Origin: Glaciozyma antarctica PI12
Taxonomy: Eukaryota > Basidiomycota > Microbotryomycetes > Kriegeriales > Camptobasidiaceae
Direction of reading: 5' to 3'
DNA: 64,000 nucleotides
Assembly (NCBI GenBank): GCA_002917775.1
Contig: KZ627158.1
Span: 16,745 to 80,744 of the forward strand
Part shown: one piece after another, positions 1 to 64,000 of the stretch
Position numbering within the stretch: position 1 is the first letter of the stretch
Layout: each line of letters opens with the position of its first letter
Made by a program: the position numbers and the translations under genes
Notes under the pieces: generated by a model
Databases searched by the model: none
Told to the model about the DNA's origin: nothing
What the model saw: the letters and a program-made list of their open reading frames with translations, nothing else

Positions 1-1053
1 GCAGGCTCGCTTCTCGTTCAATCGCATCGTCGCTACGACTGGCGAAGCCATTCTTCCCCTCATCCCTGCCCTTATCGACTGCCTCATCGGTCAAATCACC
101 TTCCCCGAGCTCGCGGAGCTACTTGGCTTCCTCGGCCTCCTCAACGCCAAGTACAAGGTGCGTTCCGCCTTCCTACCGTCAACGACGAGGTTGCTGACTA
201 TCCGCCTCCCAGCTCGCCTTCGTGGAGATCCTCGACACTCTCCTGATGCCCGTCATCAACCGCGTCTTCTTCTTCCTCAAGCTCCCGGTCACCGGCACCG
301 ACGACACCGTTCAGCACTCCGTCCTCCGCCGCGCATACTTCTCCCTCCTCCTCTCCATCACCGGCGCGAACCTCCAGCAGGTCTTCTACTCGGACAGTGC
401 GTCGTCTTGTGCTCGGCTCTCTCGACCTCGCTGACGTCCCATCGCAGAGAACAAGGAGCACCTCGAAAGCATCCTTCAGAGCGTCACGCACTACATTGCG
501 AACGACTCGCTCGCCCCCGACCAGCGGTTCGGATTCATCGTCCTCAACAAGCTCCTCAACCTCTGGGTAACCCCCTTCCGCCCAGCGACGGCGCCCGCAC
601 CCGCTGTTCCCCTCCCTCCTTCGCCGATTCCTGGATTCGAGCAGTTCCTTTACAACAACGCCGTCAAGCTTTGCTTCGAGGTTCCTCTCAAGCCGAGCTT
701 CGACTACAGTGATGCGCAGAGCTACCAGGTTTGTCGCGCGTTTGCTCGCTTGCTCGTCAACGATTGCTGATCGGATTGCCGCAGGTCATCGGGGAGATTG
801 CCAACTTCCTCAAGGGCCTTCTGCAGAAGCGAGGCGTTGAGTTTGTCTCGTTCATGACCGACTCGCTCCTCCCTTCCATCCAATGCCCGCCCGACGCCGC
901 GCAAGCCTTCATGACGGCTCTTCAAGAAGCTCCAGAGTGCGTTCTTTTCGGCGCTCCGTGTTTCATTACTGACCTTCGCGCCTTCGCAGCGGCAAGCAAT
1001 TCAAGAAGTTCGCATCCGAGTGGCTTCGACAAAGTCGCGGCCCCGCCCAGTGA
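1..1053 (+). CDS. LOS1: Exportin-T (tRNA nuclear exportin), 3' part
   Basis: Exportin-T is the karyopherin-beta receptor that binds mature tRNA with Ran-GTP and carries it out of the nucleus. The gene is cut by the left edge. The part present reads through five exons (1-157, 213-396, 448-728, 785-936, 990-1053) separated by about 50-nt introns, in frame 2 at the edge, and stops at TGA 1051-1053. The helical HEAT-type text includes LIPALIDCLIGQITFPEL, LAFVEILDTLLMPVINRVFF and EIANFLKGLLQKRGVEF, as in the C-terminal third of exportin-T/XPOT. No enzymatic motif is expected. The downstream neighbour, convergent, is a tRNA 3'-processing enzyme. Family assignment is from recognised sequence; the N-terminal importin-beta region lies outside the window. 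Confidence 0.85.
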
Positions 1054-1838
1054 TCCAGTGATCCTTCTCTCCGCCTCTCGCATCTCTTAGTCGACACTCT
1101 CAACCACAATACCACCCTCTGCATCTCAACATCGTCCTTAGCATCCTTACCCTCTCAAAACTGCCGACTCGCCGTCGCACCCTCTTTTGGAAATAAAGAC
1201 AGGCCATGATACACCACCATTGCGAACCCACTGCGAGCAATCTGCTTCCGCAACACGCTCTCTCCTCTCGGTCCAGTATTCCCGGCGCGTTCACTCGTCC
1301 TCCTTCTTTCCTTCGAGGATCGCGCCCAAGACTGACGCCTCAACCGGCGGCACGCCCGACGTGAGCTGGAACGGTATCGACACGATGTAGCAATCCGTAA
1401 GGCCACTTAGCAGGCGAATCGATACCGTGATCGTGTACTGAGGAGCAGCGCGAGCTTGCGATGGGAAGGTGCGGCTGACCTCTCGCTCGACAGTTGGCTC
1501 TTGCAGCTCGGAATGAGGAAGTGCGAGGGCGTCCCGTCTTGTGAATCACGCATGTTGGCGGGCATTTGAATCTTCCCAGCTCCTGTGCGAGAGCGGGAGG
1601 CGAGAGGGACGACATCAAAGAGATTGGTGCGATTGAAGAACAAGAGACGAAAGACGACGCCTTCAATCTTGCGCGACCAGCTTGTCGCTCTCTCCTCCTC
1701 CTTCACCTGAGCTTCATGCGAGCGTGTGCGGATTCCAAGGGAGACACCCAGCTTGTCCAGCAATTCAGCAGGTGGGCCAACTTTTCGCTCGCTCGCTCGC
1801 TCTCTAGAGCGCGACAAATCTAAACGCTACATATCATG
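1054..1838. other. Convergent intergenic region, exportin-T / tRNase Z
   Basis: 3'-to-3' spacer of 785 nt. It holds both 3' UTRs and a short (CTCG)n run near 1786-1802. Reading frames here are short and lack intron-exon logic; I see no gene. Confidence 0.6.
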
Positions 1839-3323
1839 CTACTCCCCCTCTTTGACGGCGACCGCCTTCCTCTTCAGCACCTCTATCTCCATGAAATCCG
1901 CCGCAACGATCGCCTCGACCCCAGCAACCTCGCTCGCAAGCCTCTCAATCTCCCTCAACATCGCCCTCTTCTTCCCAACCCCCTCGCTCTCCCCCTCCTT
2001 CCACTCCCCGACATCCGGGTACTTGATACTAAGATGGTTCATCACCAACTTCTTCGCTCCGACCCTCTTCGCAAACTCCCCCGCCACCTCGGGCGTCGAA
2101 TGCCCATGCTCCTTTGCTTTCTCCCGCACGCTCTCGACCGTAGCCCCCTTCGCAGGCGCCTGGCTCTCATCCAGCGTCGGGAGAAAGGCGTTCGTAGACT
2201 CATGAACGAGCAGATCCGCTCCTTGCGCCAATTCGGCGCACCCACTCGCGTCGTACGTATCCCCCAGCACGACGATCTTGCGCCCTGGCCCACCGAGAGG
2301 AGGGGGGTGGAGGATCGTTCCGTCGGGGAGGGTGAGGGGGAGGCGCTTGGAGGTGAGAGTGGATAGGAGAGAGAGCGGGTTGCGGATGCCTTGAGAGCGC
2401 AGGGCGGCGACGTTGGAGGGGGATTGGAGGTGCGGGAGGAGGGAGGGGAGGTCGAGGGGGAGGGGACGGGGGAGCTCGTGAAAGATGTATCCAAGGCAAT
2501 TGACTGCGATGAGGTTTAGTTGAGTAGATGGGAGGAGGAAAAGGGACGGACTGGTGTGAAGGATTGGGCCGGCGCTGATTTGGATCCCTTCGCTCGTGAC
2601 GAAATCTTTCCAGATGCCTGAGGATTGGCGGATGTTGGAGCCCGTTCGCTCGCTCTCATGCAGGTTCGTCGCCGTTTCTGCCTCTTCGCCGTCGAAGAGT
2701 AGCTCGTGGACGACGTACGGGCGCGTAAGGATCGATTGGGTGAGGCGGAGATTCATGCGAAGGAATTCTCGCAGGCCAGAGGGGCCGTAGATCTCTGTTG
2801 CGGGCTGTGATATAATCAGCAAGACTCAATTGGCGTAGAGCCAGGACGTACGGCGGTCGCGGGCTTCTTCGTGCGAGGATCGATCATTCCGGGGAGGACT
2901 CCGCCTTCTCCTGCGCTGATGGTGCAGAGCAGTCCAGCGAGACCGTTGATGTGATCACCTGTAATTCAGCGAAAAAATTAGAAGGAGCTGCGAAGGCCTG
3001 CAGTGGAGCAGCTTACCGTGCATATGCGTTACGAAGATCTTCGAGACGGCGCTCATCTTCAGGTTGCTCTTCATGAACTGATGCTGTGTTCCTTCGCCGA
3101 CGTCCACGACCCAGCTGTATAACCAGCCGTCAGTTTTTTTGTTCGCCCACTACTGAAACGAAAGGCGCACATGCGAGAGTCCAGCTTGAGCGCGAGCGAG
3201 GAGACGTTGCGGCTTTCGCAAGGCCTTCCTGCGGCCGTTCCGAGAAACTACCAGCGTCTAGAGTCGGCACTTGGCCACGGACCGAGTGATTGCACTCACT
3301 GTGAGAGAGATATGGCCGGGCAT
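1839..3323 (-). CDS. Ribonuclease Z (tRNase Z), short ELAC1-like form
   Basis: This metallo-beta-lactamase endoribonuclease cuts the 3' trailer from pre-tRNA. Start ATG at 3323-3321 begins a 24-nt exon (MPGHISLT) that splices to FLGTAAGRPCESRNVSSL, the typical N-terminus with the RNVSS substrate loop. Then come DVGEGTQ, the zinc motif HMHGDH (exons around 3017 and 2958) and GLAGLLCTISAGEGG. The long last exon carries GDTYDASG, LLVHESTN, AKEHGHSTP and VMNHLS, covering the remaining metal ligands. At roughly 430 residues it is the short form, most like animal ELAC1 (shared KEHGHSTP and GLLCTIS). The model fungal enzymes I know are the long duplicated form (Trz1). Four clear introns; stop TAG 1841-1839. 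No targeting peptide is evident, so nuclear/cytosolic action is likely. Confidence 0.9.
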
Positions 3324-4281
3324 AAGCGAGCGGCGGGGAGGTCGATGCTCTGGCGCAGGTGGAGAAGAGGAGAGTCGTGAGGTGGACGAGACACTACGCC
3401 GAACGATACGGGAACGTAGAGCGTGCTGTGGAGAGTATTGGCGAGTCGATCGAAGTGGTTGGAGGGAGTGGATCGGCGGGAGAACTGAACGAGCGAAGAG
3501 CATGCACCGTCGAATCGAGTCAAGCGAAGAAGGGCTGAGGCAGACCCAGGGCTGGCTCCTTGCCTTTTTTGAGCTTGGCCTGCGTTGCTCTCGGGCAGAT
3601 ACGAGCAGTCTTCTTCGAGGGGAGGTGGGGGAAGGAGAGGAAGAGCACCTCCACTCGAGATTGTTGTTGAGCGACTCGACGACGCCAACTCTCCGACTCC
3701 TCCCAACCACCTTCTCCGAGCGAACACCCGCCTACGAAGTCCTACACTCCTAACTACCGCCTGGACGACTACGCGTGAGCAGCAGCTTGCCCCAGAGCCG
3801 CCTGCATCGGTCAACACGGCAACGGGTCCACTCAGCAACTCCTCCTTCTCTCAGCGCGCACGCCTCTATCCAACGCTCGCCAATCTCTGCAGAAGGCTCT
3901 GAGCTATATCGGCTTGAAGGAGGAACTTTGTGGTAGACCTAGGCAGCCAGAGCTAGGTGAGTGCGTGCGGGCCTCTTCTTAGCTGCCGCGTGGTCGTCCT
4001 GCTCGACGCCGGAGCTCGACGCCTTCAAGGGCGAGAACAGCTGATGGATATTCAAAGCTCAGCGACTGGTGCAGCTCAGGCAGCTAGCTGCTCCGGTTGC
4101 GGCTTCCACGCTTCGCCTGCGCAACGCAGCTGGACGAGAGCTCCAGCGTGGTGCGGCAGGCCTACCTGGGGCTGAGCAAGACCCGAAGACGATCCTGAGC
4201 AACGCTGACTCTATTTCCAACCCTTCGTAGGCACCAGCTAGCCTTCGAGCGAGCGAGTCGCCTCGAACCCTCTACCCAGCC
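3324..4281. promoter_or_regulatory. Divergent promoter region, tRNase Z / CLIP-170-like gene
   Basis: 958-nt head-to-head spacer that must contain both promoters and 5' UTRs. Overlapping frames occur on both strands, as expected for GC-rich DNA, but none shows conserved protein text. A GAGCGAGCGAG/CT-rich stretch lies just before the ATG at 4282. No specific element can be assigned. Confidence 0.5.
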
Positions 4282-7200
4282 ATGTCCCTCCGACCTCCTA
4301 CCACCCCCCGCCAACCCTCCTCGCTCCCCACTCCGCGCCGTAAATCCATGGTCGGCCAGGCTCTTCTCCCTGGCTCCCTCCTCTTCCCTCGCTCGACCGA
4401 CGAGCTCGACGCCCTCTCCGAAGCGATGCGCAAGAACAACCCGGCGCGGTACGACTCTCCCGACCCCTACGCACCAGGGCACAGTCGCGGGAGCTCCGAC
4501 ACACCCAGCCCGGTGACTGGTCTGCGCGAAGGGATCGGAGCGTCCGGAGCAGGCGCAGCTTCGCCGGTCGAGGAGAGGAAGAGGGCGGCGTTGCGTCGGC
4601 CCAGCATGATGAACCTTCGCGCTTCGATGGCGAAGAGCGTTTCAAGACCAGGCACTCCGTCGTCTGGAAGCACGCCGAGGACGCCGCAGCTCCCGGCGAG
4701 AAGCAAGACTCCCACCGGATTCGGGAGCTCCATCTCGAGCAGGGTCGCACCTGCAACGCCCAAGACGGCGCCACCTCCAAGAGCACCCAAGCTCGGGGTA
4801 GGAGATGTAGTGCTGCTGGAGGTGGGAGGAGCCGCGATGGAGGGGACAGTGAGATTCTTGGGCGAGGTGGACGGGAAGGAGGGCAACTGGGGTGGCGTCG
4901 AGCTGGACGAGGCGTGGACTGGGAAGGGGAAGAACGATGGTAGCGTCAAGGGGTGCGTCCGTTCGAGCTGAAGGTGCAGGTACAGCGACGGGAGCTAACG
5001 ATTGCACGATTCGCAGAACGCAGTATTTCGCCTGCCCACCTCTCTGCGGCCTCTTCCTCCCCATCTCTAAAATCATGCTCAAACCCATGCCCCCTCCTGC
5101 ACGACCCTCCTCCTCCATCGACGCCGCGTCTCGCATCACGGCCGGCTCCCGCGCGTCCAAGTACCTCGGCATGACCGCCAAAGAGCTCGCCAGCAGACGC
5201 CTCGCAACCTCCACCTCCTCGCCCTCGAAAACGACTCCCAAGCGCGCTGCAAGCCCCGAGAAGCTCGCACTAGGCAGCTCGACGCCTGCGTCCCTCTCCA
5301 CCCCTCGTGCCGCTCGAGCTCCTCGACCCACCGGTACTCCCTCCTACGCCACTCCGCGCAAGTCTATCGCCACGCCACGCGCATCTCTTGGCGCATCACT
5401 CAAACGACCACCTTCCTCCCTCCGCAGTCACCCAACCGACGTCCCTCCCGTCCCCATCGCCTTCCAAGCTCGCAGCATGACTCCCTCTTCCATCTCTGGC
5501 CGAGGAACTCCTTCAATCTCTGGCCGCGGGACTCCATCCATCTCCGGCTGTGGGACTCCCTCCATTTCCAGCCGTCGGATGAGCATCGCGACCGACTCGT
5601 CGCTCATCAGTCGACCAGCGACGCCGAGTGCGCGGAGCATCTCGCGGCAGTCGTTCGCGTCGAGCATTTCGAGGCAGTCGCACAAGTCGTATGGCGACGA
5701 GGGAGAGGACTTGCGCAAGGCGTTGGAGGAGGCGAGGGAGGCGAGGAAGAAGGAGGGAGAGGTGCGGAGGTTGCTGGAGGGAAGCGAGCGGGTGGGGAGG
5801 GAGATGGAGGATAAACTGGGGGAAAGGGAGCACGAGCTCAAGGAGGTGCAGGAGAGGTTGGCGGGGTTGGAGCGGGAGAAGGAGAGGGAAAAGGAGAGGG
5901 AGCTCGAGCGCGTCGCAGGGATTGGAGATGCGGAGGGAGCGAAGGAGCGAGAGCAGTTGCGACTGAGGGAACTGGAGGACCGCGTCGAGGAGCTGGCGAG
6001 GAGCGAGGCGAGCGTCAAGACAGCGGCGGAGAAGCAGGCGCGCGAGTGGGAGAACAAGTTTGCGGCGCGGCAGAGCGAGCTCGAGGCCCTGAGGGAGCGG
6101 ATGGCGCAGGCGACGAAGGAGGCGGACGAGGAGCGAGTCGACCTCAACTCTCAGATCGAAAAGCTACGCGCAGCTGGACAGGCGCTGTGCGAGACGTACG
6201 AGGATCGGGTCGCCGAAGCCGAGGATCGTCGCCTCGAGAGCGTCGAGCTCGTCGACTCGCTTTCGGCTCAGCTTGCTCGACTGCAGGCCGACCGCCCGGC
6301 GACTCCTCCTTCGCCTTCAATGCGCCTCCGGTCGTCGCACTCGTCGGCGCACACCTCCGCCGCGGACGTGATCGATGCGGAGAACGCGCTGGCCGACTTG
6401 GAGCACATGCGCAAGCAGATTGCGACGTTGGAGGAGCAGCTCGAGGAGACCAGGATGCATCTCGATTCAGAGGTCACCGACGCGCGGAGGAGGAGGCAGA
6501 AGAGCGGCGAGGTCGAGACGATCCTCAAGAAGGAGGTCAAGACGCTTCGCGAGACGATTGGTGCGCTCGTCTGTTCCTTCGTGCGTGTCGAGAGCTCGCT
6601 AACCGGCGTCTACTCCACCAGAACGATCTACTCAGGCCGAATTGCGAGCCGCCGCCCGTATCGAAGAGCTCGAGGAGGCCCTCATCGAGTCCCAGACGGC
6701 GTTGGAGAACGAACGGTCCGAGGTCGAAGGTCTCCGGCACGACGCCTCTGGTACCTCGAGCAACGAGCTCGCCGACGAGATCAAGCGCGCCAACAAGCAG
6801 CTCGCGACGCTCAAAGCCGAGCGCCAGGCCTCTCTACGCGAGCTCGAGGACGCTCGTCGGGAGGCTACGAGGAACGCCGACCTTGTCAACGAGCTTCGCG
6901 TGGACTTGCGCGCCGCCGAGAAGGAGATCGACAAGTACCACCGCTCTCCAGGACGCTCAGGCTCGATTACCAGCGAGTTGGACGCCTACACCGGCTCTCC
7001 CACCACCGGCGCTATCGAGGTCCGCACCGATCGGCTTTCGGTGCTCAGACTCAACGCCGCTACTCCCATTCAGCAGACCTCCCAGGACACGCCTTCATCG
7101 TTCTCGTCGCCTACGACACGTCGGGACTCGGCTACGAGCCTCTCGAGCAGGCGGTCTGCGTCGGGCAAGGACGAGCTCACTGCGATGCGCGAGCAGATCG

Positions 7201-8114
7201 TCGGGCTGAAGGTCATTATCGCGACGTTGACGGAGGAGAACCAGAAGATGATGGACCGCAACACGTCTCTTATGAGCGAGTCGCAGGAGCTCAAGTGCGT
7301 TCTGTCCTGTTCGACTAAGACTCGCCGCTGACTTTGATTCGCAGGGACGCTCAACGATCGCTCGAAGCTACCGTGAACAAGTGCGCTCAACTTTCTCAGT
7401 CTCGCTTACTCTCTGCTGACGTCTCTGTTCCGCAGCTTGATGGCCGAGATGGCTTCTAGATCGAACGTTCCCAGCGCTGTCGTCAACGAGCGCGCACAGC
7501 TCCTCGGCGCCGCCCCTCTCCAGCGCGAAATCGACGAGCTCAAGACGAAGCTCAAGGAGGCGGAGAAGCGTTCAGAACGCGAGATCAAGGCGCTCAACCA
7601 GGAGGTACGTCGCTGCGTCGAAAGGTCGCGAGAAGAAGGAGCTGACATGGCTTCTCGCAGGTCACCGAGCTCGAATCGCTCGTCGAATCCAAGATCTACC
7701 GCGAGGACGAACTCGAGTCGGAGCTGGAGAAGTACAAGAATCTTGCGGCGAAAGCGCCGGCTGCGCCGGCTGCGTCGAGCAAGACGAATGGCTCCACCGC
7801 GGTCGCCGACGACGTTTGCGACATGTGCGGTGAGTCGGGTCATGACCTCGACTCCTGCCCGATCTGTACGTCTTCTTCTCGCGCTCTAAGACTCGCTATT
7901 CACCTTCCTCTCCGCAGTCGGGAACTTGGCGGCGAGCCCGACGAAGGGGAAGAAGTCGCCGGTCTCGATTCCGCAGAACGGAGCCGACTTCTGTGACGAT
8001 TGCGAGGTGAGCTCGCGTTCTCTGGCTACCAGAGCATCGTACTGATTAGCTCACCGCGTACAGGAGTACGGCCACTCGCTCGAAGATTGCCCCCTCGCCA
8101 ACGAGATCTTTTAG
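4282..8114 (+). CDS. CLIP-170-family microtubule plus-end tracking protein (CAP-Gly, coiled coil, two zinc knuckles)
   Basis: Likely binds growing microtubule plus ends and EB1/dynein partners, like S. pombe Tip1 or animal CLIP-170. Eight exons (4282-4952, 5017-6560, 6622-7294, 7345-7380, 7436-7604, 7661-7865, 7918-8006, 8064-8114) give about 1145 residues. Order: Ser/Pro/Thr-rich N-terminus; CAP-Gly domain across the first intron (GVGDVVLLEVGG, GKNDGSVKG, then TQYFACPP); Ser/Pro linker with repeated SISGRGTP units (5500-5575); long Glu/Arg/Leu coiled coil (about 5690-7000 and onward); two C-terminal CCHC knuckles, CDMCGESGHDLDSC and CDDCEEYGHSLEDC, as in CLIP-170. The 36-nt exon 4 keeps the frame. 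Stop TAG 8112-8114. The family call is strong; the orthologue within CLIP proteins is not settled. Confidence 0.92.
5490..5577 (+). repeat. In-frame tandem repeat SISGRGTP in the CLIP-170-like protein
   Basis: Four near-identical units of about 27-30 nt encode SISGRGTP, SISGRGTP, SISGCGTP and SISSRR. Each unit carries a TP/SP-type phosphoacceptor in a basic context, just upstream of the coiled coil, where linker phosphorylation could tune microtubule binding (inference). Confidence 0.7.
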
Positions 8115-8378
8115 ATTCCCTCGACGTCGTTCGATACACCACCCCTCGCATCTTCCTTCGACTTTCGCTCCCTCCTCCCTTTAATCGAAGTTTGTGTAGT
8201 AATCTCCTGCATTTGTGACCACCATTTCGGAATTGGCTCTGCTGGTGCAGCGACTCGGGCTCTCGTTGTTGGTCTCGAGCGTTAAGCGACGCGCTCGCGA
8301 CCCGAGCAACATCGCCTTTCTTCTCTTCTCTCTCGAACCGTGGCAGCGACTTTATCTCTGCGTCTAATCCCAGTGCGT

Positions 8379-10234
8379 TTATTGCGCCGCGACTCCCTGT
8401 ATCCGAATATCGTGTCCATCCGTCGAAGACTCCGCCGACAGCCTGCAAGTAACGACACTGCGCGCATTCGTCAGCCACCGCTCTCCTCTGCTCGAAACCG
8501 ACTCACTGATCCCCATGCGGCAGGTCCATTCCCACCACCGCCCACCTGCGCCCGCATCAGCCAATCGCGACTTCGAAGAGCGAAAAACACGCACAGCGAA
8601 CTCCCAATCGGATCATGCTTGTACGCATCAACCATGCTCACCTTCCCCACATTCCCATCAATCCAGCACCCCATCCTCCCCGGTGCGATCGCATGCCCCA
8701 CGCCATTCGAGCTCCACACGAACAACCCCACGCGCGTCCCAACGAAAGGGAACGAGATGAGCGCGCCGACTTCGTTGGATTGGTAAGCTGATTTTCCGTT
8801 CCATTCGATGATGGACCAGGAGGAGGAAGTGGTTGATGCGATTGGGAGGAGGGGGTGAGTTTTCGAGGAGGCGAAATCGCATGAGGGAGTGACGGGTGGC
8901 GGGACGGAGGGATTCGTGTACTGCTTTCCCATCGTCAGCTCGCGCGCAGGGAGAGAAAAGAAGGACGTACGGTGTCCCAGAGGAAGATGGCGGGGACTTT
9001 ACCGAGGATATCGTGCCCTGGCCAGATGCCGACGCGTGCGTGAGGAGGATAGGAAAGACGTCGTTGGGCTTCGCACGTCTGTTCGCGCATGTACAGCGTG
9101 AGCATATCCCCTAGTGCTTTGTGCGAATTAGCAGAGATGTGTCGCTGGTGCCGAATCGCGTTAGTGAGGTTTCTGGAGGAGGGGAGGACGGACGAACGAG
9201 GTCGGTTCCTCCGGCGTCGTCGGCGGCGAAGAAGTTGGCGGTTTGGTCGCGGTGGAGGATGAGGTGGGGGAGGAGGAAGTTACGGATGGAGATGACGGGG
9301 ACGTCAAAGAACTCTGACATGACTCTGCGCATGTTTTCGGGTTAGCAGCGAGACGAGGGAGGGCGAGCGGGCGACGAGTGAGGTGTAGGCTGGGGCCGCA
9401 ACGGAGGTAGGAAAGCACGCACAGTGATGATACGAGTCCTCGTGCTAGGTCTGGGAAGGCCAGCGCGAATACTGAAGCGCGAATGACGGCAGGTTCTTGG
9501 GGGAGGTTGAGGAGAAGGCGGAAGAGGGTATCGTCGGCCTTGTACGTCGCGTCGGTAGCTTCGTTGTTGATGTCCTGCGTTCCAGGCATCAGTACGGCCA
9601 GCGAGACGCTGGGGAGAACGTACGAGCTCTACGATGTACATGTCCAGATCGGTCGGCAATACCGTGTGGAAGCTGGAGGGCAACAAGCGTCAGCGAGCCA
9701 TTCTCAACGCGCCGCTACTACACGCCGATCTCATCTCTGAGCTGGCACTCACCAGTAGCCATAGAACTCGCCTGAAAACGCGCGCCATCAGCTGCCTCTC
9801 CCCTCCCAGACGAGAAGCCGCGACTCACTATTCATCCCCGCCGAGCTCTCATCAAACCTCTTGACCTGCCCCGGAAACAACTGCAACATCCCCTCCAAGA
9901 AGTGATCATGGTACGTCGGCTTCCCCCTCAATCCGTGCCCCTGCGTGACGCTAGCCCCAATCACTCCAATCGTAATCTCCTCTCCCCTCAGCCCCTTCTC
10001 GAGCATCTTGCGCACGCGGTACCCACTCCCCTCGTACGCCCTACTAAGCCTAATATTGTCGATCCCGTACGAGCAGAGCGGGTCCGAGGGGTCGAGGATA
10101 CAAGGCTCGCAGGAGGTGGTAGGGGAGATGGAGAGGGTTGGGACGGGCGGGGGGGAGGAATGAAAGTAGAGGAGGACGAGGGCGTTGAGGATTATGAGAG
10201 CGATCAGGGAGAGGGGGAGCTGGCGTGGTGCCAT
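8379..10234 (-). CDS. SGNH-hydrolase-like type II membrane protein (capsule-associated-protein-like family)
   Basis: Predicted secretory-pathway membrane protein. From ATG 10234 the N-terminus MAPRQLPLSLIALIILNALV is a signal anchor with little cytosolic tail, followed by a Pro/Ser stalk. The GDSL-like block I is ITIGVIGASVTQGHG, then SSAGMNSEFYGYW across a 19-nt exon, DLDMYIVEL, DINNEATDATYKADD (block V-like) and VPVISIRNFLLP. The C-terminal half (SWSIIEWNGKSAY, GRMGCWIDG, GDHVVTCRL) resembles the beta-sandwich tail of basidiomycete capsule-associated proteins. The end comes from two small introns that join LWAVVGMDLPHGD to HVVTCRLSAESS and stop TAA 8381-8379. At least seven exons. The substrate is unknown; a role in acylating or trimming surface polysaccharide is inferred from the family. 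Confidence 0.75.
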
Positions 10235-10766
10235 CTTGGCCGCGTACTGGTCGTGTGTTGGCGCTGGGAGAGGCGCGTTGAGAGGAGCGGGGGAGGGACG
10301 CGGGCGGGGCGGGTGGAGGGGAGGTGTTCCCTCAGCTGTGGCGCGGTGCTGTGCCGAGCTGGGCTGAGCTGAGTCTGAGGGGAGGAGAGAGACACTTAGG
10401 GCCCTTCCGGATCAGGTTCAACAGGCCAATTCCGCGATAATCACTTTTTCTCATCTCATTGAGTGAACATCCTTAGCAGAATGAACAGCGACAGAAGTGA
10501 GAACGAGTCGAGAGAAAGCACCTCGGAGTTGGATCGAGGAGAGAGGACTCCGCACACGCTCAGGCCTCGCGCGTTCGGAGTCCGGAAGCAGCGAGATCGT
10601 GTCCTGAGACCTCTTCAGAGCGATGTCGACGTCGCTAGCAACGATTCGCTCTCTTCGAAATAGCTCATCAGGTTTCCAGCATGAGCCACTTCCAAGAGAC
10701 GGGGTGAACCGACCCAAGCAGTCGAGACCAGCAAGGCGCAAGTATTCAATTCCATCAGCGAGCCTA
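10235..10766. other. Intergenic region between SGNH-like gene and dienoyl-CoA isomerase gene
   Basis: 532 nt between tandem minus-strand genes. It should hold the promoter of the SGNH-like gene and the 3' UTR of the isomerase. I see no gene, RNA or repeat. Confidence 0.5.
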
Positions 10767-12008
10767 CTACAGCTTCGCGCCGAGCTTCTTGAACGTAGGC
10801 GGCTTCTTCGTTGCGAATCTGCGTTCAGCCACTGATCAGCTTCGTGCGTCGCAGGATCGGGGAACGAGTGGACGTACGCCTGGAACGCAGCGGGCAGGTC
10901 GTCGGCTTGGAGCATAGCCTGCGTCCTCGTGAGTCAGTTCTGATCGTGGAGAACGAGGGGGGAAAAGAGTGTACCATGTTCCTGCGAAAATCCTCGTTAG
11001 AAAGCGAGAGAGAGAAGGATGAGAGAGAGGGCTCACCAAATCTTGGTGTACTGCAGTCCCTCCTCGACGCCATGATCACGCGAATAGTTGAGCAGGTGCT
11101 TAGTCCCGAGCGTCGCAATCGGGCTTTTCGCTGTCACCACAACCACATCAGCTCCTCTCAACTACGTAGCGAAAGCGCACTCACAAGCAATGACCTTGGC
11201 CAACTCCAAACTCGCAGCAAGGACTCCCTCCATCCCACCCGCAACGACCTTGGAAACCAATCCCAACTGGAGAGCTTCAGTGGTACCAAAGTTGCGAGCG
11301 GAGAGAGCGAGTTCGCGCATGAGGGAGTCGTTGCCGATCTTGTTGGGGAGGCGCTGGAGGGATCCAACGTCTGCAGCGAGTCCGACGTCGACTTCCTTTC
11401 GTCAGGTGCGTGGTTAGCTCTTTCATTCGTTCACACGAATCGACAGAAAGACGCACTTTGATAGAGAAGGTGCTCCCCTCCGCCGCGTACCTGATATCGC
11501 ACGCCGAGGTGATATCGATCCCTGCTCCCAAGCACATTCCATGCACGGCCGCGATCACAGGTTTATCACACCTCTCAATCGCTGACACGGCATCCTGCAA
11601 CTCGCCGATGTGCTGTCGCTCCTCATCAGCTCCTTCCTCCACCAGCTGAGGATGAGACGAACCTCGCGAAGAACAAGCGCCGTACGCCCTGGATCCGTTC
11701 CACTCATGTGTGCGATACTGCTCTCCCTACTCGCACGCATCAGCCTCCCTCCCCGCGCTGCTCAAAGGAAGAACGCACGTGAGATCCAACCCCGCCGTGA
11801 ACATCTTGACGAGCCCGCTGGCGAGCACGACGACGCGGACTTCCGGGTCGACGGAAGCGACGTCAAAGTGGGCGCCGAGCTCGAACCAGAGGGTGTTGTT
11901 GAAGGCGTTGACGGGGGACCGCTGCATGGAGAGGAGGAGGACGTAAGGGGATGGGAAGGAGGCGGCGATGTGCTGGGTTGGGTAGGTGGCGGGAGTGGTA
12001 GGGGTCAT
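10767..12008 (-). CDS. Delta3,5-delta2,4-dienoyl-CoA isomerase (ECH1-like, peroxisomal)
   Basis: Crotonase-fold enzyme that shifts double bonds in 3,5-dienoyl-CoA during beta-oxidation of unsaturated fatty acids. Start ATG 12008 (MTPTTPATYPTQHIAASFPS). Exons give MQRSPVNAFNNTLW, FTAGLDLT, CDKPVIAAVHGMCLGAGIDI, CDIRYAAEGSTFSIK, EVDVGLAADVGSLQRLPN, NFGTTEALQLGLVSKVV and the C-terminal exon. The three acidic residues known for rat ECH1 are present (Asp in GAGID, Glu in KEVDVG, Asp in AADVG). The last exon ends KLGAKL before TAG 10769-10767, and AKL fits a type 1 peroxisomal signal. A general enoyl-CoA hydratase is the alternative, but the GLAADVGSLQRLP block favours the isomerase. Confidence 0.88.
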
Positions 12009-12260
12009 GCTGGGCTGTGCTTGCTGTGGTCGTTGAACTGGCTGAAGGGGCGAGGTGACGGGAGAAGGGAGAGAAGGGAGGAGGGCCAGCTCGGGTACTT
12101 GGCACTCTGAGCCGGCCCAGAGTTGTTTGTTTACTCTCGACTTTCCTGAAGCTCTTTCAGCCGTTCTGAATCGTCGGACAAACGAGTAATATAGGGAGTA
12201 TCAACAGCGAAGAAGTCTCTCAGCTCCCAAGCGATCCCCCCCCCGCCCCCTCGGACCTCC

Positions 12261-13472
12261 TCACTCGTCGCTCTCGCCCCTTAGCTCCTGTCGCCGAGCA
12301 ACCCTCAGCACCTCATACCCCGTAGCTGCCACCCCAACCCCCCTCTCCTCGCACGCATCCAAAACCAAAACAATCCCCGTTCCCCCATCCTCCCCCTCCC
12401 CGTCCCACGCAACAGCAAACACCATGTCCCGCAACTGGTCCGCCTTGTTCGAAAGAACGTAGTCGAGGAGAGCGGCAGAGGGGATGGCGTAGGTCGATAA
12501 ATCGAGAGAGTGGAGAGAGGGAGGCCAGGAGATGGCGCACGCTTCGGCGAGCGAGGGAGAGGGGTCGGCGACGTCGACCCGGTTCACGAGGCAGAGGTGG
12601 CGGAGGGAGGTGCAGTCCGAGAGAGGAAGAGGGTTTCGAGGGCCGGAGCCGAGAGGGCGACGAATGGTGAGGTCGTGGAGGGAGGTGAAGGCTGCGAAAT
12701 CAATGTCGGCCGACGCGGGGGATTCCTGGAGTTCGAGCGTGCGGAGGGTCGAGGTCGAAGAGGCGAGGAGGAAAGCGAGTTTGGCGCGCGAGGCGTGAGT
12801 GATGCCGAGGGAGAGGAGGTGGAATGTCGGTGGCGAGCCGAGGAAGTGGAACGATTCCGAATGAGTTTAGAAGCCGAGATCCTTAAGTTGGTCCTGCGAG
12901 CGCAACAGGTCGCCAATCTCGTCCTTCCATTCTCCTTCCATGCTCCCGTCGAGCACTTGCAGCTTTCGTAGCTTCGTCCCGCATGCCGCCAATGCCGCAG
13001 ACGCCGCCCGAAGTTCAGCGCCGTCCAACCCGCGAAGCGCAAGGCTGCTGAGACGCGGACAGATCCGCAACAGCGTGCCGAGGATCACAGGAGGAGTTTC
13101 GACTGCCGAAAAGTTCGAGTACCCTGTCCAGTAGTGGAGTCTGACCTCCTGAACCTCGTTGTCGAGATGTGGGTAGAGTACCAGCGATCGCAAGAGGTCT
13201 CCCGCATCGTTCTCCAACCGGTGGCCCTCAGGAACGTTCGCCGAGTCGACCTCGATGCGCTCTCGACGTCCATGATTGTTCCGTTCCCTCGGCTCAAAGC
13301 AAATGTCGAGCGAGCGGTACAGGGTGGCTCGCGCCGGTCCGAGAAAGCTTCGCGAGACGAGGCAGCAGGCGCAAAGGTCATGGAGTCCGAAGCTCCTCCG
13401 GAAGAGCATGTCGAGGATAAGGTAGGAGAATATGTCCGCGAGGATTTCGGTAGGAAAGACGGGGAGGGACAT
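12261..13472 (-). CDS. F-box/LRR protein with an in-frame TAA (possible pseudogene or broken allele)
   Basis: Start ATG 13472-13470 (MSLPVFPTEILADIFSYLI) opens an N-terminal F-box, then LHDLCACCLVSRSFLGPARA and LRR-like text (ICPRLSSLALRGLDG, LRKLQVLDGS) to DQLKDLGF, where TAA occurs at 12869-12867. The same frame stays open for 201 more codons to TGA 12263-12261 and still reads like LRR protein (FHFLGSPPTFHLLSLGI, LRTLELQESPASADIDFAAF, SLHDLTIRRPLG, SLHSLDLSTYAIP). So either translation stops after about 200 residues, or the stop is an error or a disabling mutation. F-box proteins usually recruit substrates to SCF ubiquitin ligases; the target is unknown. Homologous in its N-terminal half to the gene at 62457-63524. 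No introns are apparent. Confidence 0.65.
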
Positions 13473-14464
13473 GGCGGAGGAGCGGCGAGTGTCGATGAGA
13501 AGGTGGTTCGCGGGGAGGACCGGGGTGAAAAGTAGTAGGTCCGCTATCTCGTGGAACGTGAGGACGCCTGCTGTGCAGGGGAACATCATCAGCGCACGGC
13601 TTTGGGAGCACCGGTGCGGAAGGTCGAAGGCCGGCGGGGAGAGCAACCCGCCCAGGTCGCCTCCTTGGTTCCCTCGGGCGCCGCAGCGTCTAGAGTCCAG
13701 CTCCAGAGTCAGCCCACCCTCGCAGAGTGCAGAGACCTCTTTGGCTTGAAGCGTAGCTCCGATTCAGCTGCCCTCCTCCTCTCGTGCTCCCCCGCGCGAT
13801 CCTTTCCCACGCCCCTTCCTCCAGTTTCGCCAGGTCCTCAACGTACCTCTGAGTTGTTCTAGGCCACGAAGCACTCCGTTTCCGTAGCTGGGAGCGCTCG
13901 CGAAGGTGGAAAGCCCCGCCAAGTTCGCGAGAGTGAGGGAGGTCGGTCGAGCGGTCGAGCTGCGGGGGGGCCTGAGCGAGCGCGAGGGGTAGCGGAACGA
14001 CTGAGCAGAGCTAAGTCGTAGAGCTCCGATTGCTCCGGAGGTGGTAGCGAGTGCGCGGGTTGGCGGAGCGATGTGGCAGAGCATAAGAGGCGAATGGGTC
14101 GACGTCCGCCTCTTGTTCATCGACGCTCATCTCGCTCGCTGCTCTCTGCTCGTTCCTGCTCCCAGAAGAGTAACTGTAAGGGCTGAGCCCTTAATCTACG
14201 CCGTTGGAGCGTTCCTACCGACCCCTCCACGCTACCGGAGCTCCGTTCCTGCTTTCAAGTGGTGTGCAAGTGGTCGCGCTGGCGGCGCGTACGAAGGTGA
14301 GTCCTTCGATCGCCCGAGTCCTAGGCACAGCTAAGCAATCGCTCTCCCAGACCACCGACGAGCTGGCGAACGGCCGACACTCACGCGCAATCCATCCTCC
14401 CCGAGTGCGCTCCTTTGAGACCCGCGCAGGAAGGAAGCTGACCACCGCTCGCCTTTCTATAGCA
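13473..14464. promoter_or_regulatory. Divergent spacer between two F-box genes
   Basis: 992-nt head-to-head region presumably holding both promoters. Contains a G-run near 13966 and a 17-bp palindrome at 14177-14193. No convincing protein text on either strand. Confidence 0.45.
14177..14193. repeat. Perfect palindrome, 8-bp arms with a 1-nt centre
   Basis: The bases read taagggct-g-agccctta, a perfect inverted repeat about 270 nt before the ATG of the F-box gene at 14465. It may be a dimeric transcription-factor site; nothing else supports a function. Confidence 0.5.
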
Positions 14465-15406
14465 ATGCTTCACGCCAGTACTTCCTCCCACCTTCCTACC
14501 CTTCCCCTCCTCGGCCCTCTGCTCTCAGACGAACCCCTCCTCACGCTCCCTCCCGAACTCCTCGCCATGATCTTCGAGCAGCATCTCCTCGCCTCCCCGA
14601 CACAGAAAGATCTCGCCAGCCTCGCCGTCGTCTCTCGTACCTGGCTGGAGGCGGCTAGGGACGCCCTCTACGGTCGTCTAGACGTCTACGTCTACCTGAA
14701 TTTCCTGAGCTCCTACGACACTCGCACTGGCGCGACCGACTTTGACGGCCTGAAGCTTGCTCGAACGCTCGACGAGACCGGTTTCCTCGTCGGTTTGCTC
14801 TCTGGCCTTCCCCAACTCGAGCAGCTCTCCCTCAAGTTCTGCCAGGACGTCTCGGATTGGGACTTACCCCTTCCACCCTTTTCCCTCAAGTCGTTAGACA
14901 TTGGAAGCGGGCAGCCCGAGCGGTTTTGGTGGCTGTTAGGATCGTCGACGGAGACACTTGAAGACGTTAGGATGGACGCCCACACAACACTTGCCGTCTT
15001 CGACATGTCGCCCTTCGTTCGCCTCTCGTCTCTCACTGTCATGTTGCGCGACGACGAGCCGGGGCCGACCGATGCCTTCGAGATCATGCGGCTCAACGCA
15101 TGCTTGTCGCTCCGCACTCTCTCCTACACCATCGTCGACGACAACTACCGCAACTTCCTCCCTATCTTCCCCCTCCATCTCCGCCCTCCCTCCCTCGAAG
15201 CCCTCCGCCTCGACATCCCCTTTTTCGATCCGACCTCCGTCATCACCACATCCACTCGCAGCTCGCAGCGACGCTCAAGGAGCTCACGCTCCGCGGTCGA
15301 GGGAAGCAGTGGACGCTTGGGAATGTGGAGGAAAGTAGGATGCCGTGCGGCGCGCGGGGGATCGTCTTCAAACCTCTCGACTCGCTGTGGGAGTGGCCGG
15401 ACCTGA
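14465..15406 (+). CDS. F-box protein, frame broken near its 3' end
   Basis: Start ATG 14465 (MLHASTSSHLPTLPLLG), then an F-box (LLTLPPELLAMIFEQHLLAS, DLASLAVVSRTWLEAARDAL) and weak leucine-rich repeats (LPQLEQLSLKFCQDVSDWDL, FSLKSLDIGSG, LEDVRMDAHTTL). After FFDPTSVI (about 15235) the open frame turns into Ser/Arg-rich text and ends at TGA 15404-15406. In the +1-shifted frame convincing LRR text resumes (HSQLAATLKELTLRGRGKQW, GIVFKPLDSLWEW) and runs to TGA 15610-15612. A one-base indel near 15225-15262 is therefore likely; an intron cannot bridge so short a distance. Probably an SCF substrate receptor; substrate unknown. Confidence 0.65.
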   Translation: MLHASTSSHLPTLPLLGPLLSDEPLLTLPPELLAMIFEQHLLASPTQKDLASLAVVSRTWLEAARDALYGRLDVYVYLNFLSSYDTRTGATDFDGLKLARTLDETGFLVGLLSGLPQLEQLSLKFCQDVSDWDLPLPPFSLKSLDIGSGQPERFWWLLGSSTETLEDVRMDAHTTLAVFDMSPFVRLSSLTVMLRDDEPGPTDAFEIMRLNACLSLRTLSYTIVDDNYRNFLPIFPLHLRPPSLEALRLDIPFFDPTSVITTSTRSSQRRSRSSRSAVEGSSGRLGMWRKVGCRAARGGSSSNLSTRCGSGRT

Positions 15407-15999
15407 TCTCGAGAGCCCTTTCGGAGACGACGTGTTCTTTGATGACTAGGATGTGGATGGGAATAGTACGTGGCGGCGGGGATGTAGATAAATGGGAGGA
15501 GGAGGAGAACGTAGAGCAAAGCAGCTCTGTAAGCGAGTCAAACGAGAGCGAGAGAGCGAGAGAGCGAAGTCCCGGGCAGCACTGGCAGTACGGCGGGGTG
15601 AAAGAAAGCTGAGCCTGCCAGCGTTACACACTCTGGAAAGCTTGTTGAGCACCTGCACGCACTACTGGACGGACGAAAGCCGCAGGCGAGAGTCGCTTCG
15701 CGAGAATCGGCCCCTCCAGCGCACAGTGCTCTCTTCTGCTCCCCCGAGGTGTTTGCTACGCTCTCGTCTGGCAAAACGGCAGCCAGAAGCTCGACAAAAG
15801 CTCAACGTATTCAGCGAGGAGAAAAGCGGGTGGATGAAGCAGTCCACCTCGCTCGGCGCTTCGCACGAAACTCGACGACAGCTCTCGCTTCCGCAGCTCT
15901 TCTTCTCGCTCGAAAAAGCGGCATAACGCCCTTGTTCCATATCTATCCTCCACCCTTTTCGGGTCCCCATCCTCACGAAATCTACCTCGCTCCGCCGAT
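15407..15999. other. Convergent spacer, F-box gene / permease gene
   Basis: The first about 206 nt may be the true 3' end of the F-box coding sequence in the shifted frame. The remainder is 3' UTR-type sequence, with an (AG)-rich run near 15540-15570. No further gene seen. Confidence 0.45.
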
Positions 16000-18676
16000 C
16001 TACTTGTCCTTCTCCGTCTCCCCGACCCCGACCTCGACCTTCTTTCGGCCTTGGCTATCTTCCTCGGCGAATTTCCCCTCAGAAGCGTCGATGACCTGCG
16101 CGATCCCCCTCCGATTGAGCCACGTCTCCTCGGGGATGACAAAGTACGAAATGACGGCCATAACGGTCTGGTGTCTGCGTTAGCCCTACGCAAGAGAGGG
16201 CGAGAGGAGGACGTACGACGGCGAAGAAGATGACGCAGCTAAAGTTGAAGGTCTGGGGAGTGACCGGGAACACGTCTGCGCTGCGTTAGGACTCGCTTGC
16301 GAGCAGTTCGAGAGGCAGGACCTACAAGGCGAGAAGAGGACGCAGAGAACGAAAGCTGTGCGAGGAGTCAGCGCCGTTCGTGCGAGAGAGGGAGAGGAGG
16401 AGCGCACTGTTCCAGATGGCCGCGACGATGCAGAACGGGACTGAGAAGCGTCCGTTGCTCCATTTGGCGTTGGCGAAATCTCCGCGCGTAAAGATGAGGC
16501 GAAGGACGGGAATGAGAGCATCTGCAGACGTGATCAGCTTCGCTCGCTCCTTCACGAGAAAGTGAACGTACAGGCCGCAATAGTCGGCACTCCGCCGCAC
16601 GAAATGAGCGAAAGGAAGGCGACGTTACTCGGCAAGATCGTGCACAGCAAAACAGCCGCGACCTGCACGTCATCAGTTCCGCTCCAATCTCAGTACAAAG
16701 TAGGAGGGAACTCACGATACCGATGAAGATGACGGCGTTCCTGGGCTGCCCGTTGTGGTCGACCTTTCCGATCCAGTTCGACCCCGGGAGGATTCCGTCG
16801 CGCGCGATAGCGGAGACAAGGCGCGAAGCAGCCACGATAGCAATACTCATGTTCTGTGCGCGAGACGAGTCAGCAAGAACCACGTGCGAAGAAGGACTGG
16901 AGGCGCACGATGAAGAGCCCGATAATGGAAATGACGGTCATGAATAATCCTCCGGCGTGGCCGAGCGCAAGGTCGTAGATGAGGACGAACGGCTGAGGAG
17001 CGGCGAGGGTGAACAGGGTGTCCAAGCTCGGGGAGCAGAAGAGGAGGAGGATGAGGAGGGGCTGGCGCGAGTGAGAAGGTCAGCTGGCGTGCACGAGGGA
17101 CCGCGAGAGAAGCGACTCACAAAGCCCATAACTGCGCTGACGGCGCAAGACCAGAAGACGCCCCTCGCAGCAGCCTTGGAAGCATTCTTCGTCTCCTCGG
17201 CAATGTGACCCGCGGCGTCGAATCCGGTAAGGACGTACGCAGTAGACAAAAACGATAGCGTCCAGTTCCATCCCTCAGACTGTGGAGAAGCGGGGTTAGC
17301 TTGCGAACGTGCGGCTCGAAAGGGACGTACGGCGCCGGTACCATTGAACTTCTGCGTGAAGACCCATTTGGCGCTCTGGAATCCGTACGTCTTCGAGACG
17401 CCAATAGGCAGCCAGATGACGAGAAGGAGGTAGTCCAGAGTCATGATGATGAGCGAGACCTTGAAGATCCATGCGAGTTTGGCGGCTGGGATGCAAAAAT
17501 CAGTATTCACACTCGAGCCGAAGTAGCGAAAGGAACGCACGCGACATGCAGTTCGACAGGATGGCGAAGAAGAGGCACACTTCGGAGCAAATCCACACGA
17601 CAGCGCGAAACTTGATGTTGGTGTATTCGACGCCGTCGGGGAAGAACGTCTCGAAAACGACGAGCTCGCTCATCATGAAGTTGACGGTCGCTTGCGCGGT
17701 CGAAGCCACAAAGGATGTCCAGGCGCAAACGACCCACCACGCGACGAGGACGCCGAAGAAGCGACCGTACTTCTTTCCAGCAGCAGCGGCGGCCCAGAGA
17801 TCTGTAACGGGCGTTAGCTCGCGAACCAGAAAGGTGCGAACGGGACTCACAGATCGAGCCCGAGAGAGGAATCGAGGAGCAGATCTCGGCGAGGGAGGCG
17901 GCCGTAATAGACATGCAGATGGCAGTGATGATCCAGGAGCTCCACAACGCAGCAGGTCCTGCCGTACGGGTATCATCAGCTGGGAATGAAGGCGGCGGCG
18001 ACGCAGGACTAACCTCCGCTGTAAATTCCGGTCGAGAACAAGATCTTGATGCCTCCGACAAAGTAGAGTCCTCCGAAAGCCGATTGGAAGCTCTCAAACT
18101 GTCCCCAGGAGCGGTGGAGGGTCTGCGATGGGGAGCAGAAGGTCAGCTCGGGTTCCTCCCTAATCCCCCCAGCACCAAATTCTCCCTCCTCCCACAGTCA
18201 CACAACGGAACGTAACGCACCTGCTTGTAGCCCAGTGCATTCTTCATTCCCCAGAGATCGGGTCAGCTCATCCCTCTCTCGAAACACAACCATCGCAGCA
18301 CTATCCCTTCGCGCCCATTACGGCTGATCAGGTTCGGACGGTTTGATCTCAGCACCTCGAGCTTCTCCACCTGCACTCTTGCGAGACGCGGGCGGAAGAA
18401 GTAAACGAGGGCACCCGTAGTGCGGCGGCGATGCACGCGGTAGTCTCCCTTTCTCTCGTCGCTCGTGTCCACACAGGACTCGATGCGACAAGAAGAGTGG
18501 GAGAGCTGCCGGTGTAGTAGCGCGATAAACACAAGGTACGTTACCTCTGAGGATCGAGGGGGTGAAGGCTGATTGCGGTTGGGCGGAGAGGACGCTGCTG
18601 CGGTTTATCGGTGCGGAGTCCTCACGAGCTGAGCCTCGTCATCGTAGGAAGCGGCGTCTTCGTTCTTGCTGTCCAT
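16000..18676 (-). CDS. APC-superfamily amino-acid/choline-type permease
   Basis: Twelve-helix plasma- or vacuolar-membrane transporter of the fungal GABA/choline/biotin-precursor permease group (Uga4/Hnm1-like). Exon 1 is 51 nt (18676-18626, MDSKNEDAASYDDEAQL) and splices over a 384-nt intron to NALGYKQTLHRSWGQFESF. Then follow FGGLYFVGGIKILFSTGIYSG, WSSWIITAICMSITAASLAE (TM), YLWAAAAAGKKYGRFFG, LTGFDAAGHIAEETKNASKA (the conserved post-TM7 motif), NMSIAIVAASRLVSAIARDG, WIGKVDHNGQPRNAV and a charged tail ending VGETEKDK, TAG 16002-16000. At least ten exons. The GFDAAGHIAEET motif is diagnostic of the group; the substrate cannot be read from sequence. Confidence 0.85.
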
Positions 18677-19493
18677 TCTTGTAGTTGCGGGGCGGGGGGA
18701 GGGAGAGAGGAGAGAGAAAGATGAAAAGGGGCAGGGGCCCGAGCCCCAACGAGATCGAGATTTGGGGGGGCAACCTCCGCGGAGAGGGTTGGCCCTCTCG
18801 GCAGGCGAGATCTTTTTCCTCCCCTCCGCCCTCCTCTCGGCTCAAGAAGGGGGTTTGCTCCTCACTCGAATTCGTATGCTCTTCCATTTTTCTCTCGCTC
18901 GAGAGCAAGACGCTGGAAAGCGAGCGACGAGCTGAGCTGGTTCGCCTTCGCAAGCTCTCCCAGACACGTTCCGATTTCGCTCTCCCTCTGACTGCAATTG
19001 TGCGTGGTGAGTTCACCATTCCCTCGTTCACTCTACGCGCAAGTTGCGTTGCTCACAGCTCTGCGAGCGCAGTCACTGATTCCCCGGGCGCGAAGCCACT
19101 TCTTCCGTCCGTCGCAGTCTCGCTCCGGAGACCCTGAGGAGGCTCGCTGATTATTTGCCCTCGCAGAGCGCGGGAGCCAGATCAATTTGGCGAGAACAAG
19201 AGCCTGATCTCGCAGGATGCGGTGATTCGCGAACATCCCTGATCCGGCGGCGCTCCGGTGTGGTCTTCGAGCTGCGTTGCATTCCTCCCAACTCCTCCCG
19301 CCAAGTTACAGCTCTCAACTCCACCGGCGTACGTTTCTTCTTCCTCCCGAGACGCTCTTCAATTATGGAGAACTGCTACTAGCCGCGAAGGCGCTTCGCA
19401 GCTTCGATCAAACGAAGCTAATTCTTCGACTCCTGAGCTTGCTTGACCTTCACCCGCTGCCGCTCCTCCCTCTCTCTCTCCCTCTGCACCACC
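18677..19493. promoter_or_regulatory. Divergent promoter region, permease / hydrolase copy 1
   Basis: 817-nt head-to-head spacer. A CT-rich pyrimidine stretch precedes the hydrolase ATG (about 19465-19490), a G-run lies near 18763, and GA-rich sequence lies close to the permease start. No gene seen. Confidence 0.5.
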
Positions 19494-20856
19494 ATGCCCT
19501 TCATTGAGCTACCTTCGCGGCGCCTCCGTATCTTCTACGTTGCCAACCCAGTCGACCCCACCGCGCTCTCGATCACTGCTCTCTCCCCGCCCGAGTCTGG
19601 GGCTCTATTTCCAGGCCGACCAGTCCTCGTCATGCTGCATTCTGGGGGAAGTTCTCTCGCATGTTTTGGTGCCCAGGTGAGTAGCCGTGTTTGACGTTCG
19701 GGGAAGCTTCTGACGCCGTTCAGTTTTCGGATCCGAGGTTGCGAAATGCTTTCAACCTCATCGCTTTCGACACCCGGCTTCACGGACGAACAACTGGACA
19801 AGACGTGCCTTCTCATACAATTGAGGTGAGATGCACGGCCAAAAGCTGTATTCCCAGCTGACGAAACGGCGTTGCCAGGAGAACACGGAGGAGCTTCTCG
19901 AAGCGCTCGTAAAGTCCTCTTTCGCGTTGCTGCTCCAGGTTCTGATGTTCAGCGCTCCAGGACCACCTCAATCTTTTATCCTATTCACTTTTCGGCGAGG
20001 GTGCCAACGGCTGCAACGGGGCGGCCTGGATAGCAATCAAGAGGCCTGCAAAGGTCTATTCGGATCTCGCGTCGATTCCGAATTTTGGCTAATTCCTTCT
20101 TTGCAGGTCGTCAGTCTAGTCCTAGCTTCACCATGCTGGATGAACGAGTGCGTCTCTACCTCCACCCTCGCTTACTGCTGAATGCCTCCCCTCAGTCCAC
20201 CAGAAATTGTCGAACCCTACCTCGCTCTCCCCGAGTGGATCTGTGCCAATAAAGAGGGGAACGGAGATGGTTCTGGCGAACTTCCTGATGAGGCAGTCGG
20301 TGCGATAGAGGACTACTTTGTTGGCGGTCAAGAGCGATGCAGGGAGCAACGGATCTCGCACGCCGCCGCACTGCAATTTCGCTGTGAGTCCTCTCGCTCG
20401 CTCGCTTCTCCATCGACTGATTTTTCTTCTTTCTAAAAAGACGGCAAGGGTCATTCTTCACACGACGTGAGACACCTTCTCCGCTGGGGATCTCACCGGG
20501 TTCGTATTCCGCAGGAGCAGCTCGCCTCGATCACCGCACCTGTCCTCCTGCTTCAAGGCTCGGTGGATATGATCGTTTCTCCTCTCGCAGCTGTAAAAGA
20601 ATGGCAGCGGGACCTAACACAAGGTAAGCTGCTTGAGTCGGACTTTCTCTTTGCGCACTCATCACCTCGCTTCGACAGTTCCTGGAGGAGCGGAGCTTCA
20701 TCAAATTTCTGGTGCACCGCATTTGCTTCCATGGACAGATGCGGTGCGTCTTATTCTCGCCATTGTTATACAATGCTGAACCCGAAAACGCAGAACGTCG
20801 TCAATCGAATAGTGCTGGCGTTTGTTGCGAAGAGCGACGCGGAGCGAAAGCTTTGA
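19494..20856 (+). CDS. Alpha/beta-hydrolase, copy 1 of an inverted pair
   Basis: Start ATG 19494 (MPFIELPSRRLRIFYVANP). Exons give VLVMLHSGGSSLACFGAQ, FSDPRLRNAFNLIAFDTRLH, ENTEELLEALV, SLFGEGANGCNGAAWIAIKR, VVSLVLASPCWMND, PPEIVEPYLALPEWICANKE, LRWGSHRVRIPQEQLASI, VLLLQGSVDMIVSP (acid Asp), APHLLPWTDA (His) and NVVNRIVLAFVAKS, ending at TGA 20854-20856. It resembles 3-oxoadipate enol-lactonase-type hydrolases in fold order. Every intron position matches the paralog at 24805-26177 on the opposite strand. Around the expected nucleophile elbow this copy reads GEGANGCNG where the other has GEGASGSNA, so the catalytic residue may be Cys or lost. Substrate unknown. Confidence 0.75.
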
Positions 20857-21410
20857 CGGGGAGGGCAGCCTGGACTTGCAAGGTACATACCGTAATAGAC
20901 TCGCAGTTCAAGCATATGATATGTTTTCAGTTGTTCGAGAAAGGAGGGCCCGGGTAGCGACGGTAGAATCGAACGCAAGGTAGCTCTCAAAGGCGAGCGA
21001 GCTGGTATCGAGCTTCCTTCCTTCCAGCGCGTGGAGAAGCTCTTTCAAATTGATTTCTCTGGTGCTTTCCGCCATCGCAATCTCGAAGCACTGGCAGTCG
21101 TGGTTACTAATTCGGGAGGACCTGAGAGGACTCTTTCCCTTCTCCCTCTCGCAGCAAGCTTCAGCTGCGTTCTGTACAGCTCCTTCCGTTCAAGCTAAGT
21201 AGATTTTAGAACTACGAAAATCCTCCTGTGCAGCAGCACGAGCAACAACACCTAGAGAGACGAAGTCAATCGCGACGAGCGCGCGCGTCTCGGCGTGTCG
21301 ACTTTGGGCCTTTGGCTCACGCGACTTGGCTCCTCCAATCGCCCTCTCGACCCTCTCTTCGACCAGACGACTCTTCAAGGCCTTGCCGACGAACTCAGCC
21401 AGCACCAGCC
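20857..21410. promoter_or_regulatory. Spacer between hydrolase copy 1 and Ku70 gene
   Basis: 554 nt carrying the hydrolase 3' UTR and the Ku70 promoter. A CGACGAGCGCGCGCGTCTCG stretch occurs near 21275. No gene seen. Confidence 0.5.
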
Positions 21411-24400
21411 ATGGCGTCGCAGTACGGTGAGCAGCCTCCCCCGCCTTGCCACGCGCGGTGCTAAACCGTCCCCCATCCGCAGACAACTGGAACAAGAACA
21501 ACGAGTCGGAGGACGAAGACGAGATCGACGAAGAGGTGAGTACTCCCTCCACTCCTCCTGAAGGCTCTCCTCACCCCGGCGGGAGCAGTACTACAACAAC
21601 AAGGAAGCGATCCTCTTCTTCATCGAATCCACCCCGACCATGCTCGACCCCGAGTTCGGCACGCTCTCGCCGCTTGGGACCCAGCTTCGCAGCACGCAGG
21701 GAGCCAAGGATACGCACGCGAGAAGCAAGCTCGAGGTGTGCCTGCGGTGCGCGTACGCGATGATGAAGCGCAAGGTCATCAGCGCGCCCAAGGACAGTAT
21801 CGGGATCGTGATCTTCAACACGGTGAGCCTTCATTCTCCTTAGGGCAACAGCAGGCAGGAGTGGGGAGCGACGAGGGAGGGGAGGCAGCACGGCTGGCGG
21901 GGTTGGAGCAGCTGAGGGCGCCAGCTGACGACCGCTTTGTTCAGGCGGAAACTCAGATCGTCGAGGACGCGATTATCAAGAACTGCCAGCTCGTCCAGGA
22001 CCTTCAAGTTACTACCGCCGAGTCCATTAGAGCGCTGCGGGACCTCCTCGCTGGTGCGCACACTCACCCGTCCACACCTCCTACCGAAGCTCACAGCACT
22101 CGCAGAGCTCGACGAGAACCCCTCGCTGCTGCAGGAGAAGTACGCGCCCAACAAGCAGCAGAACAAAATCTCCGAAGCCTTCACCGTTGCCAGCACGCTC
22201 TTCCTCGCTCGGTGCGTCTTCCCCCCTCGTAAGACTCCCAGCAGCTCACCACCCCTCACAGAGTTCCTAAACAGTCGGGCAAGCGCATCTTCCTCATCAC
22301 GGACAACGACAACCCGCTCGAGGATAGCGAACAGCTGAACCTAGCGGCAAGGTCCAGGTTCAAGGTGCGTTCCACCTCGCTCGTTTCTCGCCCTTCCTCA
22401 CGCGTGCCCGGTCTCGCGTCTCGCAGGATTTCCTGACCAACGGATACACTTTCGAGCCGTTCTTCATTCCTCCGACTCCTGATCGCGACTTTAACCTCGA
22501 AAAGTTCTACACCGTGCGTGCGACCGTCTCCCACTTCCTCCCTCCTGCTAACACCCGCGCAGACGCTCATCATGGGAGCTGATGGCGACGAGGAAGATGA
22601 AGAAGCTCTCCCTCCGACCGTGCATGGAGACTTGAGCGCGTCGATGGACAACTTGGTCGCAACCTTGCGGACGAAGGAGGCGACGAAGCGGACCGCGTTC
22701 TCAGTCCCGTTCCACTTGGCCGGCGCCTTTACGATCTGGGTCAATGGGCTCGTCTGGCCCTTTCTCATTCGTCGCGCGAGCTGACCTGGACGACGTGCAG
22801 GTACAACTTGATCGGAGAGGAGAAGAAGCGGCCTCCGGTTAAGGTCGATCTCCACAGTGGCGACGGAGAGGAGGTCGTTTCGAAGACCACGTACACGGAT
22901 ACCGTACGTCCTTTGATTCGTATAACGAGTGGGGTTGAGCTAACACGCCATCTTGCAGGGTCATGGCGCCTCGCTCAACCCGAAGACGGACATCAAGAAG
23001 TACTTTCAGGTCGGCAAGGACAAGTACGAGGAAGGAATCAAGGCGACCAGGGTTTTCTTCGACGAGAACGACGTACGGAAGGTCAAGGTCAGCTGGATGG
23101 TCTCGCCCGCGTTGGTCGTGAGCTAATCTCCTTCTCGAGGCTGTCGGTCGCTCCGCAGGTTCGCCCGCCGCCCGCATTATCTGTTCCTCCTCGCTAACGG
23201 CCACACAGGCATCAAGTTGCTTGGCTTTAAGCCCCGCAAGCAGTACCTCAAGTTCAACGAGACTATCCGCCACAGCTACTTCATCTTCCCGAACGAGGAC
23301 GTTCGTCCTATTCCTCTGCCCTTTCTCGCGCTTCATCTGACGTCCGGACAGATGTACACGGGCAGCACGCGAACCTTTACCTCTGCGACCTCTGCGACCA
23401 TGGTCGCCAAAGACGTCGTCGGCCTTGCCTCGTTCCTCTCTCGAGCGAAGTCGCGCCCTCAGATCGTCCTTCTCCTGCCTCAGGTTCGTCCCATACTTCC
23501 TCGCGCGCCGAGTAGCCTCTGATCTCGCTTACAGGAGGAGGAGCTCAGTGAGCAGGGGCATCAGATTACTCCTCCAGGAATCCACCTCTGCCAACTCCCC
23601 TTCGCCGACGACGTGCGCCCTCATGGAATCGAGTCGACTCTCAGCGTCGTCGCTGTCGCTCCTACGCTTGAAAAAAAACGCGTCGGAGCTCAAACGCTGA
23701 TGCCGCCGGTACGCTTTGCTCGCAGACCCGGACGTCGACATGGAGGATGACTTGCCCGAGCAGCCTGCGATCGACACGGTGAAGGAGATCATCAGGAACC
23801 TCAACACGCTGTACGACCCCGACAGGAATCCTAATCCTGGTGCATTCTCTCTCGACTCGTGCACCTGCTCGGAGCTGACGCCGTTCTGTTCGCGCAGCCC
23901 TCAACTACTTCTACGAGGCGAGTGTTTCGCCGCAGAGTGTACGCGCTATCGCTGACCACCCTTCCGCCGCAGGCTCTTGCTTCTATCGCTCTCGACGAGC
24001 CGATTCCTGAGCCCGAGGATACGACGATTCCGAAGTACGAGACGATCAACCAGGTACGTTGCGCCCGCCGCCTCGCAGTATCTCCCTGACTCCCTCCCAG
24101 CGCGTCGGCGACTCGATCAGCGACCTCAAGAAACTCGTCAAGGAGGACGCCGTCGACCCCAGCGCTCAAGCCGTCTCGAAGCAGAAACGACCCAAAGCGA
24201 CTCCGCCGCCCGAGTCCGCCGAAGCGATCATCGATTTTGCGCAGGACCTGAGAAGCCGCGACGGGAAGATGAAGGTCAACGACCTCAAGGAGGGACTCAA
24301 GCTTATGAATGAGAAAACGGCGGGCGTCAAGGCGGATTTGTTGGAGAGGGCGATTGGGGCGCTGAGGAGGAGGGGGGTCTGGGAGGAGTACGGGCAGGAG

Positions 24401-24466
24401 GAGGAGGAGGAGGAGGAGGAGGAAGAGAAGCCGAAGAAGAAGAAGAAGAAGGTCAAGGTGCAGTAG
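21411..24466 (+). CDS. KU70: Ku70 subunit of the Ku DNA-end-binding heterodimer
   Basis: Ku70 pairs with Ku80, rings DNA double-strand ends and starts non-homologous end joining; it also guards telomeres. Start ATG 21411 (MASQY), then DNWNKNNESEDEDEIDEE. Domains in order: vWA-like N-terminus (YYNNKEAILFFIESTPTML, IGIVIFNTAETQIVEDAI, RIFLITDNDNPLEDSEQLN); Ku core beta-barrel (TAFSVPFHLAGAFTIWVNGY, GIKLLGFKPRKQYLKFNETI, SYFIFPNED, FLSRAKSRPQIVLLLPQ, QITPPGIHLCQLPFADD); C-terminal helical arm (TIPKYETINQRVGDSISD); SAP domain (KMKVNDLKEGLKLMNEKTAG); Glu-rich then Lys-rich tail ending VKVQ, TAG 24464-24466. One junction (about 23613-23715, by an A8 run) cannot be joined in frame as printed. Flanked on both sides by inverted hydrolase paralogs. 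Confidence 0.92.
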
Positions 24467-24804
24467 GAGGACGAGGAGGAGAGGGCAGCGATGTTGGATT
24501 TTGGGAGCGACGATGGGAGAGATGCGTGAGGTGGTCGTCGAGGTGTGGCCTTATTGTTCTAGTACTTAATCGTTTTGCAAAACTTTAGTGATGTTCTCTC
24601 GGGCTGCACGGCTTCGTCGTTCTGCTCGACGTACGCTGGAGACCCCGTCGCTACGCCCTCGCTCCTCGAATTGGCTGCTCACCGCCGAGGATACTTCTGC
24701 TGGTGCTCTCTCGCCGCCGGTACTCTTATAAACACCCCCAATCTGCAATATCTCCACGTATCTACCCCTCTCATCCGCCGGCACGCTGAACAGTCACCTC
24801 AACT
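24467..24804. other. Convergent spacer, Ku70 / hydrolase copy 2
   Basis: 338-nt 3'-to-3' spacer with GA-rich sequence directly after the Ku70 stop. No gene or repeat seen. Confidence 0.5.
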
Positions 24805-26177
24805 TCAAACCTTTCCCTCCGTAATACTCTTCGTAACGAACGCGAGCAGCATCCGATTGACCACGTTCTGCAGTCGTACGCATCAGCAAAGAGCGAAGTC
24901 TGAAGACGAAGTACGTACGGAGTCTGTCCACGAGAGCAAATGCGGCGCATCGGTGATCTGGCGAAGGTCGGCGCCTCCAGGAACTATTCGCTCGAGAGTA
25001 AGGACGGCAGAAGCGAAAAAAAAAAACGTCAGCGACTGACCTCCAGTGAGGCACGCCTTCCATTCCTCGACGGCGGCAAGAGGAGAAGCGATCGTGTCGG
25101 CGGAGCCTTGGAGGAGCAGGACGGGAACGACGATGGTAGCGAGCTGCTCTTGAGGAATGCGGTTGCGGTGAGATCCCCAGCGCATGATATGGCGAGCATC
25201 GTGAGAGGGATGTCCCGCACCATCTGCGTAAACGGCTCAGCGAGGGTCAAGAAAGCGAGAGAGAGGGACTCACACCGGACCTTGAGCGCCGCGACGTGCG
25301 AAACCCTTCGCTCCTGCACTCGATCCTGCACGCCTACGAAGTAATCTTCGAGCGCGGTAATCGCCTCCTCGGGAACGTCCCCCGTTCCATCCCCGTTCCC
25401 ATCCTTGTTGACGCAAACCCAATCGGGCATGATGATAAAGCTCTCGATAAGCTCCGGCGGACTGAAGAGGCACGAGGTTAGCTGCGCGCCGGAAACTGGA
25501 CGCAATAGACGTACTCGACCATCCAACAGGGAGAGGCGAGGGTCGCACAGACCACCTGCGAAGAGATCTCAGCTCGGGAGCGACCGTGCGAGGAGGATGC
25601 GGGCTGACCTTCGCAGGCCTCTTGATGGCTATCCACGCTGCCGCATTAGATCCGCTGGCTCCTTCCCCGAAGACTGAATATGAAGAAAGGTTGAGAGAGT
25701 CCTGTGCCGAGCTCGTTAGCGAGGACTGAAGCTAAGCTCAAGCTCAAGGAAGAACGTACGAGCGCCTCAATTAGCTCGTCCGCGTTGTCCTACCATATTT
25801 CCCAAGATCCGTAAGCTAGCAGTCCCTTCCAGCAGTCCCTCCACGAACCTCAATCGTGTGGGAAGGCACGTCCCCGCCTGCTGTACGCCCGTGGAGGCGC
25901 GTGTCGAACGCGATGAGATTGAAGGCGTCCCGCAAGCGTGGATCCAAGAACTGGTAGTCATCAGCGCCCGTGCTCGTCTGCCCATACGCGCACTCACCTG
26001 GGCGGCAAAGCAGGCCAGGGAGCTCGACGCGGAGTGGAGCATGACGAGCGTTGGGCGGCCATGAACGAGCGGCCCGGATTCTGGCGCAGGGAGCTGGATG
26101 GACAGCGCCGTAGGGTCGACCGGGTTGACGACGTAGAACATCTTCAGCCCCCGTGAGGGCAGCTCGACGAACGGCAT
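24805..26177 (-). CDS. Alpha/beta-hydrolase, copy 2 of an inverted pair
   Basis: Start ATG 26177 (MPFVELPSRGLKMFYVVNPV). Exons match copy 1 one for one: PTLVMLHSASSSLACFAAQ, FLDPRLRDAFNLIAFDTRLH, DNADELIEAL, SVFGEGASGSNAAAWIAIKR, VVCATLASPCWMVD, PPELIESFIIMPDWVCVNKD, GVQDRVQERRVSHVAALKV, ILRWGSHRNRIPQEQLATIV, VLLLQGSADTIASP, PHLLSWTDS, NVVNRMLLAFVTKS, with TGA 24807-24805. This copy keeps Ser at the presumed nucleophile elbow (GASGSNA). Acid (Asp in GSADT) and His (APHLL) positions are present. It shares a 223-nt divergent promoter with the sphingosine-phosphate lyase gene. The substrate is unknown; the name enol-lactonase would be only by resemblance. Confidence 0.75.
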
Positions 26178-26400
26178 GGCGGAGGAGGAGGAGGAGAGAG
26201 AGAGAGCCTGGCGGGTCGATCCTGTCGATCAATTCAGGAGTCCAAGTGGCTTTTCTCGAATTTGTGTGGCTTTTCTGTGGTGTGCTCTGTGCCTGAGGTT
26301 GGCCTTTGAAACGATAGGAACAGCGGGAGAGAAACAGACCGAAGAAAGCAGGAGAGGCCGCTTCAGCTCCTCTCTTGCTGCACCCCCCACCTCCCCCGAC
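26178..26400. promoter_or_regulatory. Short bidirectional promoter, hydrolase copy 2 / sphingosine-phosphate lyase
   Basis: Only 223 nt separate the two start codons, so both core promoters and 5' UTRs must overlap or be very compact. AT-richer than its surroundings in the middle (26235-26340). Confidence 0.55.
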
Positions 26401-28827
26401 ATGGTATCTCAATCCAAGCTGGCTCGACAGGCTAGCCTGTTCACCTCGGTCAAGGAGACGTTCCTCACCATCGACAACGCCAAAACGGTACGCTCGAAAC
26501 GCGCTCGGCCTTCCCACCGCGATCCCTGACCTTGGTCCTCTCCATCGCCGTCGTGCAGGTCGTCTTCTGGTGCGCTACGGTACTGAATCGGATACAGGGA
26601 GAGGAGCTGACCCTGGCGTGTGCTTGATTGCAGGTATCTCGTGCAATACTGGGCCCTCAAACTACTTAGGCATGTGAGAGCGACCGGGCTCACCGCGACT
26701 GTCCACGAGGCCTACCTGGCTTTGGTGAAGGTGCGTTCCTTCGACTGGCGTGCTTGGAAGAGGCGACAGGTGGACCGGAACCGGAGGGAGGACGAAGCTG
26801 ACCCATCTCGCTGCAGCGCGTCTTCAAGGTGATTCTCCTCGTGCCGTCTGCACGCCGCAAGGTCGCAGGGGAGCTCGACAAGGCCACCCTAGAGCTTGAA
26901 GCCAAGGTAGGATCGCCGCTTGCTCTTCCCGAACCTCCACTAACGCCTCCACAGCTCGCTCCGAAGCACCCCTCCGTCTCCCAGCAACTTACCCTTCCTA
27001 CGACCGGCCTCACCTCTGACGAAGTCACCGCGGTTCTCACGGCGCACAGCGAGCTCCCCAACACGCGTTGGGAGGAAGGGAGGGTCAGCGGAGCGGTGTA
27101 TCACGGTATGGAGAAGATGTGGCAAGATCTGGAAGGAGGCATTCGGCATGTTCGAGGTGTCGAACCCGCTGCACGCGGACGTGTTCCCTGGTGCGTTCGC
27201 AGGATAGGCTCGAGGGGAAGGAAGCTGACCTGGATTATTGGGCGAAGGCGTGAGGAAGATGGACGCAGAGGTCGTCTCGATGTGCCTCGCTCTGTTCAAC
27301 TCTCCCCTCCCGACCTCTGCGATCGACCAGAACGGAGGAGCAGGAACTACCACCTCGGGCGGGACCGAGTCGATTCTCATGGCCTGCAAGGCGTACCGCG
27401 ACCGTGCTGCCGCTGAGTACGGCATCACCGAGCCTGAGATGTGCGTCTTTCGCTCGTCGCTGATCCAGGCGCGAACTTACGCTCTAGGACAGGATCATTC
27501 CCATCTCTGCGCACGCGGCTTTTGACAAGGCGGCCAAGTACTTTAAGATCAAGATCCACCACATCCCAGTCGATCCCATCACGCGCAAGGTCGACATCAA
27601 GAAGGTCAAGCGCGCGATCAACCCCAACACAGTCATGCTCGTGGGCAGCGCTCCCAACTTCCCTGACGGCATTATCGATGGTGCGTTCTTTCATATCTCC
27701 CCTCGTCGCAGAACTGACGCCGTGTCCCCAGATATTACGGCCCTCTCGAAGCTTGCGATCAAGTACAAGATTGGCCTGCACGTCGACTGCTGCCTCGGCT
27801 CCTTCCTCGTTCCCTTCCTCGAGCGCGCTGGCTACGCCTTCGAGCCTTTCGACTTCCGCGTCCCAGGCGTGACGTCCATCTCCTGCGACACGCACAAGTG
27901 TTCGTCCCTCCCTCCTCTTCCGTCTTTTTCGCAAGACTAACGCTGCGAGTGAGGTAGACGGTTTTGCGCCTAAGGGAAGCTCGGTCATCATGTACCGCTC
28001 CAAGGCGATTCGCAAGTACCAATATTCAGTGATTACGACATGGCCCGGCGGCGTCTACGCCTCTCCCTCCATGGCCGGCTCTCGGTACGTCCTCTCTCCC
28101 ATCTGAATGACCTTTGCTGACCCCTCTATAGTCCCGGAGCTCTCATCGCCGGCGCCTGGGCGTCGATGGTGCACATGGGAGAATCAGGCTACACCGCTTC
28201 GTGCCGCGAGATCGTTGGCGCCGCAAAGCGTATCGCGCTCGGGATCCGCAAGGATTTCCCAGAGTTGTACATCCTCGGAGATCCGCTCGTCAGCGTCGTG
28301 GCGTTTGGCAGCAAGTCGTTGGCGGTCTACGAGGTGGGAGATCGGATGAGCAAGGCGGGGTGGCATTGTGCGTTCGTTTCGTTTCGAGTGCATGCGAGTG
28401 CTGATGGGCTGAGACGCAGTGAACGCGTTGCAAAACCCTCCGGCGTTGCATATTGCTTGCACCAAGTTGACGGTCCCCGTCGTCGACGAGTTCCTGAGGG
28501 ACCTGAGGATCGCAGTCGACGGTGCCAAGTCGAAGGTTGGCGGGGGAGATGGCTCGATGGTGATGATTTGTACGTCGTTCTCTCTCTCTCTGGGGTACTG
28601 GAAGCTTGCTGATCGAGCGGCGTAGACGGACTTGGATCGTCGAGCGCGGTCGGCCCTGGGCTCGTCGAGGAGATGAGCAGTCGCTGTACGTTCTTTTCGC
28701 TTCTTCCCTTTTTAGATACTGTCGCTGACTGCTCACCTCTTCTAGACATGGATGTGGTGAGTTCCTCTCGCCGTTGTTACCTCGGCAGGATCCTCGCTGA
28801 TCGCGTCTCTCGCAGCTTTACGCTTAG
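26401..28827 (+). CDS. DPL1: Sphingosine-1-phosphate lyase (PLP enzyme, ER membrane)
   Basis: Cleaves phosphorylated long-chain bases to a fatty aldehyde and phosphoethanolamine, the exit step of sphingolipid breakdown. Start ATG 26401 ([20 protein letters not shown]). A membrane segment follows ([12 protein letters not shown] region), then [108 protein letters not shown] and the PLP lysine motif SCDTHKYGFAPKG split by an intron inside Tyr. The end is [33 protein letters not shown] and a tiny last exon (LYA, TAG 28825-28827). About 12 exons, near full family length (about 540-560 residues). The motif order is diagnostic. Confidence 0.95.
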
Positions 28828-29032
28828 AAGTCGTTCCTGTTCCGTCCGCTGTTCCCTGTACCCCTCTGGAATCTACTCCCTCGTTCGTTCGCAAACACCG
28901 TACGGGGCTTCAGCTCGTCGTCGTTCAAGAATTAAAACCACACCCACTCAGTCAGAAATTAAATTGCGCCCTTGCCTTCTCCTCGTCGCGTTGCTGCTCT
29001 CCTCCTCTCTCCTCCGCTCCCAACTCTCTAAG

Positions 29033-29917
29033 ATGGCTTCCACTCACACCGAATCAAGCCTCAAGGCGCTCACAGTTTCCAAGCTCAAGGTACGGCCTTC
29101 CCCCTCCGTTGCCCGCACTCTCGCTGACCTCACGCTCCTTACTCCAGGAACTCCTCGCCAAAGCGTCCCTCCCCCAGTCAGGGAAGAAGGACGAGCTCAT
29201 CGCGCGTCTCCTCGAGACCCCTTCCTCCCTCGAGACCGACTCTCCCGCTCCCGAGACCGCCCCCGCCGCCGAGGAGTCCACTCCCGCCGCCGACGTCGTC
29301 GCTGCCCCCGCCGCGCCCGCTGCAGTGGAAGAGGTCGCCGCGCCTGCAGTAGTGGCGTCTACGGAGGAGGAGAAGAAGGCGGAGGCGGAGGCGGAGGAGG
29401 CGAAGCGCAAGGCGCGCAGCGAGCGGTTTGGCGTGACGGAGATGAAGGGCGGTGACGAGGCGCTCAACAAGCGTGCGGAGCGATTTGGGCTCAAGAAGGA
29501 TGACAAGGCTGAGCAGGCTGTGGAGAAGGTGCGTTTCCCTCCTAGGGGCGAGAGCGCGATGGGCGTTGCTGGCGGACGCGACGGATTGCTGATCTCCTCC
29601 TCTCTCCCAGTCTCTCGCGGCTCTCGACCGACCTCTGGGCGAGCGAAAGCCTCGCGCTACCCCCGCTGCTGTAGCCACCGCCGCTTCAGCCGCTGCCGTC
29701 CCCGCCGCCACAAAAGCTGCCCCAGCAGCCGTCGTCAAGGATCCCGAGCTCGCAAAGAAGATCGAGGAGGAGGAGGAGCGCAAGAGGAAGCGTGCGGCGA
29801 GGTTCGCACCAGCGGAGGAGGTGAGTCAAGTTTGCTGCGAGATTGAGAGGGAGCGGGAAGCTGAGACGGCGTTCGTTCGTGCAGCCCAAGCCCAAGGAGG
29901 CGAAGGTCGATGTATGA
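29033..29917 (+). CDS. THO1: SAP-domain RNA/DNA-binding protein, THO1/SARNP-like
   Basis: Likely a nuclear mRNP factor acting with THO/TREX in co-transcriptional mRNA packaging and export. Start ATG 29033 (MASTHTESSLKALTVSKLKE). The SAP helix-loop-helix is at residues about 11-45 (LTVSKLKELLAKASLPQSGK, KDELIARLLETP). An Ala/Pro/Glu linker and a charged helix follow, then two copies of the family RxERFG-type motif (KARSERFGV and KRAERFGLKK), an Ala-rich region and a basic tail (RKRKRAARFAPAEEPKPKEA), ending TGA 29915-29917. Exons join at about 29086, 29527 and 29820. Length about 230-240 residues fits Tho1/CIP29. Downstream and convergent is DBP10. Confidence 0.85.
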
Positions 29918-30146
29918 TTTGCTCCCCCTGTTCTGGACGACCTTGTGTAGCCGCCATACGTACTGAAAAGGTGATTGATTTGACGACATGACGGAGCTGC
30001 TGGGGGATGCGCGAGAGGACTCGCCGACTGTCCACCTTCGACTTGCTTCCGAACTCTGCTCTCGCCTCCCGGCCCCAACACCGCCAGCACATCCACTCTC
30101 CTCTCGCAAAACTGAACGCGAACGCTCATTGCATGAACAACTCCTC

Positions 30147-33100
30147 TCACTTCTTCCCCTTCGTCGGCGGTCCCGTCTTCTTGCCCTTCCCAGGCTGCGT
30201 CGACCTCTTGACCCTCTTCGCCTTCTGATCCCTGCGCGCGTACAAAGGCATCAGCAAACGCTCAATCCCTCACCAAGCGAACCGCGCACCTATCCTTCCG
30301 AATCTGATCCGCACTCTTGAGTCCTCCAGGCGCCGCTCCCGCCCTCGCAGGCTTGCCGACGGTCCTCCCCTCCTTCTTCTCCTTGTCGCTCTTCGGCACG
30401 CCCGCCTTGTGCCTGTACTTTTTCTCCCCAACGCCGAGCACCGTCTTGCCCTTGAGCTCCGCCTCTCCATTCTTCGGCACGCTAAGGCGGTTCTTCCTCC
30501 TCCACTCGTCGAACACGCCGCTTTTGAACGACGCAGGAAGCTTCTGTCCCGATTCCGATCGAACGAGCATCTTGTTGTCGGCGCCGACGCCGTCGCCCTT
30601 GATGAACTTCTTCGTTCGGCGATCCCAGCGGAGCGAGGAGGCGCGTTGGAGGAGGGCGTCGGCGGGAGTTCCTTCCGTGTCGCCGCGGCCTGCGATGTCG
30701 TACGTTGCTTGAGCGGCTTGCGAGACAAACGAATCGCCGGCGGTGAGAGAGTATCTGTGAGAGAGGCGTTAGTGGGGAGGAGAGGGGGAGCGAGACGAGC
30801 GAAACGTACCCTCGTTCGGTGTCGGCTCCCTCCTGCTCGTAGTTGAGGTAGAACTGAGGATCCTGGAAGCTCGCGCCAGCACCCGTAGCGCGCTTCCTCT
30901 TCCTCGGCGCACCAAAGACCGCCTGCGCCGCGCGGAAAAGCCATCAGCTCCCGCTCGACCCCGAAACGACGAACGAGAAACGCACCTCAACCTCCTCATC
31001 GTCGGCATCGTCGACCGCCATCTTGGGCCTCTTGAGCGCCGCCTGCTCCATCTTCTCGTCGTCGTCGTCAGGCCTCTCGGGCATCTCCTCCTCGGTCATC
31101 CGCCTCGGCCATCGCGCGCGCATGCTCACTCTTCCCCATCGCCTTCCTTCTATCCCTCATCAACTGCGCCGCGGGCGTCTTCCCCCTCGTACCAATCTCA
31201 AACACCGTCTCGGCGGGTCTGAACGCGTTGACGATCGCCATGAGGTCGGCGCGCTTGACTTCGCTCTTAGCGTCCGATCCGCTGATGGCGACGTACGGCG
31301 CAAAGACGGGATGAACTCCCTCGGTCTCTCCCGCGTTCGCAGCGAGGCCTTTGCCCTTACGCTGAAGCTCCTTGGCGCGTCGGTACGATTCCGGACTCGC
31401 TTTCGAGATTCCGCGCTCATACATACGTTGACCCCGACGAGCGACGTTGCCGAGGATATCGATGTTCTCGTGGTGCGACATCATCGAGCGGTACGTCTCG
31501 AGGTCGAGGTGCGGGGCGGTACCGAGGAGGAGTTACTCGAGGACGAGTTGCTCCGAGTAGTCGACGTCCTGCGCGTCCTCGATTCCGAGAGGGCACGTCT
31601 TGACCGGTCGACCGAGGAAGAGTTCAAGGTCGAGGAGGTGGGGAAGCTCTGCGGCCGTGACGAACGTGTAGGCCCATCCCTTGCGCCCTGCACGAGCGGT
31701 ACGACCGACTCGATGGACGAACGCACGCGCGCCGTTGGGGAAGTCGTAGTTTACGACGTTCTCGACGCCGGGAATATCGATTCCGCGCGCGGCGAGGTCG
31801 GTGACGACGAGGATGGAGGTGCGACCGGCGCGGAAGCGGGCGAGGTGGAGACGACGGGCGGTTTGGTCCATCGATCCGTAGATGGGGGAGACGGCGTAGC
31901 CCGACTGAGCGAGGAGGGCGGCGATGTACTCGACGTGGTGCTTGGTTGAGACGAAGACGAGCGTTTGGTGAGCGGTGGGGTCGACCTCGTCCTTCTTGCT
32001 CTCGTCGTCGTCGTCCTTGTCGTCCCCCCTCTTGCGCTTCTTCCCTCCGCTCTTTCCCTTGCCCTTCCACGCAGTTCGTCCTCGACTCTCGTCGTCCGCC
32101 TCATCCTCGATGTACTCGTCCTTGAGCGCGCGCTGAGAATCCGTCATAAGCGGGACCATGATGACCTCGCGAAGGACCGAAAGGAGGAGCGCCTCCTTCT
32201 CGCTCCCCTTGACGGAGAGGTACGCCATCTGCAGCTCTTTGGAGATCTTGCTGTCGACGTCAAGACGAATGAGCTTGGGGTTCTGAAGACCGGCTTTGGC
32301 GAAGCCGACGAGGGTCGAGGGCAGGGTGGCGGAGAAGAGGAGAGTTTGGCGCGTCGGGGGCATGCGGTGGAGGATCTCGTGGAGCTGTTCGGCGAATCCG
32401 AGTTCGAAGAGGCGATCGGCTTCGTCGAAAACGCAGTACTGGATCGCGCGAAGGTCGAGCGACATCTCGACGATGAGATGGAGGAGTCGTCCAGGAGTGG
32501 CGATGATTCTGCGCATCATACATCAGTGCCTGGCTGCACTAGAGGAAAGAGAACGGAACGTACACGTCGGGGTTTCCTGCCATCATGTTGAACTGGTCGT
32601 CCATTCCCTCTCCTCCAACAACCATCGCCCATCGTAGCTGCTCTCCCTCTCCCTTCAACCCCCTCGCCAAATCCTTTCCAACCTTGAGCACCTGCAACGC
32701 GAGCTCACGCGTTGGCACGAGCACGAGTCCTCGCGCTCCGTACGTCGTCGAATGGCTCATGAGCTGGGCGAGGAGGGGAAGGAGGTAGCAGAGCGTCTTG
32801 CCCGATCCCGTTCGCGCCATACAGAGGTGATCCCTCGCGACGACCATCTTGCGTCCCGCTACGATCGTCTCCGTGCTGCCGAGGATACTGGGGAGCGCCA
32901 TACGTTGAATCGGGGTGGGAGTCGTGAATCCGCGTTGGAGGAGGGCTTTGAGGAGGGAAGGAGGGAGACCGAGCGCCTGGAAGGATCCTCCGCCGGTGAG
33001 ACCCTTGGTCGTCTTGAGATCCTTGCGGCCCTTGACGACGGCGTTGCCCTCGGCGAGGTTGCGAGCGCGGGAGAGGGAGGGGATGGAATCGAAGATGGTG

Positions 33101-33243
33101 TCCTCTTCGGCATCGGAGAAGACTTCGGGGGCACCGAAGGGAGAGTCGGTGGTGGAAACTTTGGAAGTGGAGGCGGCACCGCGCTTGGTGCGAGTAGGAG
33201 GGAGGAGGGACGAGGTGATGTCGACGTCCGAGTCGGAATCCAT
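30147..33243 (-). CDS. DBP10: DEAD-box RNA helicase DBP10 (60S ribosome biogenesis), with an in-frame TAA and a frame shift
   Basis: Nucleolar ATP-dependent helicase for large-subunit assembly. Start ATG 33243 (MDSDSDVDITSSLLPP). Motifs in order: Q motif FTTPTPIQRMALP; I ARTGSGKT; Ia VPTRELA; Ib TPGRLLH (after an intron ending about 32521); II FDEADRLFELGF; III SATLPS; a Lys/Asp insertion (KSGGKKRKRGDDKDDDDESK); IV LVFVSTKHHVEYIAALL; V VVTDLAARGIDIPG; VI HRVGRTARAGRKG. After YSEQLVLE a TAA stands at 31535-31533. The same frame continues as clear DBP10 C-terminus (LETYRSMMSHHENIDILGN, GISKASPESYRRAKEL). A second discontinuity (extra base near 31095) shifts frame before MPERPDDDDEKMEQAALKRP. 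Later exons (SFQDPQFYLNYEQEGADTER, KSGVFDEWRRKNRLSVPKN) end at TGA 30149-30147. Both lesions are probably sequence errors, since DBP10 is essential in yeast. Confidence 0.88.
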
Positions 33244-34143
33244 CGTGGAGGAGCTGGGAGAGAGGGCGTCAGCTCGAGTTTGGGTGCGATTCTGGCGCCT
33301 GTTTGGCTGAGCTTGAAGCAGCTTAACATCCTCCTCTCCAGCCAGCAGGCCAGGCTGGCGAAGCTCCAGCCCGACTCCTGAAGTGCTGGCGAGTCTTCAG
33401 CTGCCTCTGACCTCCCCTCCCTCGCTCGCCCAGCACCTTCCCTGAGGATCCAGAGACTTGACTCCTCCTCCAGCAGTCTTAGTCACCTCCCCCTACCCAC
33501 AGCCTCTCGCTCCCCACCGTTAGCTGCCCCTCTTCCCTCCAGCTCCCCTCCTGCTCCGCGAAGCTCCCTCTCCCGTCTAGGATCCCACTCCTTGGCGGGT
33601 GCACGTGCGTAGACGTTTGAGACTCACCTGGTGGTGTGGACGGCTGGGTACGACCTTGGTGTTGTCGACTGAGGAGCGAGTCCTTCGGGGAGAAATTTGG
33701 TTTGGCTTGGTCTGGCCGTGGGAACTCTCGCTGCCGAACCTTCCCCCCAAGAAACGACCAGCGCGCGCCCAAAAACGACCTCCGGGGCGAAACTTTCGTT
33801 TCCAGTCTTTTGAGGGGGAGTTCGAGGATCTGCTACCACAGCTGAGCAGAGCTGAGAAGGGATGCGAAGCAATTTGAAGGAAATACGAGGAAAGACGAGG
33901 CAATCCGATGCTCTCGACTTCTCCAGACGCCCACATCGCGCACGCCTCTTCCGCCTTTTCTCTCCACTTCAGTAACCTGCGCGTTCCGCCAGCGTCTTAC
34001 CCAGCCGTATTCCAGTTCCAGGCTCTCTTTCGCAGACTCTCTCCGTTGTGGTCCGTGGAAGACTCAGGCAAATCAGGGCAAGTCCATTACCGCTCGCCTA
34101 CAACCCACGATCCCACTACTCTCCCACCCCCCTGCAAAATCAC
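33244..34143. other. Spacer upstream of DBP10, up to the assembly gap
   Basis: 900 nt between the DBP10 start and the N-run. It presumably includes the DBP10 promoter. Frames on either strand read as low-complexity text with no recognisable protein. Isolated Ns begin at 34144. Confidence 0.5.
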
Positions 34144-34498
34144 NCCNCCNCCCCCAATCNCGAACCCTTTTTTGAAGGGGGNCAAACCAANAAAANNNNN
34201 NNNNNNNNNNNNNNNNNNNNNNNNNNNNNNNNNNNNNNNNNNNNNNNNNNNNNNNNNNNNNNNNNNNNNNNNNNNNNNNNNNNNNNNNNNNNNNNNNNNN
34301 NNNNNNNNNNNNNNNNNNNNNNNNNNNNNNNNNNNNNNNNNNNNNNNNNNNNNNNNNNNNNNNNNNNNNNNNNNNNNNNNNNNNNNNNNNNNNNNNNNNN
34401 NNNNNNNNNNNNNNNNNNNNNNNNNNNNNNNNNNNNNNNNNNNNNNNNNNNNNNNNNNNNNNNNNNNNNNNNNNNNNNNNNNNNNNNNNNNNNNNNNN
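34144..34498. other. Assembly gap with scattered ambiguous bases
   Basis: Single Ns at 34144, 34147, 34150, 34160, 34182 and 34191 precede a solid N-run from 34196 to 34498. Flanking calls are therefore low quality, which bears on the frame problems of the gene to its right. Confidence 0.98.
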
Positions 34499-36449
34499 AA
34501 TGGCGATGTACTCGACGCCGTGCTCGTCGAGGATCTCGAGGACTGCGCGCTCGATGGGTCCTCCCGATGCCGCTCCGTGAATGCCGAAGCCGCCTTGCCC
34601 GCCCTTGTAGTCCTTTCCGAAGACGATGATCTTCGGGAGATCGAAGCTGTTGGCGATATCTTTGAAGGAGACCTGCTGCAGCTCAAGCTGGGGTCGAGAC
34701 TTGGTCGGCGATGGCGGCGCGTTGCTGGAGCAAGTGACGTCGCTGCGTTGGCATGATCAGCGCAAGTCCGAGCTCTAGTTATTAGAAGCTCACTGTCGGT
34801 GCCGGAGAATGAAGGAGCGTCGTCCTGAGTTGGTGCGGAGATTCGAGAGGAGGATGCGGAGGGAGGACGGGCGGCAGCTGGCGTACTATCGACGGAATGG
34901 GCGGGAGAGGTCGACGAGGAAGTCGCGGGCGAGCTGAGAGGAGGAGCAGAGTTCCCGTTCGGTTCTGTAGAAAAGCAGAGAATGAGCGTCGTCCCCTCTT
35001 CCGAAGTCCGCAAGCTCACCAAATAACCACCCCGCAACGTCAAGCACCTCCCGAGCGATCTGTTTGCCGAAAGCGGCTCGCTTGCGTTGAAGAGCGGCGA
35101 CGCGAGCGCGCTCCTTCCTCGTGAGCCTGAAGTAGCCCTGGAGCTCCCTCACTCCTCGCCCGACCTCCGCCTGCATCGCCGCTTGACGGGCTCTGCTTCG
35201 TGCATAGACGCGCTGGACTTGTCGGTCGAGCTCATGAAGTCCTTGACGCCTGACGAGGACGCGACGCTCGACTCCGTTCCCCGCAGCGTCGCAGGTCTTG
35301 ACGCGCCCTGCGATCGGGCAGACTTGTCCTCGATCCAAGGAGAGGATAGAGCTGAGTGCGACGGAGTGCGCGATGTCGCTAGAAGAGTGAGGGAGGCGGT
35401 CTTGAGCGGCAAAGTCGTCCAGCTTGAGTGTCGGCAGGGCGTCCTCGAGCGGCGTCACCTTCGACCGGTCCCGGAACTCCCTGAACGAAGTCGACGCTCC
35501 TCCGAGCTTCTCGAGGGCCTCGACGAAGGAGTCCAGTTGACCGGCATGGAGCCTCGCCCGAGCTCCCTCGACGACCTGCTCCGCGACGCGCGACCTCGAG
35601 AAGTCCTTCACCTCGACGGGTAGGCCTCCCTTGGTAAACCCGCTACGCTTGACCGACTGAATCTTCTCCATCGGGCGCTTCTCGAACCGATCTCCGGACG
35701 CCGTTCGTTGCGCTCCTTGTCCCGGCGTCGATTCGGCGATCCTTGACCGTGACGACGACGACGTCGCTCGCTCGCGCATCGGACGTGCTTTCCTGCTCGC
35801 CGTCGCGCGCATCCGGTGCCGCTCGACGCAGGCGCGCGTGAAGGTCGAAGGAGAGCGAGATGGGCGACCCCACCGTTTTTTTGGTCGCGTTGTCGAAGGA
35901 GAACGAGGTTGGCGCCTTGAAGCCGTCGATTCAGGGGAGCTCTAGGGCGTTTGTGTCGTGGGTGAGGACGGCGGCCGCAAATCGTTTCGCCTTTGCCGCA
36001 GACCTCGGAACGATGACATCGAAGGAGTAGGCGTCCTTTGGCGTGTGTTGGAGGACGAGAGGGGGCCGCTCCGAGTGCTTGAGGACGAGGTTGGGTGCCA
36101 CCTTGACGCGAGGAACGACCTTGACCTTGTCGGCGATGCGGTGGGCCCGATCCTTGGCGATCCACATCCTCCGCTGGGGCCAGTACGCCTTGTCGAAACG
36201 CCTCGCCCAGCGATTAATCGTGGGATCCTCCCAGCCCTTGAAGAAGACTCCAGCGTCCCGCATCTTCTTCATCTCCGCCTGCATATCTCCCGGGTGGGTT
36301 AGGGTTAGGAGTGTCGACCCCGATCTCAGGCTCCAGCGGGGAGCAAAACCTGCGAGCGCCCTCACTTCTCTTCTTACATAGCCAGAGCTGATGGTCGACG
36401 ACCTTGCAGAGGCGCTCGCGGTCTCATTTCGCGCCAGAGGGCGACGCAC
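34499..36449 (-). CDS. Unidentified protein, 3' end lost in the gap, frame broken
   Basis: I do not recognise this gene. A minus-strand start at 36449 gives a basic, Ser/Arg-rich leader (MRRPLARNETASASARSSTI) that could be mitochondrial, then MKKMRDAGVFFKGWEDPTIN, RFDKAYWPQRRMWIAKDRAH and YSFDVIVPRSAAKAKRFAAA. TGA at 35933-35931 interrupts, but the frame continues protein-like (IDGFKAPTSFSFDNATKKTV, SPISLSFDLHARLRRA). From about 35790 a shifted frame carries on (RSGFTKGGLPVEVKDFSRSR, LHAGQLDSFVEALEKLGG) into a helical Arg/Gln-rich stretch (LTRKERARVAALQRKRAAFG). An intron near 34965 leads to a Ser/Pro linker. Next to the gap there is compact domain text (FDLPKIIVFGKDYKGGQGGF, VLEILDEHGVEYIAI). 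It could be one gene or two. Damage probably reflects poor sequence near the gap. Confidence 0.45.
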
Positions 36450-36728
36450 GGGCCGGCACGGTGAGCCTGCTCCTCGCTGCGAAGCACGCTCTCAGTCGCT
36501 GACATTGCAGCTCTCAGGCGCCATGGTGGTCTCCCTTCAGCCCAATAAGCGTTATCGGGGTCGGGCTTCTATAACTCCTTCAGTGCTCCCGCGTAGGTGC
36601 GACTTGGCGTCGGCGCGCGTTTCGGTCAAGGTAGGTCTGCTCCTCTTGTAATCCCGGACTGCTCTGGCCCTCGCTGATGCTTCGCCTTTGCAGCTACGTT
36701 CGTGTCAAGGCCACCTTAAGCGAGTTCG

Positions 36729-39700
36729 TCAAGATGCCATTGCAGTTGCGAAGACCTCGAATCCAATCCCGACCAGTGCGATCTTCCATCTCTCGCTCCT
36801 CTCGCGCACCACGTCCATGGCAGAGCAATCCGCCACGCTCGTGAGGACGCTTTCGACCAGCTTCAAACCATCTCCCGATAGGGAGTAGAGGTTTAGGCGC
36901 TGATCGACCGAGGAGGAGGCGAGAAGCGTGGGCGTGAGGAAGGCGAGGCCTGCGATGACGAGTCAGTCGGTTCAAGATTTGTAGCTGGCGTAGCGGACCT
37001 TGTATAGTAGAGGAGTGGGCGAAAAGAAGGGATTTGAGAGCGTCTCGAGATGAGAGCACGAGCTTCTCGTTCGCGAACGACGTGCCGAAGTGGTGGAGAG
37101 CAACGGCGTTGTCGTCGCCGGCCGTGGCGATTGCCAAGGTTCTCGACTCCGCTGCAGGTCCAGTTAGCTAACTGACTCTGCTGGGAGAAGCAGGACGCAC
37201 GATCATAGCAGGCATCGAGGCCGTTGACGCCCGACTGGTGAGATGTAAAGGTGATGACGGGCGGATCAAGCAGCAGCGAAAACGTCTCGCTGGTGGAGCG
37301 GCCGTCAGAAGTGGCGAGTGCGCTTCAGGTCGCAAGTTAGAGTGGTCTCGACGATGCAAAAAAGGAGAGCGGCACGAACGAGCGCACGGAAGCAGTCAGA
37401 TCCCACACGGCAACCCTGTAGTCGTAAATCAGCACCGCGCGCGAAGCATGATAGATCAAGCAACTCACAGCCCATCCGAAGCTCCAGAAAGGACCCAGGA
37501 CCGCAGTCCAGCGGTCGTCTCGACCCGAAGAAGCCGCACCGTCAGGATGCACTTAGTGTGCTCGGCTTTCGAAGCCAGAAAGGCAAAGCTACGCTCGCTA
37601 TCGTCGTAGAGCCAACTCTGCGACAGCAGGACGTTAAGAAAGGAGGTGGAGCAAGGCGGAAAGACGCACCCTCAGCACTCCGTCCGAGCAGCCAGCAACG
37701 ACAAGATGGAGCCCTCGCTCCTTATCGACCACCTCGGCGGCCATATCCATCAAGCGAATCTCCCCTCCCTCCGTAACCGACACGCTATCTCCCGCAGAAA
37801 GAACTCGTAGAGCGACCTGTGGCTCGACTTCTCGCGCTTTTCCTTTCCGAGACGGAGCGAGTCGTGAGGTCGAAGCTGTCGGCGTGACCTGCCATGCGCG
37901 GATCGTCTCACGGGCACCGGACGCAAAGGCGAAGAGGCCGCTCGAGGATTCGGACCAAGCGACGGACTTGAGGGCGCCTTCGAGAGTTGAATCGGAGAAG
38001 AGAGTTCTGGGCTCGTTTGAGGCGTTCACTGGCGTGCGAAGGAGGTCAGTGAGTCGGTCGAGAAGCTCGCGGTTGTGAGCTGACGCTGAGAGATGCGGAA
38101 TGAGGCGTTCTCTGCGCCAGTGGCAATGAGGGTCGCCTGCTCGCCGTTCTCGAGGTTGATTTGGTGGAACTTAACGCAGCGGATCTCGCGACCGTGGAAG
38201 CCTGGCAGTACGACTGGTGGAGGCGGATTGAGCGTCGAAGGCATGGTCGATTGTCGATGTATCTGGGGGAGACAGAGCTCAGCATAGGGTTGCGCTACAA
38301 GCGACGAGGACCGACCTTTTCACCGAGGAGACGGAAGTAGTGAACGCCGCCGAGGCCATCTTGAACGAGCTGTCTCGTGTTCCTGACCCCAGGACTGACG
38401 AGCGAGAGGACCTGCACCGTGGTCAGCAGTACGAAAGAATCGCGCAGGGCGGAGAACGAACCTCGTCGCCTCGAGGATTCAGAACCAGCGCTCGCGCGTC
38501 GACGAGAGCGAGGTACGTTCTCGCAGAGCCGTGCGACCCCTCCAATATCTGCAAAAGCGATCAAAAGAGCACTTCCAACTCAGCTACCGAACGTACCTGC
38601 TCCAACCGACCCCGCGTAATCCGTGCGCGATCGACCGTCTCCAGACTCCAAACCCCATTCTCCTTCTCCAGCCAATGCTTTGCGCGGAAGCCGTCCCGTC
38701 CGACCGTCTCAAGCTCCATTCGTGCATCCGTGTCCTCGCCGACCTGAACATCGGAGATTGCGTCCTTGTGGAGCACGCTCGTCGCCAACACGGTGCCAGA
38801 GGAGATCTCAACGACGACGAGCTGGCCGGCTTCGGTGCCGTAGAGAAGGGAGAGTCGATCAGAGCTGAGCCTGCAAGCTGTGAGGACTGAGTCGTTCAGT
38901 TTGATAGAGGAGACGGTATCGGCGGAGAGCTGCGAAGGGGATCAGCCTTTGAACTGGCGGCGAAGGGAATGAGACTACGTACGATGTCCGACTCGCCAGC
39001 TTCGAGAAATACGATTCGTCTCTCACGGCGATCGTACACCAACAGTTTGTCGCCATCTAGCTCGACACTCGCAGCGCAGATCCCCGTCTCTCGCTCCGCG
39101 ACCTCCCCATTCCGTAAATCAATGCGAGCGACAGTGCCTCGACTGGAGAAGATCCATGCGGTTTCGAGGTTGCTGACGATGGTGGGAGAGCGGAACGAGG
39201 CAGAGGAGAGGTGGAGCGTCTTGAGCGGTGTCGGAGGTGCGGCGCGCCCGAGTAGGGAGAGAAGGATGGATCTGAGCTGGCCATTAGCGACGTCTCCTGA
39301 ATGAGAGGTTGAGACGGACCCGTCGGTGAGGATGAAAATAACGCGCTGCATGCCATTTGGAAGTGCGAAGACCGAAAACGCCTTGATTCCGCCAATGTTG
39401 CCGAAATGTAGGTCTGCGAGTGTCTTCAGTCGAGGCGAAGCGAGTGCGTTACCGCGCGACTGACCTTCTGAAGTGATCGTAGAAGTACCGTCGGCTGAGA
39501 CAACCCAACTCCTGATCCCTCCATCTGCTCCTCCCGTCACGACGACCGAACCACCATCCTCCATCAAGCAGCTCGAAACGCTCCACATGCTCCTCCCGTC
39601 ATGCCCGTGCGCAAAAGTCTGAAGGATCTTGTGCTTGTTGTTGCTGATCTCCGGAACGCCCCAAACAATCGCCTTCATGTCCTGCAAACCCCCATTAGAT

Positions 39701-40728
39701 CAGCAAAATCCTTCGCCGAGGGAACAAAAACGCACCTCCGCGACCGAAACGACCTGCACTTCGCTAATCCACCTCACGCGCCAGATACGCCCTTCGTGGC
39801 CCCACATCCTCCTGCAGGAGCCGCCCGCGAGGTTCCAGATGAACACCGCGCGATCGTCGCTGACGCTCGCGAGTTGCTGGCCCGAAGGAGAGAAGGCGAG
39901 GTTGAATACGCCGCCCTGCACGCCTCGAATGAGTAAGAGTGGAGATAAGTGAGGGGGGACGTACATTGTGGCCGAGCAGTTTCGTAGGCTCTGCAGCGAC
40001 ATTCGAGTCCGTTGCGAGCTTCCAGAGAAGGATGTCGCCCAGCATACTTCCTCCCGCTAAAACCACCTCATCTAAGGTCTCGTAGTGCTGCTTTGAGAAG
40101 GTTGCACACCAGAGCAGTGGGCGTAAAGGGGAGTCGAGGACGCCGCTCAGGATCGGAGTTGCGGAGGTGCCGTAGGTGTAGGTGAGAAGCGAGTTGTGCG
40201 CCGTGATGAAGAGGACTTGATCGTTCTGCCCCACGTGTTAGTATCGCGTATTCGTATCACAGCGGAGGGACAGCGTACGGAGAGGAAGGCTGCGTCGTGG
40301 ATCCAGTCGGCGAGAGCGAGCCGGTGCAAGATGACGAGCTCTGCGGTGGCCAGTCTGTGTGCGCCACATGTTAGCTCGACACAGAAACGTCCCAAAGACG
40401 CGTACGCACCCGTCACCTCGCCCAGCAGCTCCACAAGCGAGCTCGACAAGCACAAGCTCCTTCCCTCCCAGCACGAGCACTCTCCAGCTCTCCCTAGCTC
40501 CCGCAGCCGGTTTCACAGCAATCCTATGAACCCTCTCCCGCTCCAGCACTCGCCATTCCCGTTTAGGCGCGTCCTTTCCCCCGGCGCGCGCGTCCAGAGA
40601 GGTCAGGAGTTTAGGGAGATTGAGGAGCCGGCGAGGAGGAGAGATGGGGTGAGGAAGGCGAGGGCGTGGATGGGCGTGGTCTTTCCTAGGCTTACGAGCT
40701 TGTTGCTGAGCTCGGAGCTGAGGGCCAT
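36729..40728 (-). CDS. WD40-repeat protein WDR6/RTT10 (TRM734-like)
   Basis: In yeast this protein (Rtt10/Trm734) partners the Trm7 methyltransferase for 2'-O-methylation of tRNA position 34; it also influences endosomal recycling. Start ATG 40728 (MALSSELSNKLVSLGKTTPI, then HALAFLTPSLLLAGSSISL). Repeats follow through many exons: GGVFNLAFSPSGQQLASVSD, DRAVFIWNLAGGSCRRMWGH, GRIWRVRWISEVQVVSVAED, MWSVSSCLMEDGGSVVVTGG, WVVSADGTSTI, GFHGREIRCVKFHQINLENG, GARETIRAWQVTP and, at the end, LAFLTPTLLASSSVDQRLNL and MDVVRERSERWKIALVGIGF, TGA 36731-36729. About 1000 residues, the family size. The start frame hits TGA at 40605-40603 while conserved text resumes one frame over (KREWRVLERERVHRIAVK), so a one-base indel is likely near 40610-40625. 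Confidence 0.83.
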
Positions 40729-41370
40729 TCCCGAGCGCGAGGGGTGGAGGAGAGAGAGGTTCGCTCCTACCCCTTTGCTTCATGCCGTCACCTCGCCATC
40801 GCCGCGCCTTCTCCGTCCTCAGGGGAGATCCGAAGCTGGAGTTTCAGATGTGCGCCAACTGTCCAGGACGTCCGCTCGACCCGGACCGCTCGAACTCCGC
40901 CTGCTCAAAAGCTCCGCTCGTTCTCAGGTTGCGCCTTGCTTTGTCGTTCTCGGGGAGTGAGTGAGGTCTCCTGGCAACGGTAAGCGTACTGAAGATGTAC
41001 TAGGAGGCTGGGACGCGGTAGGAAGTACTATGGCACGAGTCGGAGAGCAGCTTGGGGGCAGGACCAGGAGGAGGAGAGCTGATGTTGGCCGCTTCGTCTG
41101 CGCAGAGCTTGGAGCCGTACACTGCGTGTAACAGAACTGCTGGAGTACATCTGCTCTCTGACTTGACGTGCGTTGGGCGTCAGTTGCTGCTGAACGATCC
41201 CCGCGATCGCGAACGCTTTGTTCGACTCCCCCTTCGCGTTGCTGCTCTTCCGTCGAGTGGGGTATTCCCTTCGCGGGACGACCGTAGCGTTCTCTTCTTG
41301 CTCCCGCGTGCCTCTACCCGCTCCCACCTTCTCCTCTCCTCCTTCCGAGCTCATTCCAAGTTACTTCGCA
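40729..41370. promoter_or_regulatory. Upstream region of WDR6-like gene
   Basis: About 640 nt left of the possible pseudogene at 41371; it should contain the WDR6 promoter. No gene seen. Confidence 0.45.
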
Positions 41371-41869
41371 ATGTCGATCTCCTGCCTACATGCTGAGATC
41401 GTATCCCTCGTCCTCGATTCCCTCCCACGAAGGCTAATATCAGCATCTCCTATGCTGGCCTTTTCCGCTGCTGTCTCATCAGCCACGCTTTCTCCACCGT
41501 GCCGAGACGAGCCCTCTCGTGCGCGATTAAATCCTTCGCACGAACACTTTCCCTCGAAAAAAGCGAAGCGGCTACCCTCCTGCTCCCAGCAAGCGTTCAC
41601 CGCCAGCCCTAAATGAACCTTCGCAACGTCGCTTGAGCTTCACCCTCACCTCGCTCGCCCTTACGACTGTACTGTCTCGCTTGTCCTTGCCGACAATCTC
41701 GCTGGACTTCCTCCTGCTCCCCTCCTGCTCCCCATCATCATCTCTTCGCCTAGCACGACATCGTCCACTCGATCTCACCCTCCAGGATTCGAAACCCCCC
41801 CTCGACCTCTTCGAAAGACTTGCGCTCGAAGACGCGCAGAGGAGGCGTGGGAGATCAAAAAAAGGGTGA
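41371..41869 (+). pseudogene. Possible F-box-like gene remnant
   Basis: ATG 41371 gives MSISCLHAEIVSLVLDSLPR, which resembles the first helix of an F-box. The frame then degrades, while a neighbouring frame reads ISHAFSTVPRRALSCAIKSF, and a third (from about 41636) reads leucine-rich text (FTLTSLALTTVLSRLSLPTI, RPLDLTLQDSKPPLDLFERL). The pieces look like one short F-box/LRR-type protein broken by indels. The evidence is weak: it lies in the 5' region of BMT5 and may instead be non-coding. Confidence 0.25.
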
Positions 41870-41924
41870 AGTTCCTTCGAGCCCGCCGCCCTCCCTCTCC
41901 GCCAACCTCTCTCGAACGACAGCA

Positions 41925-43420
41925 ATGGGAAACGGCAAGAAGAACAAGATCGGAGGAGCACCAAAGCAAAAGGGTCGTCTCGTAGCAGGTCCGCTCTCCC
42001 CCTCCTCCTTCCGCGCACAGAGCTAACTCCCCAAGCAGCTCTCGCCAACTCGCAGTTCAACGCCGCTATCCGCGCCAAAGCAGCCTCAGCAGCAGAGGAC
42101 AAGGAGGAGCGCGCCAAGGCTTCTGCAGCTGGAGCGACGCAGGCGCAGATGAAGAAGAAGCGGAAGCTCGAACGCGCGGCGGAGAGGGAGCAGGAGAAGG
42201 CGGAGGTAGCTGCTGCTGAGGCGGTGACCGAGGTGGAGCTCGTGGATGGCGAGGAGAAGAAGTTCGTGGCGTCTGAGAGCAAGGGGAAGCGTGCGAGGGA
42301 GGAGCGGGAGAGGAAGAGGGGTACGGTGCCGTATGGCCTTGGAGAGAAGATCTTGTTGGTGGGAGAAGGTGAGCTGGCGTGCCGTGCGGTGTGGAGACTG
42401 AGGAAGCTGACGGTACGACTACAGGAAACTTCTCGTTCGCACACTCGCTCCTCCTCATGAACCCTCCCGTCGTCACTCCCCATCTCCTCCTCGCGACCTC
42501 GTTCGACACTCTCGAAGCTGCACTCGCCAAATACCCCGACCTCATGCTCCACGTCAACGCGATTCGCGAGAAGGGCGCCAAGGCCATCTTTGGAGTCGAT
42601 GCGATGGATCTGAAGAAGTGCAAGGAGGTCAAGGAGGGTCGCGAGTGGGACCGAGTCGGTTTCAACTTCCCTCATGTCGGTGCGTCCACTCTCTTCCTCC
42701 ACAACCACACAACAACTCACACACGACGACGCAGGTGCCGGAATCACCGACCAAAACCGCAACGTTCGCGCCAACCAAACTCTCATCCTTCGCTTCTTCC
42801 GCTCCGTCGCCCCCTTCCTCCCCCGTGGCAAGTCCGCCTCTACCGACGTCCACAACGTCAAGAAGAAGGCCCAGCACGCGTCAGTCTGGACCTCGAAAAA
42901 GACCAACACGAACAAGAAGCGCAAGCAGGTCAACTCGGACGACGAAGCCGATCGCTGGGGACCTCTTCCTACGACCAACGAGGATGGCGAGGCCTTTTCC
43001 GACGACGAAGAGGACGAGGACGAAGCGAACGTTGCTCTCGCTCTCGCTCCTCCCCCTCCTACGACCGCCGGAACCGTTCTCGTCACCCTCCGCACCACCG
43101 CCCCTTACTCCCTCTGGTCCCTCGCACACCTCGGCACGCGCGGCTCCCTCATCGCCCCCTCCATCCTCCCCCGCCCTCTTCCCCCGACCGCTCAACCCAA
43201 TTACAAGGTCCTACGATCCTTCGATTTCCTTCCAGCGGATTACGAAGGGTACGAGCACCGCCGCACGATTGGGTTCAAGGAGGGTGTGAGCAGTGGGAAG
43301 AACGAGGATTTGAGCCTTAGTGCTCGGGAGAGGGGGGAGAAGAGGAGGGAGGAGAAGGAGGGGAAGGAGAGGGAGGAGAAGGAGGAGAGGGGGAGAAGAG
43401 TATGGGGAAGGGAGCGATGA
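41925..43420 (+). CDS. BMT5: BMT5-like 25S rRNA (uridine-N3) methyltransferase, Rossmann-like domain
   Basis: Nucleolar methyltransferase family (formerly DUF2431); yeast Bmt5 makes m3U2634 in 25S rRNA. Start ATG 41925 (MGNGKKNKIGGAPKQKGRLV). A Lys/Glu-rich nucleolar-type N-terminus (MKKKRKLERAAEREQEKAEV) is followed by GTVPYGLGEKILLVGEGNFS, the SAM-binding glycine motif split by an intron after GEG. Then LLLATSFDTLEAALAKYP, DAMDLKK, RVGFNFPHVGAGITDQNRNV, RANQTLILRFFRSVAPFL, and after an acidic insert GTVLVTLRTTAPYSLWSLAH and FDFLPADYEGYEHRRTIGFK. The printed frame ends in Glu/Arg repeats at TGA 43418-43420. A neighbouring frame gives MRTYEFELAEQGDADDLYD to TGA 43474-43476, closer to the family C-terminus, so an indel in the GA-rich tract (43320-43402) is probable. 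Confidence 0.85.
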
Positions 43421-43876
43421 GGACGTATGAGTTTGAGCTGGCGGAGCAGGGAGATGCAGACGACTTATACGATTGAGTGCGCGCGGAATGCATTGTGCCT
43501 GTTCGTTGTTCGCTGTCGTCGTCGTCCTCGTCGTCGTCGTCGCTTTGCCCTGTTCTTTCGCGTGCTCCGGTTCGTGGAGCAGGATCTTTCGAGCGAGTGA
43601 CGCCGAGGTTCAAACGGCTCAACATTCCCACGTCGTCGTTCGGTGGTGTCTCATCCAGCGGTAGCAGTACACACACACCGTACGCTTCTAGAAGATAGAA
43701 CTGGTTGCGCCGGAGTCCATGTGCCGAACGTCGTCACTCCGTGGATCTCGCTAAATCCGCCTCAGCGCCCCGCCGCCCGGGCCCACTCATCGATCTCTCT
43801 CTCCCTGCGCCAAAAAAGATTCTTCGCACTTCGTAGCTCTGTTCACCGACCCGCCGTCAGCCCCCGCACTTCAAGG
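43421..43876. other. Spacer, BMT5 3' side and sugar-transporter promoter
   Basis: 456 nt. The first about 56 nt may belong to the real BMT5 C-terminus. A (GTC)n trinucleotide run sits at about 43508-43543. The rest is presumably the transporter promoter and 5' UTR. Confidence 0.5.
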
Positions 43877-46423
43877 ATGGATCCTACTCATCCCACTTCA
43901 GCTGGAACAACCATCGTACCCTCCCAACCTCCCTCGCGCGCCGCCTCCGTCAAACACCCTCAAGCACCTTCGATGCAGCAGCAAGAGGACGAGTTCGATG
44001 AGCCGCCCAAGAAGGATCGCGCCCCTCCCTTCGTAGTCATCCTCTGCCTCTTCCAGTCTCTCGCCGGTTTGCTCTTCGGATGGGAGAGCGGAGGAATCGC
44101 CGGAGTCGTCAACCAAGCTGATTGTGCGTCCTAACTTGGTCACCCTCGGCGTTGCGTGAGCTGATCTCCAGTGGCGTTCGTCTAACAGACCAGATGAGGT
44201 TCGGCGAACCTGACCCCAACACCGCGACGGGCTTCATCATCCCCACCACCCGTCTTTCCATCATCACCTCCTTCCTCGGACTCGGTGCGCTCTTTGGCGC
44301 CCTCCTCGCCGGATCGATCTCGTCGCGCGTCGGCATCAAGGTGGCCTTCATGTTCTCCCTGGTCATCTTCCTTATTGGTATCGCGGTCGAAACGAGCGCG
44401 CAGTATCAGTGGGGACAGATCGTTGCGGGACGCCTCATCGCTGGGTACGGAATTGGGAGTCTGAGCATGCTTGCGCCGCTTTACCAGGCCGAGTGCTCGC
44501 CTAGGCATCTTCGTGGGCTCATTACCTGCACGTACCAGCTCTGCGCCACCCTTGGGTACGTCCTCCTTTCTACGCTGCTGATTCCGCTCGCTGACCCTGC
44601 TCTCTCGGCGCAGAATGTACGATGTCGCTTCGATCTTTCGCATCGCGCAACGACCACTAACATGTTTCGCACGAACAGCTTCCTCGCTAACGTCGTCAAC
44701 TACACGTTCCGCAACCGAACCGGCTCCATCACCTGGCGAATCCCCATCGGCGTCCAGCTCGTCTTCGTACGTCCCTCGGTCGCTCTCCCCTCGCACTCCT
44801 AACCCTCTTACGACAGGGAACTCTCCTCCTAATCGGCACCGCCTTATCCCCCGAATCTCCTCGCTACTTCATCGCCCGCGGCAACGTCGACCAAGCGCGT
44901 ACCAACCTCGCCAAACTCCGAGACCTCCCCGTCGACCACCCCGAGTTGGAGCAGGAGATCCAGACGCTCGTCAAGGCGAACGAGGCGGAGAAGGCGTTGG
45001 GAAGCGTTAGTTACCGCGAGTGCTTCTCGAACGAGGGAAGGATGCTTTTGAGGACTTTGATTGGGATCCTCGTTCAGGCGGGTCAGCAATGGTCTGGAGT
45101 CAACTTCTGTGAGTCCTCGCTAAGGTAACAGAAGTGAGTAACAGCACTGACTCGCTTGCAAGTCTGTGAGTTTCTCTAGCGCGACATCTCCTCGCCACAC
45201 CGTCTAACCTCTCTCGCAGTCTCCTACGGCGTCAAGTTCTTCGCTTCGGCCGGTATCAGCGATTCCTTCCTCATCCAAGTCATCCTCGGAGCCGTCAAGT
45301 CCGTTCCCTCCCTCCTCCCCCACTCCCCCGCTAAACATCCTCTTCGCAGCGTCGTCTCGACATTCCCCGGACTATGGGCCGTCGAGCACCTCGGTCGTCG
45401 TCAAACCCTCCTCATCGGATCAGTCATCATGTACGTCTCTCCCTCCTCTTCTCCATTGTTTCGAAACTGACCCCGTTGCAGGTTCACCGGACAAGTCGTA
45501 GCTGGAGCCGTCGGGACAGCCAGTACGTCCCTCCTCTCCCATTCTCCCTTCCTTCGCTGACCGAATCTCGCAGGCCCCAACGGAGAGGTGGCAGGAAAAA
45601 TCCTTATCACTTTCTCCTGCATCTTCATCTTCGGATTCGCCTCCACCTGGGGTCCTCTCGGTGCGCTCTTCTTCCTTTTTGTGCGCGGGAGCGGAGGCTG
45701 ATGAGGTTGTGTAGGATGGGTCGTCGCGGCTGAGCAGTTCCCTATCCGCCTTGCTGCGGCTTGTGTCTCTATGGCTACTGCTTCCAACTGGGGAAACAGT
45801 GCGTCTTCATTTTCGCAATCTCATGCGAAGGTGCTGATGGAGTCCTTTTCGGCAGACTTTTTGCTTGCGATCATCACGCCTTATATCACCGATGAGGGCT
45901 ACGTACGCTCTCCCCTCCCTAACGTCGTCGGAACGAGGAACTGATATCGCGTTGCAGGGAAACCTCCAGGCCAAGATCGTGCGTTTCTCGGAGTCCGCCC
46001 GTGCGGACCACCACTGACTCCCTCTCTCTCGCGCAGACCTTTATCTGGGCAGGAGCCATCGTTGTCTTTGGTCTCTTTGTCCTGTTTTTCGTCCCCGAGG
46101 TTCGTCTCTCCCCTCCTCCCCTCTCGCAGCTCGCTCGCTCCCTCTCTCCTCTCGCTCCCTTCCTCTCCTCATTTCCCTCTACCTTCCAATCAACCTCTCT
46201 CCCCTCCAATCAATCACTAACCACTTCCCCCACACAGACCAAAGGACTCTCCCTCCTCCAAGTCGACGAGATGTACCTTTCCCGCGTCAACGCGCTCCGC
46301 TCAGCCTCCTGGGTGCCCTACGGCGGTTCCTCGACCCGTAACGCCGGGATGGGGTTGAAGCTCGAGACTTCTCACCATGAAGTGGCGCCTAAGAGGGCGC
46401 TGGAGGAGGATGTGGTCGCTTGA
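43877..46423 (+). CDS. MFS sugar transporter (SP family), with two 3-nt exons
   Basis: Twelve-helix proton/sugar-type plasma-membrane carrier. Start ATG 43877 (MDPTHPTSAGTTIVPSQPPS). TM1 is FVVILCLFQSLAGLLFGWES. Then FIIPTTRLSIITSFLGLGAL, VAGRLIAGYGIGSLSMLAPL, YQAECSPRHLRGLITCTYQL (the family SPxxxRG motif), TLGIFLANVVNYTF, PESPRYFIARGN, GQQWSGVNFFFSYGVKFFAS, LGRRQTLLIGSVIM, WGPLGWVVAEQFPIRLAA and VPETKGLSLLQVDEMYLSRV. TGA 46421-46423. About 14 exons; two of them appear to be 3 nt long (44614-44616 and 45163-45165), each restoring a residue expected by the family spacing. The sugar specificity cannot be read. Lies upstream of formate dehydrogenase in the same direction. Confidence 0.9.
44614..44616 (+). 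other. 3-nt microexon (AAT) in the sugar-transporter gene
   Basis: The preceding intron runs 44556-44613 (GTACGT...CTGACC...GCGCAG, 58 nt) and the following one 44617-44678 (GTACGA...CTAAC...ACAG, 62 nt). Inclusion gives ATLGIFLANVV, the usual LGI(F/W) spacing of sugar porters; skipping stays in frame but deletes the Ile. Confidence 0.7.
45163..45165 (+). other. 3-nt microexon (TCT) in the sugar-transporter gene
   Basis: It lies between two introns of 54 nt each (45109-45162 ending GCAAG; 45166-45219 ending CGCAG), both with a branch-point motif (CTGAC, CTAAC). Inclusion gives GVNFFFSYG, with the same spacing as NFIFYYG in known transporters; skipping gives a shorter NFFSYG. Confidence 0.65.
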
Positions 46424-47086
46424 GCGAACCGAAAGTGGACACTCGATAGATTTAATGTGTCGGCGCAATAGAATAACCCGCTTCCTCACTCGCTTTGCGC
46501 TGAGCTTTCTGCGCTGTATGAGCTTTTCCTCGGAGCAGTGTGGGCTTTATCAGCGACGTTCGCTCAGAGCGAGGAGGTACTGCGTCCTCAGCGCAGGCAA
46601 GGCAGTCACGACATATCGGGCCGTCTCCTCGGTGCTCAGCGCGCAGTTGTCGTCGTGACGATAATCCAAGTGAGCTGTGGAGGAAGCTTGGTAAGGGCCA
46701 CGGCGTCTCACGAGATGTGTTCGGTCGCAGCGAACGCGGGGTAATTAGGAATTAATGGGGGTAGGAGGGAGGTAGGATGGGTGGATCTTGAGGGCGATGG
46801 TGGCGATCGCAGCTACGGATGGAGGGCGGAGTAGGGCAAGACGCCTTGTAAGTAGCTTAGGATTCACTGGCTCGCGTCTGAGTAGCTTGGAGCGAGTGAG
46901 GAATGAGTCCGGTGGTCAAGTGGAGGGACGCTGAGCCAACTAATTTAATCAAATTGTTTCAAGGCCGGGGTAACTTGAGCTCCTTCATTCCTCCTCTCTC
47001 TCTCTCCTTCACACAACTCACTCGGACTCACCACCGAACACCACTTCACCACCTTCACCAACACCACAGCAACTACCTCGAACAAG
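46424..47086. promoter_or_regulatory. Spacer upstream of formate dehydrogenase
   Basis: 663 nt with the transporter 3' UTR and the formate dehydrogenase promoter. A pyrimidine-rich leader (about 46985-47080, with CTCTCTCTCTC and CACC repeats) precedes the ATG, typical of highly expressed fungal genes. No gene seen. Confidence 0.5.
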
Positions 47087-48835
47087 ATGGTCAAGGTGAG
47101 CAGCACCTCTCCACGACCCAAGCCGAACCGATCGCTGACCCCCACTTCCTCTGCCACTCTCCCTGTCCTCCCGCGCACCTGCAACGACACGCAGGTCCTC
47201 ATGATTCTCTACGATGGAGGCGAGCACGCCGTCCAGCAGCCCAAGCTCCTCGGCACGACCGAGAACAGCCTCGGCCTAGCGCCCTACATCAAGGAGCAAG
47301 GATGGGAGCTCGTTGTCACCTCGAGCAAGGAGGGACCTGATTCCGATTTCCAGAAACACATTGTCGACTCCGAGTGAGCTCTCTTTCCTTGTGGGGGACT
47401 TGGGAGGAAGGTCGGAGCTAACATCTCCTTCAACCACGCAGTGGTACGCTTTCGATCGACCTTGCCCTCAAGCTCGAGTGCTCAGCTAACGCGCGCTTGC
47501 AGTCCTCATTACCACTCCCTTCCACCCCGGATACCTCACCGCCGAAGTCCTTGCCAAGGCCAAGAACCTCAAGGTGAGCCCTCACCCCCACTTCGGCGCC
47601 GTCTCCCCTCGAGGCTGGGAGCTAACGTCGTTGATGCGCGCAGATCTGTATCACCGCCGGAGTTGGATCGGACCACATTGATCTCAACGCTGCCAACGTG
47701 CGCAAGATCACCGTCGCTGAGGTCACTGGATCTAACGTCGTCTCGTGCGTTCGTCCTCGGCTTCCTTTCGAGCTTCTTGCTGACCTCGTCTCTCCTCCAC
47801 AGCGTCGCCGAGCATGTCGGTAAGTTCTAATCCTACCTCTCCCATTCCCTACCCCATTCCCCATCGCTCCATAACCCCCCAGCTGACCCGTCCCCGATCT
47901 CGCAGTCATGTCCATCCTCCTCCTCGTCCGCAACTTTGTCCCCGCCCACGAGCAGATCATCTCGGGCGACTGGAACGTTGCTGCGATTGCCAAGGACGCT
48001 TACGACCTCGAGGGCAAGGTCATCGGAACGCTTGGAGCTGGTCGCATTGGCTACCGTGTCCTCCAGCGCCTCTTGCCTTTCGACCCCAAGGAGCTCCTTT
48101 ACTGTGCGTTCCTCACTCGTTTCTCCCCGTCGAATAGTCCTTACGAAGTGACGAATAGACGACTACCAGTCTCTCCCTGCTGAGGCCGAGGCTGCCGTCA
48201 AGGCCCGCCGCGTCGAGGACCTCAAGGAGTTCCTCGGCCAGCTGGACGTCCTCACTGTCAACTGCCCTCTCCACGAGAGCACCAAGGGTATTATCAAGTA
48301 CGTTCTTCCCCCTTCCTCCTCCCTTAGCAGCGCTAACCACGCTACCCCCTCGCAGCAAGGAGACCCTTTCGTACATGAAGAAGGGCGCATGGATCGTCAA
48401 CACCGCTCGCGGAGCTCTCTGCATCGCAGAGGACGTCACTGCCGCTCTCGAGTCGGGCCACATCGCTGGATACGCCGGAGACGTCTGGAACCAGCAGGTA
48501 CGCCCTCTCCCGCTCCTCTCCCTCGCTGGCACTCGCTGACGATTTTTCGTGCGCAGCCCGCACCCAAGGATCACTGCTGGCGTAACATGCGTGGCCCCAA
48601 CGGCAACGGAAACGGCATGGTCGCTCACTACTCCGGTTTGTCTCCCTTCCCTCCCTCGAACTCGGCTGACACCGACGCCACAGGAACGACCCTCGACGCC
48701 CAGGCCCGCTACGCCGCTGGGACTAAGCAGATCCTCGATAACTGGTTCCACAACAAGCCTCAGACGCCCGCCGATATCATTGTTGAGAATGGGGATTACG
48801 CGACCAAGGCGTACGGGCAGCGCGACAAGAAGTGA
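47087..48835 (+). CDS. FDH1: NAD-dependent formate dehydrogenase
   Basis: Oxidises formate to CO2 with NAD+, detoxifying formate and yielding NADH; D-2-hydroxyacid dehydrogenase fold. Start ATG 47087 (MVK), then [40 protein letters not shown], a 2-nt exon (47442-47443) joining IVDSD to [51 protein letters not shown] (partly a 17-nt exon), [20 protein letters not shown], the NAD fold [68 protein letters not shown] and [17 protein letters not shown] with the catalytic His. TGA 48833-48835. No mitochondrial leader, so probably cytosolic. Full family length; all signature motifs intact. Confidence 0.95.
47442..47443 (+). other. 2-nt microexon (TG) in the formate dehydrogenase gene
   Basis: Introns 47374-47441 (GTGAGC...GCTAAC...CGCAG) and 47444-47502 (GTACGC...GCTAAC...TGCAG) leave only TG between them. 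GA + TG + TC restores Asp-Val and the conserved [13 protein letters not shown]. Skipping the two bases shifts the frame and destroys the enzyme. Confidence 0.75.
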
Positions 48836-48934
48836 GCGTGGTTTAGTAGGCGTTTGTTGATAGGATTCTCCCCGCTGTGACTTGATCGATTGGAATTCGA
48901 AGGACTTGAAGTGATTCATGCTTCGTTGCTTCTC

Positions 48935-49537
<603 letters not shown>

Positions 49538-49615
49538 TCTCAAACACAAAAAAACCCGCTATGTCCAATCCCAAAGAGCTATGCACACCAACCACCACCA
49601 CCATCTCCAACCGCA

Positions 49616-51390
49616 TCAAAGCACCCTCCTCGTCCCCAACCCACTCCTCCATCCCCCCTCCCTCCTCTCCTCCTCCCTCCTCCCTCCTCCCGCCCCAGCA
49701 CCCCCTTCCTCCGACGCTCCAACACCCCCCTCCTCCAAAGCCCCAGCATCCACCCACGTTGTCCCTTCCTCCCCCTCCGCAGCGGTTTCCAGAGGAGGGA
49801 AGGAGAGGGAAGCGAGGTCGCGAGTTTTGATGTTGCGGAAATTGACTTCGGGATGCGTCTGTCGTTTGAGGAGACTTTAGTGCGGTTCCAAGAGGGAGAA
49901 GGGAGGAGGGAGTGAAGGAGCAAGGGGGCGGGGGAGCGAGGGGGAGGGCCCGAGGGAGGGTGGTGGCGAGGTGGTGGGTAGGAAACGAGTGAGGGAATTG
50001 CGAAGTAGCGGGAGTGAGGAGGATTTGCGGAGATAGAAGCGGTGTGAGGGATGGGGGAGGGGAAGGAGGAGGGGAGAATGGGAAAGCGCGAAAGGACGTA
50101 CGAGCATGTGTCGCTTGAGGTTCGAAAAGACACTAAACGGCCTCGCACACGCCTCGACGGGGCACGCGAACGCTGTACCGCACCATCAGCGCCCTCCCCC
50201 CCAGCGAAAGAACGAAGAACTCACGCCTCTCCCCCGAGTGCGACCTCCTGTGCGTATCCCTCGCCGACGGTCTCCCAACTACCCACTCATCAGCCCCTCC
50301 TCACCAGACGCGAGAGAAGAAACTCACAGCTCTTCTCACACCCCTCGAACCCGCATTTATAAACCCTCCTCGCAGCGTCCTTGGGCGGGAAAGCGCGCTT
50401 CGAGAGAACTCGGGTTGGCTGGCCCGTGATTTTGCTGATAGGGCGGTCGGAAGACGATTCGTGCATCTGGCGCTTGGAGGAGGGGGCGATGATGAGAGGA
50501 GGGGAAGGGTGGGAGCGAGGTGGTGCATCGGCCTGGGTGGGAGTGGGGTAGGCGTAGTCGGCGCGAGGCGGGGCGTCGGAGTAGTTCGCTTGAGGCGGAA
50601 AAAAGGGGAAGGAGTGAGGTTCGGAGGAGTAGGAGTGAGGGGATTCGAGGAGGTAGGGCGAGTAGGGAGTCGAGAGAGTCGTGCTGAGGCTGAGAGTCGA
50701 GGAGGCTGGACTTGGAGCTGAGGAAGGTGGGCTGGGGAGATAGCTGACCGTACCGTGGCTCGACTGTACGATGGTCGGAGGGGAGAAGAGGGCGGACGAG
50801 TGGTAGGTCGGTGCGAGGGCGTAACCTCCGTGCGACGCTGCGAGGAGCGGGTTCGGGGCTCCAGCAGACTTGAACGCGGTACGGTGCGCCGTCGGCTCGA
50901 GGTTGAGGATCGGAGAGTCGTAGAAGTACGGGAAATGGGACAGCGAGATCCAGTTCGTTGGAGGTGGGTCGTCATCCGAGTCCCGAGCCCGCGGGGTCGG
51001 AGGAATGCGAGAGTCCGGGAGGGGGGCGGGAGACTGAATGAGCGGTCGAGCTGGAAAGGTGAAGGGCTGAGAAGAGAGATCCCACTGCCTTGGGAGCGCT
51101 GGGAAGTAGGGGGCGGCTTGGGGGAGGGCGTGAGGAGGGAAGGTGGCGGAGTGATACTGAGGCACTTTGACGTCTCCAGAGATGGCGTACGAGTTGCCGT
51201 AGAAAAGAGAGCTGCTGTGCGGCGGGGGCGGCGAGGCGAAAGTGGCGAACTGATGGGTGGCGTTGATGAAGCCTTCTGGGGTCGAGTCGGACCAGCGTTG
51301 AGCGTGCGCGTTCATGTCCTCGTCGTGGTCGGGCAAGCTCTGGGTCGCCTCGACCAGAGCGAGCAGGGCAAGAGGGTTGGGTGCCGCCAT
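49616..51390 (-). CDS. C2H2 zinc-finger transcription factor with Pro/Ser-rich activation-type region
   Basis: Start ATG 51390 (MAAPNPLALLALVEATQSLP). About 350 residues of disordered Pro/Ser/Tyr-rich sequence precede two C-terminal C2H2 fingers split by introns: YKCGFEGCEKS plus FGRPSARDTHRRSHSGE, then RPFACPVEACARPFSVFSNL with KRHML. The linker HSGERPF is the canonical TGEKP-type linker. After KRHMLV a longer intron (about 220 nt, from about 50103) is inferred, leading to HPEVNFRNIKTRDLASLSFP and a Gly/Glu/Arg-rich tail to TGA 49618-49616; this last part is less certain. Probably a nuclear DNA-binding regulator; target genes unknown. Confidence 0.8.
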
Positions 51391-52687
51391 CGTGTGTTGA
51401 GCGGTAAGAGGGAGAGAGGAGAATATGGGAGCGGAGAATTTGGGGGACCAAGTTGGTGAGAATCGCTCCTCCTCGGCTCCTCCCTCGCTCCCCTCGCTTA
51501 TCGCGGTTTTTCACATCGCTCACCTCGGTTCCTCACACCCTCTCCCTCCCCTCACCGTCCTGCTTCCCTCCCAATCCTGACTCCCATTGAGCCGCTCACA
51601 TGCCCTGCAGATCGGAAGCAGTTTGCAACAATTCGCGACCGTTTTAAAGACACGCGGGCGCCAGAGGTCTTGGCTGAGCAACCGAACGCAAACTTTCAGA
51701 GAGCGGGGAGAGCAGACTGGCCTCGGAGCTGGCTGGCAGAGTCGACAAGAGAGCAGAGTTTGGTAGGAAGAAGAAGAGGAGCAGATCCTTCAGCGTAAAC
51801 CAAGTCCCAAGCTGTGCCTGGCTGGGCCTGGACTCCGGCGCCGATTCTCCCGAGAGCAAACCTGAGCGTAGCGAGTCAACAAGCTCAGCCCCTTTAGATT
51901 CGACAATTTCCCAGGTCGGCCACGCTGCCCTCAGGGTACGCCCACAGCCTCCCCCCCCCCCCCCCTCCCCCCACCGCGTCAACGACCACGGTACTCTCGC
52001 CGGCGCACCTCTCCTAGGCCGACTTTCAGAGCCAAGCACCCACCTCCCCTCGCAGGAACAGGACCCGGCGAGACTGCTACTAGAAAGACCAAGGACGCCT
52101 TAGAGATATCATAGGTGAGTCGGCGAATCAGGGACAGAGGGCGGAGAAGGACGGAGAGGGACAGGGAGAAACTACGGTGCAATGGCCTAGGCAGCGTTCC
52201 TGGAGCACGACTCGTGGTGTCGAGGTAGGAGAGACGAGTGCGGGAGGGCCTTGTTTTGCTCTGCTCGGCATAGGGAGGCTGTGGGAGCGAGTTCGGCGGC
52301 GAGGGCGACTCTGCTGTTTCTCGAGGCTGGACGGGGTGGATCTTGCCTCTCCCACCGCGCTCGCTGCCCCAAGCTACAGCTTCTGGCTTCTGCTGGGAAG
52401 GTGCGATGGGTAGGAAGGATGGCACACCAACGCCTGAAGGCGATAGCGGCTCCTCGGAGGAAGCTGACTCGCGGGGAGGCCCTCTCGTGTTTGTTTGTGC
52501 GGGACTCGAGGCGGGGGCGAACTAGGTGGGCCAGACGAGTACGCTGGAGCTCTGGCTCGCAATGGCAGCATTCGGGGCCCGGAGACCGACGGGACTGGAG
52601 CTTACCCAGCGACGTGGAGGGCACCATCTCAGCAACTGGAGGAGCACTCGCTCACCTCACTCTCCTCCACAGACACCTCTCTCCAAG
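51391..52687. promoter_or_regulatory. Divergent spacer, C2H2 gene / kinase gene
   Basis: 1.3-kb head-to-head region with both promoters. A C-tract at 51951-51972 (15 Cs, T, 6 Cs) is present. An in-frame extension upstream of the kinase ATG exists (from 52526) but has no conserved text. No other gene seen. Confidence 0.5.
51951..51972. repeat. Poly-C tract
   Basis: Fifteen C, one T, six C. Such tracts are hard to sequence and may be miscounted; on the other strand it is a G-run. Confidence 0.9.
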
Positions 52688-54743
52688 ATGCCAAGCTCGC
52701 TCTCGCACAGCGGTACGGCTTCGGCGATTGCAGCCTCCCTTGCGCCGCTCCTTCTCCCCTCCGAACGAGAACAAGTCCGCCTCTCCTCCTCCCTCCCCGC
52801 CTCGCTCTCCTCGACCCCTCCTCAATCCGTACCCACCAAATCCCGCAACGACCTCTTCACTCTCGACTGGTCCCCCGTCACCCCAAACCTCTCCAAAGGA
52901 CCTCTCCCTCCGCCCTCCCTCGCACCACTCGCCATCCCTCCCCGCCCCGCTCGACCACCACAACTCGTGCTCCCTCCCACCCCTCCCCTAGACTCTCACT
53001 ACCTCCGACCCCCCTCCAGCTCCAGTCCCAAACCTCGTTCCTACACTCAAACCCCCTCGCGACCTCCACTCGCACGGCAACACGAACCACCACCCGACGA
53101 CGAAGCTGGTAGCTCCTCCAACCCCATACTCGACACTCGCCAATCTCCCCGCCTCCGCCTTTCGCCTACAAAAGAGTATCACCTAGGCGAAGGCCGACAC
53201 GCGAGCGTTTACCTCGCCTCGTACATCCCTCTCTCCCCTGCCCCATCCTCCTCCATCTCCCGTACGCCCTCCTCCACCTCCACCTCCTCCACCTCCTCCC
53301 GCACCCCCTGGACCCTTTGCGCCGCCAAACGCATTCACCCAGACCGGGATTCCCAACTCGCCGGTCTAGGCGAAGCGTTCGTCCTCTCGCGCCTCGCCTC
53401 CTCCTCTCACCATATCCTCGGCTTGTACGGCGTTAAAGATGAGCGAAATGGAATCGAGGAAATCGAGGCCGTGTCGAGGAGGTCTTCTTACGGCTCTGCG
53501 GCGGGGGCGAGGAGGCAGGCGAGCTTTCAGGCGAGGGTGGAGATGGTGCCGCCGCTTGGGAGTCCTTCGCTTGAGAGTGGGGAGTTTGGGATACCGACGC
53601 AGGTGGTGGATGCGAAGCTGGCGAGAGTGAGGAAGGGTCCTAGGCATTCGGAGCCGGTGATGGGGCGGCGAGAATTGAGAGAGGAGAGAATTGAGGAGCG
53701 CGGGGGAGAAGAGGATCGTGTTGCTGCTCGAGTATTGTCCTTTTGGGCATGTGCTGGGGTCCCTACGAAGGTTTCCTGAGCGCGTCGGGAAGCGGAGATG
53801 GATGCAGTGGGCGAAGGAGCTTGTGGGCGCCGTGGTGTGGATGCACGAGAAGGGGATCCTGCACGGGGATATCAAGCCTCACAACGTCCTCGTACGTCCT
53901 CTCCTCTCTCCCACTGTCCTTACTGACTCCCTCCTCGCAGGTCGCTCAAGACCTCTCCCTCCGCCTCTCCGATTTCGGCATGTCACAATTCCTCCCCCCT
54001 CCCTCCTCCTCCACTCCTCTCCCGACCGACCCACTAGGCCTCGGTTCCCCCGCCTACTCTCCCCCCGAATTCGTCCAACCCCCTCCCTCCCCCTTCTCCT
54101 TCCCCTCTGACATCTTCTCCCTCGGCGTAACCCTCTCCGTCCTACTCTCCGCTCACGAGCCTTACGAAGGTCTTCGTGCCGTCGAGCGCATGTTCCTCGT
54201 CGCGAGAGGAGGGTACTGGGAATGGGAGGAACGACGTCGTCTCGGCTCGGTAGGAGAGGTGGAGACGTGGGAATGGGATGGGAGGACGAGTCAACCTGTT
54301 TCTCGAGCGGGGAGTATGAGGAGTACGCGTAGTGGGAGGAGTCGTGCGTCGGAGGGAGGAGCGGGGAGGAGGAGTGAGAGTGCTGAGAGTCGGTCGAGCG
54401 GGGTTAGGGAGAGTGGGGAGTGGGGAGGAGCGTGGAATGCGGCGATGAGGGCGAGCAAGTTGCTTTGGGATGAGGAGGAGGAGGAGGAGAGGCCCATGAC
54501 GCCGTCTAGTGCGACGCGGGCTTCTTTCTCGTTGCCGACTGAGGAGGAGGAGGAGGTGGTGGTGGTGGAGGAGGAACGGGAACGGGAGGCACGAGGTATG
54601 CGGATGGGACGCCGGTGCAGTACTTCCTCAGTGGAGAAGTCGTTCCGCTCGACGTGAGGGAGCTGATCAGGGCGATGACGAGTCCCAAGGCGGGGGATAG
54701 GCCGACGGCATTGGAGGTGCTGAGGGTGTTGGAGACTTTGTAG
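52688..54743 (+). CDS. Ser/Thr protein kinase-like protein, frame broken twice
   Basis: Start ATG 52688 (MPSSLSHSGTASAIAASLAP), a Pro/Ser-rich N-terminus, then a divergent kinase domain: glycine loop YHLGEGRHASVYLASY, lysine CAAKRIHPDRD, helix-C Glu in GEAFVLSRLA, hinge VLLLEYCPFGHVL, catalytic loop ILHGDIKPHNVLV (HGD instead of HRD, Asp and Asn kept), DFGMSQ, SPAYSPPEF (APE-like), SDIFSLGVTLSVLLSAHEPY, and LIRAMTSPKAGDRPTALEVL with the conserved Arg. TAG 54741-54743. A 16-bp direct duplication (gagaattgag at 53670 and 53686) puts VLLLEYC out of frame. A second break lies in the GAG/GGT repeat region (54540-54595) before YADGTPVQYF. One intron (about 53893-53940). Substrate unknown; family not narrowed. 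Confidence 0.75.
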
Positions 54744-55685
54744 GCGGGGGATAGAATCTGGAGGGACGAGTCGGCGGGCTCGATGGAAAGAAACCTTGTT
54801 GTCGTTCAGCAGTGCGTGGGAGGAGTCGCTTGACTTGTTTCTCTCCCTGCTCGTTCAAGAGCAGGTGCGTGGCGACGCGGGAACTGGCGCTGGGGCAGAA
54901 ATTGTCGACGAGGGGTCCGGCGCTCTCCGCGGGCGAGGACCGCTAGCAGCTCCCTCTCTTTTCCCAACTCGTCGCACTCAGCACTCACTGCTCGCCGAAA
55001 GAACAGCAGACCTCTCAGTCGTCGTTGCCGTACCACACCAGCGCGTACCGTCCTCGAGGACCTCCTTAACTCTTCTCAACCTGGCCTCCTCAAGATCGGT
55101 TGCCTCCGCTCTCTTCTCTCAACCTTTTCCCTGCCTACTCACTCTGCTTGGCTTTTGGGTTTGAACCCACAGCGGCTAAAACGACCTCGTCCGCGTCTTC
55201 TCTTCGATCTCGAAGCGTTTGCGTCTTCCTCATCGCGTCTTTTGCTTTCTACCTTCCTACCTTCGCCTTTGCTGCGCAGCGCGGCTCGACGGCGGGTATT
55301 CCGAGCCATCAGCAATCTGGGCTTACCATCCTCGGGACGCCGTAAGCTTACGATACGCCGCACAATAGCGTTCCTCTGCGCTGTGAGACCGAAGACGGTC
55401 TCTCGCCGCGAAGTTTGCGGGGCGATAACGCAGACGACTGGTGAGTTTGGTGTTGATGGGAGTATTCCCTCCTTGCAGAACGCAGCTTAAGAGCTCGGGA
55501 ACATCTGCGTGTTGGTGCCAGACGCGAGTCTGCTCTCCTTCGCAAGTCTCCCTCTTCTGTCGGACGAATTATTTCCGATACGGTAATACCCAAGCATCCC
55601 TAGACCCCGTGCCTATCGGTCTCGCTCCTCCCTTTTTCGGCGCGCCCGTCTCTCTCCTTATCACCACCCACCACCATCTCAAACG
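54744..55685. promoter_or_regulatory. Spacer upstream of amino-acid permease gene
   Basis: 942 nt with the kinase 3' UTR and the permease promoter. CT-rich leader sequence precedes the ATG at 55686. No gene, tRNA or repeat supported. Confidence 0.5.
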
Positions 55686-58162
55686 ATGGACACCGACCTC
55701 AAGCGATTCTCAAGCGAGGAAAAGGGCAACATCGAGGCGAACGTCTACGCCACTGAAGCCGCTCCTTCTAAGCCTTCCTATGGCGTCAAGCGCGTTATGA
55801 CCCAGCGACAGGTGAGGAACGTGTGCTTCGACGAGGGAGGAGGGAGCTGACGATGCTGTGCCCTTCTCAGGTCCAGATGTTCTCGATTGGTGCGTGGAGG
55901 ATCGCGACGAAATAGCACGGCAGCTAACACGCGGTACAGGCGGAGTGATTGGGACTTCAGTCTTCGTTGCCATCGGAGGACCTCTGAGTGAGTGCTCTGG
56001 CTGCTTCGCACGGGACGGTTTCTCACTCTTCGCTCGCAGCCAAAGCCGGCCCTCTCAACCTCTTTCTCGCCTACACTGCCTGGTGTGGGGTCATCTACTG
56101 CGTCAACGAGTGCCAGGTAACTTCTTTGAGAGCTTATGCGGGAGTCCAAGACTGACGGTGATCGCAGGCCGAAATGGTCGTCTTTCTGCCTATTGAGTCT
56201 AGTTTTTCCAGGTTTGCGACTCGCTGGGTGGACGACGCTGTCGGCTGTATGACGGCTTGGAATTATTACCTATGCATGGTGAGTTCGTGATTCGCTGCCG
56301 CGCTTGAACTACGGCTAACGCTCCTTCTCCTCGCAGACTTCTCTCCTCTGCTTCGAAGTTACCGCACTTCAGACAGTTCTGAGCTTCTGGTCAGGCGTAC
56401 GCTCTCCAAGCTCACCCGACTTGCGCGCTTTGCTGACACCTGGCCACCTAGGACATTCCCCTCTGGGCGATCCCGCTGGGAATGCTCTCCTCCTACGCAG
56501 TTCTGCACCTCTACTCCTCGCGCTGGTTTGCAGAGTCGGAATTCTGGCTCGTACTCGGCAAGATTACGTTGATGGTCGGGCTCTTCATCTTCACCTTCGT
56601 CACGATGCAAGTCCCCTACCTCGCCATCCTCGCGCAGATCACAGCTAATTCTTCTGACCGCGTTTCCAGGGTCGGAGGCAACCCTCTCCGCGTACGTCCT
56701 TTCTCAGGCAGCTTTGAATGCATCTTTAACGACAATGTTTTTGCGCAGGACGCCTTTGGATTCAGATCCTGGAGGGAGCCGGGACCCGTCAAGGAATACC
56801 TCGGTACCGGCTCATCGGGGTACTTTCAGGCGTTCTGGGTGTGTCTGCTGTCAGCCGCCTTCGCAGTCTCAGGCCCCGATATGATGTCGCTAGTTGCCGT
56901 GCGTTGTTTTTACCCAATCTCGACTACCGCCCTCGCTGACCGAACCCTCCGTCGCAGGCTGAAGCAATCAATCCTCGCAAGATAAAGAAGACTGCGTTCA
57001 AAAAGTGTCTACATCCGACTGATGATCTTTTTCGTCCTATCCTCCCTCGCCGTCGGTATCCTGTGCCCCTCAAATGATCCCATCTTGCTCGCTGCCATCG
57101 AGGCCGGAACTCCGGGTGCCGGTCGCAGTCCCTACGTCGCTGCCAGTGCGTCCTCTACCTCAGCGCGCTGAGGAATACTTACACAGCTCTCACAGTGAAC
57201 CGTCTCCAGATCCCCCGTTCTCCCACACGTCGTCAACGCCGGCATCGGTACGCACCTCGCTCCCGACCTTCGCAGAGCGTGCTGATTTCTCTGCTCCAGC
57301 CACCTCAATCTACTCCGCCGGCAGTGCGTTCTTCTTCGGTGGCTCTCGCGTTCTTCACGCCCTTTCCGTCGACGGCTACGCTCCCAGATTCATCCGTGCG
57401 TCGCCAGATCCTGGTCCAAGATCGCGTGCTGACTCTCTTTGCACAGGGCCAACCAACGCTCGAGGAGTACCTTGGGTCGCATGCCTCATCACGCTGGGGG
57501 TCGGCTGCCTCTCTTTCCTTCAAGTATCGGCGGGAACGAACCGCGTCCTCGGCTGGTTCATCAATGTCGCAACATCGTAGGCCCTCGCTCGCTTTTTCGC
57601 CGCCGGGATCTCGCTGAACGTCTTCGGCTCTCGCAGAACTCAGCTCGTGACCTGGATGATTATGAGTTTGACCTATGTCAAGTGGCGCAAGGCGATGGCG
57701 GTGCAGGGGTACTCTCGCGACGCTCTTCCTTGTGCGTTACTCGTCCTTCGCAAGCGACTTGACCGAGCTCACATCCTTTCGCAGACCGCTCCTGGTGCCA
57801 GCCCTACGCAGCCTACATCGCCCTCACCTGCTCCACCGTCGTCACCCTCTCCAACGGCTACTACGTCTTCCTCACCGGCGGCTGGTCCACCGCAGACTTG
57901 TACGTTTCTGTTCCATCTCGCTCGCTCGCTCGCTCGCTCACCCCTCTCCTACAGCCTCTTTGCCTACGGATCCCCTCTCATCTGCATCTTCGTCTTCATC
58001 GCTCGTAAGGCGACTCACCGCGTTGGGTTCGTCAAGCCCGGGGACGCCGATCTCATTACCGGCATGGCGGAAATTGCGGAGCACGAGGATAGCTTGGTGC
58101 TGTCGGAGCAGGAGAAGGAGGGTTGGACAAGGTGGCAGAGGATTAGGAGCTGGATTTTGTAG
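55686..58162 (+). CDS. Amino-acid permease (APC superfamily, fungal YAT type)
   Basis: Twelve-TM plasma-membrane amino-acid importer. Start ATG 55686 (MDTDLKRFSSEEKGNIEANV). Landmarks: KRVMTQRQVQMFSIGGVIGT (RHxQMIAIGGxIGTGLF-like, with a 19-nt exon), AGPLNLFLAYTAWCGVIYCV, ECQAEMVVFLPIESSFSRFA, DDAVGCMTAWNYYLCMTS, WVCLLSAAFAVSGPDMMSLV, AEAINPRKIKKTAFKK, VYIRLMIFFVLSSLAVGILC, YSAGSAFFFGGSRVLHALSV, DGYAPRF, VPWVACLITLGVGCLSFLQV and TQLVTWMIMSLTYVKWRKAM, ending KEGWTRWQRIRSWIL, TAG 58160-58162. About 12 exons. At 57007 one extra base after AAAAA separates AFKK from VYIRL; without it the frame is continuous, so a sequencing indel is likely. Substrate range unknown. Confidence 0.88.
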
Positions 58163-59007
58163 AGCCTTGCGAATAGAAGCAGGGTGTATGCTGGGTGCAA
58201 AGAAGGAGGACGAATGGAAGTTGCTTGACAGGCGCCTCTACCGTCGTATGTTGGCAGGTGCGAATCTAGAGCGAGCTATACCGCCGGTGCGGCGCCATAA
58301 ACCGATGGGCGACGTGCGTGCAGAAGCAGGATAGAGCAGAGGGAGTTTGCGAGCCAGCTTGCGAAGCTCATCGACGACAAGCTTTCCACGCTCAAGATTT
58401 GATCTTGGTTGAGGAACTGCCGCGAATAAACGGGGGCCCTCTACAGGAGAGGAGAACGCGTAGAGGTCGAGCGGCGCAGAGCAGGTGCGCAGGAGGCGAC
58501 GCGCGCGCCACCGAGTTCGTCTCTGACGGCTGGTAAACGAGGCCTCGAGAGGAGTACGGAGCAGCAAGAAGCGTTTGGAAATGGCGGAGAAGCTTTGCAG
58601 GGCAGGCTCGGGGAACAGCGCAGCGCCGAAGTGAGGGCTGGCTCGCTGCCGGCGTCCACCTCGCTGAGCAAGTCCTCGCACTTGAGAAGCAGAGTACCAC
58701 AGCCAGATCCAGAGCCCCGTCGTATATAGGAACGGCCTTCGAGCTCCTCCCTCCGTGCCCCGCTGCCCCGGCCCCCTACTCAAGCCGATACTCAAGAGGA
58801 TCGTCTACGTCCCCCGAAGCTGTTTGTCCCGACTGAGACTGACCCGGACAAGGTGAAGCTACTGCTTAGGGCCATTCCAGAGAATGTTCGTGGCTCGAAG
58901 AGCTCGAGGTTGAACGCGAGGTTGAGGGCGGGAGGTCAAGAGGAGACGACGTCGAGCAACTCCCTCTCTCCCTCCTCCACTCCCCGGCGACGACGACGAC
59001 GACGACG
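58163..59007. promoter_or_regulatory. Spacer upstream of Vps3844-family gene
   Basis: 845 nt. Contains a TATATA element at about 58723-58728 and a (CGA)7 run directly abutting the next ATG (58988-59008). A 185-codon minus-strand frame exists but reads as Arg/Ser-rich shadow text. Confidence 0.5.
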
Positions 59008-60612
59008 ATGAAGTTCCTCGCCCTACTCGCCTTGGTCCCAGCAGCCTTGGCAGCTGTGCCAGCTCAGATCTACCTCTCCCCGGCTCCGTCAAGCGCAGAC
59101 TCCCACATCACCCTCACCGCGCCTCAAGCCAACGCCGTCCTCGCTCACCACCTCGGCGTCGCTCAGTACGAGCGACTACCTCTCACGACGGGAGATAAGA
59201 AGTGGGAGGAGGCCCTCGGTGGGGCCTCGTGGGGCGCAGGACCCAAGATGGTCATCCTCCTCGAGTGCGGGAAAGAGGGGTGTGCAGGTGCGTGTCCTCG
59301 TCGTCCCTCTCCGCTCTCCTTGCTGACCAGACTTGCAGACTTTATCCCCGAGGAGCTCTCCAAGTCGACGCCTTATGACCTCCCCTCCCTTCCTCTCCGC
59401 GCCTGGACGTCCGTCGTCACTCTCCACTTGCACCGACTCGCCGACTCTCTCGGGCTTGACCTCGATTCCAGCGCCATCTGGGGACTCGATACGCTCGTCA
59501 AGGGTATCAAGAGCGTTGATGGCTGGATGGGCTGGGTTGGGGAGGAGCTTGGATCCGCTATCGGGTGGAAGGAGCTCAAGGTGCGTGACGAGGACCGTAG
59601 GGCGGCGAGCAGAGCTGACGCCCACAAGCAGAAGAACTTCGAGGCAGCAGTCATGCCAGAGCGCACCAAGCACGCTCTCTTGACCGACGTCGACTTCCTC
59701 GACGAGGTGCGTTCCTCGCCTCCTCTCCCAGGGCGCGCACTAACCCCCCAGCTGCAGAGCGCATCCACCCTTGTCATGGAGCTCGAGTCCCTCGCCTCCC
59801 TCGTCGACTCTCTCTCCGCCAGTTCAACCGACGATGGTCCTCAATCCGCTTCCGCCCAGATCGTCGCCCTCCATCTCACCGGCATGGCCGTGCGTTATCC
59901 CGCCCTTCTCTCCCCACCAACGCTAACTCTCCACACAGTCCATCCCCCGCTCTTCCCCCTCCTACGCCACCGCCGCCGCACTCCTCCGCTCCACCCTCTC
60001 CGCGACTCTCGCCGCCTTCCGCACTCCCGAATCCTCCGTCCTCCTCCTCACTCTCCCCCCCTACTCCCCTCCCCTCCTCCGCAAACGTACCGCCTGGCTC
60101 GCTCCTTTCTCCTCGACCCTCTCGACCCGCCCTACAGCTCTTCACAAGCGGGACATCGTCTCGGCGAGCGGCAAGGTCGCTCGTCAGGAACGGGCCACGC
60201 CGATCCCGGTCGTGCCTACTAGCTCGAGGTGCTTTGTGGATCAGGAGGAGGTGGAGAGGTTGACGGCGAACTGTTTGGGGAGGGGCAAGGCGGTGGAGGG
60301 CGTTAGTGCGAGGGGAAAGTGCTGGGTCTGCAGCTGTGGGACGACGACGGAGGAGGGCAAGTTGATCAAGTGGGCCGGAGAGGGCTGCGAGAAGGTTGAT
60401 TTGAGCTCGTGAGTTGTTTTTCCCTCGTCGAGTGGGCGGCGAGCTGATGGTGTGACGGCAGCGACTTTGTCCTACTCTTCTTCTCGGGGGTAGGATTGCT
60501 CCTTCTCCTGCTGGTCAGCGTGATGCTGCTGTACGGCGTCGGTAACGTCGAGCTCCCTGGAACGCTCGCGAGTGTTGGAGGAGGGATGGGAGGACAGTCG
60601 AAGAGGGATTAG
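59008..60612 (+). CDS. Vps3844-domain secretory-pathway membrane protein (former DUF3844)
   Basis: Start ATG 59008 gives a clear signal peptide (MKFLALLALVPAALAAVPAQ). The lumenal part includes PQANAVLAHHLGVAQYERLP, KMVILLECGKEGC and long amphipathic segments. Near the end is the Cys-rich Vps3844 motif (RCFVDQEEVERLTANCLGRG, GKCWVCSCGTTT, GCEKVDLSS), then one membrane helix (FVLLFFSGVGLLLLLLVSVM) and a short tail ending GGQSKRD, TAG 60610-60612. Type I topology, about 430-440 residues. Fungal members are annotated as vacuolar-sorting or ER membrane proteins, and a link to V-ATPase assembly factors is sometimes proposed; the exact role is not established here. Five or more exons, all joined in frame. 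Confidence 0.82.
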
Positions 60613-61180
60613 AAGTGTGCAGGATGAGGGCGTGGAATCGATTAATCGATCGAGGCTGTGAATAATGCGTGGCTGCTCTACGCTCTCTGCGCGGTCGGCG
60701 GTGTTACGCGTGCTTTTTAAATCGTGACGGTGTATGGGAGGGCGGAGATTGCTGGAGCGGCAGTCTCGAGCTCAGTCTTAGCGTGAAGCGGCCGCACGCT
60801 GGGAAGACTCTGGATCTACTCTGAGTTCCTGCTGGATGGAGGAAGTTTCAATCAAGCTAGCGCTACTTGCTCTTGTAGTAGGGACATGGACGTCAAGGCG
60901 AGGAGGTCGACTTCGCACGAGGACGAGGTTGGAAGCGCAGCCGAGTGTCGTGCTACTGGAGACGCAGGAACGACCTGTCTGAGCTTCAGCGGAATAGAGC
61001 AGGCGTAAGAGCAGACTGAAGGAGGTGGATCTGGTCGACGACCTGCGAGCGAACTGCGTCCCAAGCTCTGAGAGCATCCTGAGCAGGAGAGCAGACGCGA
61101 CGCCAGGATTACGAGCGGCTGCTCCGTCCCAGCGCCTGCCTCTCAAATCCCACCTGATCGCACAACAGTCATCCCATTCC
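60613..61180. other. Convergent spacer, Vps3844 / histone-fold gene
   Basis: 568-nt 3'-to-3' spacer. Contains ATCGATTAATCGATCGA-like short inverted sequence near 60637. No gene seen. Confidence 0.5.
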
Positions 61181-61941
61181 TCAATCCACGTCCATCTTAT
61201 CCCCCGCCGCGCTCCCTCCCGCGCTCGCAGCCTCATCAAGCTTCTTCGTCCCCGCCGTCGGAACCCCACTCTTCCTCCTCCCTTTCTTCACCGGCCCACC
61301 CTGGAATGCCGTATTCCCATGCGTACTCGGATGACTCGGGTGGTTCTCGTCCGAGGGTTCGAGGATGGAACCGCCATCTGAGAGGGCGCGGAGGGCAAGG
61401 GCGCGGGAGAGGGGGACGGTTGCTGGGATCACCTCTGCACGTCTGGGGTTAGATTCGGTGGAACGGAGGGAGGATGAGGTGCGGACCAGCGAGGTAGAAC
61501 CATTCAGGGCGACTGGCGACGGAGGCTGGTGCGAGGGGTCAGCAGGAGGAGAGGAGGAAGGCGACGCGACGTACAGAGGTCTTGGTACTTGACCAGCTTG
61601 GCCCGCTTTTGAAGGCGTGCAGTAGAGTAGGCCGTGTTGGTGAGCTTGCCGACCATGTACTCCTGCAAGCACCAAGGGAGGGGGAACCATCAGCTCGCGT
61701 TCCTCGCGTCCTCCTCACCTCTCCACCGCGCGTGCAAGGGAAAAGACCGCACCGTGGCCTTGGAGATGAGGAAAATGGCCTCCTTGGAGCACAGTCGCAC
61801 GTCCTTGTCCGCCTTGATAATCTTGTGCACGCGTGAGATGGGGAGGAGGGATACGCCAGGGTCGGCCATTGCGGCCTTTGGTGTTGCGCGCTTCTTGTCG
61901 GCGGCAGGAGCGGGTGGAGGGGCGAGTTCGGCGTCGGACAT
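61181..61941 (-). CDS. Histone-fold protein, DPB3/CHRAC-like (CBF/NF-Y family)
   Basis: Likely a small subunit that dimerises with a DPB4-type partner in DNA polymerase epsilon or an ISWI/CHRAC remodeller. Start ATG 61941 (MSDAELAPPPAPAADKKRAT). Histone fold: VSLLPISRVHKIIKADKDVR, LCSKEAIFLISKAT then, across an intron, EYMVGKLTNTAYSTARLQKR and AKLVKYQDL, followed by SVASRPEWFYLAEVIP. A Gly/Lys-rich acidic tail ends KMDVD, TGA 61183-61181. The ISRV(H/K)KIIKAD(K/P)D pattern separates it from canonical core histones; HAP5/NF-YC is the main alternative but lacks the same tail. About 200 residues. Confidence 0.8.
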
Positions 61942-62456
61942 GCTGTAGAGGGGAAGCTGGGGGGAGGTGAGTGGGGAAGGAGAGAAAGAGGTCGCGTCGT
62001 CGACTTCGTCTCTTGTTCTCCTACCCTCGCCCTCGTACCTCGACTTGGACTCTGCTGCTGCTCTGCTGCTCATAAGACACGTTCGTGGATAAGGTGAGTG
62101 CGACGTGACCCGCACCTGTGGCCGCGCTCGCGGTTGAGCTGGTAGAGCTTGCCTGGCTCGAGTCTCCTCGAGAGGAGGGAACTGATGTACCCCGCTTCCC
62201 GCAGAGCTGGAACCTCTCCTTGACGAGGATCTCCGTAGATCACTCTCGTGGCCGCTCTGCTCCCGATCTGTGAGTCTCCTACCGCAGAAGGCCACGTCCA
62301 AAGCTGATCAGTCTCCCTCCCCCAGCTCTCCCGGCCGCCGAAACTCGTTCGTACCATTCATGATGTGCAGAGAGAACTGCGAGGCTAACGATCGCTTGCG
62401 TGATAGATCCCGCCCACGCCTCCCTCGTTCTCCCTCCCTTCCTCTCTCCCCTCGCC
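61942..62456. promoter_or_regulatory. Divergent spacer, histone-fold gene / F-box gene
   Basis: 515-nt head-to-head spacer with both promoters. No gene or repeat seen. Confidence 0.5.
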
Positions 62457-63524
62457 ATGCCAATCCCTTCTCTCCCCACCGAAATCATCTCCCACATTCT
62501 CGACCTACTCGAGGCTAAACCCAATTGCTGGGATTTGGAGGTTCCGTAACGCGATCTGCGAGCCTGCTGCCTAGTCGGACGCGCGTTCCTGCACCCCGCT
62601 CGCGCGGCGCTGTACCGGACGCTCGAGGTTCACATCGGCGAGCGGCAGTACGACAGCCACGGAGCTTTCATCTACACCCCCGACAATATTTCACTCAGCC
62701 TCAGAGACACCCGCGAGGAGGACTATATTGAGGCGTCGCCAGAACACCTCTTGCGGACGCTATTCCTCTACCCTTACCTCGCCTCCCTCGTCCGTCAACT
62801 CGATATGAAGTACCTACAACAGGACACCTCCGACCTAGTCCCGGCGGTCAACATTTCAACGCTCCTCATCGGTGGCATCCTGCGCTCTTGCCCCGGTCTG
62901 GTCGCCATTCAGATCGCCAACGCTAGCGACGTCGAGATGAGAGCCGTGGGCGCTATCCTGGGATCCAGCAATTTGGAAAGGCTGCGTCGTCTGTACTTGT
63001 ATGGAGTCGGCTGCTTGGGCGCCACCAGCGGGTTATTCCTCAGCAGCATGGTCGGCTTGCGGTACCTCGCTCTCAGGTCGACGAAGCTGGACAACCTGCA
63101 CCCATCCTTCGCCCTCACATCGCTCAGCCTTGACTTCGACTCCTCCGGTCAATTTGATGAGTTCGCGAGGCACTCTCATTCATCCCTCGAGCGCCTCTCT
63201 CTCCGCATCACCTCTCCTATCGACACCTCACCCGACCTCTCCCCATTCCATCGCCTCTCCCACCTCACCCTCAACCTCTACAAAGGCAACCTTCCCCCGA
63301 ACATCACCACTCCCCCTCCCAATCTTTCCTCGTCAACCTCCCTCCGCCACCTCAGGATCGGCAACCACTTCGCCCCCGCCCTCTTCAACCCCTCCTTTCT
63401 CCCTCCCTCCCTGCACTCTCTCACCATATGGGGCAACACAATCGTTCCTGACGACCTGATCAGCTACCTCTCCCTTCCAACGGCGACGGAGCTGCGGAGG
63501 CTTGCGATCCCTTATGAGGTCTAG
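62457..63524 (+). CDS. F-box/LRR protein with an in-frame TAA in the F-box
   Basis: ATG 62457 gives MPIPSLPTEIISHILDLLEA, a good F-box first helix. After WDLEVP a TAA occurs at 62547-62549, but the frame continues (RDLRACCLVGRAFLHPARAA, LYRTLEVHIGERQYD) exactly as in the paralog at 12261-13472 (HDLCACCLVSRSFLGPARAT). LRR-like text then runs to TAG 63522-63524: GGILRSCPGLVAIQI, LERLRRLYLYGVGCLG, MVGLRYLALRSTKL, SLERLSLRITSPID, SLHSLTIWGNTIVP. Without the stop it would be a 355-residue F-box protein. A downstream start inside the LRR part is possible but would lack the F-box. So this is a pseudogene, a broken allele or an assembly error. Confidence 0.65.
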
Positions 63525-63599
63525 GGCTGGACGCGGTTGGACAAGTTGCGACTCAGACGTGCGGGCAGGGAGAGAGGCATTGAGGTCGGATGGGTGAGG

Positions 63600-63806
63600 C
63601 TAGATGGCGAGGAGACGGACGATGATGTGGACGGCGACGACGACGAGGACCAGGACCAGGAGAAATGAGGAGTGGCAGAGCGGGGGATCGGTAGGAGGAG
63701 ATGCGGCGGGTGGATAAGGACTCGCTGGAGAGGGTACTGGAGCGCGAATTGGAGAAGGCGTCGAAGCCTTGGCTGTGCTGTCACCTTTGCGAGAAACGTT
63801 GGCCAT
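63600..63806 (-). CDS. Possible small tail-anchored membrane protein
   Basis: A 68-residue frame from ATG 63806 has a short basic start (MANVSRKGDSTAK), a Pro/Ser/Ala-rich middle and a C-terminal hydrophobic helix (SSFLLVLVLVVVAVHIIVRL) ending LAI, TAG 63602-63600. That organisation resembles tail-anchored ER proteins such as RAMP4/Ysy6, but I see no diagnostic match. It could be the 3' part of a gene starting beyond 63953, since the frame stays open upstream. Convergent with the F-box gene. Confidence 0.35.
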   Translation of the reverse strand: MANVSRKGDSTAKASTPSPIRAPVPSPASPYPPAASPPTDPPLCHSSFLLVLVLVVVAVHIIVRLLAI

Positions 63807-64000
63807 TGCACTTGAGAGGAGACGCCTTCGCGAGAGGTGCGAAGCGGGGTTCGAGTGATCGCAGATCACGGCTCTCGTCTCAAGATACACAGAAGCAGCT
63901 GGAGCAGTGTGCGGGCGAGACAACCGAAGCAGAGTACCGAGAAAGCGACGCACACTCGAACGCTCCTCATCGGCCGGTCAAAGTGCTCTCCATCGCAGCC
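63807..64000. other. Right window edge
   Basis: About 190 nt to the window edge with no supported gene start; may be the 5' region or an upstream exon of the minus-strand membrane protein. Confidence 0.4.

Follow-up and report, generated by a model that had tools for sequence, protein, structure and literature searches.

A probable two-nucleotide exon required for the reading frame of a putative formate dehydrogenase gene of Glaciozyma antarctica

Several ultra-short exons have been described in plants and fungi. The Fusarium CYP621A gene contains an exon of a single nucleotide, and the report on it also cites exons of 2-5 nt in Arabidopsis, Drosophila and human (PMC12940212). The Arabidopsis gene APC11 likewise contains a 1-nt exon, for which the authors proposed intron definition followed by successive removal of the introns (PMC4674806), and exons of this size in the plant genes APC11 and VPS55 are conserved across land plants (PMC8831610). 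In the basidiomycete Cryptococcus neoformans var. grubii, 1-bp exons are mentioned in passing (PMC3990503). Adjacent fungal introns that are removed in consecutive reactions are also known in the form of stwintrons (PMC12403724). Exons as short as these are often missed or misassembled by annotation, according to two of these sources (PMC12940212, PMC8831610). As judged by titles and the openings of abstracts, a literature search on two-nucleotide exons returned nothing relevant and one on Kriegeriales genomes and introns returned nothing on such exons; a search combining micro-exons with Rhodotorula found none.

The window analyzed here, a 64,000-nt stretch of DNA from Glaciozyma antarctica PI12 with a G+C content of ~60%, is part of contig C13 in a genome of 20.0 Mb in 18 contigs, and it contains, on the + strand, a gene that encodes a putative NAD-dependent formate dehydrogenase (FDH). 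The gene runs from the ATG at 47087 to a stop codon ending at 48835 and consists of 11 exons coding for 362 amino acids (Table 1), with the dinucleotide TG as the third exon. As in Fusarium CYP621A, the exon belongs to a fungal gene and keeps the frame inside a conserved motif, and the total gap between its neighbors is 129 nt, compared with 139 nt in F. graminearum CYP621A; in contrast, the CYP621A exon is 1 nt long, belongs to a cytochrome P450 and is documented by 20 orthologues and RNA reads (PMC12940212), whereas the FDH exon is 2 nt long and is known here from the sequence of one genome. The APC11 exon is constitutive, as the FDH exon appears to be, but it is a plant exon of 1 nt that was tested with constructs (PMC4674806), and the APC11 and VPS55 exons, ultra-short like TG but from plants, were absent from annotation (PMC8831610). 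C. neoformans var. grubii resembles the host of the FDH gene in being an intron-rich basidiomycete (PMC3990503), and stwintrons differ from the FDH introns in that a splice signal is interrupted in the former (PMC12403724) and none in the latter. The kind of exon is therefore already known, and TG is a new example of it in a core enzyme, with no new mechanism involved. The initial annotation held that exons of 1-3 nt are rare in any eukaryote, a claim that is tempered by the 1-nt exons published in plants and fungi (C. neoformans belonging to another subphylum than G. antarctica) and by the additional very short exons that are apparently present in this genome.

Table 1. Exons and introns of the FDH gene and two other candidate ultra-short exons (positions in the window, except those prefixed C16)
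Feature	Position	Strand	Remark
FDH coding exon 1	47087..47095	+	ATGGTCAAG; N-terminus MVKVL... as in homologues
FDH intron, 99 nt	47096..47194	+	required for homologous N-terminus
FDH coding exon 2	47195..47373	+	3' end ...GACTCCGA, phase 2
FDH intron preceding the microexon, 68 nt	47374..47441	+	donor GTGAGC at 47374, CTAAC at 47418, CAG ending 47441
FDH 2-nt exon TG	47442..47443	+	third base of Asp63 and first base of Val64
FDH intron behind the microexon, 59 nt	47444..47502	+	donor GTACGC at 47444, CTAAC at 47486, CAG ending 47502
FDH coding exon 4	47503..47573	+	starts TCCTCATTACC
Remaining FDH coding exons, first four	47644-47744, 47803-47819, 47906-48103, 48159-48297	+	
Remaining FDH coding exons, last three	48356-48497, 48557-48635, 48684-48835	+	
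Candidate 3-nt exon AAT, sugar-transporter-like gene	44614-44616	+	introns of 58 and 62 nt; span 44556-44678
Candidate 5-nt exon TTCTA, family-8 glycosyltransferase gene	C16:115151-115147	-	introns of 49 and 53 nt; span C16:115200-115094

The assignment to NAD-dependent FDHs follows from a full-length match to the solved structure 2fss (E = 1.3e-160 over residues 1-362) and from both Pfam domains, PF00389 and PF02826, scoring above the cut-off. None of the three solved (PDB) FDHs shown, the best of them at the E-value just given, has a gap across the TG site. No second FDH copy of high identity was found, the other matches being 29-41% identical. Downstream of the gene, at about 49400-49550 of the window, lies a CT-rich simple repeat, visible as long Ser/Leu runs in the reading frames.

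The arrangement around TG that was reported in the initial annotation is confirmed in the sequence, with coordinates, bases and intron lengths all correct, and the accompanying interpretation, that the FDH reading frame needs these two bases, is supported by the consequences of including and omitting them. With TG in place, Asp63 is assembled as GA+T and Val64 as G+TC, and the conserved FDH block is restored at full length; skipping TG shifts the frame, as had been claimed, and leads to a stop 35 residues further on, for a total of 98 aa. Retention of the first flanking intron brings an immediate stop, and retention of the second shifts the frame. Other solutions were sought by pairing GT/GC donors at 47320-47499 with AG acceptors at 47385-47529, no intron being shorter than 35 nt; of the 242 splice patterns tried (55 with one intron and 187 with two), only 13 keep the frame. 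The TG pattern is unique among the 242 in combining two positive donor scores with an unchanged length of the 84-aa stretch; each of the other 12 in-frame patterns includes at least one donor with a negative score. Two complete spliceosomal introns flank the two bases, and the frame of a conserved protein requires them, as in an ultra-short constitutive exon.

The splice signals that were initially described as consensus are all present, but the wording was slightly generous: among 489 motif-selected introns from 264 kb of the genome (the window together with an arbitrary 200 kb from two contigs), the percentile ranks are 16 and 28 for the two donors, 33 and 60 for the branch sites, and 39 and 79 for the acceptors. 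Both donor scores are below the genome median, which counts against the TG exon. The chance of such an arrangement was assessed by shuffling the interior of the 129 nt, with the outer donor hexamer and the CAG fixed and the same splitting rules applied; a split that leaves a 2-nt exon arose 8 times in 200,000 shuffles of mononucleotides and once in 50,000 of dinucleotides (2-4 per 100,000), and a split that leaves any exon of 0-6 nt arose 47 and 6 times, respectively. A scorer that relies on the codon use and splice signals of the 264 kb and contains no protein information selects the TG exon whichever of four penalties is applied, with a local path score of 31.4 versus 12.6 when exons shorter than 3 nt are barred (a difference of about 19 bits) and a whole-gene score of 140.8 versus 116.8 in favor of the TG path, figures that involve a mild circularity, the signal and codon tables having been trained on the 264 kb including the window. 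The scorer differs from the gene model in reading through the 99-nt first intron and, at the highest penalty (18), also through the last FDH intron.

Taken as a whole, TG is very probably a real, constitutive 2-nt exon of the FDH gene, the flanking introns of which would be removed sequentially by intron definition. Both introns appear to be complete, U2-type and of ordinary size, so that each could be recognized independently. Recognition of both at one instant would be unlikely because the U1 pairing stretch (-3 to +6) of the second donor starts on the G of the AG that closes the first intron; after the departure of one intron, however, TG would come to lie at the edge of a normal exon, and the remaining intron could then leave. 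For the FDH gene, it is natural to suppose that the introns leave one after the other by intron definition, as has been argued for the Arabidopsis 1-nt exon (PMC4674806). Either order of removal would yield an identical mRNA, and hence, the recursive or two-step splicing that was initially offered as an alternative has no separate outcome at this site. The score of the intron 2 donor hardly changes, from 7.41 to 7.48, once intron 1 is gone, so the scores give no hint on the order. As for the origin of the arrangement, we infer two intron gains, two bases apart. An introner (intron-copy) origin was considered and rejected: in the whole genome, each of the two introns matches only itself at E <= 0.01, and the longest match common to both does not exceed 7 bases. 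With almost no exon separating them, the two introns of this core metabolic gene, in a small and intron-rich genome, offer a clean natural setting in which to study how the spliceosome locates each intron and which of the two it takes out first.

An alternative that we consider improbable is that both introns mostly leave together as one 129-nt intron, with TG included only some of the time, much of the mRNA frameshifted and the poison skipping serving as an FDH off-switch. Skipping would use the outer donor and acceptor and bring a stop 35 codons on, and the shortening of a 9-nt exon of potato invertase to 1 nt led to its omission from 33% of the transcripts (cited in PMC4674806), but the 129-nt fusion lies ~19 bits below the two-intron path, and a mostly frameshifted product would be costly given that no second close copy of FDH was found. 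Intron length is a further argument for the TG exon. Intron-like matches with open flanks show the largest excess over shuffles at 47-62 nt (360 versus 23.3), and matches longer than 120 nt are likewise above shuffles, for example, 57 versus 31.1 at 121-135 nt, which weakens the argument from length; the excess beyond 120 nt is taken, by assumption, to represent donors and acceptors of neighboring introns joined together. These shuffle-corrected bins replace the raw list of intron lengths, which was dropped as proof that 129 nt is abnormal because the set is full of spurious long pairs.

It is very improbable that an assembly or base-call error conceals a true gene with one intron and exons joining in frame. 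A small length error by the junction would indeed make TG unnecessary, but such an error would not produce two complete introns of normal length, leaves unexplained the internal acceptor, branch site and donor that divide the 129 nt into two ordinary-sized introns, and does not account for TG completing Asp-Val, the usual residues at this place (the four commonest motifs, D/E followed by V/I, comprise 179 of the 203 homologues listed). Nested introns (a stwintron or recursive splicing), with one intron splitting a splice signal of the other, are extremely improbable because, although adjacent introns that need sequential removal would look similar to nested ones, donor, branch site and acceptor are intact in both introns with no signal of either split by the other, the base ahead of the first donor is A, so that there is no [D1,2] split G/T, and TG sits between the AG and the second donor in a junction that reads CAG-TG-GTACGC, not as the zero-length exon of a recursive (ratchet) site.

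The comparison with homologous proteins was based on a set of 203 (drawn from the best 120 of 8000 scored and the best 120 of 209), and the alignment at the site on 31 chosen rows, namely, the gene model and 30 of the best 120 homologues. Among the matches listed, the nearest are a JGI protein (88%) and proteins of Leucosporidium creatinivorum (86%) and Phenoliferia psychrophenolica (86%), both of the latter species being Microbotryomycetes. No indel near the TG site is present in 200 of the 203 listed homologues. The annotated FDHs of two Kriegeriaceae, P. psychrophenolica and Meredithblackwellia eburnea, are without exactly VLI after Asp63, and one FDH protein from Auriculariales is without two residues near the site. 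A search aimed at the three-residue loss found no further proteins with it among the best 120 of 209 matches. P. psychrophenolica has another FDH in which the site is intact, and VLI is retained in two near relatives whose contigs of ~1.2 kb are, judging by size, probably transcripts.

The two VLI losses look like the result of an annotated single intron that spans a tiny exon, which suggests that a tiny exon was missed in the annotation of these Kriegeriaceae, with a layout other than that in the window. The layout in the window cannot yield a VLI-less product by GT-AG splicing because the exon starts TC CTC AT and no AG is available in an Ile codon ahead of the third position, a point that counts against the TG exon; such a product would instead follow from an in-frame exon of 9 nt, with the second intron shifted 7 bases downstream. 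Given this difference, the VLI-less proteins do not establish conservation of the 2-nt exon. Exons this short are also a practical warning for annotation, and at the TG site the FDH entries of two relatives already appear to be faulty.

Several observations hint at a wider population of ultra-short exons in the genome. A scan of the 264 kb for tandem introns with open flanks yielded 31 candidates for exons of 0-30 nt, compared with 3.65 per shuffle (20 shuffles), and 5 candidates of 0-7 nt, compared with about 1.3 per shuffle, some places being counted under more than one exon length. Two of these five compete with longer exons at their places, and the other three are the FDH TG, AAT in the transporter gene and TTCTA in the glycosyltransferase gene (Table 1). 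The 5-nt exon is likely, with support similar to that for TG: skipping it breaks the frame, the gain in the scorer is 18.0 bits, and the fragment matches PF01501 with 43.8 bits through the exon and 27.6 bits when cut before it (not a like-for-like comparison), with no convincing match among solved structures. A 3-nt exon in the sugar-transporter-like gene, ~2.8 kb upstream of the FDH site, is also likely; it would supply the Ile of ...TLGIFLANVVNY..., raises the match to PF00083 from 67.8 to 77.4 bits and leaves the fragment gap-free at the exon against the plant sugar transporters shown, with a modest gain in the scorer (20.7 versus 15.4, or 5.3 bits, relative to paths limited to exons of 15 nt or more). 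When the scan was made stricter and confined to exons of 1-7 nt with a gain of at least 5 bits, it recovered the FDH and glycosyltransferase exons but not that of the transporter, and returned nothing on two shuffles. A single strong case in 200 kb of arbitrary choice does not allow a frequency to be given for the whole genome.

A broader possibility, which we regard as doubtful, is that this lineage maintains standing ultra-short exons (candidates of 2, 3 and 5 nt in the 264 kb) that would arise by intron gain beside existing introns and be spliced in an ordered, recursive-like manner, with the FDH site as a hot spot at which Kriegeriaceae would carry a tiny exon of another length. If that were true, the site would allow the shrinkage of exons or the movement of introns to be traced.

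Some slightly longer or less clear cases were also encountered. On the - strand of C8 (C8:187326-187201), an 8-nt exon, AGAGTATG, lies between introns of 57 and 61 nt, and the spliced peptide reads ...GLIDRESMIANYIALAL..., which we take to be typical of Na+/H+ exchangers. Two candidate exons of 11 nt on the + strand of the window, within 26488-26633 and 28686-28815, gain ~20 and ~12 bits, respectively, in the scorer relative to paths limited to exons of 15 nt or more. An apparent zero-length exon in the window (8641-8458) seems more plausibly to consist of an intron with a normal exon behind it, and two further apparent zero-length exons are found on C8. Among the 328 introns of up to 110 nt in the window and the sampled contigs, there are 22 mutually matching pairs at E <= 1e-3, exemplified, among the 15 of the 22 shown, by two C16 introns that are 76% identical over 59 nt; these pairs could possibly be intron copies, or chance matches from shared signals.
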